Positions 1 to 64,000 of a stretch of DNA of 64,000 bases are shown here, in pieces. Position 1 is the stretch's first letter; each line of letters begins with the position of its first letter. Under the pieces are notes generated by a model that had not been told where the DNA came from, ran no database searches, and worked only from the letters and a program-made list of their open reading frames with translations. Origin of the DNA: Sedimentisphaera salicampi (GTDB taxonomy: Bacteria; Planctomycetota; Phycisphaerae; Sedimentisphaerales; Sedimentisphaeraceae). A program made the position numbers and the translations under genes. The stretch spans positions 1,550,001-1,614,000 of the forward strand of contig NZ_CP021023.1 in assembly GCF_002117005.1 (NCBI RefSeq), written 5' to 3'.

Positions 1-1176
1 GTTTACCTCGCCGGTAACTCGCATAAATTTCTTGTAGCCGTAGTTGCTTATAAGGGATTTGGGGTTACTGCTCTTTTCAAGCTTCTCACGAAGTTTTCTT
101 ATAGCTTCGTCCCTGTCGTGTTTATTCTTTTTGGCGAGCTTGTCGCTGTAGGTAACAATTAGCCTTCTGTTCTTGCCGTAATCAAAGCTTCTGAGAGGAG
201 CAACGGATTCTGTAATCTTTGCTTTCCATTGATCAGTGAGGCTTTTTAGCCTCGCTGCTACGATATATTCCACTTTCTGCTCTTCAAGGTAATCCAGATT
301 AGCCTTGCTCAGCATCGCACTGTCTGCGGTAAATATAACACGCTTGAGGTTGTATTTCTCTTTGATCTTAGGGATAACAGTGTGCAGAGTATGCCCTTCA
401 TACTGATTGCCGGGGAACACCTCATAACCAACTGGAAGCCCCTCTGAGGTTGAGAGAAGGCCAAGCACAACCTGCGGCTGATTGAACTTCATATCCTTGC
501 TGTAGCCGTTCTTTTTGAGCTCATCTTCAGTAAATGATTCAAAATACAGGGTGGTGCAGTCGTAAAACAGAAGGCTAATCTCATCTCCAAGAAGACCTTT
601 AGCAGCCTTGTGAGCGTGGTTTTGAGCCTTGTTGATAATATCGTCTGTTATTCCGTCCATCATCCTGTAAACACTGTCAAGAGAGAGGCTGATGCCGAAG
701 TCTTTGGAGAGATCCTGAACACTGTTGCGCTTGCTGACCGGATTTGCAAGCCTTGCCATGGTAATGTGGCGAAGGTTTCTGCGAGCAGCCTCTTTGCGTT
801 TATCAAAAAGATTGTTAAATCCGAGCTCGTCATAGATGCTTCCGAACACCTCATGGATGCCGGTGGTGATGCGTGCCTGCTCCTTAATATCCTTCAGATT
901 TACGTTTATAGGCTCATCATCGATCTTTTTGCGGGCTTCTATAGCAGCCTCTGCAAGCTGCTCAGGCTTGAAAAGTGCCGGCGTTATCTCCGCCTCAAGT
1001 TTAGCCTTCTCGAATTCGGCGAGATCTTTGAGACGGGTAACATCCTCTTCTGTGAAGGCAGTGCCCATATGACGTACTATACGCTGGCGAGGCTGATTCT
1101 TCTCGTTGCGATAGCTCGCAACAATCTGAACAGATCTCTTTGGGCTGTTTTTTGATTTTTTTACTCGTATAAACAT
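1..1176 (-). CDS. IS1634-family transposase, C-terminal part beyond window
   Basis: DDE transposase of the IS4/IS1634 group, which cuts and joins the ends of its own element. The frame is open from 1176 to base 1, giving 392 residues of a protein that is 540 long in the complete copy at 31410. The N-terminus has the family's basic opening MFIRVKKS followed by a KRSVQIV segment. I chose ATG 1176 because the family normally starts MFIRVKK; a GTG six bases upstream is in frame. A consensus promoter (TTGACA, 16 bp, TATAAT) sits at 1185-1212 on the minus strand inside the element. No frameshift is seen in the visible part, so the copy may be active. Confidence 0.88.
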   Translation of the reverse strand, partial: MFIRVKKSKNSPKRSVQIVASYRNEKNQPRQRIVRHMGTAFTEEDVTRLKDLAEFEKAKLEAEITPALFKPEQLAEAAIEARKKIDDEPINVNLKDIKEQARITTGIHEVFGSIYDELGFNNLFDKRKEAARRNLRHITMARLANPVSKRNSVQDLSKDFGISLSLDSVYRMMDGITDDIINKAQNHAHKAAKGLLGDEISLLFYDCTTLYFESFTEDELKKNGYSKDMKFNQPQVVLGLLSTSEGLPVGYEVFPGNQYEGHTLHTVIPKIKEKYNLKRVIFTADSAMLSKANLDYLEEQKVEYIVAARLKSLTDQWKAKITESVAPLRSFDYGKNRRLIVTYSDKLAKKNKHDRDEAIRKLREKLEKSSNPKSLISNYGYKKFMRVTGEVN

Positions 1177-1322
1177 AAACACAGATTATACGAAATAAAA
1201 ATATTATGTCAATATAAAAATAAAATTAGGCACTACAAGGAAGCCAGCCCAAAACACCACCCGTAACAGCCTCAAAACGCACTTTTCGATGAGTTTTCCG
1301 CAATACAACCGCCGAAGTCAGG
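1..1322 (-). mobile_element. IS1634-like insertion sequence, copy 1 (cut by window start)
   Basis: This stretch matches 31857-33178 of the second copy base for base over most of its length. It ends at 1322 with the same terminal inverted repeat (ACCGCCGAAGTCAGG). The other end lies outside the window. Differences from the second copy are confined to roughly 316-750; the flanks of that patch are identical, so the two copies look like mosaics. Right flank after the repeat is AAAACGAAAC. Confidence 0.9.
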
Positions 1323-1561
1323 AAAACGAAACTTGAAATTATCCTGAATTTAATTTTCGCATCGCCTCCCTGCTATGGCTAAACCCACCCTTTTTTATTA
1401 CTGTAAAAGCTTTATAAAAACTGAATTTTTGAGATTGCCGATTAGACCCTTTGGACGCAGCGAACTCGGTTTGCTCTGGTGAAAAATCCGCTTGCGGCAG
1501 CGGAACGAGAAAACCGGCTAACAGGATAACTCTGCGAAAAGGCTTTAATCTTTGAGATTGC

Positions 1562-3259
1562 TTACAACCCACTTCCTCGCAGTGAGGCTGGGAGAGCGGA
1601 TGAACGGGGCTGGATTGCATCGGGAATTTTCAGCTCAATCCGACCGCGTACAGAATTAGTAAACACCGCCGCATCGGCCTTGAGGAGGTCTTGGAGGTAA
1701 AGCCTTTTTTCCTTCGCATTTCTCTGTTTGATATAAACTTGTCTTTCAACCCCCGGCAGGAGTCCGGACTCAACGGGAGGCGTGAAGTATTCCTCTCCAA
1801 ATCGCAGGAAGAGATTCGAAATCGAGCCCTCCAGAAGCTCGCCGGCTCGTGTATGGAGTATGTGTTCGGAAAAATTTTTCAAATCGAGATTGAGCCTTCT
1901 GGAGGTTTTGTGCAAAGTGAAAGCCTTCGGCCTTTCCCGCACTTCACGAAGCCCAATCCGCCCCTGCTGCCAGGGGATAAACGGGAAAACCTGCACAGCA
2001 ATTTCGCCTATTGAATTAACCGAAAGCCGCACGCGTTTATCGCAGGAGGGGCCTGGTGCTTCTGAGATAAGCTTTTCTCTGAGAGCCTCCCTGCTGCAGG
2101 GGATCTTGAAAAAGCCAAGAGATTCTGCAATCCTTTCAAGGTGTTCATTCAGGCGGGCAAACTCCCGTTTTTTGCTGTCCCAGAGGATTGATTCAAATAC
2201 GCAGAATTCGCTTTTTGTCTCGATAAATTTGGCTTTCAGAAGCGTTTCTTCATATTCCTCTGCCGGCTCGGAGCATACGGTTATCCCGCTGCCAGCCCCC
2301 ATCCGGCCTTTGCCGTTTTCCAGTTCAACCGTTCGTATGGCGATTGCATGGAGCATTCGGTCTTTGCTGTTGAGTCCGATTGAGCCTGTGTACAGCCCCC
2401 TCTCAAAGCTTTCCACACGGCGTATAATCTCCATCGTGCTTTTTTTAGGGGCTCCTGTTATAGATCCGCACGGGAAAAGCGCCTCGATTATTTTCCGGAA
2501 AGACTTCTCCCGCAGTGTTCCGCAAATTTTGGACGTCATCTGATAGAGCGATTTATACTCCTCCACCTCAAGCAGCTCGGGAACGTGCACATTATCGCAT
2601 ATCCTGTTGAGGTCGTTGCGGAGCAGATCAACAATCATAACGTTCTCGGCAATATTTTTCTCATCATTCTTGAGGAAATCTTCGCCCTGGTCAAGCCTGC
2701 AAGTACCTTTCATCGGCCTTGAGTATATACTGCGGCCTTCTGCACAGAAGAAAAGCTCAGGCGTTGCCGAGATGATGTGTTTGTCTTGCAGTTTTATGAT
2801 GGTGTTGTAGGCTGTTGGCTGGGTTTTCAGTGAATGAATGAAGAAGGCGAGCGGGCAGCCGAAGAAATTGAACTCAACGCTCGTTGTGTAGTTCACCTGA
2901 TAAGTTCTTCCCGCCTCAAGCTCGGATTTAATCTCCGCAATGGCATTGAAATACTCACTTCGAGACTGGGAAAGCCTGATCCCCGTAACAGCAAAATCAT
3001 TGCAGGGCCTTATTTGAGGCCTTGAGTATGATTTGTAGAAAAGCAGGGTGCCGAGGTTCGTACCTCCCGCCTGATTAACTAAATATTCTCCGAGCCGGTA
3101 ATTCAAAACCGAAACCACATACCCGCCTTTTTCCGCATATTCCTGCGCAAAATTAAAGGCCTCTGCGAAATTCTCAGAGCTCAAATCTATCACTTCCTCC
3201 GGCGAGCTGAATTTGACCAGCCTTCCCGGGAGTTTTGTAATTACGGTAAAGTTATCCAC
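1562..3259 (-). CDS. pabB: Aminodeoxychorismate synthase component I fused to aminodeoxychorismate lyase (PabB-PabC)
   Basis: Makes 4-aminobenzoate for folate: the N-terminal part aminates chorismate and the C-terminal part removes pyruvate. Residues about 60-335 form the chorismate-binding domain, with PMKGT (the PabB-type lysine), DLLRNDLNRIC and GSITGAPK. Residues about 340-540 are a class IV aminotransferase-fold domain with EGSISNLFL, GLLPGV and FTNSVRGR, as in PabC. The 565-residue length fits the known PabBC fusions. No pabA glutaminase gene lies in the window. The last 20 or so residues run past the usual PabC end in low-conservation sequence. It is transcribed on the minus strand behind the sppA terminator, so it is probably a separate unit. 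Confidence 0.9.
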   Translation of the reverse strand: MDNFTVITKLPGRLVKFSSPEEVIDLSSENFAEAFNFAQEYAEKGGYVVSVLNYRLGEYLVNQAGGTNLGTLLFYKSYSRPQIRPCNDFAVTGIRLSQSRSEYFNAIAEIKSELEAGRTYQVNYTTSVEFNFFGCPLAFFIHSLKTQPTAYNTIIKLQDKHIISATPELFFCAEGRSIYSRPMKGTCRLDQGEDFLKNDEKNIAENVMIVDLLRNDLNRICDNVHVPELLEVEEYKSLYQMTSKICGTLREKSFRKIIEALFPCGSITGAPKKSTMEIIRRVESFERGLYTGSIGLNSKDRMLHAIAIRTVELENGKGRMGAGSGITVCSEPAEEYEETLLKAKFIETKSEFCVFESILWDSKKREFARLNEHLERIAESLGFFKIPCSREALREKLISEAPGPSCDKRVRLSVNSIGEIAVQVFPFIPWQQGRIGLREVRERPKAFTLHKTSRRLNLDLKNFSEHILHTRAGELLEGSISNLFLRFGEEYFTPPVESGLLPGVERQVYIKQRNAKEKRLYLQDLLKADAAVFTNSVRGRIELKIPDAIQPRSSALPASLRGSGL

Positions 3260-3266
3260 AGCTAAT

Positions 3267-3306
3267 CCAAAAAAGAAACAGGCAGGGAAACGCTCCGGCC
3301 TGTTTC
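3267..3306 (-). terminator. Intrinsic terminator after sppA
   Basis: Read on the minus strand, GAAACAGGC and GCCTGTTTC form a perfect 9-bp stem (3275-3283 with 3298-3306), followed by TTTTTT. It lies between the sppA stop and the pabB start and separates the two genes. Confidence 0.85.
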
Positions 3307-3380
3307 AAGTTTTATTTAATTTAAGGAGAACAAATTAAATATCTTGTTATTTTAAGTTAGGCAAATATCTCTTCTCAGCG

Positions 3381-4661
3381 TTAATTATCAAGCCTCCAGA
3401 GATACATAAGCTCAGGTCTGCTGATTTTCTCCAAGGTTTCTTCTGCCCTTGGGAAAAATCCTGTTTCTTCTGCGGTATTCCTAAGCAGATAATCAAGGCT
3501 GAAGGTTTCTCTGAACCCGAAGACCTCGGGATTCTCAAGCCCGTTTTCCTCAGCAATCACATCTCTGAGGTCTTCAAGATAGCTTATTCCGTCTATCAGG
3601 CCGTTGTTCACCGCCTCTTCGCTGTAATATATGCTTCCGTCAGCAAGCTTGAGCACCTGCTCTTTTGAAAGCTTATCGCGTCCTTCGGCCACAATCGAAA
3701 CAAAACGCTGGTATGGCGGGTTTATCAGCTTGTTCTGCACATAATCAAGCTGCTCCTGCGTAAGCTCTCCGAACATCTTGGGCCAGTCTTTCTTCTCCCC
3801 CGATTTTACGGTGATATTCTTAACCCCGAGTTTTTCGTTCATAAGGGTTTCCAGATTGAAAGACTGAAGCACAACGCCAATAGAGCCGGTAATCGTTGTG
3901 GGCTCGGCGTATATCTGGTCGCAGGCAGCAGATAAATAATACCCGCCGGAAGCCGCCACACCGGACATATAAGAATATACGGGAATATCGGTGTCTTCTT
4001 TAAAGCTTTGGATGTAATGGTGGATCTGATCGCTCGCTGATACAGAACCGCCCGGAGAGGTTACCCTAACAATCACAGCGGCGACAGAATCATCCTTTTC
4101 AATCTTTTTGATTCTGCTCTTGAACTGCTGGCTGGTTTGGAAAGTAATCAGGTTCTGCACGTCTATAAGTGCGATTCTTTCGTCCCTCTCGCCTTCAATG
4201 ACCACAGTTTCGTTGAAGCCGCCTCTTGCGAATCTTGAACCCTTTTCAATATCAATCAAATCATCCTGACTGAACACTGCGGCAAGAAATGCCACGATAA
4301 ACAGCACCACCATAATAAAATACGGCACTGTAATCACCATATAGATGAATTTCAGCGCAGACCAGAGCCTGCCCCAGAAACCCTTTTTCTTTTCCCCGGA
4401 TTTTTCTTTCTTCTTTCCGGTCTTTTTGCTGCCGCCGGAAGTTGGCTCCTGCTTGCAATCAGAGGCATCAACGCCTGCTCCAACAGCTGCGGCCTCCTCC
4501 TTCTGCACAGAACCGGAAGGTCCTTCAGGCTGGGTTTCTTCAGGTTCAGGGGTTAGATTTAATCTTTCATTTTCTGATGAATTATCCTGCCCCTGCCGGC
4601 CTTCCTGCTCTTCGAAAGGCTGGTTCTCATTGTTATTTTCGTTTTTGTAATCATCATCCAT
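3381..4661 (-). CDS. sppA: Signal peptide peptidase SppA, S49 family
   Basis: Membrane-anchored serine protease that degrades leftover signal peptides. A polar, acidic, low-complexity N-terminus of about 85 residues is followed by a Lys-rich stretch and one transmembrane helix near residues 110-135 (YMVITVPYFIMVVLFIVAFL). The protease domain carries TSPGGSVSASD, then SGVAASGGYY with the presumed nucleophilic serine, and TTITGSIGVV. At 426 residues it is the short SppA form, with one S49 domain, but the long charged cytoplasmic extension is unusual. ATG 4661 has a GGAG-type site just upstream. The gene ends in a strong terminator. Confidence 0.93.
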   Translation of the reverse strand: MDDDYKNENNNENQPFEEQEGRQGQDNSSENERLNLTPEPEETQPEGPSGSVQKEEAAAVGAGVDASDCKQEPTSGGSKKTGKKKEKSGEKKKGFWGRLWSALKFIYMVITVPYFIMVVLFIVAFLAAVFSQDDLIDIEKGSRFARGGFNETVVIEGERDERIALIDVQNLITFQTSQQFKSRIKKIEKDDSVAAVIVRVTSPGGSVSASDQIHHYIQSFKEDTDIPVYSYMSGVAASGGYYLSAACDQIYAEPTTITGSIGVVLQSFNLETLMNEKLGVKNITVKSGEKKDWPKMFGELTQEQLDYVQNKLINPPYQRFVSIVAEGRDKLSKEQVLKLADGSIYYSEEAVNNGLIDGISYLEDLRDVIAEENGLENPEVFGFRETFSLDYLLRNTAEETGFFPRAEETLEKISRPELMYLWRLDN

Positions 4662-4685
4662 TATCTTTGCTCCTTAAAAACATTT

Positions 4686-4880
4686 TTATAGATTCCATGC
4701 CTTAGCGAAGGCCTTGAAACTCCTGTCGTAGGTTTTTTCCACATCATCAGGGAAGCAGCATGCGGGCAATTGCTTCATCCGCAGATGATACTGAATACAA
4801 TCACAGCAAACTCCCTTTCTAGGGCAGGGTTCGTAGGTGCAGTTGCAGTTTTTCAGATTATCTTGTTTTTTGCATTCCAT
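4686..4880 (-). CDS. Small cysteine-rich protein, DUF6485-like
   Basis: A 64-residue soluble protein with nine cysteines, several arranged as CNCTYEPCPRKGVCCDCI. This pattern and the ending ...EKTYDRSFKAF match my memory of the DUF6485 family, common in anaerobes, whose function is unknown. The cysteines suggest binding of a metal or Fe-S cluster. It sits between smpB and sppA on the same strand, 23 bp after smpB, so it is probably co-transcribed. The ATG at 4880 is preceded by AGGAG. Confidence 0.75.
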   Translation of the reverse strand: MECKKQDNLKNCNCTYEPCPRKGVCCDCIQYHLRMKQLPACCFPDDVEKTYDRSFKAFAKAWNL

Positions 4881-4903
4881 AATTTCTCCTGCTGAACCTA
4901 ATT

Positions 4904-5371
4904 TTAATATTTCGCATACCGCTGCATATCCCGTTTGAGGTCTTTTTCTTTGATAGCAGCGCGTTTATCGTACTTCTTCTTTCCCCTTGCAAGGGCGAGT
5001 TCAAGCTTTGCTGTCCCGCGGTCGTTGAAATAAATCGCAAGAGGAATCAGCGAATAGCCCTTTTGCTCGAGTTTTGTGTGCAATCGCTTAATCTGAGCCT
5101 TGTGAAGAAGCAGTTTTCTCTTTCTCTCTGGATCGTGATTGTTGTATGTAGCTTCTTTATAGGGCTCAATCTTGCAGCCTATGAGAAAACATTCATTATT
5201 GTAAATCCTTGCATAAGCTGCGTTTAGATCGGCGCTTCCCTTTCTGAGCGATTTCACTTCACTGCCTTTTAATTCCAGGCCTGCCTCGATTTTATCAAGA
5301 ATCTCGTAATCGTGAAATGCTTTTTTGTTTTTTATCCTGGGCCAGCGTGATTTCTTTTCTTCTTTTGCCAT
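4904..5371 (-). CDS. smpB: SsrA-binding protein SmpB
   Basis: Binds tmRNA and takes it to stalled ribosomes for trans-translation. The 155 residues match the family length. Recognisable parts are the N-terminal KNKKAFHDYEILDKIEAGL, the GSEVKSLRKGSADL segment that binds tmRNA, and the basic C-terminal tail with KKYDKRAAIKEKDLKRDM, which becomes helical in the mRNA channel. The tmRNA gene itself was not found in the window. The small cysteine-rich gene follows after 23 bp. Confidence 0.97.
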   Translation of the reverse strand: MAKEEKKSRWPRIKNKKAFHDYEILDKIEAGLELKGSEVKSLRKGSADLNAAYARIYNNECFLIGCKIEPYKEATYNNHDPERKRKLLLHKAQIKRLHTKLEQKGYSLIPLAIYFNDRGTAKLELALARGKKKYDKRAAIKEKDLKRDMQRYAKY

Positions 5372-5431
5372 CTATCTTAATTTACTTTCTAACCGGCTTT
5401 TTGCAAAGAACTAATTTGGAATAAACACCAT

Positions 5432-5475
5432 AAAAAAAGGCCGCTTGGAAAAAATGCTCCCAATACGACCTTTTC
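5432..5475 (-). terminator. Probable terminator after the lipoprotein gene
   Basis: On the minus strand AAAAGGTCGTATTGG can pair with CCAAGCGGCCTTTT with few mismatches, and the second arm runs into seven Ts. It lies just after the stop at 5494. Confidence 0.6.
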
Positions 5476-5493
5476 TGTTAGTCAAATTTGAAA

Positions 5494-6639
5494 TTATTCC
5501 TGCTCGGAAGCATTCTCCTGAGTTTGCTCTTCGGCATTTTCTTCCTGAGCATTTCCGGCCTCGGCCGGCTCACTCTGCTGGGTCTGCTGGTCGTCAGCTT
5601 CAGCTTGAGTTTGCTCATTTTCAGGTTCGGGTTCGGCCTCAGCTTCAGTCTGCTCCTGCTGCTGAGCTGCCTGTTCGTTTTCCACCTCGCCAATCTCCGT
5701 GGAAACATCAGGTGTTTCGCCGGTTTGAGGCTCTGGGGCAGATTGCTGTTGTGCCGGCTGCTCGCCGCCTCCGCCGCCGAAGAGATTGCTGAAGAAATCA
5801 GTTAAGAAATTCGAGCCGCCCGTTTCTGCTTCTTCAGCAGGCTGAGCCTGCGGCTGAGGAGTCAGCATTTCGTTCGGCCTTACGAATTTATCCATCTCTA
5901 CCACATCAGGATGATTCTCGAAGTCCTTAGTGTATTTGCCGATCTTGATCTTCACCCTCACCCTGTATTCATCATTAACAAGCATTCTCGCCCTTGCAGG
6001 GCCGAAGGTTGGGAAATCGAAATCGAGCCCTCTGGGTTCTTTGAGCATAGCAATCTTTGATGGATTCTGCTCAATCTCATACATCATCAGCGAGAAGGCC
6101 TTTTTCACAAGCATTGCTCCTGAATACACGTAATCGCTGTCCAGACGGATGGGGTCGATATCTCCAATGAACATATTGATTCCGGTAATGATGATTTCCT
6201 TGCGTCTTTCAGCTTCATTTGCGTAGGTTATATCATCGAAGTCGCCCGGGAGGGAGTATTCCATTTCAACCCTTCCTCTGCCTGCTGTTCCGCCGTATAG
6301 GCCGAAGTTTGATTGTTTTTCTTCAAAAACAAAGGCATATTTGCGTGCAAGGCGGTTGTTATCCTGCCCGAACACTGCGGCATTCATCCAAATTGCTTCC
6401 CCGTCATCTTTCTGTCCCCAGGAAGCGATGGAGTTCTGATTCTCAGATACATACTCTCCCATCTCGTCCTTCTTTATCTCGGGAAGGATGTCTGTGGAGG
6501 TATCAAAGCTGATCTGCATCTCCTGAAAACGGTCGAAAATAAGCTCATCTGCCGGTGCAGAGGCGTTGTTATAGCTGCCGCAGCCGCCTGCAAACAAAAC
6601 CATAACCGATAAGGCTAATACGCTAAGCGATAATCTCAA
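5494..6639 (-). CDS. Putative lipoprotein with acidic Gln/Glu-rich tail
   Basis: I do not recognise the family. The likely start is TTG 6639, because it follows an AAAGAAAGGG site and gives a short hydrophobic leader ending in a lipobox (LFAGGC). An ATG at 6693 lies inside the ilvC terminator and is unlikely to be used. Residues about 25-270 look like a folded extracytoplasmic domain (GLYGGTAGRGRVEMEYSLPG, ITGINMFIGDIDPI). The last 110 residues are almost entirely Gln, Glu, Ala, Pro and Thr and should be disordered. This suggests an envelope-anchored protein with a flexible tail. Function is unknown. Confidence 0.65.
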   Translation of the reverse strand: MRLSLSVLALSVMVLFAGGCGSYNNASAPADELIFDRFQEMQISFDTSTDILPEIKKDEMGEYVSENQNSIASWGQKDDGEAIWMNAAVFGQDNNRLARKYAFVFEEKQSNFGLYGGTAGRGRVEMEYSLPGDFDDITYANEAERRKEIIITGINMFIGDIDPIRLDSDYVYSGAMLVKKAFSLMMYEIEQNPSKIAMLKEPRGLDFDFPTFGPARARMLVNDEYRVRVKIKIGKYTKDFENHPDVVEMDKFVRPNEMLTPQPQAQPAEEAETGGSNFLTDFFSNLFGGGGGEQPAQQQSAPEPQTGETPDVSTEIGEVENEQAAQQQEQTEAEAEPEPENEQTQAEADDQQTQQSEPAEAGNAQEENAEEQTQENASEQE

Positions 6640-6675
6640 AGCAATCCCTTTCTTTTTACAAGGAAAACTTGCTGT

Positions 6676-6707
6676 AAATAAATACAGGAGCATTTTTCAG
6701 CTCCTGT
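6676..6707 (-). terminator. Intrinsic terminator after ilvC
   Basis: On the minus strand ACAGGAGC and GCTCCTGT form an 8-bp stem (6700-6707 with 6684-6691), followed by TATTTATTT. It closes the ilvBNC operon and contains the ATG that would otherwise start the next gene. Confidence 0.8.
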
Positions 6708-6717
6708 AAAGTTAAAC

Positions 6718-7719
6718 TCAAACTTCTTTAGAATCAATCCAGCTCATCATTTTACGCAGCTTTCTGCCTACTACTTCAAGCTGGCAGTCATGATCGGCTT
6801 CATACAGGGCCTTGAATCTTTTCAGGCCGTTATTGTACTCATCAATCCACTCTTTTGCAAACTCTCCAGACTGAATTTCTCCAAGAATTTTCTTCATTTC
6901 TTTCTTGGTTTCGTCTGTGATGATTCTCGGGCCGGAGATCATATCACCCCACTGAGCTGTGTTTGAGATGCTGTATCTCATATAGTTGATTCCGCCCTCA
7001 TACATAAGGTCAACGATGAGCTTCACCTCGTGCATACATTCAAAGTATGCGATTTCAGGCTGGTATCCCGCTTCCACAAGGGTTTCAAAGCCTGCTTTTA
7101 TCAGCGATGTAAGGCCGCCGCAGAGGACTACCTGCTCGCCGAAGAGGTCTGTTTCTGTTTCCTCTTTGATGGTGGTTTCGAGGATGCCGGCGCGTGCGCC
7201 GCCGATTCCATTGCCCCACGCAAGAGCCACTTCTCTTCCCTTGCCTGATTTATCCTGCTCTACCGCCACAAGACACGGAACTCCGCCGCCTTTAACGAAT
7301 TCGCTCCTTACAAGATGACCCGGGCCCTTCGGGGCTATCATTACCACATTGTTATCCACCGGCACATCGATAAGGCCGAAGTTGATGTTGAATCCGTGGC
7401 ATACGCCGATTGTCTGGCCGGGCTCGAGATTAGGTTTGATGTTTTCGTTGAATATCTTAGCTGTAATCTCGTCAGGAAGGGTCATAATGATAAGGTCTGC
7501 GCCTTTCATTGCTCCCGGAATGTCTTTTGGTTCAAATCCGTGTTCCTGGGCAAGCTTATAATTATCAGAGCCTTGAACCTCTGCCACTGCCACTTCAATC
7601 CCGCTGTCTCTGAGGTTTTGCGAGTGGGCATGCCCCTGGCTTCCGTAGCCAATAACCGCCACCTTGCCCGATTTGAGGGCATCAATAGGTGCATCATTTT
7701 CATACAATACTTTTGCCAT
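6718..7719 (-). CDS. ilvC: Ketol-acid reductoisomerase
   Basis: Second step of valine, leucine and isoleucine synthesis: isomerises and reduces acetolactate or acetohydroxybutyrate with NAD(P)H and Mg2+. The 333 residues are the short class I form. The N-terminal Rossmann domain has GYGSQGHAHSQNLRDSG; the C-terminal knotted domain has GARAGILETTIKEETETDLFGEQ with the metal-binding Asp/Glu and YFECMHEVKLIVDL. It is the last gene of the ilvB-ilvN-ilvC operon, 34 bp after ilvN, with GGAGATAAC before the ATG. Confidence 0.97.
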   Translation of the reverse strand: MAKVLYENDAPIDALKSGKVAVIGYGSQGHAHSQNLRDSGIEVAVAEVQGSDNYKLAQEHGFEPKDIPGAMKGADLIIMTLPDEITAKIFNENIKPNLEPGQTIGVCHGFNINFGLIDVPVDNNVVMIAPKGPGHLVRSEFVKGGGVPCLVAVEQDKSGKGREVALAWGNGIGGARAGILETTIKEETETDLFGEQVVLCGGLTSLIKAGFETLVEAGYQPEIAYFECMHEVKLIVDLMYEGGINYMRYSISNTAQWGDMISGPRIITDETKKEMKKILGEIQSGEFAKEWIDEYNNGLKRFKALYEADHDCQLEVVGRKLRKMMSWIDSKEV

Positions 7720-7753
7720 TGTTATCTCCTGTAAACAAATTTTTTCTTAATTG

Positions 7754-8245
7754 CTAATTTTTTTCGCCCTTGCGATATCTGGGCATAGCGATAGTGCCCG
7801 TTCTGGCAGTAGCTTTTATGCCGTAATGCCGGCAGGCATCTATAAAGGCTTCCATTTTACTCTCAGGACCTGAAATTTCAACCATAACGTTTTTCGGCCC
7901 TATATCCACCACTTTGCCTTCAAACATTGAAACAAGAGCCTGAATTTCGGCCCTCTTTTCAGGCCGGCAATGGATATTTATGAGCATAAGGTCTCTTGCC
8001 ACGATATCTCTTCCGGCAAAATCCTGAATTTTCACGACAGAAACAATCTTTCCAAGCTGCTTTCTAACCTGCTCAAGCACTTCGTTTCCGCCAACTACCA
8101 CGATAGTCATTCTGCTTAGGTTCGGGTCGTCTGTTCTTCCAACTGCGAGGGAATCTATATTAAAAGCCCTTGCAGCAAACATACCGGCAACGTGCGCCAG
8201 TACTCCAGGCTTATTCTGAACCAGAGCGCTTATTACGTGCTTCAA
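7754..8245 (-). CDS. ilvN: Acetolactate synthase small (regulatory) subunit
   Basis: Regulatory subunit that binds valine and activates IlvB. The N-terminal ACT domain (HVISALVQNKPGVLAHVAGM, IDSLAVGRTDDP) is followed by the C-terminal small-subunit domain (KIQDFAGRDIVARDLMLI). I place the start at TTG 8245, because it gives the family's usual opening and length (163 residues) and has GGGAG seven bases upstream. An upstream in-frame ATG at 8338 lies inside ilvB and would add 31 residues unlike the family. Only 16 bp separate it from the ilvB stop, consistent with translational coupling. Confidence 0.93.
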   Translation of the reverse strand: MKHVISALVQNKPGVLAHVAGMFAARAFNIDSLAVGRTDDPNLSRMTIVVVGGNEVLEQVRKQLGKIVSVVKIQDFAGRDIVARDLMLINIHCRPEKRAEIQALVSMFEGKVVDIGPKNVMVEISGPESKMEAFIDACRHYGIKATARTGTIAMPRYRKGEKN

Positions 8246-8261
8246 TTTCAATCTCCCAGAA

Positions 8262-9968
8262 TTAAGGCATTTTTTCGAAAATTTCCAGACCTGCCATTTC
8301 GTCGAGAGCTTTGCCCGGCGAAACCATAGGCCACACATTTTCCTCGGGCTCTATGCGGCAGTCCAAGACAAACGGCCCGTCGTAGGAAAGCATCTTTTCA
8401 ATCGCTCCTTGCACTTCATCCTTTTTCTCGATGCTTATTCCGCCTGCCCCAAGAGCCTTTGCCACATCCGCAAAGTTTGGATTCAAGAGGTGGCTGTGGG
8501 AATATCTTCTCTGGTAGAAAAGCTCCTGCCACTGCCTTACCATCCCCATATATCCGTTATTCAGCACCACTGCTTTCACAGGCAGCTTGTACATTACCGC
8601 TGTTGACAGCTCTGTCATCGTCATATTGAAGCTGCTGTCTCCATCAATATCTATAACTGTGCTGTCTGGTCTTGCAACCTGAGCGCCGATAGCTGAAGGA
8701 AGGCCGAAGCCCATAGTTCCAAGCCCGCCGCTGGTTATAAACTGACGGGGATACTTGTATTTATAGAACTGAGCTGCCCACATCTGATGCTGGCCTACGC
8801 CTGTTGTGATTGTGGCTTCTCCCTTTGTCTGATTCCAGAGCTCTTCGATTACGTATTGAGGCTTTATTGAAGTAGCGTTTTTATCGTAGGTGAAAGGATG
8901 AGCCTTCTTCCATTCGCTAATCTGGGCAAACCATTCCCCGCGGTCACTGTATTCAAGCAGCTCTGTTATCTCGGGGAGAACGAGCTTGGCATCTCCTACC
9001 ACCGGAACGTGAACCTGAACGTTTTTGGATATACTTGCGGGGTCTATATCTACATGCAGGATCTTTGCATTCGGGCAGAACCTCTTTAGCTGCCCTGTAA
9101 CCCTGTCGTCGAAGCGCGAACCCACAGCGATGAGCAGATCGGAATTCTGAACCGCCATATTTGCGTAAGCCGCTCCGTGCATACCGAGCATATCCAGCGA
9201 AAGCGGGCTGTTCTGGTCGAAAGCTCCCATGCCCATCAACGTAGTTGTAACAGGTATGTTGGCCTTCTCGGCTAAATCTGTGATCTCTCGGGAAGCATTA
9301 GAAATAATAACTCCGCCTCCGATATACAGAACAGGCCTTTTGCTCTTGTTTATCGCATCAGCAGCCGCCTCAATCTGCTTTTTATGCCCTTCAACTCTCG
9401 GTTTGTAGCCCGGCATATCAATGTCGGAGGGGGGATTGAGCCTTCCTGTGCCCACAGAAACATCTACCGGAATATCAACCAGAACAGGTCCTGGGCGGCC
9501 TGTTGAGGCTATGTAGAAGGCCTGCCTGAGCTCTTCGGCAAGGTTGTTTACGTCTTTTACTATAACGTTGTGCTTAGTGATCGGACGGGTTATGCCCGTT
9601 GTGTCAACTTCCTGAAAGGCATCGCCTCCAATAAGCTCAGTACGAACCTGCCCGGTAAGGGCAACCATTGGCACAGAATCCATCATAGCGTTGGCGATTC
9701 CCGTGGTGAGGTTTGTTGCTCCCGGGCCGGAGGTTGCAATGCAAACGCCGGTCTTCCCTGTGCACCGTGCATAAGCATCGGCCATATGAGCTCCGCCCTG
9801 TTCGTGGCGGGGAGTGATAAACCTTATGTCTGAATCGTAAAGTTTATCAAATATAGGAAGGACTACACCCCCAAGATAGCCGAACATAGTATCTACACCC
9901 TGCTCCTTGAGGATCTCAACAATAATCTGCGCTCCCTGCATTTCAGGGGCATTAGAAGAATTTTTCAT
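8262..9968 (-). CDS. ilvB: Acetolactate synthase large (catalytic) subunit
   Basis: ThDP-dependent enzyme that joins two pyruvates, or pyruvate and 2-oxobutyrate, as the first common step of branched-chain amino acid synthesis. At 568 residues it has the N-terminal ThDP domain with the catalytic Glu in the FITPRHEQGGAHMADAYAR segment, the middle FAD-binding domain (AVGSRFDDRVTG), and the C-terminal ThDP/Mg domain (DIDGDSSFNMTMTELSTA, NNGYMGMVRQWQELFY). It is the first gene of ilvBNC and has a consensus-like promoter about 200 bp upstream. Confidence 0.97.
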   Translation of the reverse strand: MKNSSNAPEMQGAQIIVEILKEQGVDTMFGYLGGVVLPIFDKLYDSDIRFITPRHEQGGAHMADAYARCTGKTGVCIATSGPGATNLTTGIANAMMDSVPMVALTGQVRTELIGGDAFQEVDTTGITRPITKHNVIVKDVNNLAEELRQAFYIASTGRPGPVLVDIPVDVSVGTGRLNPPSDIDMPGYKPRVEGHKKQIEAAADAINKSKRPVLYIGGGVIISNASREITDLAEKANIPVTTTLMGMGAFDQNSPLSLDMLGMHGAAYANMAVQNSDLLIAVGSRFDDRVTGQLKRFCPNAKILHVDIDPASISKNVQVHVPVVGDAKLVLPEITELLEYSDRGEWFAQISEWKKAHPFTYDKNATSIKPQYVIEELWNQTKGEATITTGVGQHQMWAAQFYKYKYPRQFITSGGLGTMGFGLPSAIGAQVARPDSTVIDIDGDSSFNMTMTELSTAVMYKLPVKAVVLNNGYMGMVRQWQELFYQRRYSHSHLLNPNFADVAKALGAGGISIEKKDEVQGAIEKMLSYDGPFVLDCRIEPEENVWPMVSPGKALDEMAGLEIFEKMP

Positions 9969-10321
9969 TATATTCTCCTGACTAACTTTATTTTAGCTAT
10001 ATACAGCCCAGCAGTACGCACGGCCGACAGCCTGCGCCCCTGAAAGCCTCTCTAAAAGCAAACAGAGCATCGCAAGCCCGCAAGACCAAATCCGCTGAGC
10101 CTTTTATCACATCCGGTTTCGTGAATCAGGCGTCTCAGACTGCCTGTTTACAGACTGAAACACAGATAATTATAACGTAAGTATGAACTTGTCAAAGAAA
10201 AATAAGTATGAAATTTGAAGTTTTTTATTTTTTAAAGGTTTGATTTGCAGGTTTATATGTTAATATCTCAAAATAAGATGTTTGCTGAAATTAACAAGTT
10301 TTTTACAAAAAGGAGAGTTAT
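9969..10321. other. Divergent intergenic region between ilvB and aldolase
   Basis: Holds the ilvB promoter (10169-10195) and a leader of about 190 nt without a T-run or a recognisable T-box, so no attenuator could be supported. Near the aldolase side the sequence is AT-rich and ends in AAAAAGGAGAG, the ribosome binding site for the aldolase gene. No other gene is seen. Confidence 0.6.
10169..10195 (-). promoter_or_regulatory. Sigma-70-like promoter for ilvBNC
   Basis: On the minus strand TTGACA (10190-10195) and TATAAT (10169-10174) are both perfect, although the 15-bp spacer is short. It points at ilvB and predicts a leader of roughly 190 nt. Confidence 0.6.
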
Positions 10322-11374
10322 ATGAGTAATAATTTAGAATCAATTCTCGGAAGCGAATCGCAGGGGCTTCTCGAACACCAGTGCAAAACGATTGATAAGC
10401 AGATGCTCCATCTTCCCGGCCCTGATTTTGTTGACAGGGTGGTCTCTCAGACAGACCGCGGCCCGAGAGTTCTCAGAAATCTGCAAAATGTGTTCGATCA
10501 CGGGCGACTGGGCGGAACGGGTTATCTTTCGATCCTTCCAGTTGACCAGGGGATTGAACACACTGCGGGGGCTTCTTTCGCACCGAATCCGATATACTTC
10601 GACCCTGAGAATATCGTTAAGCTTGCAATTGAGGCGGGCTGCAATGCAGTAGCCTCAACGTTCGGGGTGCTTGGGGCGGTTTCAAGGAAATATGCCCATA
10701 AGATTCCGTTTATAGTTAAGATAAACCACAACGAACTGCTCACCTATCCAAACACATTCGACCAGAGGCTGTTTGCGAGCGTGGAGCAGTCTTACAATCT
10801 CGGCGCTGCCGGCATTGGAGCTACGATTTACTTCGGCTCGGAAGAGTCTGACAGGCAGATTGAAGAGATTGCAAACGCATTCGAAATCGCCCACAGCCTC
10901 GGGATGTTCACTGTGCTTTGGTGTTACCTGAGGAACAGCGATTTCAAAACCGGCGGAAAAGACTACCACACCTCCGCTGATATGACCAGTCAGGCTAATC
11001 ACATCGGCGTTACAATAGAGGCCGACCTTATCAAACAGAAACAGCCAACGCTCAACGGCGGGTTTAAGGATATCGGCTTCTCAAAAACCAGCGATCTGGT
11101 TTACGATAAGCTCACAAGCGAGAACCCGATAGACCTCACGAGATATCAGGTGGCCAACTGCTATATGGGAAGAGCCGGCCTGATAAATTCCGGCGGCCCT
11201 TCAGGCGAAAACGACCTCCAGCAGGTGGTCAAAAGTGCTGTGATCAATAAGCGTGCAGGCGGAATGGGGCTTATCAGCGGCAGGAAAACATTCCAGAAGC
11301 CAATGGATGAAGGAGTGAAGATTTTCCACGCAATCCAGGATGTTTATCTGGATGATAACGTAACAATCGCTTAG
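10322..11374 (+). CDS. fbaB: Fructose-bisphosphate aldolase, class I (DhnA type)
   Basis: Schiff-base aldolase of glycolysis and gluconeogenesis, cleaving fructose 1,6-bisphosphate. The 350-residue protein has the DhnA-type hallmarks: [12 protein letters not shown] near residue 70, [11 protein letters not shown] with Lys133, and [12 protein letters not shown] near residue 320, which supplies phosphate-binding residues and a conserved lysine. It is monocistronic: its own Shine-Dalgarno (AAGGAG) lies 7 bp upstream and a terminator follows the stop. It is divergent from ilvB. Confidence 0.92.
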
Positions 11375-11400
11375 AGCAATGCTCAGAAAAATATAATCAA

Positions 11401-11433
11401 GGGGCGGCCGGTCAGGTTCGCCCCTGCTTTTTT
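11401..11433 (+). terminator. Intrinsic terminator after aldolase gene
   Basis: GGGGCG (11401-11406) pairs with CGCCCC (11419-11424), followed by TGCTTTTTT. Confidence 0.8.
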
Positions 11434-11675
11434 GCGCAATAGTCGTTTGCAGAAATGCTGTTAATCCTTGCCCTGCATCCATTGCAGTGCGGGGATCCTG
11501 CACTTACTGAAAAGATGCATAAATCTGTCAAACCTATGCAACCTGCTGATTGTGCCCTTCTCTTTCCATTATCCCCGCTATCTTGGAGGAAAAAATTAGA
11601 GCAAATCCGTGTAATATCTATGCTGCCTATGGACTATGATCTGAGTAGTTTTTCAAATATTTTTCATCAAAACCT
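11434..11675. other. Intergenic, no gene seen
   Basis: Between the convergent aldolase and pseudopilin genes. Short open frames exist here, but none has a ribosome binding site or recognisable protein features. Confidence 0.5.
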
Positions 11676-11709
11676 AAAAAAAGGCTGCAAGCTTAATGCC
11701 CGCAGCCTT
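11676..11709 (-). terminator. Terminator after pseudopilin gene, probably bidirectional
   Basis: AAGGCTGC (11681-11688) pairs with GCAGCCTT (11702-11709). On the minus strand the stem is followed by seven or more Ts; on the plus strand by TTTTG only. Confidence 0.8.
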
Positions 11710-11741
11710 TTGATAATCGTGCTTAAAAGCTAATCAGCTTA

Positions 11742-12743
11742 TTAAAGCTCTTTGATGTCGTTCACGAGAACGTTGTCTTCTTCGCTTTTAACCCTGATAT
11801 TATTCTCGCCTGGAGAAAGTCTCTTGCCAGACCAGTCAGCGCCGATTCTTCTTCCTACCGCATCCCATTCATCAGGGCTTCCGCCGTCGAACGCACAGTA
11901 GATATTGTCACTCTGGATACCAACGTCCGGCCTCTTCTCAAAGGAAGTATGGCCGTCTGCATAGAGAACATTCTGGCCTTCACGCTGGTGAGCGTTAGAG
12001 TTGTTGATTTCCCTTTTCCACTTAGTGATGCTTGACCAGTCGTCATCCTGAGGATTCTGACCGAGGTTGAGCTCGTCAATCATGGTGATGTAGTTGTCGT
12101 TGTCCGGGCTGCTTCCTTCTTCAAGGTTGTTATCGTACCATGGACTTCTGTCTGCAAGAACTGCCTTGCCGGACTTGCTGCTTGCAGTAAGAGGGAAAGA
12201 GTAGTTCGCTGCATCCTGATATGGATAGTGATAAGCATAGCTGCAGCAGTTTCTCGGGCTCTCTGTGCTGTTTGAGCTCAGGTTGCCGTCGCCGTCGCCG
12301 AAGTCCCAGATGTCTGTAAGTTCAACGATGTTGGAACCTGCGCCTTCGTCCATCTTTTCACCAGTAAATTCAAACTGGTTGCTTGAAGGACATACAAACT
12401 GCTTTGGCGATACGTCCGCTTCACGAATCAACAGATAGAGAGAAGCAGAAACTGTAACCTCGTCATCATCGGTCCAGTTCTTGTCAACTTGATTCCAGTC
12501 GTTCATGTAGCCCTGAGATGTCCATGAGTTGTCTCCTTTGCCGCCGGCGATGGGGTAGTCCTCATCGTTGTCGTTGGCATAGAGAACGCAGGCCTTGCCC
12601 AGACCGCTGAGATTCGTACCGCACACAAGCTGCTGTGCCATACGCCTTACCCTGCCCAATGCAGGCATAAGAATTGCCATGAGCATAGCGATAATCGCGA
12701 TTACCACCAAAAGCTCAATCAATGTGAAACCTTTTCTTTTCAT
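11742..12743 (-). CDS. Type II secretion/pilin-like protein with H-X9-DG-type C-terminus
   Basis: A 333-residue planctomycete pseudopilin. It opens with the prepilin leader MKRKG and the cleavage site GFTLIELLVVIAIIAMLMAI, which a prepilin peptidase would cut before Phe and methylate. The hydrophobic helix spans about residues 6-30. The rest is an extracellular beta-rich domain with many Asp, Asn and Ser residues, and ends with NVLYADGHTSFEKRPDVG, the DG motif seen in the many DUF1559-like proteins of planctomycetes. It stands alone, with TAAGGAGC before the ATG and a strong terminator. Its partner machinery is not in the window. Confidence 0.85.
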   Translation of the reverse strand: MKRKGFTLIELLVVIAIIAMLMAILMPALGRVRRMAQQLVCGTNLSGLGKACVLYANDNDEDYPIAGGKGDNSWTSQGYMNDWNQVDKNWTDDDEVTVSASLYLLIREADVSPKQFVCPSSNQFEFTGEKMDEGAGSNIVELTDIWDFGDGDGNLSSNSTESPRNCCSYAYHYPYQDAANYSFPLTASSKSGKAVLADRSPWYDNNLEEGSSPDNDNYITMIDELNLGQNPQDDDWSSITKWKREINNSNAHQREGQNVLYADGHTSFEKRPDVGIQSDNIYCAFDGGSPDEWDAVGRRIGADWSGKRLSPGENNIRVKSEEDNVLVNDIKEL

Positions 12744-13149
12744 TGTAATTGCTCCTTACATTAAAAATGTACTGAATCTGTCTAATCATTCTCTGGCGAA
12801 AACTAAATTTTACAAAAAATTCCTGGCGTACAGTAAAACAGACTCATTTTAAACGCCCGTCAGAGAATGGAACGCCCTTTATGTTTTTTGCTTCAATTAT
12901 CCGCACGAAGCAAACGGGGCATATGAGGAGCAAGAGAGGTGAGATAATAGAAAATAATGATTTTAATATAATGGCTTTTGGAAATAAATGCTTTAGCACA
13001 TCTCTCTTCTCTCATTCGCCAAATATATTTTTACCACTTCCCCGTTTCAATGTCAAACAATTTTATCAGGCTTTTGCTGCTTTTTTTGATTTTTTTGGGG
13101 CTTTCAGCAATAAAAAGCTGATTTCCCTGAAAAAACGTTCTTGCAGGCT
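12744..13149. other. Intergenic with a 9-bp spaced inverted repeat
   Basis: Upstream of the pseudopilin and downstream of leuD. CATTCTCTG (12787-12795) and CAGAGAATG (12861-12869) are inverted across about 65 bp and flank the likely pseudopilin promoter, so they could be an operator or simply a stem. Nothing else is recognisable; the leuD end has T-rich sequence without a strong stem. Confidence 0.35.
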
Positions 13150-13632
13150 CTAAACTTTCTTGCTTATATGGTTGAGCAGCCCGCCGTCGCGAACGATTTC
13201 AAGTGCGAAATCCGGAAGCGGCTTGAAATCAATCTCACTGCCCTGAGTTTTGTTGAATATTTTGCCGTTTTCGTAGTCTATCTTGAGCTCGTCGCCGTCG
13301 TTTATGTGCTGAGAAGCGTTTTCCAGCTCGATCGGGTAGAATCCGCAGTTGATGCAGTTGCGGTAGAAGATTCTTGCAAATGATTCGGCTATAACCGCTC
13401 CGAGGTCGGCAGACTGAATCGCCCATACGGCATGCTCTCTGCTCGACCCGCAGCCGAAGTCGTGTCCGCCTACAATTACATCACCCTCTCCCGCCTTATT
13501 AACGAATGCAGGATCCAAATCTTCCATGCAGTGTTTTGCAAGCTCCTCGCGGCTGTCTGTATTGAGATATCTCGCGGGGATTATTTCGTCTGTATTAATG
13601 TGGTCTCGCTTGTAAACGTGGGCTTTCGCCAT
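13150..13632 (-). CDS. leuD: 3-isopropylmalate dehydratase small subunit
   Basis: Small subunit of isopropylmalate isomerase in leucine synthesis. It forms the swivelling lid over the Fe-S active site of LeuC. The 160-residue length and the opening HVYKRDHINTDEIIPARYLN mark the short archaeal-like LeuD/HacB form. VGGHDFGCGSSREHAVWAI is the conserved substrate-binding signature. No leuC or other leu gene is adjacent, so the pathway is scattered in this genome. Confidence 0.92.
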   Translation of the reverse strand: MAKAHVYKRDHINTDEIIPARYLNTDSREELAKHCMEDLDPAFVNKAGEGDVIVGGHDFGCGSSREHAVWAIQSADLGAVIAESFARIFYRNCINCGFYPIELENASQHINDGDELKIDYENGKIFNKTQGSEIDFKPLPDFALEIVRDGGLLNHISKKV

Positions 13633-14036
13633 TTTTATACCTCTGTAATTATTTTTGATTTCTCTGAGAGTCCGATTATATAAAACTACTCACTGATTTC
13701 ATCATTTTTTTCTTGCATATTTTTGGCCGGATTCAAAGACAGATTGTATCGGCAAATGAAAAACCTCTTCGCAGAGAATGCTTAGAGTGTCCGCCGCAGA
13801 GGGGGAGGGATGTGATAAATTAGACAGGATTAACAACCCCGAACCGCTTTGGCTGCGGGGCAAGGATTTACAGGATGAGATAAAGATATGGCCTGTGGCG
13901 AGTGGCAGAGCTGCAAGTCCGCCTGCGGCGGATGGCGAGTGGCAAAATCATTAGTGAAAAATTAGTGTTGATTAGTGGTTAGTAAATCCTTAGTGCTGCT
14001 TAGCGCTGCTTAGTGGCTTATAAATCTCAGCGGAAT
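13633..14036. other. Intergenic with dispersed repeat and GC hairpin
   Basis: Contains a TCCGCCTGCGGCGGA hairpin near 13919-13933. It also holds a run of ATTAGTG-like motifs (13945-14020), part of which is shared, inverted, with 29515-29560. Remnants of the GAGTGGCAAAAT...ATTAGTGAAAAATTAG repeat are clear. No gene is supported. Confidence 0.5.
13934..13975 (+). repeat. Dispersed intergenic repeat, copy 1
   Basis: GGCAAAATCATTAGTGAAAA and the following TTAG-rich bases recur in reverse orientation at 29510-29556, where the match reads GGCAAAATTATTAGTGAAAA on the minus strand. Both copies are in non-coding sequence. Confidence 0.5.
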
Positions 14037-14479
14037 TTAGCGGCTGCTTCTCATATTTAATAACCTCTGTGTAACCTGTGGATTATATGTGTCCACAGCT
14101 GTGAAAGTGTTTTCATACTCTTCGAGTTTGGCTTTTGGCAGTGAGTAATCCTTCCCTCTCTTCAGCACAAAAGCATATCCGGAAGGCTCGTCCACATTAC
14201 TCTTTTCTTTTCTTATTGTTTTATGGTCTAATTTTCGGACAGGTTCCTGTCTGGTTTTCGGGCAGGTACCTGCCTGATTTTTGGACTGGTCGGATTTTCC
14301 TACCGGTCGGGTTTTCGGGCAGGTTTTGTAAATGTTTGACTTCCCGATACACTGCTGCTGAACTTCCAGAAGCCCAGCGGATTCCAGCCGGTTTATGGAG
14401 CTGCAAACAGTTCCAGCGGCAATCTCGATTTCTTCCGGCGCAGGATCTCGGCGCTGGAAGATTTCGCCGGCAGGCTGCC
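14037..14479 (-). pseudogene. Replication organizer remnant 3: helix-turn-helix, array A, middle domain
   Basis: One frame stays open from 14479 to a stop at 14037 but has no start. It begins with QPAGEIFQRRDPAPEEIEIA, which copies the C-terminal tail of the gene at 14820-15380. It then switches abruptly to a winged-helix-like segment (TVCSSINRLESAGLLEV, GKSNIYK). Next come the peptides encoded by array A, then KSNVDEPSGYAFVLK and SLPKAKLEEYENTF, and it dies shortly after. The fold order (DNA-binding head, repeat linker, middle) resembles lambda O-type initiators. It is a recombinant remnant of that gene, not a working copy. Confidence 0.65.
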
Positions 14480-14820
14480 TTTAAGCTCTCGATGTCCGGA
14501 TATGCCTTTGCCAGCTTCGGCTCGGGGCTATTCTCTCGCTTGCCTCTCAGGGGCTCTGAGTTTCGCTGTGCAGCCTTAATCAGCTCGGGGGCAGCCTCAC
14601 CCCTGCTCTCCGCTTCAACGTCCCACACAGAGCCGCAGAAGCCGCAGGAATGGCATTTGTACATCCAGAAGCCAGCCTCGTTCTGGTAAATGCCCGCTGA
14701 GGGGTGCTTGTCTTCGTGAAACGGGCAGCAGCAGGAATCGCCTTTAAGCTGAGCCCCGGCGGCCTCAAGCTCTGCGGCCAACGCCGCCCGGTCCCTCTTG
14801 CGAAGGTCTGCAAAGCCCAT
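14221..14820 (-). pseudogene. CHC2 zinc-finger primase, truncated and fused out of frame
   Basis: The first 112 or so residues are a DnaG-type CHC2 zinc-binding domain: CCCPFHEDKHPSAG and then KCHSCGFCGSVWDV supply Cys and His ligands. This domain places primers on phage or plasmid origins. After about 14483 the frame runs out of phase through the fused tail and helix-turn-helix of the neighbouring organizer remnant, and through array A, to a stop at 14221. No polymerase (TOPRIM) domain remains. ATG 14820 overlaps the stop of the upstream organizer gene (TGATG), the coupling typical of a replication operon. Confidence 0.7.
14226..14330 (-). repeat. Array A: iteron-like repeats inside replication gene
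   Basis: Units of 23, 23, 17 and 17 bp share a core close to TTTTCGGGCAGGT (for example 14298-14330 and 14253-14280). A 17+17+23 set makes the 57-bp period seen in arrays B and C. The repeats are in frame and separate the helix-turn-helix segment from the middle domain. Confidence 0.6.
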
Positions 14821-15380
14821 CAGTCCAGCCCTCGCTTTCCGAAGGCAATCTCGAGATCTTCCGGCGTAGGATCTCGGCGCTGGAAGATTTCGCCGGCAGG
14901 CTGAGCTTTTGGCTTCAGGCTGCCTTGAGCTCGGGAAAGCCAGCTGCCGAGGAAACGGGGCATCCCCGCTGCGGTCTTCCGTTTGGCCGGATTATCCCGC
15001 AGCCACTGCTGAGCCTTGCGAAACTCGCTGTCAATATCCACTTCTGCGAAGGTGTTTTCATACTCTTCGAGTTTGGCTTTTGGTAGTGAGTAATCTTTCC
15101 CTCCCTTCAGCTCAAAAACATATCCGGAAGGCTCGTCCACATTACTCTTTTCATAGTTCTTTTCTTTTACGTGGGAATTTCTCCCACACTTTTGTGAACG
15201 TTTTTCCCACACCTTTGGGAAGTTTTTCCCACAGTTAGGCGTTGGGGGTGTAGGAGTTTCTCCCACACTGCTGTGAACGGTTTTCCCACAGTCAAGCGTT
15301 GGGGGTGTGGAATTTTCTCCCACACTGCCTTGGAAGTTTTTCCCACAGTCAGACTTTGGGGGTGTGGAATTTTCTCCCAC
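14820..15380 (-). pseudogene. Phage-type replication organizer, C-terminal two thirds, with array B
   Basis: A 186-residue frame from a GTG. Residues 1-75 are encoded by array B (repeated CGKN and VGE(N/T)xTPP). Then follow KSNVDEPSGYVFELKGGKDY and SLPKAKLEEYENTF. The C-terminal domain has DIDSEFRKAQQWLRDNPAKR and GMPRFLGSWLSR, as in phage O-like replication proteins that recruit helicase or primase. The DNA-binding N-terminus is missing: upstream sequence joins from remnant 1 in another frame. It could still be translated, but it looks like a headless copy. The primase start overlaps its stop. Confidence 0.65.
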
Positions 15381-15396
15381 AATGCTGTGAACGTTT
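15171..15396 (-). repeat. Array B: 57-bp in-gene repeats
   Basis: About four units of 56-57 bp. The core is TTTTTCCCACA, with GGGGGTGTGGAA and CTCCCACACTGC recurring once per unit (for example near 15244, 15302 and 15360). Because 57 is a multiple of three, the array stays open in more than one frame. Confidence 0.75.
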
Positions 15397-15510
15397 TTTG
15401 GTACTCTTCGAGTTTGGCTTTTGGAAGTGAGTAATTTTTTCCTCCCTTCAGCACAAAAGCATATCCGGAAGGCTCGTCCACATTACTCTTTTCTTTTCTT
15501 ATTCTTTTAT

Positions 15511-15728
15511 GGTCTAATTTTTGAACCGGTTCCGGTCTAATATTTGTACCACTACTGGTGCAGTTTTTAGACCAGTCCGATTTTTGAACCGGTCTATTTT
15601 TTAGACCACTACTGGTGCAGTTTTTAGACCAGTTTGGTTTTTAAACCGGTCTATTTTTTAGACCACTACCGGTACAGTTTTTAGACCAGTCTGGTTTTTG
15701 AACCGGTCTCATTTTTGTACCGGTTTTA
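15511..15728 (-). repeat. Array C: 57-bp in-gene repeats with 17-bp sub-units
   Basis: About three and a half units. Each 57-bp unit splits into 23+17+17 bp sub-units starting ACC and centred on a T5 run, close to ACCRGTCYDNTTTTTRR. GGTCTATTTTTTAGACC (15591-15607, 15649-15665) is a perfect inverted repeat. The encoded 19-residue unit contains RPVQKPDWSKNCTGSGLKN. Confidence 0.75.
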
Positions 15729-15779
15729 TATGTGTTAGATTTGCCTTTGCCCGTTCGATTAACTTCCAAGTTTAAATAG

Positions 15780-16124
15780 GGACAGTTACCCATTTATTGT
15801 GGATTAAATCTTTTTCCTCTGCATCCTTTTGTCCACTTATTCCGTCCCGCCTGCGGCGGCCTACATGCGTGGCTCGGTTTAAATATCTCGTTTTGTGAAA
15901 TCGCTGCGTAATACTAAAGACAATCAGAGCCGTGCGTGGAGTCCGCCGAAGGCGGACGGAGCAAGCGGATAGATTCGGCTTTAAAGAGCTTTGCCCAAAA
16001 ATATTGTCGCACACCCTCCGCTCATTAGCTGGCGAATTGTTTTGCTTAATCGAGCTTGTTCTGCTATAATCCCGCACCCGCAGGAACTCAGCATTTTATC
16101 ATTTAAAGAAAACGGAGAAATATT
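15780..16124. other. Intergenic: GC hairpins, REP-like motif and asd promoter
   Basis: Starts at the truncation point of the replication remnants with GGGACAGTTACCCATTT, which resembles motifs I associate with REP/RAYT-type repeats in other genomes (uncertain). Two hairpins follow: CCGCCTGCGGCGG (15847-15859) and GTCCGCCGAAGGCGGAC (near 15940-15957). The first recurs at 13919-13933 on the other side of the replication remnants. The asd promoter is at the right end. Confidence 0.5.
16042..16070 (+). promoter_or_regulatory. Promoter for asd
   Basis: TTGCTT (16042-16047), a 17-bp spacer and TATAAT (16065-16070), about 50 bp before the asd ATG. Confidence 0.65.
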
Positions 16125-17132
16125 ATGAGCCGCAATATTGCTATAGCTGGTGTTACAGGCGTTGTAGGCCAGGAATTTTTGAGACTCATAGAAGAGAGAA
16201 ACTTCAAATTCGATTCGCTCAAGGTGCTTGCAAGCTCACGTTCGGCCGGCAAGAAGATTCAGTTTATGGGCGAGGAATATACGGTAGAAGAACTGACAGA
16301 AGACAGCTTCAAGGGTGTTGATGTTGCGCTTTTCAGCGCGGGCGGTTCGCAGAGCAAAAAATTTGCGGATGCGGTCGTGCAGAGCGGAGCTGTAATGATA
16401 GACAACTCCTCGGCCTTCCGTATGGACCCAAATGCGCCGCTCGTTGTTCCGGAAGTTAATCCCGAGGCAATCAGGGAAAACAAGGGGATCATCGCAAACC
16501 CAAACTGCTCTACGATTATTGCCCTTGTGCCGGTATGGCCGCTGCACAGGCAGAACAAAGTTAAGCGTATGGTGATAAGCACCTATCAGGCAGCCAGCGG
16601 AGCGGGAATTGCAGCAATGAACGAGCTCAAGAAGCAAAGCGGCGATATCCTTGAAGGCAAAGAGCCGGTATGCGAGGCCCTGCCCTATCAGGCTGCGTTT
16701 AATGTTTTCTGCCATGATTCCAAAATTGGCGAAAGCGGCTACAACGAAGAAGAGATGAAAATGGTAAACGAGACCAGAAAAATATTCGATGATTCGCAGA
16801 TCGGGATCACCTGCACCTGCGTGCGTGTGCCGGTAATGCGGGCTCACAGCGAAAGCATCAATCTCGAGTTTGAAAAGCCGGCAGACCCTGCATGGGTTCG
16901 TGAAGTGCTGAAAAATGCCCCGGGCGTTACAGTAATCGACGACCGCGAGAAAAACCGCTTCCCGATGCCCGCCATAGACGCAGACGGTAAAGACGATATC
17001 TACGTGGGAAGAATCCGCCGCGATGAGTCTATCTCGGGGGGCAGAGGAATCAATCTCTGGGTCTGCGGCGATCAGATACGCAAGGGAGCTGCTTTGAACG
17101 CCGTGCAGATAGCAGAGGCTATGGATTTCTGA
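16125..17132 (+). CDS. asd: Aspartate-semialdehyde dehydrogenase
   Basis: Reduces aspartyl phosphate to the semialdehyde for lysine, diaminopimelate, threonine and methionine synthesis. The 335 residues carry the NADP-binding GVTGVVGQEFL at the N-terminus, SAGGSQSKKFA, and the catalytic cysteine in IANPNCSTI near residue 128. Later come YQAASGAG and the substrate-binding RVPVMRAHSE. GGAG lies just before the ATG and a good promoter stands upstream. cdsA follows after 62 bp on the same strand and may be co-transcribed. Confidence 0.97.
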   Translation: MSRNIAIAGVTGVVGQEFLRLIEERNFKFDSLKVLASSRSAGKKIQFMGEEYTVEELTEDSFKGVDVALFSAGGSQSKKFADAVVQSGAVMIDNSSAFRMDPNAPLVVPEVNPEAIRENKGIIANPNCSTIIALVPVWPLHRQNKVKRMVISTYQAASGAGIAAMNELKKQSGDILEGKEPVCEALPYQAAFNVFCHDSKIGESGYNEEEMKMVNETRKIFDDSQIGITCTCVRVPVMRAHSESINLEFEKPADPAWVREVLKNAPGVTVIDDREKNRFPMPAIDADGKDDIYVGRIRRDESISGGRGINLWVCGDQIRKGAALNAVQIAEAMDF

Positions 17133-17194
17133 GAAGCTTGAGATAAACTTTTATTCAGCCCGCCTCTCCGGCGGGGTATTCTAAGAAGGCGAGT

Positions 17195-18058
17195 ATGGTA
17201 AAGCAGCGCATTATTTTCGGCATAATTATGGCCGCAGCAGCTATGCTCCTCTGCTGGCTGGACAGCGTGCTGATTTGGCGAACAGGCGGGGAGCAGGTGC
17301 AGGGGTTTATCTGGGCTCTTATCGCAGAGGCAGTTTTAATCACTGCGGTTAATGAATTTTCAGGACTGGTAAAAGGCAAGGGTGCGAGGGTGTTTCCCAT
17401 TGCTTCAATGGCAGGGGCAACCCTTTTCTGCCTGAGCTACTTCCTCAAGCAGTTCGGTTTTGCATTCGGCATCTCTCAGGCATACCTTCATCTTATCATT
17501 ATGTTTGCCGCTGTGCTTTCGGCTGTACTGCTCTCTTTCGTTGCTCAGGGCAGAACAAAAAGCAACGAAGGAACAATACTAAACTGCGGGGCAACCGTGC
17601 TCACTGTGATGTATTGGGGGTTTTTCAGCTCATTCTTCCTGGCAATACGAGTGGAACACAGCATTTCGGCATTGATTGTGTTTATTGCTGTGGTGAAGAT
17701 GTGCGATGTGGGGGCATACACATTCGGAAAGATGTTCGGGCATACAAAATTTGCCCCTGCAGTGAGCCCTAAGAAAACATGGGAAGGAATGATTGGAGGC
17801 TGCATTTTTTCTGCTGTCTCAGGTGCTGCATTTTCCGTTATATTCTCTGTGATGCTCTGGTGGCAAGGGGTGATTTTCGGGATAATATTCGCCTTTGCAG
17901 GTCAGCTTGGAGACCTCGCCGAATCTATGCTTAAAAGAGACGCAGGCATTAAAGACTCCGGCGATAAGCTCCCGGGCTTTGGAGGAATCCTCGATATAGT
18001 AGATTCCCTCGTGTTCACCGCCCCGTTTGCGTATCTGTTTTTCAATATCGTAAGCTGA
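17195..18058 (+). CDS. cdsA: Phosphatidate cytidylyltransferase
   Basis: Integral membrane enzyme that makes CDP-diacylglycerol from phosphatidate and CTP for phospholipid synthesis. The 287 residues contain about seven or eight hydrophobic segments. The C-terminal third carries the family signature: KMCDVGAYTFGKMFGHTKF, SPKKTWEGMIGG, and GDLAESMLKRDAGIKDSGD, whose acidic residues bind metal. It is next to the distal end of the CRISPR array, with no functional link implied. Confidence 0.95.
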   Translation: MVKQRIIFGIIMAAAAMLLCWLDSVLIWRTGGEQVQGFIWALIAEAVLITAVNEFSGLVKGKGARVFPIASMAGATLFCLSYFLKQFGFAFGISQAYLHLIIMFAAVLSAVLLSFVAQGRTKSNEGTILNCGATVLTVMYWGFFSSFFLAIRVEHSISALIVFIAVVKMCDVGAYTFGKMFGHTKFAPAVSPKKTWEGMIGGCIFSAVSGAAFSVIFSVMLWWQGVIFGIIFAFAGQLGDLAESMLKRDAGIKDSGDKLPGFGGILDIVDSLVFTAPFAYLFFNIVS

Positions 18059-18118
18059 TATTCGCAGATTTTGCTTAAAAATTATTATTTGCAATAAGCT
18101 GGGCATTTTACAGAAAAA

Positions 18119-18155
18119 CCGCTAATTTTATTAAGATATTTATAGTAATTAGCGG
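18119..18155. repeat. Inverted repeat at the cas-distal end of the CRISPR array
   Basis: CCGCTAATT (18119-18127) and AATTAGCGG (18147-18155) form a 9-bp stem. The right arm overlaps the altered first seven bases of the first CRISPR repeat. It may be the cdsA terminator stem, the array boundary, or both; there is no T-run. Confidence 0.5.
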
Positions 18156-20811
18156 CTTGCTCACAGATTCGGATCAGTTACAATAGGACTTATATCTCGA
18201 AGTTATACATCTGCGTTGTGGCTTGCTCACAGATTCGGATCAGTTACAATAAGTAGAAGTGCCGGACACTGTGCCTGTTGTTGTGGCTTGCTCACAGATT
18301 CGGATCAGTTACAATTGAATCGTTCAAGTATATGGACAGAGTTGAGTTGTGGCTTGCTCACAGATTCGGATCAGTTACAATATGGTATAGTAACGTGGCA
18401 GAGGAAGTCCAGTTGTGGCTTGCTCACAGATTCGGATCAGTTACAATCATAGTATTATCACAAGCTGCATATCGCCGGTTGTGGCTTGCTCACAGATTCG
18501 GATCAGTTACAATCAAGGTATCTATAACCTTGTAGATTATTCAGTTGTGGCTTGCTCACAGATTCGGATCAGTTACAATCGACAGCAAGGAAGCTGAAGA
18601 ATTCGGCTGGTTGTGGCTTGCTCACAGATTCGGATCAGTTACAATTTCGAGTAAATACGAAATGAGCGATGACCAGTTGTGGCTTGCTCACAGATTCGGA
18701 TCAGTTACAATCTAAAAGCTTCTGAATTTGGAAAGCTTCACGTTGTGGCTTGCTCACAGATTCGGATCAGTTACAATATAAAAGGTCCTTCTCGTTCTAT
18801 GCTTGGGTTGTGGCTTGCTCACAGATTCGGATCAGTTACAATAGAGCGGGAAACGAAATCTCCGCCCATCGGTTGTGGCTTGCTCACAGATTCGGATCAG
18901 TTACAATTTTACCGCCGAGACGCTCACGCCAACCTTGTTGTGGCTTGCTCACAGATTCGGATCAGTTACAATACACAATATATCAATAGATATGGCTTCC
19001 CTGTTGTGGCTTGCTCACAGATTCGGATCAGTTACAATCTAAAAGCTTCTGAATTTGGAAAGCTTCACGTTGTGGCTTGCTCACAGATTCGGATCAGTTA
19101 CAATATAAAAGGTCCTTCTCGTTCTATGCTTGGGTTGTGGCTTGCTCACAGATTCGGATCAGTTACAATACCAATCGGGAAGCTTCCAGGTGTATCTTTG
19201 TTGTGGCTTGCTCACAGATTCGGATCAGTTACAATCGGACTCGCTTGTATCTACAACATCAGTCGGTTGTGGCTTGCTCACAGATTCGGATCAGTTACAA
19301 TCCTGAGATGGAAAGTCCGCAGGAGTCGGATGTTGTGGCTTGCTCACAGATTCGGATCAGTTACAATGCATTGACTGAGATTAAAACTATATCCCAGGTT
19401 GTGGCTTGCTCACAGATTCGGATCAGTTACAATAGACCAAACCCGCCAAAGACCACTGTCCGCGTTGTGGCTTGCTCACAGATTCGGATCAGTTACAATG
19501 CTTTTTACAGTGGTTTGATAAGTCCGGAGTTGTGGCTTGCTCACAGATTCGGATCAGTTACAATAAGCTTTTTACAGCGACCCAAAAAATAACGTTGTGG
19601 CTTGCTCACAGATTCGGATCAGTTACAATCACGTTGTAGTGGGCAGCAAAAGCAAGACAGTTGTGGCTTGCTCACAGATTCGGATCAGTTACAATGCCTA
19701 TCGGTTAAACTCGCACCACCGGCAGGTTGTGGCTTGCTCACAGATTCGGATCAGTTACAATGGTGTGGTAGCAATAAGGAACGAAAAATATGTTGTGGCT
19801 TGCTCACAGATTCGGATCAGTTACAATCAGGAAGCTTCTGTTTGCAATAGCTGCACAGTTGTGGCTTGCTCACAGATTCGGATCAGTTACAATTTTATCA
19901 GATATTTTCTTGTTCAGCCCGTGTTGTGGCTTGCTCACAGATTCGGATCAGTTACAATCTTATTGAGCTTTTCCATCGGCGTTAAAAGTTGTGGCTTGCT
20001 CACAGATTCGGATCAGTTACAATTGTAGGTAAGCCAGACACCTTAAATGTCGCGTTGTGGCTTGCTCACAGATTCGGATCAGTTACAATGATGGGAGCTC
20101 AGCTGATGAGGAGGTTTTTGTTGTGGCTTGCTCACAGATTCGGATCAGTTACAATGCTGGTCAAGCTGAATCCGGCGAGTTCTCTGTTGTGGCTTGCTCA
20201 CAGATTCGGATCAGTTACAATGAGTCGTCCAAACATTAAGCCGCTTTGTTAGTTGTGGCTTGCTCACAGATTCGGATCAGTTACAATAGATTTTTGCTTT
20301 TCTTTCTCGGCTTCACGGTTGTGGCTTGCTCACAGATTCGGATCAGTTACAATAACATTCCAATAACAAAAAAAGGGGTAGAAGTTGTGGCTTGCTCACA
20401 GATTCGGATCAGTTACAATTGATGTTAACTGGTCCGACTGACACCGTGGTTGTGGCTTGCTCACAGATTCGGATCAGTTACAATAAATCCAGCAGCTTCA
20501 CTACCTTTATCAAGTTGTGGCTTGCTCACAGATTCGGATCAGTTACAATAGGTATCAAAATGTACAAAGAACTAAAATTGTTGTGGCTTGCTCACAGATT
20601 CGGATCAGTTACAATAATTTTCGATTTGGTCAATTGCTTTTATTTGTTGTGGCTTGCTCACAGATTCGGATCAGTTACAATTTGGTTACCAAGAACGCTG
20701 GGCAGAATATGTTGTGGCTTGCTCACAGATTCGGATCAGTTACAATCGCAGACTTAGAGAAACGTGAATCTGGTCGTTGTGGCTTGCTCACAGATTCGGA
20801 TCAGTTACAAT
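18149..20811 (+). CRISPR. Type II-C CRISPR array, 41 repeats and 40 spacers
   Basis: Repeats are 36 bp, running from GTTGTGGCTTGCTC to CAGTTACAAT; spacers are 29 or 30 bp. I placed repeats at 18149, 18215, 18280 and so on to 20776. The first copy differs in its first bases (TTAGC in place of GTTGT); the others look identical. Orientation follows from the tracrRNA anti-repeat at 25181, so crRNA reads on the plus strand, toward cas2 and against the cas operon. Each repeat holds TTGCTC, 16 bp, TACAAT, a possible promoter as known in Neisseria II-C arrays. Two neighbouring spacers recur together (18712/18778 and 19039/19105). Confidence 0.98.
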
Positions 20812-20860
20812 ACATTTTTCATAAGAATCTGTGCAGCAAGCTTTTAGGCAGGATAGGCAG

Positions 20861-21190
20861 TTAAAATAATTCAAGCTGCTTTGGGGCTGGAGGTGCAGGT
20901 TTGCGCATTTTTCCCCAGAAAATGTGCATCCTTTCATACTGTTTATCAGTGATGGTGAGGATTCGAACTTCTCCATCAGGGGGAAGAAATGATTTGATTC
21001 TTTTAAGGTGTACATCTGCATTTTCTTCACTTGAACAGTGCCTTTCATACACCGAATATTGTACCATTGTGAAGCCGTCTTTTAAAAGCTTTTTTCTGAA
21101 TTCGGAGTAATCTTTTCTTGCCTTTTTTGTATCAGTAGGCAAATCAAAAAAAACATAAATCCACATCATCCTGTACCCGCTTAATTCCAT
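20861..21190 (-). CDS. cas2: CRISPR-associated endoribonuclease Cas2
   Basis: Structural partner of Cas1 in spacer integration. The 109 residues show the ferredoxin-like fold opening MMWIYVFFDLPTDTKKARKD with the conserved Asp, then FRKKLLKDGFTMVQYSVYER, the type II form of the family. ATG 21190 has AAGGA five bases upstream; a second Met pair eight residues in would also give a normal Cas2. It ends 49 bp before the last CRISPR repeat, leaving very little room for a leader on that side. Confidence 0.95.
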   Translation of the reverse strand: MELSGYRMMWIYVFFDLPTDTKKARKDYSEFRKKLLKDGFTMVQYSVYERHCSSEENADVHLKRIKSFLPPDGEVRILTITDKQYERMHIFWGKMRKPAPPAPKQLELF

Positions 21191-21199
21191 TGTTAGTCC

Positions 21200-22102
21200 T
21201 TAGAAATCAGGAAGCTCCAAAGAATCTTCCTCGCCCGCAAAACACTTATAGAGAGAGGCTGCCGTTTTGTGAAGACCCACCATTAGCGGGCCGGAGCTTT
21301 GCGATATTGTTACCGATTTGTGAAGTGTTTCCAGAAGCCTAGCTTTATGAAGCTGAGAAAGCTTGGCAAAATATTCTTCATCAGGATTTTCCCGCCACAT
21401 CAATCTCACCTCTTTCTCAACAAAACCCCTGAAGGGCTCCATAATATCATCCGCAAGGCAGTATTCGTTGTATCTGTTGCAGTGGTGAAGGCCCAATGAG
21501 GGAAGCAGGCCGGAAGAGCAGATAGCCCTTGCCACTGCCGCCCTTAATATCATATATCCATAATTGAGCAGGTTATTCGGCGGTGCTCCGCCTCTTAGCC
21601 TTTTGAAATTTCGAGAGCCCAGAAAATATTTCCAGTAGAGCTTGCTTGCCCTTGCCTCAACATTCGATTTATCGCCCGAACGCACCTTTGCAGCGAGCTG
21701 CTCTATTGATTTGGATGCACGGGGATTTTCTGTTTTAACAACCGCAGCCTGATGAGATATTTTGGCCTGAACAAGCTGCTTCCAAAGCCTTTTCTTAAGC
21801 GGCAGTGATGCTTCTATCTGGTGGCGGTGTCTCTCTGTCTGGATACTGTTGGAATCTATGGCAAGCAGCATGCCTGCCGGATGATGCTCGCCATTGCACA
21901 AAACCACCGCAGCCCCGAAATCAAGCAGTCTTGTAAGTACGCTGTGGGTGTAGGTTGTGGCCTGATTATCTATCAGCAGCACCCCTACATCCTCACAGGG
22001 TATCTGTTTTTCAGGCAGATCATTCCTTCCAACAATCAGCTGGCCGTTTCTAATCCTCAAAGAGCATGGGCTCTCAGATATCTCTATTATCCTTTTAATC
22101 AT
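21200..22102 (-). CDS. cas1: CRISPR-associated endonuclease Cas1
   Basis: Integrase that inserts new spacers with Cas2. The 300 residues fit type II Cas1. The beta-rich N-terminal domain (GVLLIDNQATTYTHSVLTRL) is followed by the helical catalytic domain, where NVEARASKLYW supplies the metal-binding Glu, and LGLHHCNRYNEYCLADDIME supplies the His and Asp. It is 7 bp from cas9 and 10 bp from cas2, so all three form one minus-strand operon. No csn2 or cas4 is present, which defines subtype II-C. Confidence 0.97.
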   Translation of the reverse strand: MIKRIIEISESPCSLRIRNGQLIVGRNDLPEKQIPCEDVGVLLIDNQATTYTHSVLTRLLDFGAAVVLCNGEHHPAGMLLAIDSNSIQTERHRHQIEASLPLKKRLWKQLVQAKISHQAAVVKTENPRASKSIEQLAAKVRSGDKSNVEARASKLYWKYFLGSRNFKRLRGGAPPNNLLNYGYMILRAAVARAICSSGLLPSLGLHHCNRYNEYCLADDIMEPFRGFVEKEVRLMWRENPDEEYFAKLSQLHKARLLETLHKSVTISQSSGPLMVGLHKTAASLYKCFAGEEDSLELPDF

Positions 22103-22108
22103 AACTGC

Positions 22109-25096
22109 TCAGTCGTTAGCGGGATTGATATTCCCCAGCGGGTCCACTGTTACCTTGTATCCTTTCAGAGTGTTAGCGTTTTTTCTTTGCACAATTGGAG
22201 GGCTGTCCGAAGATTTTCCTGCTCCGGCAAATGTTGCTGGTCTTAATATTATTACTTGCTGATTAACGATAAGAGACACCACCTGTACTCTATGGAGCTT
22301 AAATGAACCGTCATCCATTTTCATCATAAACATCTCATTTTTCGCAAGCGAGCAGATAAATTTTTTCCCGTCTCCGTAATCCCTGCATACAATGGGTCGG
22401 CCTTCTTTGTTTCTTCTTGCGGCTTCGAACAACGATACAACTTTCCCCTCCCTTTTGGTGTTTCCCTTTTTGTCCGTAAATTCGAATATCTCGATATGGT
22501 GGTTGCTGCCAAGAGTAACGGCTTTGTATGGTTTGCCTTCTTCATCTTTAATTTTTGCAACATTGTTGTAAACTGTCCTGATCCTTACCTTTTTTATAGG
22601 CACTCTGGCGTCTTTCCTGCTCTTCATATACACAGGCTCTTCCCAGACTTTTTTGGGTATTGATTTAGTTTTGCCCTCAGTGTGTATCCCGTTTTCTCTG
22701 AGCCTTTCAAGAAGTATCTCCCGCACTGTCGGGTCAACCACTTTATGCACCATAGGCAGAGTAAGGCTCTCGAGGGGTTTTCGGTACACGTAATATTCAT
22801 CGCCGTTTTCATTTGTTATACCCGTAGGCCCGTAAGCCGTGTCTTCATGGAGCCTGCCTGATACCTTCCTGCGCACCCGATGGGAAACATTTATAGAATT
22901 AATAGACTCTTTAAGCTCCTGCCTGAAACCTTTCCATGGCTCAGTCATTGCCAAATCTTCTGTCCTTTTCTTTGTATATGCAAGGTCTCGAAGATGCTGC
23001 TGATTGGTAAGCGCAGTAACCGCCGCATCAACTGCGTGATGGCGGTGGTCATCTCTGTTTTTCGTGCTGCCGATTGTGTTTAGTATTGAATTAAGCCCCC
23101 ATGCTCTTCTCAGATCTGAGGTTATTTTTCCCTTAGTTCCAATAACCGTGCACCCGAGCTGCTTAAGGTATGATGTTACCGCTCTGCTTATGTATCTGGT
23201 GTCGTTGATTTGTCTTTCGATGAAGTTGTCGAGCTTAACTTCTTTCTGGTTAAATTTAGATCTTTTCGGAAAGGGCAGAGGCGCAATTCGCTGCCGAATT
23301 TCTTCGTACTGCTCTGGTTTGCTGGAATAATATTCGTATGGTGTCTTTTCGCCTTTTCTCCTGTTCTCATCTGCATAGCATAGCGTTTTGTTCATGTAGC
23401 TGTCGTCCAGGCATCTTGAGTATGGAATGATATGTTCAATCTGAACTCCAGACTGAGGACTGAAAAGTAAATGCTGGGGAACCGGCTTGCCTGTGTAGGG
23501 GCAGGTTTTTCTGCATTCGATCCAGAGCTTGTATTTTATTATGTCTTCTCTTGCAGGCCTTGAGAAACCGAATTCTTCTACAAGTATTTTTCTTGCCTCT
23601 TCATTTTTCTGCTCGTTTTCCCAGTTTTTCTTTCTTATTTCATCTCTTTCTGCCTTAGAGCCCTTTACGTCTCTTGCCATCTCCACTGCTATCTTGTCCG
23701 GCTTGCCGTATGCGGAGATTACAGCATTCACAACCTTCCTAACCTCATTTATGCCCTGATTTACGATTGGGTTTCTGAAATCAGGCGGGAGGGGGAGCCT
23801 GTCTAAAATTTCCGTTTTCTGCTCGCTTGGCCATCTTCCATAAACTTCTTTTACCGCATCTGATGTTAAGAATCCTTTTTCCATATAAGGTAAAAGCTTG
23901 AGTATTGCCTTTTTTGAGTGGTTGGTGTAGCCGTTGGGCAAGGGGATTTTCGATATTTTGATTGCTTCATCCCTGCTGTAGTTATAGTTTTCGCATATCT
24001 CTGAAATGAATTCCTCATCATCAATTGTCTGGTCGATAAGAATATTGTTGATATCGATCTTTGCTTCCTCATCAAGGCCTGCAAAGATTTTCTTGTTAAT
24101 ATTTTTAAGCTTGGCCTGAAAGACATCGCCTTTTAAATGGGGATTTTTCCTGTTTGAACTGCCTTCTTCTGTGTTGAATTTTTGAGAATCAATTAGCCCG
24201 AGCTTTTTTCTTATGCTCTCGAAAGTTGCTTTCTCCTTGGATAATAAAATTTGGGTAATAGTATCTCTCTGGTCTTGAGAGAGTTCTTTAATCGTGCCTT
24301 CTGGATTGTGTATCTTTAAGTTATTCACGTCTTGGAGTATGCGAAATCTGCGAGCGAACCAGTCTGCCCGCTGGCATACCTTTTCATCTTCCTCAAGTTC
24401 GCAATCTTTTATTAAATCATCGCATGGTTTAAGCGGCCTTTGGTAGAATATAGTTTCATCTTTTACTTTTGTTTTAAGGCGGTCAGTAAGAATCTCAGGA
24501 TAAAACCTGCTTTGAAATTTCCAGATTTCCTCGAATTCGTGTTCATACATTGAGCGAAGTGTGTAATTATCCCTGATTCGTTTCTTTGAAGTGTCCAAGG
24601 AGGCAAAATATGCCCCTAAGGTTTTGAGCCCCGATTTGTCTATTTCATCCTGGAGTTCATTAGCATTTTTTATCACCTTGCCCTGTTTTTCGTCGCCCGA
24701 TTTGCGATTGCTCTTGAAGCCTCTTCGCTGGTTTATATGGAATAATACTCGCCCAATCTGGTGAAGTGATATTTTTTCCTGTATAGCCTTAGCCCTCAAT
24801 TTGTAAGGGTCTTCTCTTAAAAGCTCTGAAAATTCTATATCTGAAGCGGGCAGCAGGCCGTTTCTCTTTAACATTCTTACAAGCTTGTCCCTCCTGTATT
24901 TCATACGAGCCCTGTTTCTTCTGCTTCCCCTTGCAAGTCTCCGAGTTTCATTTTTGGACTTTTCTGCCCCTTTTGTATCTCGGTCAACTCCTTCAGGGAA
25001 AACCCGTACACCTGTACGCAAAATTTCATTGTTTTTTTCATCAATAAGAGCCCATCCAACACTGTTCGTTCCAATGTCCAATCCAAGCGTAATCAT
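22109..25096 (-). CDS. cas9: CRISPR RNA-guided endonuclease Cas9, subtype II-C
   Basis: Effector nuclease that cuts DNA matching a crRNA:tracrRNA guide. The 995-residue length is in the compact II-C range. RuvC-I has LGLDIGTNSVGWA with Asp7; an arginine-rich bridge helix spans about residues 52-75; RuvC-II has KIAVEMARD with Glu472. The HNH domain (about 525-610) has IEHIIP with His555 and the NK and ADEN asparagines 569 and 578, and a CPYTGKP element. RuvC-III has DDHRHHAVDAA with His687 and Asp690. All catalytic residues are present, so the enzyme should be active. The C-terminal wedge and PAM-interacting region begins after about 760. AGGAG precedes the ATG. Confidence 0.98.
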   Translation of the reverse strand: MITLGLDIGTNSVGWALIDEKNNEILRTGVRVFPEGVDRDTKGAEKSKNETRRLARGSRRNRARMKYRRDKLVRMLKRNGLLPASDIEFSELLREDPYKLRAKAIQEKISLHQIGRVLFHINQRRGFKSNRKSGDEKQGKVIKNANELQDEIDKSGLKTLGAYFASLDTSKKRIRDNYTLRSMYEHEFEEIWKFQSRFYPEILTDRLKTKVKDETIFYQRPLKPCDDLIKDCELEEDEKVCQRADWFARRFRILQDVNNLKIHNPEGTIKELSQDQRDTITQILLSKEKATFESIRKKLGLIDSQKFNTEEGSSNRKNPHLKGDVFQAKLKNINKKIFAGLDEEAKIDINNILIDQTIDDEEFISEICENYNYSRDEAIKISKIPLPNGYTNHSKKAILKLLPYMEKGFLTSDAVKEVYGRWPSEQKTEILDRLPLPPDFRNPIVNQGINEVRKVVNAVISAYGKPDKIAVEMARDVKGSKAERDEIRKKNWENEQKNEEARKILVEEFGFSRPAREDIIKYKLWIECRKTCPYTGKPVPQHLLFSPQSGVQIEHIIPYSRCLDDSYMNKTLCYADENRRKGEKTPYEYYSSKPEQYEEIRQRIAPLPFPKRSKFNQKEVKLDNFIERQINDTRYISRAVTSYLKQLGCTVIGTKGKITSDLRRAWGLNSILNTIGSTKNRDDHRHHAVDAAVTALTNQQHLRDLAYTKKRTEDLAMTEPWKGFRQELKESINSINVSHRVRRKVSGRLHEDTAYGPTGITNENGDEYYVYRKPLESLTLPMVHKVVDPTVREILLERLRENGIHTEGKTKSIPKKVWEEPVYMKSRKDARVPIKKVRIRTVYNNVAKIKDEEGKPYKAVTLGSNHHIEIFEFTDKKGNTKREGKVVSLFEAARRNKEGRPIVCRDYGDGKKFICSLAKNEMFMMKMDDGSFKLHRVQVVSLIVNQQVIILRPATFAGAGKSSDSPPIVQRKNANTLKGYKVTVDPLGNINPAND

Positions 25097-25145
25097 AATA
25101 CTTAAATCTCCTGCGATAAAAATTGAATATATTTATACATACATC

Positions 25146-25174
25146 TTGACATTATAATATATATTCAATATAAT
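25146..25174 (+). promoter_or_regulatory. Consensus promoter of the tracrRNA
   Basis: TTGACA (25146-25151), a 17-bp spacer and TATAAT (25169-25174): a perfect sigma-70 consensus. The predicted start is about 25181, exactly where the anti-repeat begins. Confidence 0.85.
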
Positions 25175-25180
25175 TCAATT

Positions 25181-25290
25181 ATTGTAACTGATCCGAGTCT
25201 GTGAGTCTTGTCATAACAAGTAGTACTTTTAGTACTGCGCAGGCTCTTGCCCCGTAAATCCTAATCGGGTTTACGGGGTAACTTGTTTTT
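25181..25290 (+). ncRNA. tracrRNA
   Basis: Begins with ATTGTAACTGATCCGAGTCT, which is complementary to the 3' two thirds of the CRISPR repeat with one change. After a bulge, CATAAC can pair with the repeat's 5' GTTGTG. Then follow a small hairpin (AGTACTTTTAGTACT, 25222-25236), a short GC-rich stretch, and a 9-bp terminator stem CCCCGTAAA/TTTACGGGG (25250-25258, 25270-25278) ending in TTTTT. It lies upstream of cas9 and diverges from it. The duplex with the repeat is what RNase III would cut in type II systems. Confidence 0.9.
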
Positions 25291-25325
25291 GCATTTCTGC
25301 GTTTGCCCCTTTAAAAAAATATCAC

Positions 25326-25353
25326 TTGACCTTGAGTCTTTTTTTCAGATAAT
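25326..25353 (+). promoter_or_regulatory. Probable promoter for rpmI-rplT-pheS
   Basis: TTGACC (25326-25331), 16 bp, GATAAT (25348-25353), about 75 bp before rpmI. Confidence 0.5.
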
Positions 25354-25427
25354 CACGTTTTCCATTTGCCTGAGCGGCGGTCGTTCGGGCAGGTTGAATT
25401 ATTTAATCGGAAACAGGTTAGATTATT

Positions 25428-25634
25428 ATGCCTAAGATGAAACCCCACAAGGGATTGTCCAAGCGTGTGAAGATCACAGCGAAGGGCAAGTTCAAGTATA
25501 AGCGTGCCGGCAGCAACCACCTTATGAGTGCGATGAGCCCGAAAAGGCGCCGCAAGCTCGGCAAGGACGGATATATCAGCGATGAGTATGCAGACAAATG
25601 CCGCGATATGCTTGGATTGAAGAAAGCGAAATAG
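25428..25634 (+). CDS. rpmI: 50S ribosomal protein L35
   Basis: A 68-residue basic ribosomal protein with the family opening MPKMKPHKGLSKRVKITAKG and the HLMSAMSPKRRRKLGK core. It precedes rplT, the normal order. infC, which often stands in front, is not here: the tracrRNA lies directly upstream instead. GGAAACAGGTTAG before the ATG gives a weak ribosome binding site. Confidence 0.95.
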   Translation: MPKMKPHKGLSKRVKITAKGKFKYKRAGSNHLMSAMSPKRRRKLGKDGYISDEYADKCRDMLGLKKAK

Positions 25635-25727
25635 TTATTTGCCGGCGTTTTTCCGGCGGGGAAATGCTGCTTCTCGGCTCCTACAGCTTGCCGCCAGCAG
25701 CGAAAATTTAATGAAAGGAAAGCTGAA

Positions 25728-26081
25728 ATGCCACGTACAAGAATAGGCGCTGCAAAAAGGCGCAAAAACAAAAGGATTCTAAAGAGCGTTAAAGGATACA
25801 GAGGCCCTTCAGGTCGTCAGATACGACTTGCAAAGGAGGCCTCGGTTCGTGCAGGAGCAAGGGCAACAACCGACAGAAAGCTCAGGAAACGTGATTTCCG
25901 CAGGCTCTGGATAACACGTATCAGCGCCGCCTGCAAAAACAACGATATCTCATACAGCCATTTCATTAACGGGCTGAAAAAGGCAAACATAAACCTCAAC
26001 AGAAAGATGCTCAGCGAGATAGCTATTGATGATCCGGCAGCTTTCAAGAAGATTGCAGAAGAGGCAAAAGCTGCTCTTTAG
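25728..26081 (+). CDS. rplT: 50S ribosomal protein L20
   Basis: Binds 23S rRNA early in large-subunit assembly. The 117 residues are full length: RTRIGAAKRRKNKRILKSVK with the basic N-terminal tail, RDFRRLWITRISAAC and NGLKKANINLNRKMLSEIAI in the globular part. In other bacteria L20 represses its own operon by binding the leader; I could not show such a site here. It is followed by pheS after 23 bp. Confidence 0.97.
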   Translation: MPRTRIGAAKRRKNKRILKSVKGYRGPSGRQIRLAKEASVRAGARATTDRKLRKRDFRRLWITRISAACKNNDISYSHFINGLKKANINLNRKMLSEIAIDDPAAFKKIAEEAKAAL

Positions 26082-26104
26082 TTAATAAAGCCCAGAGCCA
26101 TTTT

Positions 26105-27097
26105 ATGCTTAAAGATTTTGAAAACACCGGTAAAGAGGCCCTGCAGGAGCTTGAAAAGGTTCAAAGCAGCGAAGCCTTAGAGCAGTACCGAATTAAATAT
26201 CTGGGAAGAAAGGGACTGATTACCAAGCTTCTCAGCAAGATTGGTCAGGTGGCCCCGGAGGACAGGGCAGAGGCCGGCAAGCTTGCAAACAAGATTAAGA
26301 ACGAAGTGAATCAGGCCTTCAAGCATAAGCAGGAGAGCCTCGGCAGCGGTTCGGGCAAGTCCGAGAAGCTTGTTGAAGATGTTACCCTCCCCGGGCTGAA
26401 GCCGGAGGTGGGCAAGCAGCATGTAATCTCGAGCACTGTAAACGAACTTCTGGATATATTCGGAAGAATGGGCTTCGGGATCGCATACGGTCCGGAGGTT
26501 GAAGATGAATGGCACAACTTCATCGCCCTGAATATCCCCGAAGAGCATCCCGCAAGAGACCCCGCTGATAATTTCTATATAGACGACAACACCCTGCTCA
26601 GAAGCCAGACATCCACAATTCAGATCAGGGTTATGGAGTCTCAGAAGCCCCCGATAAGGGTTGTGGCTCCTGGAAGGGTTTATCGGCCGGACACGGTGGA
26701 CGCAACGCATATGTTTATGTTCCACCAGATTGAGGCGCTTGTTGTTGATGAGGGTGTTTCAATGATAGACCTCAAAACAACTGTCGATCAGTTTGTACGC
26801 ACGTTTTTCGGCGAGGATACCGAATGGCGCTTCAGACCGAGTTTTTTCCCATTCACTGAGCCAAGCGCTGAGATAGACCTTCTTTTCCACAACAAAGACG
26901 GCTCGGAGCAGTGGATTGAGATCGGCGGCTGCGGGATGGTAGATCCAAACGTGTTTGATTCTGTCGGTATAGACAGCGAGAAATATACGGGCTGGGCTTT
27001 CGGTTTGGGCATCGAGAGGCTCGCAATGCGGAAGTTCGGGATTTACGATATAAGACTGCTCTACGAAAACGACCTTCGTTTTCTTGATCAGTTTTGA
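26105..27097 (+). CDS. pheS: Phenylalanine--tRNA ligase alpha subunit
   Basis: Catalytic subunit of the class II phenylalanyl-tRNA synthetase. The N-terminal coiled coil (about residues 1-85) holds tRNA. The catalytic domain contains motif 2 (HMFMFHQIEALVVDEGVSM and WRFRPSFFPFTEPSAEIDL) and motif 3 (GWAFGLGIERLAM). At 330 residues it is complete. pheT does not follow: the next gene is csrA, so the beta subunit must be elsewhere, which departs from the usual pheST pair. Confidence 0.97.
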   Translation: MLKDFENTGKEALQELEKVQSSEALEQYRIKYLGRKGLITKLLSKIGQVAPEDRAEAGKLANKIKNEVNQAFKHKQESLGSGSGKSEKLVEDVTLPGLKPEVGKQHVISSTVNELLDIFGRMGFGIAYGPEVEDEWHNFIALNIPEEHPARDPADNFYIDDNTLLRSQTSTIQIRVMESQKPPIRVVAPGRVYRPDTVDATHMFMFHQIEALVVDEGVSMIDLKTTVDQFVRTFFGEDTEWRFRPSFFPFTEPSAEIDLLFHNKDGSEQWIEIGGCGMVDPNVFDSVGIDSEKYTGWAFGLGIERLAMRKFGIYDIRLLYENDLRFLDQF

Positions 27098-27168
27098 TTT
27101 TACAAGGCTTGAGGCGGCCTGATTTTATCGGATATGAATAAAAAAGTTATTTAGTTTAAATAATTTCT

Positions 27169-27196
27169 TTGTTCTCATTAACCGATAGTTTATAAT
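27169..27196 (+). promoter_or_regulatory. Probable promoter for csrA
   Basis: TTGTTC (27169-27174), 16 bp, TATAAT (27191-27196), 44 bp before the csrA ATG. Confidence 0.5.
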
Positions 27197-27240
27197 GCTT
27201 GCAACTTAAAGTATAATATTACGGTGAACGGAGTCCCCGG

Positions 27241-27420
27241 ATGCTGGTTTTGAGCAGACAAAAAGATGAATCTATAGTTATCGGCGACAATGTGGTAATA
27301 AAAGTTGTTGATGTTAAGGGCGGCAAGGTGAAGCTGGGAGTTCAGGCCCCAAAGGATGTTTCTGTGCACAGACAGGAAGTGTACGACAGCATACACGAGA
27401 AAGATTCAGAAAAGCAGTAA
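27241..27420 (+). CDS. csrA: Carbon storage regulator CsrA
   Basis: Small dimeric RNA-binding protein that blocks ribosome binding at GGA motifs. The 59 residues read [20 protein letters not shown], then [20 protein letters not shown] and the VHRQEVYD segment that carries the RNA-binding arginine. All hallmarks of the family are present. GGAG stands just before the start. It sits alone between pheS and rny, with a long untranslated stretch after it. Confidence 0.95.
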
Positions 27421-27835
27421 TCGCTGTTTCTCTCGATAAAAACGATTTTTTCACACTTCGCTTAACTTTCTGAAAGAAAATCAAAACATTTTACTTGATT
27501 TTTCCATTCCTCAAATTTATTATCTAACCGTTTCCCTTTGTTGGGAAACAGTTTACATAAATTTAATAAGTGTAATAGCATTCAGACCTTGTGGTGGTCT
27601 GTAATAATAGTTGAAATCAAAAGTAGGCAGAAAATTTGTATCTACAGGAACTAAATATTGAATAACTGTTCAAATATACGTTTTTCATCCTTCTATTTGA
27701 AGCCTTTCCGCAGGCCTTAGTGCCGCTGTGCGCGGAATTGTGTTCTCAATAGGCCCTGCGGGTCTATTATACTTTTCACCACGCCGGATTGTCTATTGCA
27801 CTTTTGAGTGATTTTCAATTGAAAGGTAATCTGGT
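27421..27835. other. Intergenic between csrA and rny with two hairpins
   Basis: GTTTCCC (27530-27536) pairs with GGGAAAC (27543-27549), and CAGACC (27583-27588) with GGTCTG (27596-27601). The remainder is AT-rich and leads to rny, with TATTAT near 27768 as a possible -10 element. No gene is seen. The hairpins could belong to a long rny leader or to a small RNA. Confidence 0.4.
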
Positions 27836-29410
27836 ATGTTAATAAATATATTAGCAGTCTCGCCAATATTAGTTGGCGGCGGCGCTGCAGTTGTTTCGGC
27901 AATTGCAACTTTTGCCGTAATTCATTCGATCGCTGTTGCAAAACAGCAGACTTTAAAGCATAAATTAGACAGACAAACCGAAGAAGCAAAAAAAGAAGCT
28001 GAAGAAATCCTTAAAACTGCAAGAATCGATGCCTCCTCCGAATTTATGAAAAGGCGGGAGGAATTCGATAAGGAATGCAATCAGGTTCGAAAAGAACTGC
28101 GTGATCAGGAAAAAAGGCTCAGCAAAAGAGAAGATGCAAACCAAAGACAGACTGAGCTCTTTGCCGAGAAGGAAAAAGAGATAGCAGTTTCCCAAAACGA
28201 GATTCAGGAAAGGCAGAAACGACTTTCCGCAAGGGAATCAGCCCTCACAGACATTATTGCCGAGCAGAAGAAGGTGCTTCTTCAGATTACGGGGATGAAT
28301 GTTCAGGAGGCGAAAGAGCTGCTCCTGCAAAGGCTCGAAGATGAGTGCGAACACGATATGAATGTTGTGATACGCAAGAAGGTTGAGGAAGCAAACGAAA
28401 CTGCTGAAAGAAAAAGCAGGGAGATTATCAGCTCCGCTATCCAGAGATTTTCTGCTGAGCAGTGCTGCGAATCCACTGTATCCACTGTTGACATCCCCAA
28501 CGATGATATGAAAGGCCGTATTATCGGAAGAGAAGGCCGGAATATCAGGGCATTCGAAAAGGCTACCGGCGTGGATGTGATCGTTGATGACACCCCGGGG
28601 GTTATTGTAGTAAGCGGTTTTGATCCGGTTCGCAGGGAAGTGGCAAGGCTCACAATGGAGCGGCTCATCCAGGACGGCAGGATCCATCCTACCCATATTG
28701 AAGGGCTCGTTGAGCAGACGAGGAAGGACGTTGATCAGCGTATGCTCCAGATAGGCAAGGAAACAGCCACAGAGCTGGATGTTCGCGGGCTTTCGAACAA
28801 AGTGCTCGGAAAGATCGGCGTTTTGAAGTTCCGCTCAAGCTACGGCCAGAACGCCCTTCAGCACAGTATCGAGGTGGCGTATTTGTCTCAGGTGATGGCT
28901 GATGAGCTCGGGCTTGATGGAAGTATGGCAAGGCGGGCAGGCTTCCTGCACGATATCGGCAAGGCCATAGACCACGAACACGATGGCGGCCATCCGGCAA
29001 TAGGTGCTGAATTCCTGCGGAAATTCAACGAGAGCCCCGTGGTTCTCAATGCAGTAGCGGGACACCACGGAGATATCGCTCCGGACAATCCATACACGCC
29101 TCTTGTAGCTGCGGCAGACGCCATAAGCGCCTCAAGGCCCGGTGCAAGACGCGAAACCCTCGAACGCTATATCAAGCGTTTGCGTTCGCTCGAGGAGATT
29201 GGAAACAGCTTCAAGGGCGTTTCAATCACCTATGCGATTCAGGCAGGCAGAGAGATTAGGGTAATTGTTAATGCCGACGAGATTGATGATAATTCCGCTG
29301 AGAAGATCGCACGAGATATAGCAAATAAGATCGAAAACGAAATGACCTACCCGGGAGAGATTAAAGTTACACTCCTGCGTGAGGTTAGATGCGTGGAATT
29401 CGCTAAATAA
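27836..29410 (+). CDS. rny: Ribonuclease Y
   Basis: Membrane-anchored endoribonuclease that starts mRNA decay. An N-terminal transmembrane helix (about residues 2-30) is followed by a long charged coiled coil (about 40-195). Next is a KH RNA-binding domain (DDMKGRIIGREGRNIRAFEK). The HD domain has FLHDIGKAIDHEHDGGHPAI, then VAGHHGDI, then AADAISASRPGARRETLERY, giving the metal-binding His and Asp residues. The 524-residue length is standard. The ATG has GAAAGGTAA upstream. Confidence 0.97.
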   Translation: MLINILAVSPILVGGGAAVVSAIATFAVIHSIAVAKQQTLKHKLDRQTEEAKKEAEEILKTARIDASSEFMKRREEFDKECNQVRKELRDQEKRLSKREDANQRQTELFAEKEKEIAVSQNEIQERQKRLSARESALTDIIAEQKKVLLQITGMNVQEAKELLLQRLEDECEHDMNVVIRKKVEEANETAERKSREIISSAIQRFSAEQCCESTVSTVDIPNDDMKGRIIGREGRNIRAFEKATGVDVIVDDTPGVIVVSGFDPVRREVARLTMERLIQDGRIHPTHIEGLVEQTRKDVDQRMLQIGKETATELDVRGLSNKVLGKIGVLKFRSSYGQNALQHSIEVAYLSQVMADELGLDGSMARRAGFLHDIGKAIDHEHDGGHPAIGAEFLRKFNESPVVLNAVAGHHGDIAPDNPYTPLVAAADAISASRPGARRETLERYIKRLRSLEEIGNSFKGVSITYAIQAGREIRVIVNADEIDDNSAEKIARDIANKIENEMTYPGEIKVTLLREVRCVEFAK

Positions 29411-29563
29411 AACGCAGATAATTAAGCATTCGCAGTGCAGGGGCGGGCTTGGGCGTTCGCCCCAAACTGCGATACTGCTCTAATATAATCCACTGATTAC
29501 ACAGAGAATTTTCAGCCGCTAATCCCCGCTAATTTTTCACTAATAATTTTGCCACAAGCCACA
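29411..29563. other. Intergenic with GC stem and dispersed repeat, copy 2
   Basis: A GGGGCG...CGCCCC stem (about 29440-29463) without T-run follows rny. The segment 29510-29556 is the inverted partner of the repeat at 13934. It stops just before the duplicated sulfatase segment begins. Confidence 0.45.
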
Positions 29564-29705
29564 AAAAATTGTCGCGCAACCGGGATATTTGCGTTCTGCT
29601 TCTGATACGAAACCATAAATTTCAACACAAAAAAAAATATTTATGTAATTTTTGCCTTTCAGAGATACTATTAGTAACAAGATTAAATAATTCTAAGAGG
29701 TGATT

Positions 29706-31094
29706 ATGAATAGACGGAATTTTTTGAAGGCGGCCGGCTGCTTTCTCGCCGCTTCAGGAGGCCGAGTTTTTGCGGGCAAAAGTGAAAAGCCTAATATAGT
29801 TTTTATCCTGGCAGATGATCTTGGCTATGGAGATGTGGGCTTTAACGGCCAGAGCAGGATCAAAACACCTAATATTGACAATATAGCAAAGCAAGGCGCG
29901 GTTTTTACAAATCATTACTCCGGCTCCACGGTATGCGGCCCTTCGCGCTGCTGCCTGATGACCGGCAAGCATACAGGGCATGCCTCAGTTCGCGGGAATC
30001 CCCGCTGGACTTCAGACGGAAAGCCTGTTGATATCAGAAAAGAGGAGCCTACAGTTGCAGAGGAGCTCAAGCGTGCCGGCTACAACACCTGCGCAATCGG
30101 CAAATGGGGGCTTGCTGAAAACTTAAGCCACGCAATGCCCACTAAAAAGGGATTTGATGAGTTTTTCGGATTTATGAGGCACGGCCCCGCCCATCATTAC
30201 TACCCCGAAAAGGTTTGGCGCAATGAACATCAGGTAAGCCTGCCGAATAAGACAAAGGAGAAAGAAGGGCTTTATGTACACGATTTGTTCACGCAAGAGG
30301 CCTTCAAGTACATAAGCAAGCAGGACAAAAACAATCCGTTCTTCCTGTATCTTGCATATACCATACCTCATTACGAGCTTACAGTGCCCGAAGATTCAAA
30401 AGAGCCTTACCAGAAACTCGGCTGGAAAAAACGCCCTATGAAACAGGGGCATTACTACCACGATAAAGAAGGCCATACTACTTATGCCGGTATGGTTTCA
30501 AGGATGGACAGGGATATTGGCTCTCTGATGGAGCTTCTAAAGAAGAAGGGGCTTGATAAAAATACGCTCGTTATTTTCACAAGCGATAACGGCCACCACT
30601 ACGACAAGGGCTTTTTCGACAGCAATGGGGTGTATCGCGGCAAAAAACGAGACCTCTACGAGGGCGGTATCCATATTCCGTTTGCAGCACGCTGGCCGGA
30701 AATGATAAGGCCGGGAACAAAGTCTTCGCATATATCAGCGTTTTGGGATTTCCTTCCAACTGCCTGCGATATTGCGGGGATCGAGCCCAAGGCTCAAACC
30801 GACGGAATCTCATATTTTCAGGCCTTGAAGGGCAATACAAGAGCTCAGCTTAGTCATAACTGCCTGTATTGGGAATTTAATGAGCGGCAGGGGCCTGTTC
30901 AGGCGGTGCGTAAGGATAAATGGAAGGCGGTTCGTTATAAGGGCAAGCCCATTGAGCTTTATGATTTAAGCAAAGACCCGGGCGAGAATAATGATATCTC
31001 CGCTGAATACCCTGAAAAGGCAAAGCAAATGGTAAAACTTATGGAATCCAGCAGGACAAAAGACCCGAATTTCCCCTTTAAAAAACTCCGCTGA
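29706..31094 (+). CDS. Sulfatase 1, Tat-exported, left copy
   Basis: Formylglycine-dependent sulfatase (S1 type) that should remove sulfate esters from polysaccharides outside the cytoplasm. ATG 29706 follows AGAGGTG; a GTG at 29700 lies inside that site. The N-terminus MNRRNFLKAAGCFLAASGG is a Tat signal. KPNIVFILADDLGYGDVG supplies the metal-binding Asp pair, and VCGPSRCCLMTG is the signature in which Cys77 becomes formylglycine. DNGHHYDKG and the C-terminal sulfatase sub-domain follow, 462 residues in all. The maturing enzyme is not in the window. The right copy at 33321 encodes the same protein. Confidence 0.93.
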   Translation: MNRRNFLKAAGCFLAASGGRVFAGKSEKPNIVFILADDLGYGDVGFNGQSRIKTPNIDNIAKQGAVFTNHYSGSTVCGPSRCCLMTGKHTGHASVRGNPRWTSDGKPVDIRKEEPTVAEELKRAGYNTCAIGKWGLAENLSHAMPTKKGFDEFFGFMRHGPAHHYYPEKVWRNEHQVSLPNKTKEKEGLYVHDLFTQEAFKYISKQDKNNPFFLYLAYTIPHYELTVPEDSKEPYQKLGWKKRPMKQGHYYHDKEGHTTYAGMVSRMDRDIGSLMELLKKKGLDKNTLVIFTSDNGHHYDKGFFDSNGVYRGKKRDLYEGGIHIPFAARWPEMIRPGTKSSHISAFWDFLPTACDIAGIEPKAQTDGISYFQALKGNTRAQLSHNCLYWEFNERQGPVQAVRKDKWKAVRYKGKPIELYDLSKDPGENNDISAEYPEKAKQMVKLMESSRTKDPNFPFKKLR

Positions 31095-31155
31095 GGATTT
31101 TAGTAAATAACAATTAGCGCAGCAAAGCGTTGCGCTTTAAAGGGGATTAAAATCC
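31095..31155 (+). other. Nested stem-loop between sulfatase genes, left copy
   Basis: GGATTTTA (31095-31102) pairs with TAAAATCC (31148-31155), and inside it AGCGCA pairs with TGCGCT. It lies directly after the sulfatase 1 stop with no T-run, so it may stabilise or process the mRNA rather than end it. Confidence 0.55.
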
Positions 31156-31194
31156 AAGGAAATGCCGGCTCAACTAAATAAAGGAGCAATAATA

Positions 31195-31311
31195 ATGAAA
31201 CGCAGGAATTTTTTAAAGGCAGGTGCATTAGGTATTGTGGCGTCGCTTGTGCCCGGCTATGCTGAAAACGCAATTAAAAGCCCCGCTAAAAAACCAAACA
31301 TCATCTCCTGA
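31195..31311 (+). pseudogene. Sulfatase 2 stub cut by the IS
   Basis: Starts as the intact gene at 34810 does (MKRRNFLKAGALGIVASLVP, AAAGGAG upstream). At 31307 it enters the IS and stops at TGA 31309-31311. Only a 38-residue peptide, the Tat signal plus the first residues of the fold, could be made. It is a by-product of the duplication. Confidence 0.93.
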
Positions 31312-31409
31312 CTTCGGCGGTAAATTTTCATAAGTGCCTGTCAATAAAGGACTCGATTTTTTGCGCAGGCACTACAACCCTGTTTTTTTGAGTTTTTTCA
31401 GGGTCTGTG

Positions 31410-33032
31410 TTACATCTTATAGGGTGTGGTATCTGCGCTCAGATTAACTGTTTTGTAGAGTTTCCTTGCGTCCTCGTTAATCTTTGATGGCAGCACATAT
31501 TTGCATTCGCTTTTCTTATCCCAGAGGATGCTAAGCTGCACGTGGTTTAGCGCATTTACCATTCTTGCCACAGACATCGCCTCGAATCTTAGCCTAACCC
31601 TGTATGCCAGATTCCTCGCGCAGGTTAGAGCGATAAAGCATATCAGTATATGGGCTTTGATTCGTTTCGGTGTCCAGTGATATATCGGCCGTATCTTCAG
31701 CTCGTGCTTGCTGATCCTGAAGCACTCCTCAATTAGCCAGAGCTGCTTGTAATGCTCTACTACTGCCGAATCATCCATATCCTTAACATTCGTTATAACG
31801 CCGTGAAGGCCATCAAATTTCGCTGCCTGAGCATATTTCTCTTCATTTATCTCGCAGTTTACCTCGCCGGTAACTCGCATAAATTTCTTGTAGCCGTAGT
31901 TGCTTATAAGGGATTTGGGGTTACTGCTCTTTTCAAGCTTCTCACGAAGTTTTCTTATAGCTTCGTCCCTGTCGTGTTTATTCTTTTTGGCGAGCTTGTC
32001 GCTGTAGGTAACAATTAGCCTTCTGTTCTTGCCGTAATCAAAGCTTCTGAGAGGAGCAACGGATTCTGTAATCTTTGCTTTCCATTGATCAGTGAGGCTT
32101 TTTAGCCTCGCTGCTACGATATATTCCACTTTCTGCTCTTCAAGGTAATCCAGATTAGCCTTGCTCAGCATTGCGCTGTCTGCGGTAAATATAACACGCT
32201 TGAGGTTGTATTTCTCTTTGATCTTAGGAATAACAGTGTGCAGAGTATGCCCTTCATACTGATTGCCGGGGAACACCTCATAACCAACTGGAAGCCCCTC
32301 TGATGTTGAGAGAAGGCCAAGCACAACCTGCGGCTGATTGAACTTCATATCCTTGCTGTAGCCGTTCTTTTTGAGCTCATCTTCTGTAAATGATTCAAAA
32401 TAGAGGGTGGTGCAGTCGTAAAACAGAAGGTTTATCTCTTCGCCTAAAAGCCCTTTAGCAGCCTTGTGAGCGTGGTTTTGAGCCTTGCTGATAATATCAT
32501 CTGTGATGTTGTCCATCATCCTGTAAACGCTGTCAAGAGAGAGACTGATGCCGAAGTCTTTAGATAGATCCTGAACACTGCCTCGCTTACTGACCGGATT
32601 TGCAAGCCTTGCCATGGTAATGTGGCGAAGGTTTCTGCGAGCAGCCTCTTTGCGTTTATCAAAAAGATTGTTAAATCCGAGCTCGTCATAGATGCTTCCG
32701 AACACCTCATGGATGCCGGTGGTGATGCGTGCCTGCTCCTTAATATCCTTCAGATTTACGTTTATAGGCTCATCATCGATCTTTTTGCGGGCTTCTATAG
32801 CAGCCTCTGCAAGCTGCTCAGGCTTGAAAAGTGCCGGCGTTATCTCCGCCTCAAGTTTAGCCTTCTCGAATTCGGCGAGATCTTTGAGACGGGTAACATC
32901 CTCTTCTGTGAAGGCAGTGCCCATATGACGTACTATACGCTGGCGAGGCTGATTCTTCTCGTTGCGATAGCTCGCAACAATCTGAACAGATCTCTTTGGG
33001 CTGTTTTTTGATTTTTTTACTCGTATAAACAT
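31410..33032 (-). CDS. IS1634-family transposase
   Basis: A DDE transposase of 540 residues. The N-terminal basic region (MFIRVKKSKNSPKRSVQIV) should bind the ends. The catalytic domain has LLFYDCTTLYFES with the first Asp, VIFTADSAML with the second, and YKQLWLIEECFRISKHELK, the Y-R-E-K type motif with the Glu, followed by a hydrophobic stretch. I chose ATG 33032; GTG 33038 is also possible. A perfect-consensus promoter (TTGACA, 16 bp, TATAAT; 33041-33068) lies within the element. No frameshift or stop is present, so the copy could be active. Confidence 0.93.
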   Translation of the reverse strand: MFIRVKKSKNSPKRSVQIVASYRNEKNQPRQRIVRHMGTAFTEEDVTRLKDLAEFEKAKLEAEITPALFKPEQLAEAAIEARKKIDDEPINVNLKDIKEQARITTGIHEVFGSIYDELGFNNLFDKRKEAARRNLRHITMARLANPVSKRGSVQDLSKDFGISLSLDSVYRMMDNITDDIISKAQNHAHKAAKGLLGEEINLLFYDCTTLYFESFTEDELKKNGYSKDMKFNQPQVVLGLLSTSEGLPVGYEVFPGNQYEGHTLHTVIPKIKEKYNLKRVIFTADSAMLSKANLDYLEEQKVEYIVAARLKSLTDQWKAKITESVAPLRSFDYGKNRRLIVTYSDKLAKKNKHDRDEAIRKLREKLEKSSNPKSLISNYGYKKFMRVTGEVNCEINEEKYAQAAKFDGLHGVITNVKDMDDSAVVEHYKQLWLIEECFRISKHELKIRPIYHWTPKRIKAHILICFIALTCARNLAYRVRLRFEAMSVARMVNALNHVQLSILWDKKSECKYVLPSKINEDARKLYKTVNLSADTTPYKM

Positions 33033-33040
33033 AAACACAG

Positions 33041-33068
33041 ATTATACGAAATAAAAATATTATGTCAA
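33041..33068 (-). promoter_or_regulatory. Transposase promoter inside the IS
   Basis: On the minus strand TTGACA (33063-33068), 16 bp, TATAAT (33041-33046). The same promoter is at 1185-1212 in copy 1. Confidence 0.75.
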
Positions 33069-33320
33069 TATAAAAATAAAATTAGGCACTACAAGGAAGC
33101 CAGCCCAAAACACCACCCGTAACAGCCTCAAAACGCACTTTTCGATGAGTTTTCCGCAATACAACCGCCGAAGTCAGGAAAAATTGTCGCGCAACCGGGA
33201 TATTTGCGTTCTGCTTCTGATACGAAACCATAAATTTCAACACAAAAAAAAATATTTATGTAATTTTTGCCTTTCAGAGATACTATTAGTAACAAGATTA
33301 AATAATTCTAAGAGGTGATT

Positions 33321-34709
33321 ATGAATAGACGGAATTTTTTGAAGGCGGCCGGCTGCTTTCTCGCCGCTTCAGGAGGCCGAGTTTTTGCGGGCAAAAGTGA
33401 AAAGCCTAATATAGTTTTTATCCTGGCAGATGATCTTGGCTATGGAGATGTGGGCTTTAACGGCCAGAGCAGGATCAAAACACCTAATATTGACAATATA
33501 GCAAAGCAAGGCGCGGTTTTTACAAATCATTACTCCGGCTCCACGGTATGCGGCCCTTCGCGCTGCTGCCTGATGACCGGCAAGCATACAGGGCATGCCT
33601 CAGTTCGCGGGAATCCCCGCTGGACTTCAGACGGAAAGCCTGTTGATATCAGAAAAGAGGAGCCTACAGTTGCAGAGGAGCTCAAGCGTGCCGGCTACAA
33701 CACCTGCGCAATCGGCAAATGGGGGCTTGCTGAAAACTTAAGCCACGCAATGCCCACTAAAAAGGGATTTGATGAGTTTTTCGGATTTATGAGGCACGGC
33801 CCCGCCCATCATTACTACCCCGAAAAGGTTTGGCGCAATGAACATCAGGTAAGCCTGCCGAATAAGACAAAGGAGAAAGAAGGGCTTTATGTACACGATT
33901 TGTTCACGCAAGAGGCCTTCAAGTACATAAGCAAGCAGGACAAAAACAATCCGTTCTTCCTGTATCTTGCATATACCATACCTCATTACGAGCTTACAGT
34001 GCCCGAAGATTCAAAAGAGCCTTACCAGAAACTCGGCTGGAAAAAACGCCCTATGAAACAGGGGCATTACTACCACGATAAAGAAGGCCATACTACTTAT
34101 GCCGGTATGGTTTCAAGGATGGACAGGGATATTGGCTCTCTGATGGAGCTTCTAAAGAAGAAGGGGCTTGATAAAAATACGCTCGTTATTTTCACAAGCG
34201 ATAACGGCCACCACTACGACAAGGGCTTTTTCGACAGCAATGGGGTGTATCGCGGCAAAAAACGAGACCTCTACGAGGGCGGTATCCATATTCCGTTTGC
34301 AGCACGCTGGCCGGAAATGATAAGGCCGGGAACAAAGTCTTCGCATATATCAGCGTTTTGGGATTTCCTTCCAACTGCCTGCGATATTGCGGGGATCGAG
34401 CCCAAGGCTCAAACCGACGGAATCTCATATTTTCAGGCCTTGAAGGGCAATACAAGAGCTCAGCTTAGTCATAACTGCCTGTATTGGGAATTTAATGAGC
34501 GGCAGGGGCCTGTTCAGGCGGTGCGTAAGGATAAATGGAAGGCGGTTCGTTATAAGGGCAAGCCCATTGAGCTTTATGATTTAAGCAAAGACCCGGGCGA
34601 GAATAATGATATCTCCGCTGAATACCCTGAAAAGGCAAAGCAAATGGTAAAACTTATGGAATCCAGCAGGACAAAAGACCCGAATTTCCCCTTTAAAAAA
34701 CTCCGCTGA
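33321..34709 (+). CDS. Sulfatase 1, Tat-exported, right copy
   Basis: Same 462-residue product as the gene at 29706, with no amino-acid change found. The formylglycine cysteine is in VCGPSRCCLMTG at residue 77. Its upstream sequence (33179-33320) is also identical to that of the left copy, so both should share regulation and the gene dose is doubled. Unlike the left copy it is followed by the intact sulfatase 2, 101 bp downstream on the same strand, and the pair probably forms the functional operon. Start choice is ATG 33321, as in the left copy. Confidence 0.93.
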   Translation: MNRRNFLKAAGCFLAASGGRVFAGKSEKPNIVFILADDLGYGDVGFNGQSRIKTPNIDNIAKQGAVFTNHYSGSTVCGPSRCCLMTGKHTGHASVRGNPRWTSDGKPVDIRKEEPTVAEELKRAGYNTCAIGKWGLAENLSHAMPTKKGFDEFFGFMRHGPAHHYYPEKVWRNEHQVSLPNKTKEKEGLYVHDLFTQEAFKYISKQDKNNPFFLYLAYTIPHYELTVPEDSKEPYQKLGWKKRPMKQGHYYHDKEGHTTYAGMVSRMDRDIGSLMELLKKKGLDKNTLVIFTSDNGHHYDKGFFDSNGVYRGKKRDLYEGGIHIPFAARWPEMIRPGTKSSHISAFWDFLPTACDIAGIEPKAQTDGISYFQALKGNTRAQLSHNCLYWEFNERQGPVQAVRKDKWKAVRYKGKPIELYDLSKDPGENNDISAEYPEKAKQMVKLMESSRTKDPNFPFKKLR

Positions 34710-34770
34710 GGATTTTAGTAAATAACAATTAGCGCAGCAAAGCGTTGCGCTTTAAAGGGGATTAAAATCC
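34710..34770 (+). other. Nested stem-loop between sulfatase genes, right copy
   Basis: Same structure as at 31095-31155: outer GGATTTTA/TAAAATCC and inner AGCGCA/TGCGCT. Here it lies between two intact sulfatase genes, where it could tune the expression of the second. Confidence 0.55.
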
Positions 34771-34809
34771 AAGGAAATGCCGGCTCAACTAAATAAAGGA
34801 GCAATAATA

Positions 34810-36372
34810 ATGAAACGCAGGAATTTTTTAAAGGCAGGTGCATTAGGTATTGTGGCGTCGCTTGTGCCCGGCTATGCTGAAAACGCAATTAAAAGCCCCG
34901 CTAAAAAACCAAACATCATCTTTATCCTTGCTGATGATATGGGCTGGTCTGATCTCGGGTGCTATGGAAGCGAGATATCGACACCCAATCTTGACGCCCT
35001 TGCCAAGGGCGGAATCCGTTTTACGCAAATTCACAACACCGCAAAATGTATGCCCTCACGTGCGTGCCTGCTCACGGGACTCTACGCTCAGCAATGCGGC
35101 ATGGATAAAAGGCCGGTTCATTTCTCCAAAAACAGTGTAACCCTTGGCGATGTGCTTAAAGCAGCCGGCTACAGAACACTGGCGGCGGGCAAGCATCACA
35201 GCCTTGACAGCCTATACGATCAGGGGTTTGATCGATACTATGGCCTGCGCGACGGGTGCTGTAACTATTTTAATCCGGGCAGGCAAAGGGCCGGCGAAGG
35301 TGTACCCGCTCAGAAAAGGCCCGGCCAACGCGTGTGGGTTATCGATGATAAGACCATAGTTGGTTACACTCCTAAAGAAAAAGATTTCTACACGACAGAT
35401 TACTTTACCAAGTACGCTCTCGATTATCTTGAAGAGTATAAAAATGAAGAAAAGCCTTTCTTCCTCTACTTGGCCTATACCGCTCCTCACGACCCGCTGC
35501 AGGCATGGCCGGAGGATATAAAGAAATACGAAGACAGATATAAAGATGGCTGGGAGGTTCTGCGTAAGGAAAGATACCGAAGGCAAATTAAGCTTGGCCT
35601 TGTGGATGAGTCAATGCCGCTTTCTGAACCTACATATGAAGATTGGGATTCTTTGAGTGATGAAGAGAAAAAGACAGAAGCACGTAAGATGGCAGTCTAT
35701 GCAGCAATGATTGACTGTATGGACAGGAACATCGGCAAGCTGATTGCTAAGCTTAAAGAAGTGGGCAAAGACAAAAATACGCTAATTGTGTTCGCTTCCG
35801 ACAATGGCTGTTCTGCTGAAGTAGTTCGGCTTGAGAACCAAATCGGTAAGATCGGAAGTATGACACGCTGGACATCGCTCGGCGGCAACTGGGCTAATGC
35901 AAGCAATGTGCCGTACCGTATGTTTAAGAACTACAGCTATGAAGGCGGCATCTGTACGCCGATGATTGCTTGGTGGCCTGGAGTTATAAAAGAGCCCGGA
36001 AGCATCACTGACCACCCGGGGCACTTTATTGATTTTATGCCTACGTTTATAGAGGCTTCAGGTGCTTCTTATCCGACCGAACACAATGGTTTTTCCATCA
36101 CTCCTTACGAAGGCGAAAGCCTTTTGCCGGTTCTCAAGGGTAAATCTGCCGGCCGCAGAAAACCGATATTCTGGCAATGGGGCAAGGGCAAAGCAGTGCT
36201 GAAAGGCAAGTGGAAGCTTGTCGCATGGGAAAAGAAGTGGTCTCTGTATGACATGGAAAACGATAAGACAGAAACCAACGACCTTTCGGCAAATTATCCG
36301 GAAGTTGTTAAGGAATTGAAATCAATGCACGCCGAGTGGCTTGTGAATTGTAAAAAAGCGGTAGTTAAGTAA
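34810..36372 (+). CDS. Sulfatase 2, Tat-exported
   Basis: Second S1-type sulfatase, 520 residues. ATG 34810 follows AAAGGAG; an upstream in-frame codon at 34777 lacks such a site. It has a Tat signal (MKRRNFLKAGALGIVASLVP), then KPNIIFILADDMGWSDLGCYG with metal-binding Asp residues, and KCMPSRACLLTG with Cys80 as the formylglycine precursor. FASDNGCSAEV gives the second metal site. It is only distantly similar to sulfatase 1 and probably acts on a different sulfated sugar in the same pathway. No glycoside hydrolase or transporter follows; the thi operon starts instead. Confidence 0.93.
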   Translation: MKRRNFLKAGALGIVASLVPGYAENAIKSPAKKPNIIFILADDMGWSDLGCYGSEISTPNLDALAKGGIRFTQIHNTAKCMPSRACLLTGLYAQQCGMDKRPVHFSKNSVTLGDVLKAAGYRTLAAGKHHSLDSLYDQGFDRYYGLRDGCCNYFNPGRQRAGEGVPAQKRPGQRVWVIDDKTIVGYTPKEKDFYTTDYFTKYALDYLEEYKNEEKPFFLYLAYTAPHDPLQAWPEDIKKYEDRYKDGWEVLRKERYRRQIKLGLVDESMPLSEPTYEDWDSLSDEEKKTEARKMAVYAAMIDCMDRNIGKLIAKLKEVGKDKNTLIVFASDNGCSAEVVRLENQIGKIGSMTRWTSLGGNWANASNVPYRMFKNYSYEGGICTPMIAWWPGVIKEPGSITDHPGHFIDFMPTFIEASGASYPTEHNGFSITPYEGESLLPVLKGKSAGRRKPIFWQWGKGKAVLKGKWKLVAWEKKWSLYDMENDKTETNDLSANYPEVVKELKSMHAEWLVNCKKAVVK

Positions 36373-36445
36373 CTTAGAAATTCAGGGAAAAATAAAAAGA
36401 TACCGCTGCTCAGCTTGGTGCTGCAATATTTTCAGCTAATTGTGT

Positions 36446-36473
36446 TTGAAATCAGCGGGAGAAATGTTAGAAT
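36446..36473 (+). promoter_or_regulatory. Probable promoter of the thi operon
   Basis: TTGAAA (36446-36451), 16 bp, TAGAAT (36468-36473), immediately before the TPP riboswitch. Confidence 0.5.
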
Positions 36474-36483
36474 GGGAAATTGG

Positions 36484-36567
36484 CCGGGGGAGCTCTTATT
36501 AGAGCTGAGAGGCCGCATCAGCGGCGACCCTTCGAACCTGATTGGTTAAGACCAGCGAAGGAAGGCA
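36484..36567 (+). promoter_or_regulatory. TPP riboswitch
   Basis: Classic THI element: GGGGGAGC, GCTGAGA, GACCCTTCGAACCTGAT and GGTTAAGACCAGCGAAGGAA occur in order and with normal spacing. It binds thiamine pyrophosphate and here precedes thiFSGH. Confidence 0.95.
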
Positions 36568-36583
36568 AAAATAAGAAAAATTT

Positions 36584-36611
36584 GCACGTCCTTTGCGGGC
36601 GTGCTTTTTTT
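36584..36611 (+). terminator. Riboswitch-controlled terminator
   Basis: GCACGTCC (36584-36591) pairs with GGGCGTGC (36597-36604), with one G-U pair, followed by seven Ts. It lies 17 bp after the aptamer and just before thiF, so TPP binding most likely ends transcription here. Confidence 0.85.
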
Positions 36612-36626
36612 ATGGGAAAAATGAAT

Positions 36627-37244
36627 ATGGCAAACATAACCGAAAGACAGGCCATAAGAAACAAAAGATTAAAAACAGTTTTGCAGAACTGCTGCATAGG
36701 TATTGCAGGCCTCGGCGGGCTGGGGAGCAATGTTGCGCAGATGCTGATTCGCTCGGGTGCCGGAAGGCTTAAAGCGGCCGATTTTGACAGAGTGGACAGG
36801 TCGAATCTATACAGGCAATGCTACCGGCTTTCTGATGTCGGCAAACTTAAAACAGATGCAATAGAGCAGCTTGCCTCGGATATCGCCCCGAACTGCCTGA
36901 TAGAGAAACATAACGTCCGCATAGACAGCACCAACGCCTGCGGGATTTTCAGCGAGTGCGATATTGTATGCGAATGCCTCGATAAGGCAGAAAGCAAGCA
37001 GGAACTGATCGAAACGCTCCTGAAGGCCGGCAGGTTTACCGTAATCGCAGGCAGCGGAGCGGCCGGTTTTGGCAAGAGCAATATGGTAAAAACAACCAAA
37101 ATCTCTGACAGGATGTATGTAGCCGGCGATTTGGAAAGCAGCGTGGAGCAGATGGGCAGCCTCTGGGCTCCAAGGGTAGCTTTAGCAGCGGCGCATCAGG
37201 CAAACTGCGTTTTAGAAGTTTTAGAGGAGAGATTATGCGAATAA
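36627..37244 (+). CDS. thiF: ThiS adenylyltransferase ThiF
   Basis: E1-like enzyme that adenylates the C-terminal glycine of ThiS before sulfur transfer. About 205 residues, the short ThiF form. GIAGLGGLGSNVAQMLIRSG is the ATP-binding Rossmann motif, and the DFDRVDRSNLYRQC segment holds the conserved Asp and Arg. Translation must begin after the terminator; candidates are ATG 36612, 36621 and 36627. I chose 36627 for its spacing from GGGA. An open frame reaching back to 36480 runs through the riboswitch and is not real. It overlaps thiS by 10 bp. Confidence 0.88.
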   Translation: MANITERQAIRNKRLKTVLQNCCIGIAGLGGLGSNVAQMLIRSGAGRLKAADFDRVDRSNLYRQCYRLSDVGKLKTDAIEQLASDIAPNCLIEKHNVRIDSTNACGIFSECDIVCECLDKAESKQELIETLLKAGRFTVIAGSGAAGFGKSNMVKTTKISDRMYVAGDLESSVEQMGSLWAPRVALAAAHQANCVLEVLEERLCE

Positions 37245-37444
37245 GAGTAAACGGCGAAAATATGGATTTTCCCGAAAATGAGGCTCCAGCAACTGTGAAG
37301 GAGCTTATAGACCTCTTCGGCCTCAACAGCGAGGCAGTAGTAGCGGAAGTGGACGGGGAGATTGTGGAAAAACGCAATTTCGAAACCGCCATTATAAAAG
37401 ATTCACAAAAAATAGAGCTTATCAGATTCGTAGGAGGCGGATAA
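37235..37444 (+). CDS. thiS: Sulfur carrier protein ThiS
   Basis: A 69-residue ubiquitin-like carrier that brings sulfur to thiazole synthase as a C-terminal thiocarboxylate. It opens [20 protein letters not shown] and ends in the required GG (RFVGGG). The extra final Gly is unusual but is seen in some homologues. It overlaps thiF at its start and the thiG ATG at its stop, so translation is probably coupled. Confidence 0.93.
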
Positions 37445-38217
37445 TGAAAGATAAACTTGTAATTGCAGGAAAAGAATTTGATTCACGTTTATTTATCGGG
37501 ACAGGGAAATTCGCTTCAAACGAGCTCATGAGCAATGCGATAGAGGCAAGCAGGTCTGAGATGGTAACCGTTGCGCTTCGCAGGGTGAATATAGAAGACA
37601 GCGGCGACGATATGCTCTCGGCGATTATGCGGGAGAACGTTCAGCTCCTGCCAAACACCTCTGGAGCGAGGGATGCGAAAGAGGCTGTTCGTCTTGCAAA
37701 GCTTGCACGTGCGGCAAGCGGGATTGAATGGGTTAAGCTTGAGGTAACTCCAGATCCGTACTACCTCCTGCCGGATCCTGTGGAAACGCTCGAGGCAGCG
37801 AAACAGCTCATTGATGAGGGCTTTATAGTTCTGCCTTATATAAATGCGGATCCAGTTCTCGCAAAGAAGCTCGAGGATGCAGGCTGCCCTGCGGTTATGC
37901 CGCTGGCGGCGCCGATCGGCTCAAACAAGGGGATAAAAACCCGCGATCTCGTAGAGATAATCATATCGCAAGCTTCTGTGCCTGTGGTGGTAGATGCGGG
38001 ACTCGGGCTTCCCTCCCATGCCGGTGATGCGATGGAGATTGGGGCAGATGCAGTGCTCGTGAATACGGCAATCGCAGTATGCGATAAGCCTGTGGCAATG
38101 GCTGAGGCCTTCCGGAAGGCTGTGGAGGCCGGGAGGCAGGCTTATCTTGCAGGCCCGGGGTGTGTTAGCGAAACAGCTAACGCCTCAAGCCCGCTAACCG
38201 GCTTCCTCAGGGACTAA
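37444..38217 (+). CDS. thiG: Thiazole synthase ThiG
   Basis: Builds the thiazole phosphate ring from deoxyxylulose phosphate, ThiS thiocarboxylate and dehydroglycine. The 257-residue TIM barrel has [13 protein letters not shown] at the start, the Schiff-base lysine in [16 protein letters not shown], and phosphate-binding [20 protein letters not shown] and [11 protein letters not shown] near the end. It starts at the last base of the thiS stop codon and is followed 11 bp later by thiH. Confidence 0.97.
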
Positions 38218-38228
38218 AGGAGAGATAA

Positions 38229-39365
38229 ATGCAGAACAAGAAATTCAGCGTGCCGGAAGAAATATTCAATCCAGAAAGCAAAATCTCGCAAACTCTGCAA
38301 AATACCAGCGACAGCGAGGTGGTTTCTGAGCTGGAAAGGCCTGCGGGGTATTCGGCTGTAAGAATTGCCCGACTGCTTTCTCCTGCCGCTGAAGGCTATC
38401 TGGAGGAGATGGCAAGGCAGGCAAGGGATATTACTCTACGCCGTTTCGGCAGGGCAAGGCAGCTTTATGCACCTTTGTACGTATCCAACTACTGCAAAAA
38501 TAACTGCGCATACTGCGGATTCAACTGTACACATAAGATCAAACGTACGCGGCTCAGCATAGAGCAGGCGGTAAGGGAGGCCGAGGCTATCCGCTCAATG
38601 GGTTTTCGGCATATCCTTCTGCTTTCCGGCGAGGATCCTGATTATGCGTCTGTGGAATACTTTGAGGAGCTTGCACGCAGAATCCGCAAATTATTTGCAG
38701 CGATAGATATCGAAATCTACCCATGCAGCGTGGAGAGCTACCAGCGGCTTTACGATGCAGGCATAGACGGAATAACGATATATCAGGAAACTTACGACCC
38801 CGATATATACTCCAAACTGCACACCAAGGGCCCGAAAAAAGATTACCACTGGCGGCTTCATACCCCCCAGCGTGCAGCTGAAGCAGGCTTTAGAAGAATA
38901 GGGCTCGGTTCACTGCTTGGGATAAGCGATTGGAGAAGAGAAACCCTCGCGATGGCAGAACACAGCAATTTTTTTATAAAAAATTTCTGGCAGTCTCAGG
39001 TTTCGATTTCATTTCCGAGAATCCGGCCTGCTGAGCAGGTGGAGCCGCAGGATTTTGTGAGCTTTGTCTCCGACAGAGAGACCGTTCAGATGATGCTTGC
39101 TCTGAGGCTATGCTTCCCGGATATCGGGATAACCATCTCCACAAGAGAGACGCCCCAGTTCAGAGAAAACACTCTAAATATCTGTGTAACAAGGATTAGC
39201 GCTGGTTCGAAGACCAACCCGGGAGGGTATGCAGGCAGCGAAGATGAAACTGTATCTCAGTTTGAGATAGACGACGACAGAACGCCTGAGGATGTTGCCA
39301 AGGTGATAAGCAAAATGGGTTTTGAGCCGGTATGGAAAGACTGGGACGAGGGATTTCAGAATTAA
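38229..39365 (+). CDS. thiH: 2-iminoacetate synthase ThiH
   Basis: Radical SAM enzyme that cleaves tyrosine to dehydroglycine for ThiG; this is the anaerobic route, as opposed to ThiO. The 378 residues carry the CxxxCxxC cluster motif in SNYCKNNCAYCGFNC near residue 90, the SAM-binding LLLSGEDP, and YQETYDPDIYSKLHTKGPKK. GGAGAG precedes the ATG. It is the last gene of thiFSGH. The choice of ThiH supports an oxygen-poor lifestyle. Confidence 0.95.
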   Translation: MQNKKFSVPEEIFNPESKISQTLQNTSDSEVVSELERPAGYSAVRIARLLSPAAEGYLEEMARQARDITLRRFGRARQLYAPLYVSNYCKNNCAYCGFNCTHKIKRTRLSIEQAVREAEAIRSMGFRHILLLSGEDPDYASVEYFEELARRIRKLFAAIDIEIYPCSVESYQRLYDAGIDGITIYQETYDPDIYSKLHTKGPKKDYHWRLHTPQRAAEAGFRRIGLGSLLGISDWRRETLAMAEHSNFFIKNFWQSQVSISFPRIRPAEQVEPQDFVSFVSDRETVQMMLALRLCFPDIGITISTRETPQFRENTLNICVTRISAGSKTNPGGYAGSEDETVSQFEIDDDRTPEDVAKVISKMGFEPVWKDWDEGFQN

Positions 39366-39424
39366 CGGATATTTATACCGTTGCAGAAAATATTTATTTT
39401 TTTTTGTTAAAACACAAAATAAAC

Positions 39425-39452
39425 TTGAAATATTACGTAGGAAGTGTATTAT
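39425..39452 (+). promoter_or_regulatory. Probable promoter for the Rrf2 regulator
   Basis: TTGAAA (39425-39430), 16 bp, TATTAT (39447-39452), followed by a 90-nt leader. Confidence 0.5.
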
Positions 39453-39541
39453 AAATTGACGTTTGAGAAACCAGGCGAATCGATTAGCCGGTCGGTTCCC
39501 GTTATTGTTAATAGTTTTTAGATTTTGCGGAGGGTTACTAA

Positions 39542-39943
39542 ATGAAATTCAGCAGATCTACAGGTTACGGTTTAATTGCGGCAGCTTACATTGCTAAGAA
39601 TGGTGATCCGAAGACGGCTATTCTTGCATCAAGCATTGCCAAAGAATTCGACATTCCTCTCGAGTATTTGCTTAAGATTCTTCAGAATCTTGTAAGAGCA
39701 AATGTTCTCAGAAGCAAGAGAGGTCCGAGAGGCGGTTTTTATCTGGCAAAGCAGCCGGGCGATATCAACCTGCTCGAAATTATCGAAGCAGTTGACGGCC
39801 CAGCTAACAGCGAGATTCAGCTGCCGGAAAGATGTGATGAGCTTCCATATATGAAGCACATTACAGATGCTTGCAAAGAGGCAGTTGACAAGACAAAGAA
39901 TGTCTTGGTAAATGTTAAGCTTTCTGCAGTGATCAAAGGTTAA
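39542..39943 (+). CDS. Rrf2-family transcriptional regulator
   Basis: A 133-residue winged-helix regulator: MKFSRSTGYGLIAAAYIAKN, then IAKEFDIPLEYLLKILQNLV as the recognition region and RGPRGGFYLAKQPGDINLLE as the wing. The family senses Fe-S clusters, nitric oxide or cysteine status through a C-terminal Cys cluster. Here only two Cys (ERCDEL and DACKEA) remain where IscR has three, so the effector cannot be named. GGAGG precedes the ATG. The MazG-like gene follows after 12 bp. Confidence 0.88.
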   Translation: MKFSRSTGYGLIAAAYIAKNGDPKTAILASSIAKEFDIPLEYLLKILQNLVRANVLRSKRGPRGGFYLAKQPGDINLLEIIEAVDGPANSEIQLPERCDELPYMKHITDACKEAVDKTKNVLVNVKLSAVIKG

Positions 39944-39955
39944 TACTTTTCTTCG

Positions 39956-40219
39956 ATGGAAATATCAGACTTCCAAAGATTTATTGAAGAAAAGTATGGC
40001 GAAGTTGACCGGAAGCGCGGCACTAACGCCACCTTCCTCTGGTTTATAGAAGAGGTTGGTGAGCTTGCTACCGCGCTCTCCGGCGACGACTTTGAAAACA
40101 AGCAGGAGGAGTTCGCTGACGTGTTTGCATGGCTTTGCACACTGGCAAACATCAACGGCGTTGACTTGGAAAGCGTCATATCTAAGTATTTGGACAACCA
40201 GGTAGAGGGATTCAAGTAG
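39956..40219 (+). CDS. MazG-like nucleotide pyrophosphohydrolase
   Basis: An 87-residue helical NTP pyrophosphatase domain of the MazG/all-alpha type, which removes unwanted nucleoside triphosphates. LWFIEEVGELATAL and EEFADVFAWLCTLAN give the E-x-x-E and E-x-x-D metal-binding pairs of the family. It is shorter than full MazG and resembles single-domain house-cleaning enzymes. It is close behind the Rrf2 gene and probably in the same transcript. Confidence 0.85.
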   Translation: MEISDFQRFIEEKYGEVDRKRGTNATFLWFIEEVGELATALSGDDFENKQEEFADVFAWLCTLANINGVDLESVISKYLDNQVEGFK

Positions 40220-40359
40220 TTTATGCATTGGCCGGAATGAACAGAGGGCCGGTGCTGTCTGTGCATACGTTCTTTAAAACATACGTTAAAAAACTGCTAA
40301 ACATGTGTTTAGGGTTGTTAAGTGTTTATTAACTTTATTTAAAACCGGGGGTTTACTCT

Positions 40360-40662
40360 ATGGCAAAGAAGACTGCTAAGAAAACTGCCAAAAAGACATC
40401 AAAGAAGACATCAACCAAGAAAAGTGCTGCAAAGAAGACAACCAAGAAGAAGACAACCAAGAAAAAACCAGCAAAGAAATCAGCACCAAAAGAGCCGCTT
40501 ATTGTAGCGAGCAAGGTTAAGGCCTACATCAAAGAGGGCGGAAAGATGACGGCATCAGAAACTCTTGATGCTATCAACGAAAAGATTTACGCTATGCTTG
40601 ATGATGCTATGGGCAGAACAGATTCTAACAACAGAAGCACTGTTAAGCCTCAGGACCTTTAA
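40360..40662 (+). CDS. Histone-fold protein with lysine-rich N-terminal tail
   Basis: A 100-residue DNA-binding protein in two parts. Residues 1-46 are a tail of AKKTAKKT-type repeats with 21 lysines. Residues 47-100 (LIVASKVKAYIKEGGKMTAS, then ETLDAINEKIYAMLDDAMGR, then NNRSTVKPQDL) read as a histone fold: short helix, loop, long helix, loop with the R-x-T-V-x-P-x-D-L pattern of archaeal and recently described bacterial histones. The third helix is nearly absent, as in the short bacterial histones. It likely coats or bends the nucleoid. A palindrome TAAACATGTGTTTA (40299-40312) lies upstream, and a terminator follows. Confidence 0.8.
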   Translation: MAKKTAKKTAKKTSKKTSTKKSAAKKTTKKKTTKKKPAKKSAPKEPLIVASKVKAYIKEGGKMTASETLDAINEKIYAMLDDAMGRTDSNNRSTVKPQDL

Positions 40663-40671
40663 TCAAAATTT

Positions 40672-40702
40672 TAAAAGCGGGGCTTATTTGCTCCGCTTTT
40701 TT
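40672..40702 (+). terminator. Intrinsic terminator after the histone gene
   Basis: AAGCGG and CCGCTT flank GGCTTATTTGCT, followed by seven Ts. Confidence 0.85.
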
Positions 40703-40710
40703 TCTACTCC

Positions 40711-41124
40711 ATGAAGCTCAGCACCCTGTTTATCTCCAGATTGGTATTTTCGCTTGCGGTATTGGCAACGATACTCCTTGTGTATCTTACGCACGCTCCA
40801 ATGGAGCAGCTCAAACAAGATTACGGGGGATTTATCCATGCTCTGGGGGATAAGGCACTTCATCTGCTTGCCTACGGCGGGGTTGCATTTCTATACTTTT
40901 TAGCTGCGAGATTCGCGGAGTTTTCGCGAAAGGCCCTGCACCGCCTTTTGGCAGCACTGCTTGTTTTTACGGCAGTGGATGAGGGGACGCAGGCTCTTGT
41001 GGGCAGGAATGCAGACTGGCTGGATTTGCTCTTTAATCTGGCAGGGATAATTATTGGTTTGTTTTTGAGCAAACTTTTCTATATCCTCAGCAAAAAGACT
41101 GTTCAGCGATTCCTGAGCAAATAA
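40711..41124 (+). CDS. VanZ-like membrane protein
   Basis: A 137-residue protein with four hydrophobic helices (about 5-25, 48-66, 75-92, 105-125). DKALHLLAYGGVAFLYF, AVDEGTQALVGRNADWLDLL and NLAGIIIGLF are the conserved VanZ blocks. VanZ raises teicoplanin resistance in enterococci, but most chromosomal homologues have no known role. It starts just after the histone gene terminator, so it needs its own promoter or read-through. Confidence 0.82.
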   Translation: MKLSTLFISRLVFSLAVLATILLVYLTHAPMEQLKQDYGGFIHALGDKALHLLAYGGVAFLYFLAARFAEFSRKALHRLLAALLVFTAVDEGTQALVGRNADWLDLLFNLAGIIIGLFLSKLFYILSKKTVQRFLSK

Positions 41125-41282
41125 CCGCTGCTACCATCTTCCTGAGTGTTTATTGAGATTCAGGGAGGCGGCAGGAGATTTCTGCGCTTTCAATTCTCCT
41201 TCATCCCTGAAAAACAAATCTCTTGAATTAATATTCATCAGCCTTAGAGTATTCAAATAAACCTTTTTCAGGAAATATGAAT

Positions 41283-42161
41283 ATGTCTAAAACTAAAAGC
41301 AGTTTCAGAGGTTTCTTTGACCAGCCTCTCAGCGGAGATACAAATTATTACGCAGGCAGCAGGCGGGCTCCTTTTGCATGGTACGGCGGGAAGTATTACT
41401 ATTCACAGTGGATATTAGAGAACTTCCCCGAACACCGCATCTTTATTGAGCCTTTCGGGGGCGCTGGCAACATACTGCTTAACAAAATCGAGAGCGAAGT
41501 AGAGATATTTAACGATTTGGACAGCCGGATCACAAATTTTTACTACGTGCTCAGGGAAAAAGAACTTTTCGCAGAGCTGGAACGAAGACTTGCTCTAACC
41601 CCATATTCAAGAGAGGTTTTCGAGAAGGTTATTGCAGAGCCCGAACCCGAAGAGCCGGTACACAGGGCATACAACTTCTTCATAAAATGCAGGCAGAGCA
41701 TGGGGGGCACGGGAATGAGCAAGCTCAGTCCTGCAAGCTGGGTGATGAGCCTTAGAACGAGGCGGAAGATGGCTGAGCCGGTATCGAAGTATCTATCAAC
41801 TATTGAAGGGCTCGAACCAATCGCAGAGAGGTTCAGGAGCGTGGTAATTGAAAACTTAGATGCCGTAAAGCTGATCACCAAATACGACCGTGAGGACAGC
41901 CTGATATACTGCGACCCGCCCTACCTGCCTGAAACGAGAAACCAAAACACAAACACCTACGGCTTTGAGATGAGCGTTGAAGAGCATACCCAGCTTCTTG
42001 AGAAACTCAGAGAGTGCAGAGGCAAGGTTATTCTCAGCGGATACAATTCGAAGCTTTACACAGAAAAGCTCAGTAACTGGCGAAAAGATGAGCTTGAAAC
42101 GAAATCGTATATGAAGAATTCAGGGCAGGCCAGAACGGAAGTGCTTTGGATGAATTTTTAA
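41283..42161 (+). CDS. D12-class adenine-specific DNA methyltransferase
   Basis: N6-adenine methylase of the Dam/D12 group, 292 residues. FAWYGGKYYYSQWIL opens the SAM-binding fold, FIEPFGGAGNILL is motif I, YCDPPYLPET is the catalytic DPPY motif IV, and ILSGYNSKLY lies near the C-terminus. ATG 41283 is nine bases after GGA; ATG 41277 is closer and less likely. No restriction enzyme gene is next to it, so it looks like an orphan methylase, used for regulation or defence against foreign enzymes. Target site unknown. The SUI1 gene follows after 19 bp. Confidence 0.9.
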   Translation: MSKTKSSFRGFFDQPLSGDTNYYAGSRRAPFAWYGGKYYYSQWILENFPEHRIFIEPFGGAGNILLNKIESEVEIFNDLDSRITNFYYVLREKELFAELERRLALTPYSREVFEKVIAEPEPEEPVHRAYNFFIKCRQSMGGTGMSKLSPASWVMSLRTRRKMAEPVSKYLSTIEGLEPIAERFRSVVIENLDAVKLITKYDREDSLIYCDPPYLPETRNQNTNTYGFEMSVEEHTQLLEKLRECRGKVILSGYNSKLYTEKLSNWRKDELETKSYMKNSGQARTEVLWMNF

Positions 42162-42180
42162 GTAAATCAGGAGGCTGCAA

Positions 42181-42528
42181 ATGAAAGACAGGATAGTTTT
42201 TTCTACAGATTCAGGCAGGATGTGCCCGGAATGCGGCAAGCCCTTGGATGAATGCATCTGCTCTGAAATAGAAAAGCCCCGCCCAACAGACGGAATCGTT
42301 CGTATAAAACGGGAAACCAAAGGCCGCAAAGGCAAGGGAGTGAGCGTGGTTACAGGGCTCGGACTAACTGATTCTCAGCTTAAAGACCTCGCCAGCGAAC
42401 TCAAGAAAAAATGCGGCTGCGGGGGAAGCCTGAAGGATGGGCAAATCGAGATTCAGGGCGATAAGAGGGACGAGCTTGAGAAAATCCTCAAAGAAAAAGG
42501 ATACAAAGTAAAGCAGGCTGGCGGATAA
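42181..42528 (+). CDS. SUI1/YciH-family translation factor
   Basis: A 115-residue homologue of eIF1/YciH, which checks start-codon choice. The N-terminal 30 residues hold a CPECGKPLDECIC zinc-knuckle-like motif; the core has GKGVSVVTGLGLTDSQLKDL, KKKCGCGGSLKDGQIEIQGD and a KGYKVKQAGG end. GGAGG lies eight bases upstream of ATG. It ends convergent to the GT9 gene with 6 bp between the stops. Confidence 0.92.
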   Translation: MKDRIVFSTDSGRMCPECGKPLDECICSEIEKPRPTDGIVRIKRETKGRKGKGVSVVTGLGLTDSQLKDLASELKKKCGCGGSLKDGQIEIQGDKRDELEKILKEKGYKVKQAGG

Positions 42529-42534
42529 AAGACC

Positions 42535-43590
42535 TTAATCAAGCATCGTCTTGAGCCTTCCGCATACATCCATAACGCTTTCTTCGCTGAATTCCGCAAA
42601 GCTTTTTTCCGGCTGAACCGTTATCTCGGCCCGCCCTCCCAGCGGCGAGAATCTGTTCGGCTCTGTTTTGCCGAACACAGCGAGCACCGGCAGACCCATA
42701 AGCCCTGCCAGATGAGTTACTCCCGAATCATTCCCGAGAAAAATGTCTGTATGAGTAAGCAGGCTTACTACCTGATCTATATCAAGACCAGAAAGCACAG
42801 CACCTGCATGTTCAAGGCGGTTTATATCGGAGCTGGAAAGCCGCTCCTGCTCAACATATCCGAGAAGGAAAATTGGTTTGAGCCCCTCTGCGGCAAGCAT
42901 TTTCGCAGCCTGAATAAAGTTTTCAATATGCCAGCATTTAAACTCCCCGCCGCTGCCCGGACAAATCACGGCAAGCCTTTCCGAGCCTTTCAGCTCAACT
43001 CTGCTGGCATGGAGTATCTCACGGCCGGCATGCACGTCGTTCAGGTTTGGCGATATAAGCGATTCGTGCTGCTGATGGAGGTATTTATGCGGATTATCAA
43101 TCCCGAAAGCCTCTAAAGACACCAGCTTGCGGTTGAAGAAACTTTCCAGATAAAAATGGCTTATATGCCCTTCATAATCGCCCGGTGCGGCGGCAGGAAT
43201 AATCGATATCTCAGGCGTGCAGCTTAGGCAGGCAGTTACCGCAAGATTTGCCTCGAAATCGCTCCCTTCCTCGCCCATAAAACTGATTATCCAGTCGTAG
43301 AAGCTGAATTTCTCTGCAAGACTGCTTTCGACTGAGGGGTCGAAGTCTTTGCTTGGGAGAAAAAGCCTCGATATGTTCGCTGAGGCGATATCGCTTATCC
43401 TGTCTATGCTTGTTCTGCCCGGAAAGAAAGAGATGTTCTGCATCTGCCCGCAGAAGTGTATGCTGGAGAGGCCAAGCTGAGATTTTAGAAAATCAGCAAG
43501 CTTGAGGGTTAATATACAGTCGCCCAAGGCTCCCGGATGGAGTATCAGCCCCCTGCCCTGAGGGATTATGTCGTCGTAATAGTAAAACAT
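42535..43590 (-). CDS. Glycosyltransferase family 9 (heptosyltransferase-like)
   Basis: GT-B fold enzyme of the family that adds heptose or related sugars to lipopolysaccharide core. The 351 residues show ILHPGALGDCILTLKLADFL at the N-terminus, VICPGSGGEFKCWHIENFIQ in the middle and the nucleotide-sugar binding FLGNDSGVTHLAGLMGLPVL toward the end. A second enzyme or LPS cluster is not adjacent, so donor and acceptor stay open. Confidence 0.88.
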   Translation of the reverse strand: MFYYYDDIIPQGRGLILHPGALGDCILTLKLADFLKSQLGLSSIHFCGQMQNISFFPGRTSIDRISDIASANISRLFLPSKDFDPSVESSLAEKFSFYDWIISFMGEEGSDFEANLAVTACLSCTPEISIIPAAAPGDYEGHISHFYLESFFNRKLVSLEAFGIDNPHKYLHQQHESLISPNLNDVHAGREILHASRVELKGSERLAVICPGSGGEFKCWHIENFIQAAKMLAAEGLKPIFLLGYVEQERLSSSDINRLEHAGAVLSGLDIDQVVSLLTHTDIFLGNDSGVTHLAGLMGLPVLAVFGKTEPNRFSPLGGRAEITVQPEKSFAEFSEESVMDVCGRLKTMLD

Positions 43591-44050
43591 TTCCTGCCTG
43601 AAGTAAACTTGAGAAATCAGCTCAGCGAGTATTACTCCCGTATTTCAAATAATAATCATAAAAACTTCAAAAACAATACGTCATTAAGAAACTTGCATAA
43701 AAAACCGCTTATGCGTTTAATAGCTAAAGCCTTCGTCTCGTGCTCTTTTTTATTTATTTGCAGGCTCAAATCTGTGCGAACGCAATGTTTCGCCCCCACT
43801 TCCCACACAGAGCCTCAGCTTAAACCAACGAATCTCAAACAAATTTTCGTGAGCTGTTAAGATGTAATCGCAAAAACAAGGATTAAATCCGTACAATTTA
43901 GATAATACGCAGATTTTACAGGGACGTACTCAAAAAATGCCGCAATTGGGCAGAAATGAGTTGTTGAGCTCGAAACAGGAAATATAATTGGCTTTTTAAT
44001 GAACCAGACAGCCAAAAAGGCGTAGCTTTTTTATATGTTATCGTAACAAA
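43591..44050. other. Intergenic, no gene seen
   Basis: Separates the divergent GT9 and dockerin-like genes. It is AT-rich with a short GCGAA...TTCGC pair near 43775-43795. A small plus-strand frame (43537-43860) overlaps the GT9 start and has no coding character. Promoters must lie here but none is clear. Confidence 0.45.
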
Positions 44051-45523
44051 TTGTGTTATTATTTAATAAATAAATTGAATTTTTCCGAGAAAAATACAAC
44101 AAATAAATTGGTCTTTTCCCTTTTTGTTTTGTGCAGCCTCTGTTTATACGGTGCGGAACTTCTAAACGGCAGTTTTGAGACTTTTGATGAAAACGACCCA
44201 AACGTGTTCGAGCAAACATGGGAAACCACCAATTCAGTGCGCTGCGTTTCTTCATTCGGGACTGAGAACGTAACTTTCGAGCACAGTCAGAACTCGCAGG
44301 TGGAGTGGCCTTTAAACCCTGCATATGCTGTGCATGGCGATTACTTTGCGGTTCTTTCAACCGGAGACACCGGCTCAAGCGACAACGATTCAATTATGGC
44401 AGAGATACGCCAGAAAATTAAATTTGAGCCCGGAGAGGTGTTCGGAGGGGCATATTTTTTTGCGACAGGCGATTATCTCGGCTGGAACGACTATGCAAAA
44501 ATAACACTCAACCCTGCAAGCAGGGAGAGGGAAACTGAGCTTTCACCCATCCAAATTGAATTCCATAACGGAAAGACTGAGATAGATGTGCAAACTGTGG
44601 GTGATTTTCGGTCTATGGAAAACTGGAACACCTTCGAATATGAATTCACCGAAGATACTGCCGGGGAATACTACCTCACCTGCGGGGTTTACGACCGAAA
44701 CGACCGTATTTACAAGAGTTATTTTATGCTCGATAACTTTTATGCAGGCCTGCCGCAGAGACTGAGAATAAAAAACAATTTAAGCCTTTCAGACTCTCAG
44801 ATAATTTCCAGAGAGATGGATATAAGCAGGAAAGACGACAGATACCCAAACGCCAAAGACGGATACGACCTCTCAGACAAGTGTTTATGCGATACAACTG
44901 AGGAGGCAGTTATTTACTCGGATGTTACTCATTACAACGACCCCAACGAGCCCAACAGCTTATCGCTTGACGTGCGTTCAGAAGGCAGCACAGCCCCATA
45001 CTACCTCAAACTCAGCAGCGAGGGAAATTTTGCAGAGCAAACTTCCAATAATCTGAAATTCACATTCCATGGAGAGGCCCCTGCATTCGGCGGCAGTTCA
45101 ATTTTATTCCAGCAGACAAGATGCCGAGGCACATCAGAAGACCCGAACGGATTGAATGAATTCTATCCAGTTTATGATGTTCGGGCTGCAATCGAGAAAA
45201 ATGAGGGGGTTATACCGCTTAAGAGTCTGCCTCCCGGGCAGTACATTCATTCAGAGCCATACGGGAGCGGAGTATTGTATATCGGCAACCGCATCCTCGC
45301 AGACTTCAATCAAAACAACAAAGCAGATATGGAGGATTTTTCCATACTTGCCCGCAACTGGATGAATCATCAGAGCCCCACCGGCTCTCGGCACTCAACA
45401 GCAAACATTTCGGGGGATAACGGGATTCCAGACTTTGTGGAAGAAAAGGCTAAGATAGACTTTTGCGACCTGAATGCTTTCGCCGAAGACTGGACAAAAC
45501 AGTGCAGGCAAATCGAAAAATAG
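44051..45523 (+). CDS. Secreted protein with C-terminal dockerin-like segment
   Basis: Family not recognised beyond its parts. The frame has no ATG near its beginning; TTG codons at 44051, 44075 and 44108 are possible, so the start is uncertain. The last would give LVFSLFVLCSLCLYG as a signal peptide. Residues about 35-235 (LLNGSFETFD, AYAVHGDYFAVLST, FMLDNFYAGL) look like a carbohydrate-binding jelly roll. The C-terminus repeats a dockerin-like calcium motif: DFNQNNKADMEDFSILARNW and IDFCDLNAFAEDW. Planctomycetes carry many such proteins without cohesins, and the segment may anchor them at the surface. Confidence 0.65.
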   Translation: MCYYLINKLNFSEKNTTNKLVFSLFVLCSLCLYGAELLNGSFETFDENDPNVFEQTWETTNSVRCVSSFGTENVTFEHSQNSQVEWPLNPAYAVHGDYFAVLSTGDTGSSDNDSIMAEIRQKIKFEPGEVFGGAYFFATGDYLGWNDYAKITLNPASRERETELSPIQIEFHNGKTEIDVQTVGDFRSMENWNTFEYEFTEDTAGEYYLTCGVYDRNDRIYKSYFMLDNFYAGLPQRLRIKNNLSLSDSQIISREMDISRKDDRYPNAKDGYDLSDKCLCDTTEEAVIYSDVTHYNDPNEPNSLSLDVRSEGSTAPYYLKLSSEGNFAEQTSNNLKFTFHGEAPAFGGSSILFQQTRCRGTSEDPNGLNEFYPVYDVRAAIEKNEGVIPLKSLPPGQYIHSEPYGSGVLYIGNRILADFNQNNKADMEDFSILARNWMNHQSPTGSRHSTANISGDNGIPDFVEEKAKIDFCDLNAFAEDWTKQCRQIEK

Positions 45524-45600
45524 GTTGTATCTTTCTTTGATTTCAGTCATTTTTGTTTCTTGTCAATTTAATCTTGGCAGTTTTTCTTTGCCGGCATATC

Positions 45601-45628
45601 TTGAAAAGAACTGAGGAAAATTTATAAT
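45601..45628 (+). promoter_or_regulatory. Promoter for korDABC
   Basis: TTGAAA (45601-45606), 16 bp, TATAAT (45623-45628). Transcription from about 45635 would pass through two hairpins before korD. Confidence 0.55.
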
Positions 45629-45637
45629 TACGGAAAT

Positions 45638-45698
45638 ATGCATTCGGAGGAGAGGGTGCATCTGAAATCAGGCGGAAAATGCCTGATTATTGTTTTTT
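45638..45698 (+). promoter_or_regulatory. Leader with hairpin and terminator before korD (possible attenuator)
   Basis: ATGCA (45638-45642) pairs with TGCAT (45657-45661) around a purine-rich loop (GGAGGAGAGGG). Then AATCAGGC (45666-45673) pairs with GCCTGATT (45681-45688), followed by ATTGTTTTTT. The terminator lies between the promoter and the first gene. It matches no riboswitch class I can name. It could also simply end the upstream gene. Confidence 0.5.
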
Positions 45699-45716
45699 AA
45701 CACTAAGGGAATCTAA

Positions 45717-45983
45717 ATGCAAAAAGATAAAGGCAAGAAGCCCTACCCCGTAATTCGGGCAATTGAATGCAAGGCCTGCGGGAGATGCATACTCGACTGT
45801 CCGGTAAACGTGCTTGAAATGGGCAAAGAGCTCAATGACAGAGGCTACCACTTCGTAAAATACAAAGGCGACGGATGCATCGGCTGCTGTAACTGTTTTT
45901 ATACCTGCCCTGAACCGAGTGCTATCGAAGTTCATTTGCCGGATAAAAATGATAACAATAAAGGCTCCGGCGAGGAGTCATAA
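45717..45983 (+). CDS. korD: 2-oxoacid:ferredoxin oxidoreductase, ferredoxin (delta) subunit
   Basis: An 88-residue protein with two 4Fe-4S motifs ([20 protein letters not shown] and [20 protein letters not shown]) that carries electrons from the oxidoreductase to ferredoxin. It is the first gene of korD-korA-korBC, with an 18-bp gap to korA. The arrangement fits branched-chain (Vor) or 2-oxoglutarate (Kor) oxidoreductases, which cannot be told apart from sequence alone. Confidence 0.85.
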
Positions 45984-46001
45984 GTTAGGGAGATATAAAG
46001 A

Positions 46002-47051
46002 ATGGCTACACAACTTGCAAAGGGCAACACCGCAGTAATCATAGGGGCGCTTTATGCCGGCTGCGACTGCTACTTCGGCTACCCTATAACACCAGCAAGC
46101 GAAATCCTCCACGAGGCCTCACATTATTTCCCCAAGCTCGGGCGAAATTTTGTACAGGCCGAGAGCGAAGAGGCTGCAATAAATATGGTTTTCGGAGCCG
46201 CTTCAACAGGCAGGAGAGTGATGACAGCCTCCTCCGGCCCGGGCATAAGCCTCAAGCAGGAAGGCATATCATACATAGCTGGGGCAGAGCTGCCTGCTGT
46301 GATAGTGGATATTATGCGTGCTGGGCCTGGACTCGGAAATATAGGTCCGGAGCAGGGAGACTATAATCAGGTGGTCAAAGGAGGAGGCCACGGGAACTAC
46401 CGAACGATCGTACTCGCTCCAAACAGCGTACAGGAGATGTGCGATTTTACAATGAAGGCATTCGAGCTTTCCTTTAAGTACAGAAATCCAGCTTACGTGC
46501 TCGCAGACGGTGTTCTGGGGCAGATGATAGAGCCAGTGAGATTCCCTGAGAAGGCAGCGGAGCCGAAGATAGACAATTCGTGGGCGGTTTCCGGCAATAA
46601 GGAAACTATGAAAAACCTTATAACCTCCATCTTCCTCGATTTCAGCGAGCTTGAAGAATTCAACTACAGGCTTCAGGAAAAATACAAAAAAATCGAGCAG
46701 AACGAACAGAGCTGCGAACTTATCGATACTCAAGACGCAGATGTTGTGCTTGTTTCATACGGAATCAGCAGCCGGATAGCAAAAGGCGCAGTTGAGCAGG
46801 CAAGAAAGCAAGGCATCAAAGCGGGGCTTTTAAGGCCTCTAAGCCTTTACCCATTCCCAAAGGATGAGCTGAAGCGAATCGCTGAGCGAGACGTTAAATT
46901 TATCTCAGTGGAAATGAGCAACGGCCAGATGACCGAGGACATAAAGTCCTCAGTTGAATTCCGTCGCCCTGTTCATCTTGTAAACCGGCTCGGCGGTAAT
47001 CTGATAACTATGGAAAAGGTAATGGATAAAATTGCGGAGCTTTCCGCTTGA
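46002..47051 (+). CDS. korA: 2-oxoacid:ferredoxin oxidoreductase alpha subunit (VorB/KorA)
   Basis: Alpha subunit, 349 residues, of a CoA-dependent oxidative decarboxylase of 2-oxoacids. [19 protein letters not shown] is the pyrimidine-binding start of the family; [20 protein letters not shown] supplies the ThDP-contacting Glu, followed by [15 protein letters not shown]. The C-terminal domain has [20 protein letters not shown] and [11 protein letters not shown]. Closest in feel to VorB-type subunits. It is followed 10 bp later by the fused beta-gamma gene, making a complete enzyme in three genes. Confidence 0.88.
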
Positions 47052-47061
47052 AGGTATAAAA

Positions 47062-48489
47062 ATGGCAGAAAAAGTAATAAAAAAACCGTCCTCAATGTAC
47101 GACGTTTTTGATCGCAAAGGCGGAGCAGCTCCCACAGCAACTCACTACTGCCCCGGCTGCGGACACGGAATCATACACAAACTTATCGCAGAGGCGATTT
47201 CCGATTTCGGCGTGCAGGAGCGAACCGTAATGATCAGCCCTGTAGGCTGTTCAGTTTTCGCATACTACTACTTCGATACGGGCAATCTGCAAGTTGCTCA
47301 CGGGCGAGCACCGGCAGTCGGCACGGGCGTATCCCGCGCTGAGGATAATTCGGTTGTGATCTCATATCAGGGCGACGGGGATCTTGCCTCGATCGGGCTG
47401 AACGAAACTATGCAGGCAGCTAATCGCGGGGAAAAGCTTGCGGTGTTTTTTGTAAACAACACGGTTTACGGAATGACCGGCGGCCAAATGGCACCAACCA
47501 CCCTTGTAGGCGAGCAGACCGTAACCTGCCCTGAAGGAAGAGACCCCAGACAAGCGGGATATCCGCTGAAGATGTGCGAGATTCTCAGCAGTTTAAATGC
47601 ACCTGTACTCATTGAGAGGGTTTCTGTTTCGAATATCAAAAAGATCCGCAAGGCAAGGAAGGCGATCCGGAAAGCGATTGAAATCCAGCGGGACGGAAAG
47701 GGCTATGCCTTTGTTGAAATTCTCTCTAACTGCCCCACAAATCTCAGGCAGGATGCGCAGTCCAGCATGAAGTTTGTGGATGAGCAGATGGAGAAGGTGT
47801 TCCCGCTTGGCTGCTTTAGAGACAAAATCGAAGAGACACCGCCGCTTGGACGGATGGAAAGCTGTTTCGAAAAATCCAAAATAGACGCCCTTTTCAACCT
47901 CGAAACCGAAAACGCCCCCAACCCCGCAGACGACAGCAGCTTTGAAGGCTTTGGGCTGAAGATAGCAGGCTTCGGAGGGCAGGGCGTTTTGAGCATGGGA
48001 GTGATGGCGGCAAGGGCTGCCTGCGCAGACGGAAGGCACGTATCGTGGTTCCCCTCTTACGGTCCTGAACAGCGCGGCGGAACGGCCAACTGCTCAGTAG
48101 TGGCAGCAGGAAAGGCTGTAGCCTCGCCTGTGGTCTATCATCCCGATATACTCATAGCGATGAACAAGCCCTCGCTTGAGAGATTCGCATCAGACGTGCA
48201 TAACGGCGCCTACATCCTGTACGACTCCACAGCAGAAGGACCGAAGCTGCCTGAAAATGCAAGGGGCATAGCTGTTCCAGCGATTAAAACAGCAGAAGAA
48301 TTGGGAAGCGCAAAAGCAGCAAATACCTTTATGCTGGGCGTTATGATAGAGGTATGCGATACGGGAATCTCGCCAGAGAAATACGAGCAGGCAATAAAGG
48401 ACAGCTTTGCAGAAAAAGAGAAACTGATTGATTTGAACCTGAAGATCTTTAATCGGGCAAGAGAATGGGCGAAAGAGAATTCGCTCTAA
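47062..48489 (+). CDS. 2-oxoacid:ferredoxin oxidoreductase, fused beta and gamma subunits
   Basis: Residues about 1-270 are the ThDP-binding beta subunit: [37 protein letters not shown], and [20 protein letters not shown] with the GDGD metal motif. Residues about 300-475 are the gamma subunit: [35 protein letters not shown]. They are separate genes in many organisms, so the fusion is worth noting. ATG 47062 follows AAGGT; an upstream codon at 47032 overlaps korA. Its stop directly abuts the stop of the convergent EamA gene. Confidence 0.9.
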
Positions 48490-49356
48490 TCAGCCGGCAG
48501 GTTTCTGCCTTGAATTGAGGATAAGGCTCGCTGCGAGCAATACTATCCCGAGCCCGAGGCGAATCATCGTTTCAGGGCTCTGGGACTCATACTCCCCGAA
48601 TACAAACAAAGAAACCGCCACAGCCAGCGGCATCTTGAGGTTGTTTGAGATCGCAGCGTTTGTGATGTTTGCGATTCGAACGCCTTTATTCCAGAGAAAG
48701 AAACAGAGCCCCGAGGCGATTATCCCGAGATAAAGCAGCGCCGCCCACTGATTACCGCTTATCTGAGCTATCTGAGGCAGGCTTCCCCGAATAAGAACTG
48801 CTATGAATGTTATCGCTGCTGCCCCGCAATAAGCGGCAGCGAAAATCTCCCTGTCTTTCACGTTCGCAGGCTTGAGCAGTTTCCTGTAGAGCACCTGACC
48901 GCCTGCAAAGCAGAGGTTCGAGAGCTGAACGAGGAAAAAGCCCTTCTGAAACTCAAACACGTTCAGACTATCCCACGTTACAAGCGCAGAGGCGAACACA
49001 GCCATAAGCACAAACAGGTAAGGCCGCAGGACAAACCGGCGTTCTGCAAAATCGCTGATAATCTCTACATACAGCGGTGTAAAAATTGTCATAGCGGCAA
49101 TCTGATACGCCTTGAGGTACTGAAACGAATAAATGTATGCAATATACATAAGCCCAAACTGCAATGCCCCGATAAGAAAAACCTGCACACTCATCTTCGG
49201 CCTCATGCCCTTCACCCGCAAAAAAGGGAGAAAAACAGCAGCCGAGAGAAGAAGCCGCAAAAAGGCCACTAATGCAGGGTCGAGGCTGGACATATTTGTT
49301 TTGATAAGGCCGAATGAAAAAGACCAGATCAAAGATACTGCAATAAGATAAATCAT
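48490..49356 (-). CDS. EamA/DMT-family transporter
   Basis: Ten-helix membrane transporter made of two EamA repeats; substrates in the family are metabolites such as amino acids, and this one is unknown. The first helix begins IYLIAVSLIWSFSFGLIK and the second repeat around residue 140 (FFLVQLSNLCFAGGQVLYRK). ATG 49356 places the first helix at the N-terminus. ATG 49383 lies inside the galM terminator and is unlikely. 288 residues. Confidence 0.85.
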   Translation of the reverse strand: MIYLIAVSLIWSFSFGLIKTNMSSLDPALVAFLRLLLSAAVFLPFLRVKGMRPKMSVQVFLIGALQFGLMYIAYIYSFQYLKAYQIAAMTIFTPLYVEIISDFAERRFVLRPYLFVLMAVFASALVTWDSLNVFEFQKGFFLVQLSNLCFAGGQVLYRKLLKPANVKDREIFAAAYCGAAAITFIAVLIRGSLPQIAQISGNQWAALLYLGIIASGLCFFLWNKGVRIANITNAAISNNLKMPLAVAVSLFVFGEYESQSPETMIRLGLGIVLLAASLILNSRQKPAG

Positions 49357-49373
49357 AAATTCTGAGTTAAAAA

Positions 49374-49394
49374 AGGCCGGCATTGCCGGCCGTT
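49374..49394 (-). terminator. Intrinsic terminator after galM
   Basis: On the minus strand GGCCGGC and GCCGGCC form the stem around AAT, followed by TTTTTTAA. Confidence 0.85.
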
Positions 49395-49399
49395 AAAAG

Positions 49400-50449
49400 C
49401 TATTCAGTGCTGAAGGAATACGAAATGCTGTGTTTATAAACCTCTCCCGGCTTCAGTACCGGTGAAGCAAAGTTCGGAGTGTTTACCGCATTGGGAAATT
49501 TCTGCGGCTCAAGGCACAATCCGCAGTGCGGGTTGTAAAACGCTCCATCCTTGCCCTTGAGGTTTTCAACGAAATTAGCCGCATAAAACTGCAGGCCGGG
49601 CTGATTGGTATAAACATCCATTTTCCTGCCGGATTTCGGCTCATAAACGCTTGCAGCAAGGCCGTACTGATTTTCCGGATTGTTCAAAACGAAATTGTGG
49701 TCAAATCCGCTGGTATAGTCTTTAGCGGCCTTTTCTGCATCCTCGCCGATTCGCTTTGCTTTCCTGAAATCAAAAATAGTTCCTTCAACAGACTTCAGCT
49801 CGCCGATGGGGATAAGGTTCTCATCCACTGGCGTATATTGATCCGCTTCAATCTTAAGCGAATGGTCGTATATTTTCCCTGAATTATGCCCTGCAAGATT
49901 GAAGTAGCTGTGGTGAGTTAGGTTTACTATGGTTGTTTTATCACAGGAGGCCTTGAAGTCAATCTTAAGCTCGTTTGAGCCTGTGAGTGAGTAAACAGCT
50001 TCAACGTTCATCTCGCCCGGATAGTTTTCCTCGCCGTCTGGGCTGGTGTAAGTGAGTTTGAGGCAGGCAGAACCGCCGCTGGTAAAGCCTTCTGCATCCC
50101 AAATCTTCATATTGAAGCCCTCTTCGCCTCCGTGGAGGGCATTCGGGCCGTTGTTAACCGCAAGCTGATACTCCTTTCCTTCAAGTGTAAACCTGCCCCC
50201 GGCAATCCTGTTTGCTGCTCGGCCGATATTGGCCCCGAAATAAGGAGACTCCTTGAGATACTGCTCAAGATTATCGAAACCGAGAACAATATCATTGAAC
50301 TTACCGTTCTTATCGGGCATATAAAGCGAAACAAGCGTTCCGCCGAGAGTAATTATTTCAGCTTTAGCACCGCTGTCGTTAGCGAGCGTATAAAGCTCAA
50401 CCGTTTTTCCTTCAATTTTGCCGAATTCCTTACTGCTTACCTGCGGCAT
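49400..50449 (-). CDS. galM: Aldose 1-epimerase
   Basis: Interconverts alpha and beta anomers of galactose or glucose. The 349-residue beta-sandwich has ITLGGTLVSLYMPDKNGKFN, GRAANRIAGGRFTLEGKEY, the catalytic His in LTHHSYFNLAGHNSG, and GLCLEPQKFPNAVN with the catalytic Glu near the end. It has AGGAAAG before the ATG and follows the MBL gene by 14 bp, so the two are probably co-transcribed. Confidence 0.95.
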   Translation of the reverse strand: MPQVSSKEFGKIEGKTVELYTLANDSGAKAEIITLGGTLVSLYMPDKNGKFNDIVLGFDNLEQYLKESPYFGANIGRAANRIAGGRFTLEGKEYQLAVNNGPNALHGGEEGFNMKIWDAEGFTSGGSACLKLTYTSPDGEENYPGEMNVEAVYSLTGSNELKIDFKASCDKTTIVNLTHHSYFNLAGHNSGKIYDHSLKIEADQYTPVDENLIPIGELKSVEGTIFDFRKAKRIGEDAEKAAKDYTSGFDHNFVLNNPENQYGLAASVYEPKSGRKMDVYTNQPGLQFYAANFVENLKGKDGAFYNPHCGLCLEPQKFPNAVNTPNFASPVLKPGEVYKHSISYSFSTE

Positions 50450-50463
50450 TTTTCTTTCCTCTA

Positions 50464-51330
50464 TTAAACTTTCTGATAACCGTTATTCCTGTATCCGTCC
50501 ATAAGTATGATAATCTTCCGGTAAATCTCTTCCGGAAGCATCTTTCTGAGTATGCTCTTTGCCTCGCCGATGTTTGTTCTCTGTGAGAAGTGGGTAAGAA
50601 TGATTTTTTCGCTCTCCAGCGGGGCGAGCATCTCTTCAAGCTGGGAAATGTGCATATGCTTGCCTGCCTTTGCCCTGTCCAGATGGTCCTGCTCGAAGAA
50701 GGTGCATTCAGTTATGAAAACCTCGCTTCTCCTCACCAGTTCGTTTGAGGCGTAATCGGAGTATGCGGTATCGCCGGTGTAGCTGACAAGCGGTATTTCG
50801 AGCTGATATGTAATCTCTATGCCCTTTTTCTTGAGCTCCACAATCTCCGGAGAGCTGAGCCCCAGATATTTTTCTTTGAGCTTATGCCTCACCTCCACAA
50901 CGGTATATCCGTATGAATCTCGATTATGGCGAGTTTTGAACGGCACAACATAAAGCCTCGGCTTTAGCGGGTAGTATTCTCCCGCCTGAACCTTGATGTA
51001 ATTAGCCTCAATCCGGCTTCCGTCGAGCTCCGACCAAATCTCAGCTAGCTTTTTGAGCTTGTCTATCACAGAGCCCTCAGCGAAAACAGTGCCCGGAGTT
51101 TGGTCAGAAAACTGCCTGTGCGAGAGGTAGTAGGCAATCCCTGCTGAATGGTCTATATGACCGTGGGTTAGCAGGAGATTGTCTATAGGTATAATATGTT
51201 CGGGAGCTTTGCCCGCATCAAAGCAAACGCCCAGCTCAGGTACTGCAACAATAGACTCCTCACCAGCCACCGAATAGCCGAAAATATTGTATTTATCGGT
51301 CTTTACTGTGCTGAGCATATGGCTTGGCAT
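50464..51330 (-). CDS. Metallo-beta-lactamase fold hydrolase, RNase Z-like
   Basis: A 288-residue metallo-hydrolase. LLLTHGHIDHSAGIAYYL is the HxHxDH zinc motif near residue 55. VSYTGDTAYSDYASNELV and TECTFFEQDHLDRAKAGKHM supply the bridging Asp and the next His, and IILTHFSQRTN the last. The SYTGDT...HMHIS...THFSQR layout resembles tRNase Z, but the flexible arm is not evident, so its substrate remains open. Confidence 0.8.
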   Translation of the reverse strand: MPSHMLSTVKTDKYNIFGYSVAGEESIVAVPELGVCFDAGKAPEHIIPIDNLLLTHGHIDHSAGIAYYLSHRQFSDQTPGTVFAEGSVIDKLKKLAEIWSELDGSRIEANYIKVQAGEYYPLKPRLYVVPFKTRHNRDSYGYTVVEVRHKLKEKYLGLSSPEIVELKKKGIEITYQLEIPLVSYTGDTAYSDYASNELVRRSEVFITECTFFEQDHLDRAKAGKHMHISQLEEMLAPLESEKIILTHFSQRTNIGEAKSILRKMLPEEIYRKIIILMDGYRNNGYQKV

Positions 51331-51417
51331 AATGGTATCCGTAAATAATTTTTCAAAAAGAGCCCCTCTGCCCGAGTTTGAAACGGGATTGGAGAATTGA
51401 AGTTATCAGTTTTTAAC

Positions 51418-52725
51418 TTAGCCGTTCTCCTGTTCGGAAGAAGAGTCCTCCCCGGAATCACTGCCGGTTTTGGGCTCCCATATCTCAAACACCTGAGAGA
51501 AATGCACAACCACTTTGGATGTAGCGGGATCTGCGATTATCTCGCCCTTGAAACCGACCGTTTTCCCAAGCATATCCATAGCCCTTGCTTTCACTGAACT
51601 GTTTGCTGGCTCGGCATAAGCCTTGATAGAGCCGCTGCGATCCTTTACAGCAAAGCGGAAATCCCTATCTTCTCCAGTGTAAACATAGCTCTTTGCTAAA
51701 ACGCCTGTATAGGCATAACCCTCTTCACGGGTGATTTGGTTTTCCTTCTGACTGTATTTCTTTCTAATTTCGCTTCTTCTTCTTGCAAGCTCTGAATCCT
51801 GATCTCTGAGCATCTCATCAGCAAGCTTGGCCGCTTCATAGCGATTTACCTCGCCAAGAAGAGCCTCTGCATAAACTGCTGCCCTGCCGCTCTGCTCGCC
51901 TTCTATGATCTTTTTGAGCCTTTTCTTAACAGGCTTGTAATCCTGCACTTCGATAGGCTTTTCCTTCTCCTTTGAAACAAGCTCTGCGCAGCGTAGATAC
52001 TCTTGGTATGCCTGCTTGCGTTTTTTTGCCTGCTCGGGAGTGAGCTGCGGCTTCTGTGGCTCGGGCTTTGCTTCTTTGTCTTGGTCTTTTTCTTCGCTGC
52101 TGGTGCCGGCTTCACCTTCGCTCACCTCTCCAGCGCCATTTTCACTGTCGTATTCAGCAGAGCTTCTCTGCTGGTCTTGAGAGGATTCAGCGGAGGCTTG
52201 GCTTTCATCTGCCTGCTCGCCGCTTTCTTCCGAACTCTGCTGTTTTTCTTCTGATTCAGCAGCTTCGAGGTATGCGCTGTTGATCCAGTATGAAGCGCCT
52301 CTTGGCGGTCTGATTTTGTAGTAGTCTCCGTCTATGCCGATGATTTGAACTTCCGTCCCGCTGTTGAGCTTTAGCTGGCGGGTTGTTGAATGCACGGGGG
52401 AAACGTAAGGTGAACCTGCCCATACATTTACATTGCTCGCCTCAACGACTCCGCTGCCGGAATCGCTCTTTTTCACATACTGCTTTGCGATAAGGGAATA
52501 GCAGGTATCCAGCGGCTGAATCCTGGACCACCCGAACCGTTCTGCTGTTACAGTTACTTCCTCCGGCGATGAAACCCTTGCGCAACGGTAGTAGTTCATT
52601 CCTGCGCCTGATCGCACGAATACATTTTCGCCGGCAACTTTTGCCTTATAAGGGAAATCGTGCCCTGTGGCCATAACGGCCGCAGAAACGAAAATAAGTG
52701 CAGCGAGAAAACTTAATTGCCTCAT
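51418..52725 (-). CDS. Secreted protein with two SH3b domains and acidic linker
   Basis: 435 residues. A signal peptide (LSFLAALIFVSAAVMATG) is followed by two bacterial SH3 domains (about 25-85 with ENVFVRSGAGMNYYRC, and 93-158 with SNVNVWAGSPYVSPVHST and DGDYYKIRPP). Next is a Glu/Ser/Gln-rich linker (160-235) and a charged helical region. The C-terminal part (about 330-420) has GVLAKSYVYTGEDRDFRFAV and FKGEIIADPA, which may form another small beta domain. SH3b domains usually bind cell-wall peptides. Function unknown. Confidence 0.75.
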   Translation of the reverse strand: MRQLSFLAALIFVSAAVMATGHDFPYKAKVAGENVFVRSGAGMNYYRCARVSSPEEVTVTAERFGWSRIQPLDTCYSLIAKQYVKKSDSGSGVVEASNVNVWAGSPYVSPVHSTTRQLKLNSGTEVQIIGIDGDYYKIRPPRGASYWINSAYLEAAESEEKQQSSEESGEQADESQASAESSQDQQRSSAEYDSENGAGEVSEGEAGTSSEEKDQDKEAKPEPQKPQLTPEQAKKRKQAYQEYLRCAELVSKEKEKPIEVQDYKPVKKRLKKIIEGEQSGRAAVYAEALLGEVNRYEAAKLADEMLRDQDSELARRRSEIRKKYSQKENQITREEGYAYTGVLAKSYVYTGEDRDFRFAVKDRSGSIKAYAEPANSSVKARAMDMLGKTVGFKGEIIADPATSKVVVHFSQVFEIWEPKTGSDSGEDSSSEQENG

Positions 52726-52893
52726 TTTTTCGTCTCCAGTTATAAACCAGTTCTATAAACTATTTACGCCCGTCTGCTGGACACAGAAACTGCAAATCAC
52801 AATACAGACAGGACTTAAGGGTAACACGAAGCTTGCAGTTGTCAAACCTTTTTCTCTGAAATTTGAAAATCTCAGGCCTTAAGCAAAGGCTTA

Positions 52894-53454
52894 TCACGAG
52901 CGGTTGCTGATAATCTCGCTGGTAAAGAGATACACCTTTGTGTCTTTGTCTTTCCAAGCATCAGCGGGCAGGCCGGCCTTGTGCGAGCAGCAGTATGAGA
53001 GGAACTGCTCTTTGCTCCAGCCTGTTTCGCTTATCACCTGCGGGAGAAAGCAGCCTGAAGCGAAACCTCTTGTGATGTAGATCCCGTCTATACCAGGCCT
53101 GAGCGAGAGCGGGTTATCAGTTTCCTTGAGCTCTGAAAGCACGCTCACCTCAACCTCAAGCTCTTCAAGCTCTGAGGGCTTTAGCCTTCTGCCAGCAAAT
53201 CTCGGATCAGAGCTTACGCTCGATCTTGCCATACTGCAAACAGTCTTGTAGAGAGGCTCATCCGAGGTAAAACAGCCTATGCAGCCCCTGAGCTCTCCGC
53301 CGGTTTTGAGCGTAACAAAACAGCCTCTGCGAGCTGAAAGCTCGGTATCTTCCGGCTTTACGGGGGAAAAAGGCTTTCCTGTAATCTCCGCCTCTACGGC
53401 ATTTTCTGCAAGCTCAATAATTTTTTGTCTGCTCTTTTCTTCCATTTTTGCCAC
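52894..53454 (-). CDS. AMMECR1-domain protein (AmmeMemoRadiSam system protein A)
   Basis: A 186-residue AMMECR1 protein. FVTLKTGGELRGCIGCF contains the family's LRGCIG motif, followed by SSVSSDPRFAGRRLKPSELE and GIYITRGFASGCFLPQVISE. The fold has a conserved Cys in a possible active site, but no reaction is settled. In many bacteria it occurs with Memo and a radical SAM protein; neither partner is next to it here. It lies 7 bp after the FeoA gene on the same strand. Confidence 0.92.
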   Translation of the reverse strand: MAKMEEKSRQKIIELAENAVEAEITGKPFSPVKPEDTELSARRGCFVTLKTGGELRGCIGCFTSDEPLYKTVCSMARSSVSSDPRFAGRRLKPSELEELEVEVSVLSELKETDNPLSLRPGIDGIYITRGFASGCFLPQVISETGWSKEQFLSYCCSHKAGLPADAWKDKDTKVYLFTSEIISNRS

Positions 53455-53461
53455 CTAAATT

Positions 53462-53701
53462 TCAAACACCAATCTCCCTTACAATTATAGCATCTGAGGC
53501 GCCTCTTCCAAGAGCAGTTTTAGTTCCTTTTATTTCTAACAGCAGCGGCCCCGCAGAGCTGTTCTGCAGCACCTTGATTGCTGTACCTGGAACAACACCC
53601 ATCTCAGAGAGCCTTCTCTGGAGCCTGTGGCCGGAGCTGATAGAGCTTACTATCGCCGTTTTGCCGGCTTTTATATTCAGAAGAGTTTTCTTATTGTTCA
53701 T
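53462..53701 (-). CDS. FeoA-domain protein
   Basis: About 79 residues with the SH3-like FeoA fold: AGKTAIVSSISSGHRLQRRL, SEMGVVPGTAIKVLQ and a GRGASDAIIVRE end. FeoA assists the FeoB ferrous iron transporter or acts as a small regulator; no feoB is adjacent. I chose ATG 53701, preceded by AGGAACTCGGA, because a longer frame from 53749 lacks such a site. Confidence 0.85.
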   Translation of the reverse strand: MNNKKTLLNIKAGKTAIVSSISSGHRLQRRLSEMGVVPGTAIKVLQNSSAGPLLLEIKGTKTALGRGASDAIIVREIGV

Positions 53702-53796
53702 TTCCGAGTTCCTGTTAATCAACGGCCGAGAAATATAAGCGCCTTCCAAACAAATACAAGCCTAAAATCGCCCTTGCAGCCACAGAAATGGAAAAT

Positions 53797-53825
53797 TAAA
53801 AAAGCGGCCCCGTTTCAGAGCCGCT
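53797..53825 (-). terminator. Intrinsic terminator after pflB
   Basis: On the minus strand AAGCGGC and GCCGCTT pair around TCTGAAACGGG, followed by TTTTTT. Confidence 0.85.
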
Positions 53826-53838
53826 TATTTAATAAATT

Positions 53839-56070
53839 TTAAATCTTATCGTGGAAAGTTCGGGCGAGAACTTCTTCCTGCTGCGCCCTTGAAAGGCGGT
53901 TGAAGTTCACCGCATATCCGGAAACCCTTATAGTGAGATTTGGATATTTGCCCGGATTTTCCATGGCGTCTTCGAGTCGTTCCCTGTTAAGGACATTGAC
54001 ATTCATATGATGGCCGTACTGCTTGAAGTATCCGCCGATAATATTAACGAGGTTCGAGATTCTCTCGTCCTCCTCGGCTCCGAGCCCCTGCGGGGTAACG
54101 CTGAAGGTGCAGGATATTCCGTCAAGGCAGGCCTCATATGGCAGCTTGGCAACAGAATTCAGCGAGGCAAGAGCGCCTTGGCTGTCTCTGTTATGCATGG
54201 GATTTGCTCCTGGAGCGAAGGGTTCGCCTTCTTTCCTGCCGTCCGGCGTGGAGCCGGTTTTCTTCCCGTAAACCACATTCGATGTGATTGTGAGGATTGA
54301 GAGCGTTGGTTTTGCGTCACGGTAGGTTTCGTGCTTGCAGAGGCGGTTGTAGAAGCCTTCAACAATCTGCTCAGCGATTGAATCCACGCGGTCGTCATCA
54401 TTGCCGAATTTAGGGAAATCGCCCTTGATTTCGAAATCTCTGATCAGGCCTTTCTCATCACGAACCGCTCTAACCTCAGCGTGCTTAATCGCACTGAGCG
54501 AATCGGCAATAACGCTCATTCCCGCTATGCCAAACGCCATAAACCGCTCTGCATAGGTATCGTGCAGCGCCATCTGGAGCTTTTCGTAGGCGTATTTATC
54601 GTGCATATAATGGATTACGTTCATTGTGTTTACATACAGCTCGCACAGCCAGTCCATATAGCTGAGGAATTTCTGCATAACCTCATCATAATTTAGGATA
54701 TCACCCTCAATCGCTTCGCTCTCAGGGGCCACATAATCGCCTGTGATTTCATTTCGCCCTCCGTTGAGAGCGCAAAGCAGCACCTTAGGAAGATTCGCTC
54801 TGGCACCGAAAAACTGCATCTGCTTGCCGATTTTCATCGCTGAAACGCAGCAGGCTATGCCGTAATCATCGCCAAACCCTCTTCTCATAAGGTCGTCATT
54901 TTCGTACTGGATAGAATCTGTGTCAACCGATATCCTAGCGCAGAACTTTCTGAACTCCACGGGGAGCTTATCAGACCAGAGAACGGTAAGATTCGGCTCT
55001 GGCGAGGGGTTTAGGTTGTTGAGGGTGTTGAGTATGCGGAAGCTGCTCTTTGTAACAAGCGTCCTGCCGTCTTCTCCCATGCCGCCTACGGCTTCTGTAA
55101 CCCAAGTTGGGTCGCCGGCGAAGAGCTCGTTATATTCAGGTGTTCTGAGCTGGCGGGCAAGGCGAAGCTTCAAAACAAAATCGTCAATCAGCTCCTGAGC
55201 ACCGCTTTCGTCGAGCAGTCCTTTAGCAAGATCACGTTCAATGTAGATATCGAAGAATGTGCTCGTGCGTCCGAGGCTCATCGCAGCGCCGTTCTGCTCC
55301 TTAATAGCCCCGAGATATGCAAAATACGTCCACTGGATGGCTTCTTTAGCGTTTCTTGCGGGTTTGTTGATATCGAATCCGTAAGATTTGGCCATCTGGC
55401 CGAGTTTTTGGAGGAAATCAACCTGCTTAAATAGCTCTTCAAGCAGACGAATCCTCTGCTCTGTCATAGGGCCTTCGCCGATCTGGTCTTTGTCTTTGAG
55501 CTTCTCGTTCATAAGGAATTCAAGGCCGTAGAGTGCGAGCCTTCTGTAATCACCGATAATCCGGCCTCTGCCGTATGCGTCCGGCAGGCCTGTTATCAGC
55601 CCGCTCCTGCGTACTGTACGCATCTGCTTGGTATACACACGGAACACACCGTCGTTGTGGGTAGTGCGATAGTTATTGAAGATGTCTTCAAGCTTATCGC
55701 TGAGCTCATAGCCATAGGCCTCGCAGGCCTGCTGAGCCATCCGGATGCCGCCAAAAGGGCTAACCCCTCTCTTCAAGGGAGCGTCAGTTTGAAGACCGAA
55801 TATAAGCTCTTTTTCCTTATCGATATACCCCGGCGGGTACGCCGCTATGCTCGATGCCCTTTCAGTATCAATGTCCAAAACACCGCCCTTTTCCTGCTCG
55901 AGCCTCTGAAGCTCTTCTACTTGACTAAGCAGGTCTTTCGTGCGCTGCGTTGGTTTTTCGAGGAAACTGCTGCCGTCTTTGTAGGGAGTGTAGTTGCACT
56001 GGATAAAATCCCGCACATCTATCTGCGATTTCCATCTTTCTCCCTTAAAACCTTCCCAGGCTTCTCTCAT
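53839..56070 (-). CDS. pflB: Formate acetyltransferase (pyruvate formate-lyase)
   Basis: Glycyl-radical enzyme that splits pyruvate and CoA to acetyl-CoA and formate in fermentation. ATG 56070 follows GAAGGAG and gives the normal start [20 protein letters not shown]; a longer frame from 56094 is not needed. The adjacent active-site cysteines are in [12 protein letters not shown] near residue 410, and the radical glycine is in [14 protein letters not shown] near residue 718. 743 residues, full length. The activating enzyme gene pflA is not adjacent, so it must lie elsewhere. The enzyme is oxygen-sensitive and supports anaerobic growth. Confidence 0.97.
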
Positions 56071-56229
56071 AATTATACTCCTTCGGTTAAACAATATTAA
56101 CGAACGACTATCACTTCAGCGCATACTCCGAGCCTCTGCTCTTTTTAGCATACGCTTTAGGGATTGAGCCTGATTAAACTCTGGCAAAACATTCCCCGGC
56201 TTTTACCAGGGAAAAATAATTTTTAATTC

Positions 56230-57393
56230 CTATTTCTGCTGCCTGCCGAAAGGTGAGAGTTCTCTGAGCCTTTTTATAACAGGCGGCATAACTTCAATAA
56301 CTTTATCTATTTCTTCTTCCTTGTTGTATATACTCAGACTGAATCTTATAGATCCGTGTGCGGCTGTAAAGGGCACACCCATAGCTCTGAGCACGTGGCT
56401 CGGTTCCAAAGACCCGCTCGTGCAGGCGCTTCCGCTGCTGGCACATATCTGGTACTTATCCAGCATAAGCAGGATTGCCTCGCCCTCAATGTATTCGAAA
56501 CTGATGCTGGTTGTGTTCGGAAGCCTTTTCGAGCTGTCTCCGTTCACAAAGGCATCGGAGCATTTTTCAAGCAGGCCGGATTCAAGCTTATCGCGCAGCC
56601 TCTTCACTTCTCTGTTTTCTCGGTCTATATTTTCTTCAGCAAGCTGGCAGGCCTTTCCAAGCCCGATTAACCCTGCGGTGTTTTCAGTGCCGGCTCGCCG
56701 GCCGCTCTCCTGATGGCCGCCCTTTATAAACGGCCTGAGCATAACACCCTTTCTCACATAGAGCAGGCCAACGCCCTTCGGTCCGTGGAGCTTATGGCCG
56801 GAAACGCTCAATAGATCTATATTGCTCTCGGCCATATTAACCGGGATCTTTCCTACCGCCTGAACGGCATCTGTATGGAAAACAGCACCCGAATTATGGG
56901 CTATTTCCGCTATTTTTTCCACAGGGAAGATTGTTCCGGTTTCGTTATTAGCCCACATTATCGTAACGAGGGCAGTATCTTCGTCAACCTCTTTCTCGAG
57001 CTGGTCGAGATCGAGCCTTCCCTTCTCGTCAACATCAATCTCCACAACATTGTATCCGTGCGGAGCCATAGACCGGCACATAGTAAGTACTGCGGGGTGT
57101 TCAACCCTGCTTGTTATAAGCTTTCTTCTGTTCGGAGTGGCGGCGAGTATTCCGCTAATCGCCCAGTTGTCGCTTTCTGTCCCGCCTGAAGTGAAGGTTA
57201 TTTCCGACGGGTCGCAGCCGATAAGCGATGCGCAGCGTTCCCTTGCCTCTGTTAATTTTCCGCCCACCTGACCGCCGAATGTGTGCATACTTGAGGGGTT
57301 GCCGTAGTATTCTGTAAAATACGGCTTCATCTCCTCAAACACCTCTTCAGCTACTCGGGTTGTGGCGTTGTTGTCTAGGTATATAGTATCCAT
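56230..57393 (-). CDS. nifS: Cysteine desulfurase NifS
   Basis: PLP enzyme that takes sulfur from cysteine for Fe-S cluster assembly. The 387 residues include YLDNNATTRVAEEVFEEM, ITFTSGGTESDNWAI, the PLP-binding Lys in LLSVSGHKLHGPKGVG and the sulfur-accepting Cys in ASSGSACTSGSLEPSHVL near residue 325. It follows nifU by 55 bp; together they form a NIF-type assembly pair. No nitrogenase genes are present, and this pair serves general Fe-S needs in many anaerobes. Confidence 0.95.
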   Translation of the reverse strand: MDTIYLDNNATTRVAEEVFEEMKPYFTEYYGNPSSMHTFGGQVGGKLTEARERCASLIGCDPSEITFTSGGTESDNWAISGILAATPNRRKLITSRVEHPAVLTMCRSMAPHGYNVVEIDVDEKGRLDLDQLEKEVDEDTALVTIMWANNETGTIFPVEKIAEIAHNSGAVFHTDAVQAVGKIPVNMAESNIDLLSVSGHKLHGPKGVGLLYVRKGVMLRPFIKGGHQESGRRAGTENTAGLIGLGKACQLAEENIDRENREVKRLRDKLESGLLEKCSDAFVNGDSSKRLPNTTSISFEYIEGEAILLMLDKYQICASSGSACTSGSLEPSHVLRAMGVPFTAAHGSIRFSLSIYNKEEEIDKVIEVMPPVIKRLRELSPFGRQQK

Positions 57394-57448
57394 AATGTTT
57401 CTCCTATTGCTTGCCTTCGGGAGCGAATTTTCAAGCTTAAAAAACGGT

Positions 57449-58294
57449 TTATTTATTCTCGTAAACGTTAATATCCTCGCTTACATACTCCCTTAGCTTG
57501 GCCTGAACCACGTCGGTAAGCGTGAGCTCTGCCATTTTGCAGTTTGCGCACATCCCGCGAAAAGCGACAATCACATCATCTCCCACAACATCAATCAGAT
57601 CCAGATCTCCGCCGTCTGCCTTGAGCGATGGGCGAACCTGCTCATTGATAATCTCCTGAATAAGCTGAATCTTCTGGATGTTGGTAAGGTTTTTGGGGCG
57701 TTTGCTCTGCTGCTCTCGGGGTTCTTTTTTCTCCCCGCGGACTTGCTGGATTATCCTTTCAATTTCGCCTGTGCAGCCGCCGCAGCCTCCTCCGGCCTTG
57801 CAGTAGTTTGTTACCTGCTCCACCGTTTCGAGCTTGTTCTCGCGAACTACGTCTTCAATTTCGGTGTCTGTTATGCCGAAGCACGTACATACCACATTCC
57901 CTTCCATCTGGTGGGTAACCGTTTCGCCTGTGCGATAGTTTTCTATTGCCGCTTCAAGGGCTTCTTTGCCCATGACAGAGCAGTGCATCTTCTCGTCTGG
58001 AAGGCCGCCAAGATAATCGGCTATATCCTTGTTGGTGATGTTCTCTGCTTCTTCGAGCGTTTTGCCCTTTATCAGCTCAGTGAGGGCTGAGGAGGAGGCA
58101 ATCGCAGAAGCGCAGCCGAATGTCTGGAATTTCACGTCTTCAATCCTGCTCTCTTCATCGAGTTTGAACGTAAGCTTCAGTGCGTCCCCGCAGGCAAGCG
58201 AGCCTACCTCTCCAACGCCGTCGGGATTTTCCACCTCGCCCACATTTCGAGGATTGAGGAAATGTTCTTTTACCTTTTCTGTATAGTCCCACAT
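57449..58294 (-). CDS. nifU: Fe-S cluster scaffold NifU, full three-domain form
   Basis: 281 residues with all three classic parts. The IscU-like scaffold (about 1-125) has GSLACGDALKL, TFGCASAIASSSALTE and MHCSVMGKEAL with its three cysteines. The BFD-like domain holding a permanent 2Fe-2S cluster (about 130-185) has VVCTCFGITD and CKAGGGCGGC. The C-terminal Nfu domain (about 205-280) has LKADGGDLDLIDV and GMCANCKMAELTL. It takes sulfur from NifS encoded downstream. A small nucleotidyltransferase-like gene lies 25 bp upstream on the same strand. Confidence 0.96.
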   Translation of the reverse strand: MWDYTEKVKEHFLNPRNVGEVENPDGVGEVGSLACGDALKLTFKLDEESRIEDVKFQTFGCASAIASSSALTELIKGKTLEEAENITNKDIADYLGGLPDEKMHCSVMGKEALEAAIENYRTGETVTHQMEGNVVCTCFGITDTEIEDVVRENKLETVEQVTNYCKAGGGCGGCTGEIERIIQQVRGEKKEPREQQSKRPKNLTNIQKIQLIQEIINEQVRPSLKADGGDLDLIDVVGDDVIVAFRGMCANCKMAELTLTDVVQAKLREYVSEDINVYENK

Positions 58295-58319
58295 ATTTTT
58301 CTCCTGTGCAGGTGTTTTA

Positions 58320-58604
58320 TCATATTTTTTTGATTTTTTTTATCATAGCCTGCCTGAGCTCGTCCGGCAGCTTTGCCCAGATACATATATCTACATTAAA
58401 AGGCATCTCTTGGGCAAGTTCTTTTTTAATCTGCCTCAGTTTCTTTTTATCCGGCTCGCTGTCTCCCATTAAAACCACGTCAATACCCGGTGAAAGCTCG
58501 GGGAGGCCGTCTTCTTCCGCAAAGAACCGAATTTCACATTCCGGCATAATCCTCTGGAATATACCCTTGATAGTATTTAATTGTTCAATTGTAATCTTTT
58601 TCAT
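58320..58604 (-). CDS. Small nucleotidyltransferase-like protein lacking the GS motif
   Basis: A 94-residue protein. GIDVVLMGDSEPDKKKLRQI and NVDICIWAKLPDELRQAMIK resemble the SDIDLAL and VDLVDWAELP parts of MNT-type nucleotidyltransferases, the antitoxin-side enzymes found with HEPN proteins. The upstream GSRARG that binds nucleotide is replaced by FFAEEDGL, so activity is doubtful. No HEPN partner is adjacent; nifU follows instead. ATG 58604 has GGGGC upstream. A different small fold cannot be excluded. Confidence 0.55.
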   Translation of the reverse strand: MKKITIEQLNTIKGIFQRIMPECEIRFFAEEDGLPELSPGIDVVLMGDSEPDKKKLRQIKKELAQEMPFNVDICIWAKLPDELRQAMIKKIKKI

Positions 58605-58766
58605 TTTATGCCCCCTGAGCAGAAAACAAAACAGCATTGCTTTTTTAGTTTAAAAGTAGATGATAACAAAATTGCCTTCTGTTTTACAGGATTTTTAGCT
58701 CTCGGGTGATTTGAGGGCTAAAAAATCCTGCAAGAAAGAGCAAACACTTTTTTAAGAGGCTTAAGA

Positions 58767-60164
58767 ATGCTACACATATTACTGGAAAACAAACTCAAAC
58801 CAAAACTTACTTTGTTAGCCCTTGTCTGCCTTCTGACAATTATATCTCAAGCTAAAAATTTCTTTATTGATCCTGTAAACGGTTTAGACAGCAATCCCGG
58901 CAGTAAGCAAAAGCCTTGGAAAAGCTTATCGCATATATTCGAGAATAATTCAGGTATGATTGAAACCAGATGCTGGGAATCCCTGCCGTACAAAAAGGGG
59001 AAATCTTTAATCAGCAAAAACACAGGAGCCGTGATTGCCCCCGGAGATACAATCTGGCTTATGGACGGTTTCTATGGAAGCCTTTATATAACAGACTACT
59101 ACAACTCAGGCTTCATAACAATAGCAGCGAAAGCCGGCCACAAACCGAAATTCTCCGGAATACTTATTCGTTCGAGCAGTAAATGGGCGTTTAAAGGGCT
59201 TTACGTATGCCCTGAATATGGAAAAGATAAGAAGCTCGCCAATCATCTTATAAGCATTCAATCTCACGGCTTCAGAGGGCATGTAGAGGATGTTTTAGTA
59301 GAAAATTGCACGCTCAGTTCCACACTGGACAGCTCGCAATGGACTGCTGAAGACTGGAACAATCTCAGCCGCAGGGGCATTGCTGCGGAAGGGAAGAATA
59401 TAACAGTTAGGGGCAATAAGCTAAAGAACGTTGATTTTGGGATAAACGCCGTCGGTTCAGATTGTCTTGTAGAAGGCAATGTTGTAGAAAACTTTTCAGG
59501 AGACGGGCTCCGCTCTCTCGGAAACGGAAACGTAATTCAGTATAATGTGGTGAAGAACTGTTACGATGTAAACAACAATCACGATGATGGTTTTCAGAGC
59601 TGGGCACGGAAAGATGGCGGCGGAGAAGTTAGGGATGTTGTACTCAGGGGAAATACATTTATAAATTATGAAGACCCGCAGCAGCCTCACAGGGGATATT
59701 TACAGGCTATTGGCTGCTTTGACGGGATGTATGTCAACTGGCGCATAGAAAATAATGTGATAATAACAGACCACTGGCACGGAATTACTCTGATGGGGGC
59801 AAAGAATTGTACGATAATAAACAATACAGTTATAGACCCGAATAATAAAAGACATGGACCTCCATGGATACAAATCACAAAACACAAAGATGGAAGGCCT
59901 TCTTCAAAATGTTTAATACGAAATAATATTGCCGGCAGGATAAGGCCTGACAGCGGAACAAAGGCAGACCATAACATAATAGCTGAAAATCTGGAAACTC
60001 TTTTCGTGAATGCCTCTGAATACGACTTAAGACTTGCCGAAACATCTCCTGCAATAAATGCAGGTTCGAGCAAAAAAGCACCCAAGAAAGATATTCGCAA
60101 AAACAAAAGATCTTCAGGGGATAAAGTTGATGCGGGGGCTTACGAGTTCCAACATATGCAGTGA
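58767..60164 (+). CDS. Secreted right-handed parallel beta-helix protein
   Basis: 465 residues. A signal segment (LTLLALVCLLTIISQA) leads into FFIDPVNGLDSNPGSKQKPW, the usual opening of pectate-lyase-like helices. Repeated turns follow (NITVRGNKLKNVDFGINAVG, CLVEGNVVENFSGDGLRSLG, VIQYNVVKNCYDVNNNHDDG). The end YDLRLAETSPAINAGS matches the domain that often closes such proteins. DDGFQSW and HWHGI could be catalytic, but no lyase or hydrolase class is clear. It is likely a polysaccharide-acting enzyme, in keeping with the sulfatases. Confidence 0.8.
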   Translation: MLHILLENKLKPKLTLLALVCLLTIISQAKNFFIDPVNGLDSNPGSKQKPWKSLSHIFENNSGMIETRCWESLPYKKGKSLISKNTGAVIAPGDTIWLMDGFYGSLYITDYYNSGFITIAAKAGHKPKFSGILIRSSSKWAFKGLYVCPEYGKDKKLANHLISIQSHGFRGHVEDVLVENCTLSSTLDSSQWTAEDWNNLSRRGIAAEGKNITVRGNKLKNVDFGINAVGSDCLVEGNVVENFSGDGLRSLGNGNVIQYNVVKNCYDVNNNHDDGFQSWARKDGGGEVRDVVLRGNTFINYEDPQQPHRGYLQAIGCFDGMYVNWRIENNVIITDHWHGITLMGAKNCTIINNTVIDPNNKRHGPPWIQITKHKDGRPSSKCLIRNNIAGRIRPDSGTKADHNIIAENLETLFVNASEYDLRLAETSPAINAGSSKKAPKKDIRKNKRSSGDKVDAGAYEFQHMQ

Positions 60165-60435
60165 TTATTTTTACACATTTACAGGAAGCATTGGTTGTGA
60201 AAGGCTACTTTCCATTCAATTGATTTTAGGATATGAATCTGCCTCAAGCCCCATTGCTGTAAGCCGGAAAAGTTAGCTTATATCTATTTGGATTTATCGT
60301 CCTGAAATATTTAATTTCAAACTCCCTTCAATTCTACACCCTTTTATAATCCAAGCAACCGAATTGATTGATATTTCGAATTAACATTATACAATGGATT
60401 ATTGAAGAGGATAATATCTAAAAGGGATAATAGAC

Positions 60436-60930
60436 GTGTATAGAAAAGACATCACTGCGGTATTTCCGGGCTCATTCGACCCGATAACCAACGGCCACAT
60501 AGACGTAATCGAGAGAGGGCTGAAGATGTTCTCGCGTGTTGTGGTTGCGGTAGGCGAGAATTCTGTAAAAACTCCGATTTTCACGGGCGATGAGCGGGTT
60601 GAGATGATCCGAGAGCTCTTTGAGGGCCGTCCTGAGGTGGTCGTGGAGAAATACGACGGCCTTACGGTTGAATACGTAAAGAGCATCAAGGCCGACGTAA
60701 TGCTGAGGGGCCTGAGAAACCTTACCGATGTTCAGTATGAGTTTCAGCTTGCCATGACCAACCGCTCAGTTGCGGGTATTGAAACAGTTTTTGTAATGAC
60801 GAGTGAACAATTTGGCTTTGTAAGCTCTACACTAATAAGGGAAATGGCGAGCCTCGGCGGGGACGTGTCCAATTTGATCCCTCATAATGTATTCAAGAGG
60901 CTTCAAACTAAAACCAGCGAAAGTTCGTAA
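60436..60930 (+). CDS. coaD: Phosphopantetheine adenylyltransferase
   Basis: Penultimate step of coenzyme A synthesis: moves AMP from ATP to phosphopantetheine. The 164 residues have VFPGSFDPITNGHIDVIERG with the TxGH nucleotide-binding motif, VMLRGLRNLTDVQYEFQLAM and SSTLIREMASLGGDV. The start is GTG 60436. The PTPS homologue begins two bases after its stop, so they share a transcript. Confidence 0.96.
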   Translation: MYRKDITAVFPGSFDPITNGHIDVIERGLKMFSRVVVAVGENSVKTPIFTGDERVEMIRELFEGRPEVVVEKYDGLTVEYVKSIKADVMLRGLRNLTDVQYEFQLAMTNRSVAGIETVFVMTSEQFGFVSSTLIREMASLGGDVSNLIPHNVFKRLQTKTSESS

Positions 60931-60931
60931 T

Positions 60932-61291
60932 ATGTATAAGGTAACTGTTGAAGACACATTTTACGCAGAGCATGCAGTTAAGATGCCCGGAGGCGAGATT
61001 GAGCCGAGCCACGGACACGACTGGCGTGTTCGGGTATGTGCAGCAGCGAAAGAACTGGATGAATACGGATTTGCTTTCGAATTTAAGGATTTCAGAAAAG
61101 CCCTCAATATAGTTATAAGCAATATCGGGCAGAATCTCAACGAACTTGAATTAAACGGGCAGCACCCGACCACAGAACTTGTATGCAAGCATTTCTACGA
61201 TAAAATGCAGGTCCTGCTGAATTCGGCAGAGCTTGAGTATGTGGAAATTGAAGAGGAAAAGGGCTGCTTAGTTCGTTACAGCAAAGATTGA
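60932..61291 (+). CDS. 6-pyruvoyltetrahydropterin synthase homologue without the catalytic Cys (PTPS-III-like)
   Basis: 119 residues of the QueD/PTPS fold. Zinc ligands are His14 (YAEHAV) and the HGH of EPSHGHDWRVRV (His27, His29). QueD has a cysteine four residues before HGH; here it is Ile, with Glu24 three residues before HGH. That Glu replacement is what PTPS-III enzymes use to cleave dihydroneopterin in place of FolB in folate synthesis, so that role is likely. A start at 60887 would overlap coaD and is not needed. Fold assignment is firm, the exact reaction is not. Confidence 0.75.
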   Translation: MYKVTVEDTFYAEHAVKMPGGEIEPSHGHDWRVRVCAAAKELDEYGFAFEFKDFRKALNIVISNIGQNLNELELNGQHPTTELVCKHFYDKMQVLLNSAELEYVEIEEEKGCLVRYSKD

Positions 61292-61314
61292 TTTTTTGCA
61301 AAGGCGGTGAAAAA

Positions 61315-61821
61315 ATGTTATGCCAGAGATGTAAAAAGAGGCCGGCCTCAGTGCATATGGCCGAATATATAAACGGCCAGCAGAGAGAAGTGCATTTCTG
61401 CGAGAAGTGCGTTCAGGAAACCCTCTCAGAAGCCCTCAATCAGGGGTCTTTAAGCGAAATGATGGGCAAGCTGATAGGCTCAGTGAGCCAGTCTGACGGC
61501 GAAGATGAACAAAACAAGACACCGGAAGCGGAAAAAACCTACGAATGCCCCGTTTGCGGGGAAACATATTCGGGCTTTTTCAAAAACACTCTTCTCGGCT
61601 GCCCGGAAGATTATTTCGTATTCAATAACAGCATCAATGATGTGCTGAGCAATTCTGAAATAGAAAATCCAGTTCATTCTGGTAAACTCCCTTCAAAAAG
61701 CCTTGAAGATACTGTAAATGAGAATATCAGGCAGACACTGAATATTCGTATTGAAAAAGCACTTGAAAATGAAGACTACGAAAGCGCTGCTCAAATCAGA
61801 GACAGGCTCAGGAGCCTTTGA
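61315..61821 (+). CDS. mcsA: McsA-like UvrB/UvrC-motif protein
   Basis: 168 residues with paired cysteines typical of McsA: MLCQRCKKRPASVH, VHFCEKCVQE, then YECPVCGE (the expected fourth pair is incomplete, with GCPED only). The C-terminus has the UVR motif (RIEKALENEDYESAAQIRDR). In Firmicutes McsA activates the arginine kinase McsB, which marks proteins for ClpCP. Here mcsB follows with a TGATG overlap. ctsR and clpC are not adjacent. ATG 61315 follows GGCGGTG. Confidence 0.85.
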   Translation: MLCQRCKKRPASVHMAEYINGQQREVHFCEKCVQETLSEALNQGSLSEMMGKLIGSVSQSDGEDEQNKTPEAEKTYECPVCGETYSGFFKNTLLGCPEDYFVFNNSINDVLSNSEIENPVHSGKLPSKSLEDTVNENIRQTLNIRIEKALENEDYESAAQIRDRLRSL

Positions 61822-62858
61822 TGCTTAAAGAAAATATGTACAAACTGTATCAAATGCCCAATGTAGTAATGGGCACGCAGCTAAATCTGAGGCGAAATTT
61901 AATCAATCACCGCTTCAGGAAGTCTGCCTGCACCTCCGAGCTGAACGATATTAAGGAAAAGGTTCTCAATGCCGCCCTTGAGCTTGATGTCTTCAAAGGC
62001 GGGACAGTTTTCAGCATGGAAAACTGCGATTTCGATGCCATAGAAATGTTTCTCGAGAAGGGCTTTATAGATGAAGAGTTTAAGGAAAGCGGCTTCGGCG
62101 TTATTCTCGTGAGCAGAAACCGCAAAATAACTCTCGTGATAAACGGAGAAGACCACATAAGCCTTTTCATAAACGGCCAGGATGACGACATATTCGAGAG
62201 CTGGGAAACACTCTCTGATATTGATGATGAGCTTGAAAAAAGGCTCGGGTTCTCATTCGGGCCTAAATACGGCTACCACTGCAGTAAAATATCAAACGCC
62301 GGCACCGGTTTTACCGTTACCTACTTCCTGCATATACCAATGCTCACCGCTGAGGCGGAGGATGAAGACCTCGACTTCTTCTGCGAGCAGTATAAACTCT
62401 CCATCGAAAACTCAATCAGAGATTCTTCCGGAATCTCCGATTATTCCAAGATCGAAAACGAGCAGAAAATCGGCATAAGCGAAGATGAGATAATAGTCCG
62501 AATGGAAACTGCGGCCGTTCAGATCTCCGAGCGTGAGAGATTCCTGCGTGAGAAGGTGATTCAAAAGAAAAGCATTGTTGTAGAAGACGGCATAAAAAGG
62601 GCGTGTGCAGTGCTTAAAAACGCAAAGCTTATTACCTTCCATGAAACTGAAAGGCATTTGAGCTTTCTGCGTCTCGGGATTGAAGCGGGCATTGTTAAAG
62701 GCCTTTCGCTTAAGAAAGCAGATTCTATTTTCAGCAGATCAACTCCTGCATACATCCAAAACCGCATCTTCGCAGCAGACCCAATTGAAGAAGACAAATT
62801 CAGGGCCGAGCAAATACAAAAACAGCTTCCTGAAAACATAAAATATGAAGAGATGTAA
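61821..62858 (+). CDS. mcsB: McsB-like protein, divergent and probably lacking kinase activity
   Basis: 345 residues with the McsB/phosphagen kinase layout. GVILVSRNRKITLVINGEDH matches the family's INEEDH loop, and GFSFGPKYGYHCSKISNAGTG its YGYLTACPTNVGTG segment. In that alignment the catalytic Cys is Lys156. A cysteine occurs two residues earlier. The ATP-contacting STRIRLARNL is GTQLNLRRNL, so the first arginines are lost. It may be a pseudokinase partner of McsA. ATG 61821 overlaps the mcsA stop and has AGGAG at a good distance. Confidence 0.75.
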   Translation: MLKENMYKLYQMPNVVMGTQLNLRRNLINHRFRKSACTSELNDIKEKVLNAALELDVFKGGTVFSMENCDFDAIEMFLEKGFIDEEFKESGFGVILVSRNRKITLVINGEDHISLFINGQDDDIFESWETLSDIDDELEKRLGFSFGPKYGYHCSKISNAGTGFTVTYFLHIPMLTAEAEDEDLDFFCEQYKLSIENSIRDSSGISDYSKIENEQKIGISEDEIIVRMETAAVQISERERFLREKVIQKKSIVVEDGIKRACAVLKNAKLITFHETERHLSFLRLGIEAGIVKGLSLKKADSIFSRSTPAYIQNRIFAADPIEEDKFRAEQIQKQLPENIKYEEM

Positions 62859-62873
62859 GGAGGGAAAAAGGGA

Positions 62874-64000
62874 ATGAAAATTGGTATATTCGACTGCCCG
62901 TCAGGAGCCGCTGGAGATATGATCCTCGGCGCACTGATAGACTGCGGGGCGGATTCTGAGAGGATAGAATCTGCCTTGATGTCTCTTGGGGTAGAAGAGC
63001 TTGAAGGGGTTGAGATAAAAGAGGTATTCCGCAGCGGCGTAAGAGCGGTGAAGTTTGAGCCTTTAATCGGCCACCACCATCACCACAGCCAGGGTGAGAA
63101 TCATCATCACCAGCATCGTCATCTTCCGGATATCGAGCGGATGATTGATGCAGCTGATCTGCCTGAGAAGGTTCAGCAGGATTCCAAAGCGGTGTTTTCA
63201 ATGATAGCCAAGGCAGAGGCTCAGGTTCACGGAACAACGCCTGAGAAGGTGCATTTCCATGAAGTTGGGGCGGCCGATTCCATCGCGGATATCGTAGGCT
63301 GCTGCTTCGGTATATACCTGCTGGGATTCGAGAAGATGTACTGCCCGAAAGTGGCAATCGGAAGCGGAACCGTCCAGTGCGCTCACGGCGTGATGCCCGT
63401 TCCAGCCCCAGCAACTGAAATTTTAATCAGAGGGCTCAATGTGTTCAGGGGCGAGGCAGATACCGAGCTGCTAACGCCCACCGGCGCAGCGATTCTGAAA
63501 TACTTCTGTTTGCCGGGCGAGCCTCCCGCCTACAACAACGTGCGCAGCGGGTACGGCGCCGGCAGCAAAGAGTTTGCTAAAATGGCAAATATAATCCGCC
63601 TTACAGAGGGCAGCTCGGGCGATGAGCAGCTTATGGAGAAGGCTGTGATGATGGAAACAAATGTTGATGACAGCACAGGCGAGCTTGTTGGTTCACTCGC
63701 AGGCGAGCTTGCAGGAAACGAAAGCTGCCTAGATGTTTGGACAGAGCCTGTGTATATGAAGAAAGGCAGGCCCGGGGTGAAGTTCTGCGTTCTCTGCCGA
63801 GCCGAAGACCTCGACAAGATAGCTGAAATTGTCTTTCGCAGCGGGATCACGCTCGGAATAAGATACCAGACAATGGACAGGATAACCCTCCAGAGGGAGT
63901 TTGAAACAGCAGAGATTGAAGGCTGCGAGGTTAGGCTCAAAAAAGGATTCTATAACGGAGAGCAGGTTTTCTGCAAACCCGAATTCAGCGACTGCCGAAA
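62874..64000 (+). CDS. larC: Nickel insertion protein LarC, cut by window end
   Basis: CTP-dependent nickel chelatase that inserts Ni into the pyridinium thiocarboxylate cofactor of lactate racemase-type enzymes. MKIGIFDCPSGAAGDMILGA is the family start. GHHHHHSQGENHHHQHRH near residue 65 is the His-rich metal-binding loop. FHEVGAADSIADIVGC and GVMPVPAPATEILIRG follow. 375 codons are visible, with no stop before the end. AAGGAGGG precedes ATG 62874, 15 bp after mcsB. larA, larB and larE are not in view. A substrate racemase or epimerase must exist elsewhere. Confidence 0.93.
   Translation, partial: MKIGIFDCPSGAAGDMILGALIDCGADSERIESALMSLGVEELEGVEIKEVFRSGVRAVKFEPLIGHHHHHSQGENHHHQHRHLPDIERMIDAADLPEKVQQDSKAVFSMIAKAEAQVHGTTPEKVHFHEVGAADSIADIVGCCFGIYLLGFEKMYCPKVAIGSGTVQCAHGVMPVPAPATEILIRGLNVFRGEADTELLTPTGAAILKYFCLPGEPPAYNNVRSGYGAGSKEFAKMANIIRLTEGSSGDEQLMEKAVMMETNVDDSTGELVGSLAGELAGNESCLDVWTEPVYMKKGRPGVKFCVLCRAEDLDKIAEIVFRSGITLGIRYQTMDRITLQREFETAEIEGCEVRLKKGFYNGEQVFCKPEFSDCR

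Follow-up and report, generated by a model that had tools for sequence, protein, structure and literature searches.

What does a histone fold that carries a very long lysine-rich tail do in a bacterium? Few histones are known from bacteria, and most of these come from metagenomes. The question is raised by a small gene in the window analysed here, a stretch of 64,000 nucleotides from the genome of Sedimentisphaera salicampi (NZ_CP021023.1). The open reading frame lies on the forward strand (40360-40662, +), runs from an ATG to a TAA stop codon (40660..40662, +) and encodes a product of 100 amino acids, MAKKTAKKTAKKTSKKTSTKKSAAKKTTKKKTTKKKPAKKSAPKEP followed by LIVASKVKAYIKEGGKMTASETLDAINEKIYAMLDDAMGRTDSNNRSTVKPQDL. 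Residues 1-46, encoded upstream of position 40498 (40360..40497, +), make up an N-terminal tail that is delimited by sequence, low pLDDT and tandem repeats, and residues 47-100 (40498..40659, +) make up a histone fold, delimited by sequence match, AlphaFold2 and structure search. The gene is single-copy in the genome. Two features had drawn an earlier sequence-only reading to this locus, namely 21 lysines in 44 residues and a C-terminal end NNRSTVKPQDL; both were found as described, the lysines by counting over residues 1-44 and the C-terminus in the 100-residue product.

That reading had also proposed a histone fold, which was borne out. HLp of Leptospira perolatii (9qt0) matched the protein without gaps in a phmmer search of solved structures (E=1.1e-17), and the match to HBb/Bd0055 was weaker (E=6e-4). 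In an AlphaFold2 single-chain model, built from an alignment of 35 sequences, the fold has a pLDDT of about 94-97 and the tail, predicted to be disordered, one of 58-69. Foldseek and VIA-align both ranked HLp at the top, with HBb and the archaeal HTkC next. The superposition on HLp gave an rmsd of 0.6-0.7 Å across 56-57 residues with 59-60% identity (PDB 9QT0/9QT1; 9qt1 at Z 9.6 and 0.7 Å in the structure search), and that on HBb an rmsd of 0.9 Å with about 35% identity. The nearest type is therefore HLp, and not the Bd0055 type with which comparison had been advised. The modelled helices span residues 50-59 (alpha-1), 66-89 (alpha-2) and, as a single turn, 97-99 (alpha-3; DSSP). The near absence of a third helix had thus been noticed correctly, but it is not the unusual trait it was taken for, because alpha-3 is likewise of one turn in both HLp and HBb (PMC12701072).

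Judging from its residues, the protein fits best among the bacterial face-to-face (FtF) alpha-3 histones. The residues R49, S52, N53 and R55 that build the HLp tetramer, and the R55-D62 clamp, are all present; together with T57 they correspond to the FtF signature R86, S89, N90, R92, T94 and D99 (40615..40656, +). Five of these (R86, N90, R92, T94 and D99) occupy positions 48, 52, 54, 56 and 61 of the FtF profile (R, N, R, T, D), the lysines of alpha-1 are found as K52, K54 and K58 (HLp K15, K17 and K21), the histone fold has a truncated alpha-3, and the E-values quoted above place the protein closer to FtF than to dimer histones. The interface R and N are absent in bacterial dimer histones (PMC11390915), and a classification as a dimer histone of the HBb/Bd0055 type was rejected for this reason. 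Across 133 distinct folds from related loci, the equivalents of HLp R49, N53, R55, T57 and D62 and of S14 and K15 in alpha-1 are invariant. All of the HLp DNA-contact residues A13, S14, K15, K17, K21, T27 and T57 are retained in the window protein; two further contacts, G29 and T56, are both serines, and the tetramer-interface residues T61 and F63 are Q and L, as in most of the order. An archaeal or eukaryotic nucleosomal histone was also rejected, given that the window genome yields no PF00808 match, that PF00125 scores 13.4 bits vs a cut-off of 26.4 and that alpha-3 has only one turn, as was a DUF1931 pseudodimer (PF09123, 14.1 bits vs 21.8; the fold of 54 residues is single, not double). 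A Pfam and NCBIfam scan of the protein returned nothing above cut-off, and the hits below it were low-complexity matches to the tail and the DUF1931 and core-histone models. PF00808 fails to reach this histone, which a search based on that model would overlook. What the locus contributes is a member of an already known kind of protein, with an extreme tail.

The tail (residues 1-46) contains 21 Lys, one Glu and no Arg, arranged in AKKT/TKKK-type repeats, and has a net charge of +20; the net charge of the fold is 0. The tail had been presented as a rarity among bacterial histones, a claim that did not survive comparison with the literature, since most bacterial FtF histones have H3-like positively charged tails (Schwab et al., 2024; PMC11390915). 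The tails of 58 histone genes from the order measure between 6 and 54 residues, with a median of 17; 55 of the 58 tails are net-positive and eight have at least 30 residues. The tail-coding DNA of the window gene contains tandem repeats of 12, 15 and 42 bp, and a search of the genome for a tail donor returned the histone gene alone. Long tails are built from differing repeat units (AKKT, KKVA, KKAAP, TTKKKA) and fall on different branches of a tree of ribosomal proteins (the input of which included antisense ORFs), which points to repeated lengthening; growth via short repeats appears to be the route. Tail charge and core charge are inversely related (raw rho -0.55), also in independent contrasts on a seven-ribosomal-protein tree (r -0.52, permutation p 0.0005), and the relation falls below significance (r -0.26, p 0.08) when the genus itself and G025 are removed. 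The pairing of a higher tail charge with a less basic core is suggestive, and a small number of lineages with long tails account for most of it. Some genomes of the order possess a second histone gene whose tail differs from that of the first (L029/L046, L022/L036, L009/L033), possibly a long and a short variant; in the pair of genome G048 the tails measure 25 and 8 residues. On a similar fold, a Leptospiraceae MAG (L149) bears an N-terminal extension that is acidic, not basic (MSEETNESTETTGRES).

Planctomycetota are among the carriers of FtF histones (Schwab et al., 2024; PMC11390915), and histone genes persist in this phylum (Hocher et al., 2023; PMC10627809). We found an orthologue in 55 of 59 related genomes, and the gene is present in 40 of the 41 good-quality genomes of the order Sedimentisphaerales. 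In a class-wide sample 43/45 genomes of the order matched vs 7/153 others, and in the phylum 134 of 292 did, spread over many families. The gene is nearly universal in the order, whereas few other members of the class have it. Among named loci with this fold, most belong to Sedimentisphaerales/Phycisphaerae MAGs; the Myxococcales and Leptospiraceae contribute single MAGs. HU was found in the window genome and in 52 of the 59 relatives, and the histone therefore probably shares the task of organising the DNA.

The 85 bp or so 5' of the start codon, a putative leader/promoter region (40276..40359, +), hardly differ between the two genomes of the genus, and the DNA beyond diverges; a sigma-70 consensus promoter was sought in this region and not found. 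The histone genes of the two genomes differ in 11 codons, 10 of them synonymous and one an A/S exchange in the tail. The near-unchanged leader and the excess of synonymous over non-synonymous differences argue for purifying selection, and with this comparison and the orthologues in 55 of 59 related genomes the reading frame is evidently no chance ORF. Directly 3' lies an intrinsic terminator-like hairpin of 11 pairs, six of them GC, followed by a T run (40673..40700, +), and the gene looks monocistronic. With six ribosomal-protein ORFs as the only reference set, its codon adaptation is the highest among the 58 ORFs of the window, and the second-highest without lysine codons; this codon usage indirectly implies strong expression, and the protein is presumably abundant. 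The neighbouring Rrf2 regulator, MazG-like, VanZ-like and D12-class methyltransferase genes are not common to histone loci beyond the genus (an Rrf2 match in L024/L122, both the same contig, is the exception), and a functional operon link was dismissed as unsupported because the neighbours are unshared. The Rrf2-family gene, two genes upstream (39542-39940), has a codon adaptation of 0.815, second-highest in the window and unusual for a regulator. Also near the histone gene is a SUI1/eIF1-type translation factor homologue (42181-42525; PF01253, E=3.5e-22), adjoined by the D12-class adenine methyltransferase (41277-42161).

A different neighbourhood of about 8 kb is conserved around the histone in 92 of 134 loci, which are partly redundant (e.g. 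L098, L100, L101 and L114). On its downstream side are genes for a GT4/5-type glycosyltransferase and a GH57 glycosidase, together with a glycogen-debranching-like gene. The upstream side holds, on the other strand, a DUF2007-like gene and the gene of a small R-rich protein (ERRKSVVDRRLGLDRRRGPG...FPTWTEVLEVIKALGYRKV) that matches no Pfam family. In the genus of the window and in G002 the histone no longer has these neighbours, but G004, which belongs to the same family, retains them. The R-rich protein was not found in the window genome by a single-sequence query without control.

How, then, might the protein act on DNA? We consider it probable (roughly 0.8) that it is a nucleoid-associated FtF alpha-3 histone forming a tetramer that wraps about 60 bp, with +20 tails neutralising or bridging the flanking DNA. 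Beyond the fold and the conserved residues, we infer the tetramer, the wrapping and the tail-DNA contacts by analogy with HLp, a ring-shaped tetramer that contacts DNA at the start of alpha-1, L1 and L2, winds about 60 bp around itself and alters the organisation of the E. coli nucleoid (PMC12701072). R86, S89, N90 and R92 would join two head-to-tail dimers into a closed tetramer, the core of which may form a ring and wrap its DNA without sequence preference. Each subunit would add one flexible tail, about +80 per tetramer, and the four tails could contact flanking or neighbouring DNA. With +20 on every subunit, the tails would supply more of the charge for compaction than the core, and because the core is neutral (net +3 in HLp) its own wrapping may be weaker. 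A special packing mode arising from the tail is possible. A more far-reaching idea is that in Sedimentisphaera-like bacteria a tail grown from repeats has taken over the DNA-binding charge of the core, in an evolution separate from that of eukaryotic and Asgard histone tails. What is left would be an uncharged FtF ring whose tails do most of the packing by bridging or condensing DNA, and lysine modification might tune the process; we offer it tentatively and think it rather doubtful.

The same charges could be read in favour of an H1-like polycation, in which the tail does most of the DNA binding and the fold serves only for oligomerisation, bringing four tails together so that they bridge or condense DNA, with little wrapping. 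An uncharged core next to a +20 tail would suit this, as would the loss of basic residues near L1 and L2 with respect to the order's common sequence (KSKK to KEGG, NRR to NNR) and the resemblance of the tail to HC2 (PF07382), below cut-off. However, the DNA-contact residues of the core are mostly conserved, and close orthologues manage with tails of only 6-8 residues, so that in this family the core must do essential work; we regard the polycation as unlikely. Very improbable is a dimer histone of the Bd0055/HBb type that bends or coats DNA: the fold is the same (0.9 Å, 35% identity), but HBb-type proteins lack the interface R and N that the window protein has, and its identity to HLp is far closer. 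Slightly less probable again is a histone-fold protein working outside chromatin, for example in RNA binding or regulation. The HU gene leaves room for such a role, against which stand the conserved DNA-contact residues, the near-universal occurrence in the order, the high codon adaptation and the precedent of HLp.

With the FtF histone as the preferred reading, the interest of the locus is that a single-contig genome encodes both HU and a histone with a very long lysine tail, and that across the order an almost unchanged core comes naturally with tails of anything from 6 to 54 residues. The role of histone tails in DNA packing thereby becomes directly testable outside eukaryotes; a narrow literature search found no paper testing what tails on bacterial FtF histones do. 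Among known systems, HC2/H1-like proteins (PF07382) share a repetitive Lys/Ala/Thr-rich stretch, whereas the match lies below the curated cut-off and is mainly confined to the tail. The archaeal FtF histone HTkC (PDB 9F2C) is alike in fold and FtF motif and differs in its identity of 24-25% and in belonging to a group generally without tails. HBb/Bd0055 (PDB 8FVX, 8CMP, 9EZZ) shares the histone fold, the truncated alpha-3 and the RD clamp, and is unlike the window protein in its 35% identity, in being a dimer without the FtF interface R and N, and in having no long tail. The FtF histones of Schwab et al. (PMC11390915) agree in family, phylum and a charged disordered N-terminal tail, and among them the window tail (46 residues, 21 Lys) is one of the longer ones, against a median of 17 in the order. 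Closest is HLp (PDB 9QT0-9QT2), alike in fold, fold length, one-turn alpha-3, tetramer residues, RD clamp and DNA-contact lysines. Nevertheless, HLp has 63 residues and no long lysine tail, its core is net +3 and not 0, it has F63 and T61 in place of L and Q, and it serves a Leptospira host in which HU is absent (PMC12701072), whereas the window histone shares its genome with HU.
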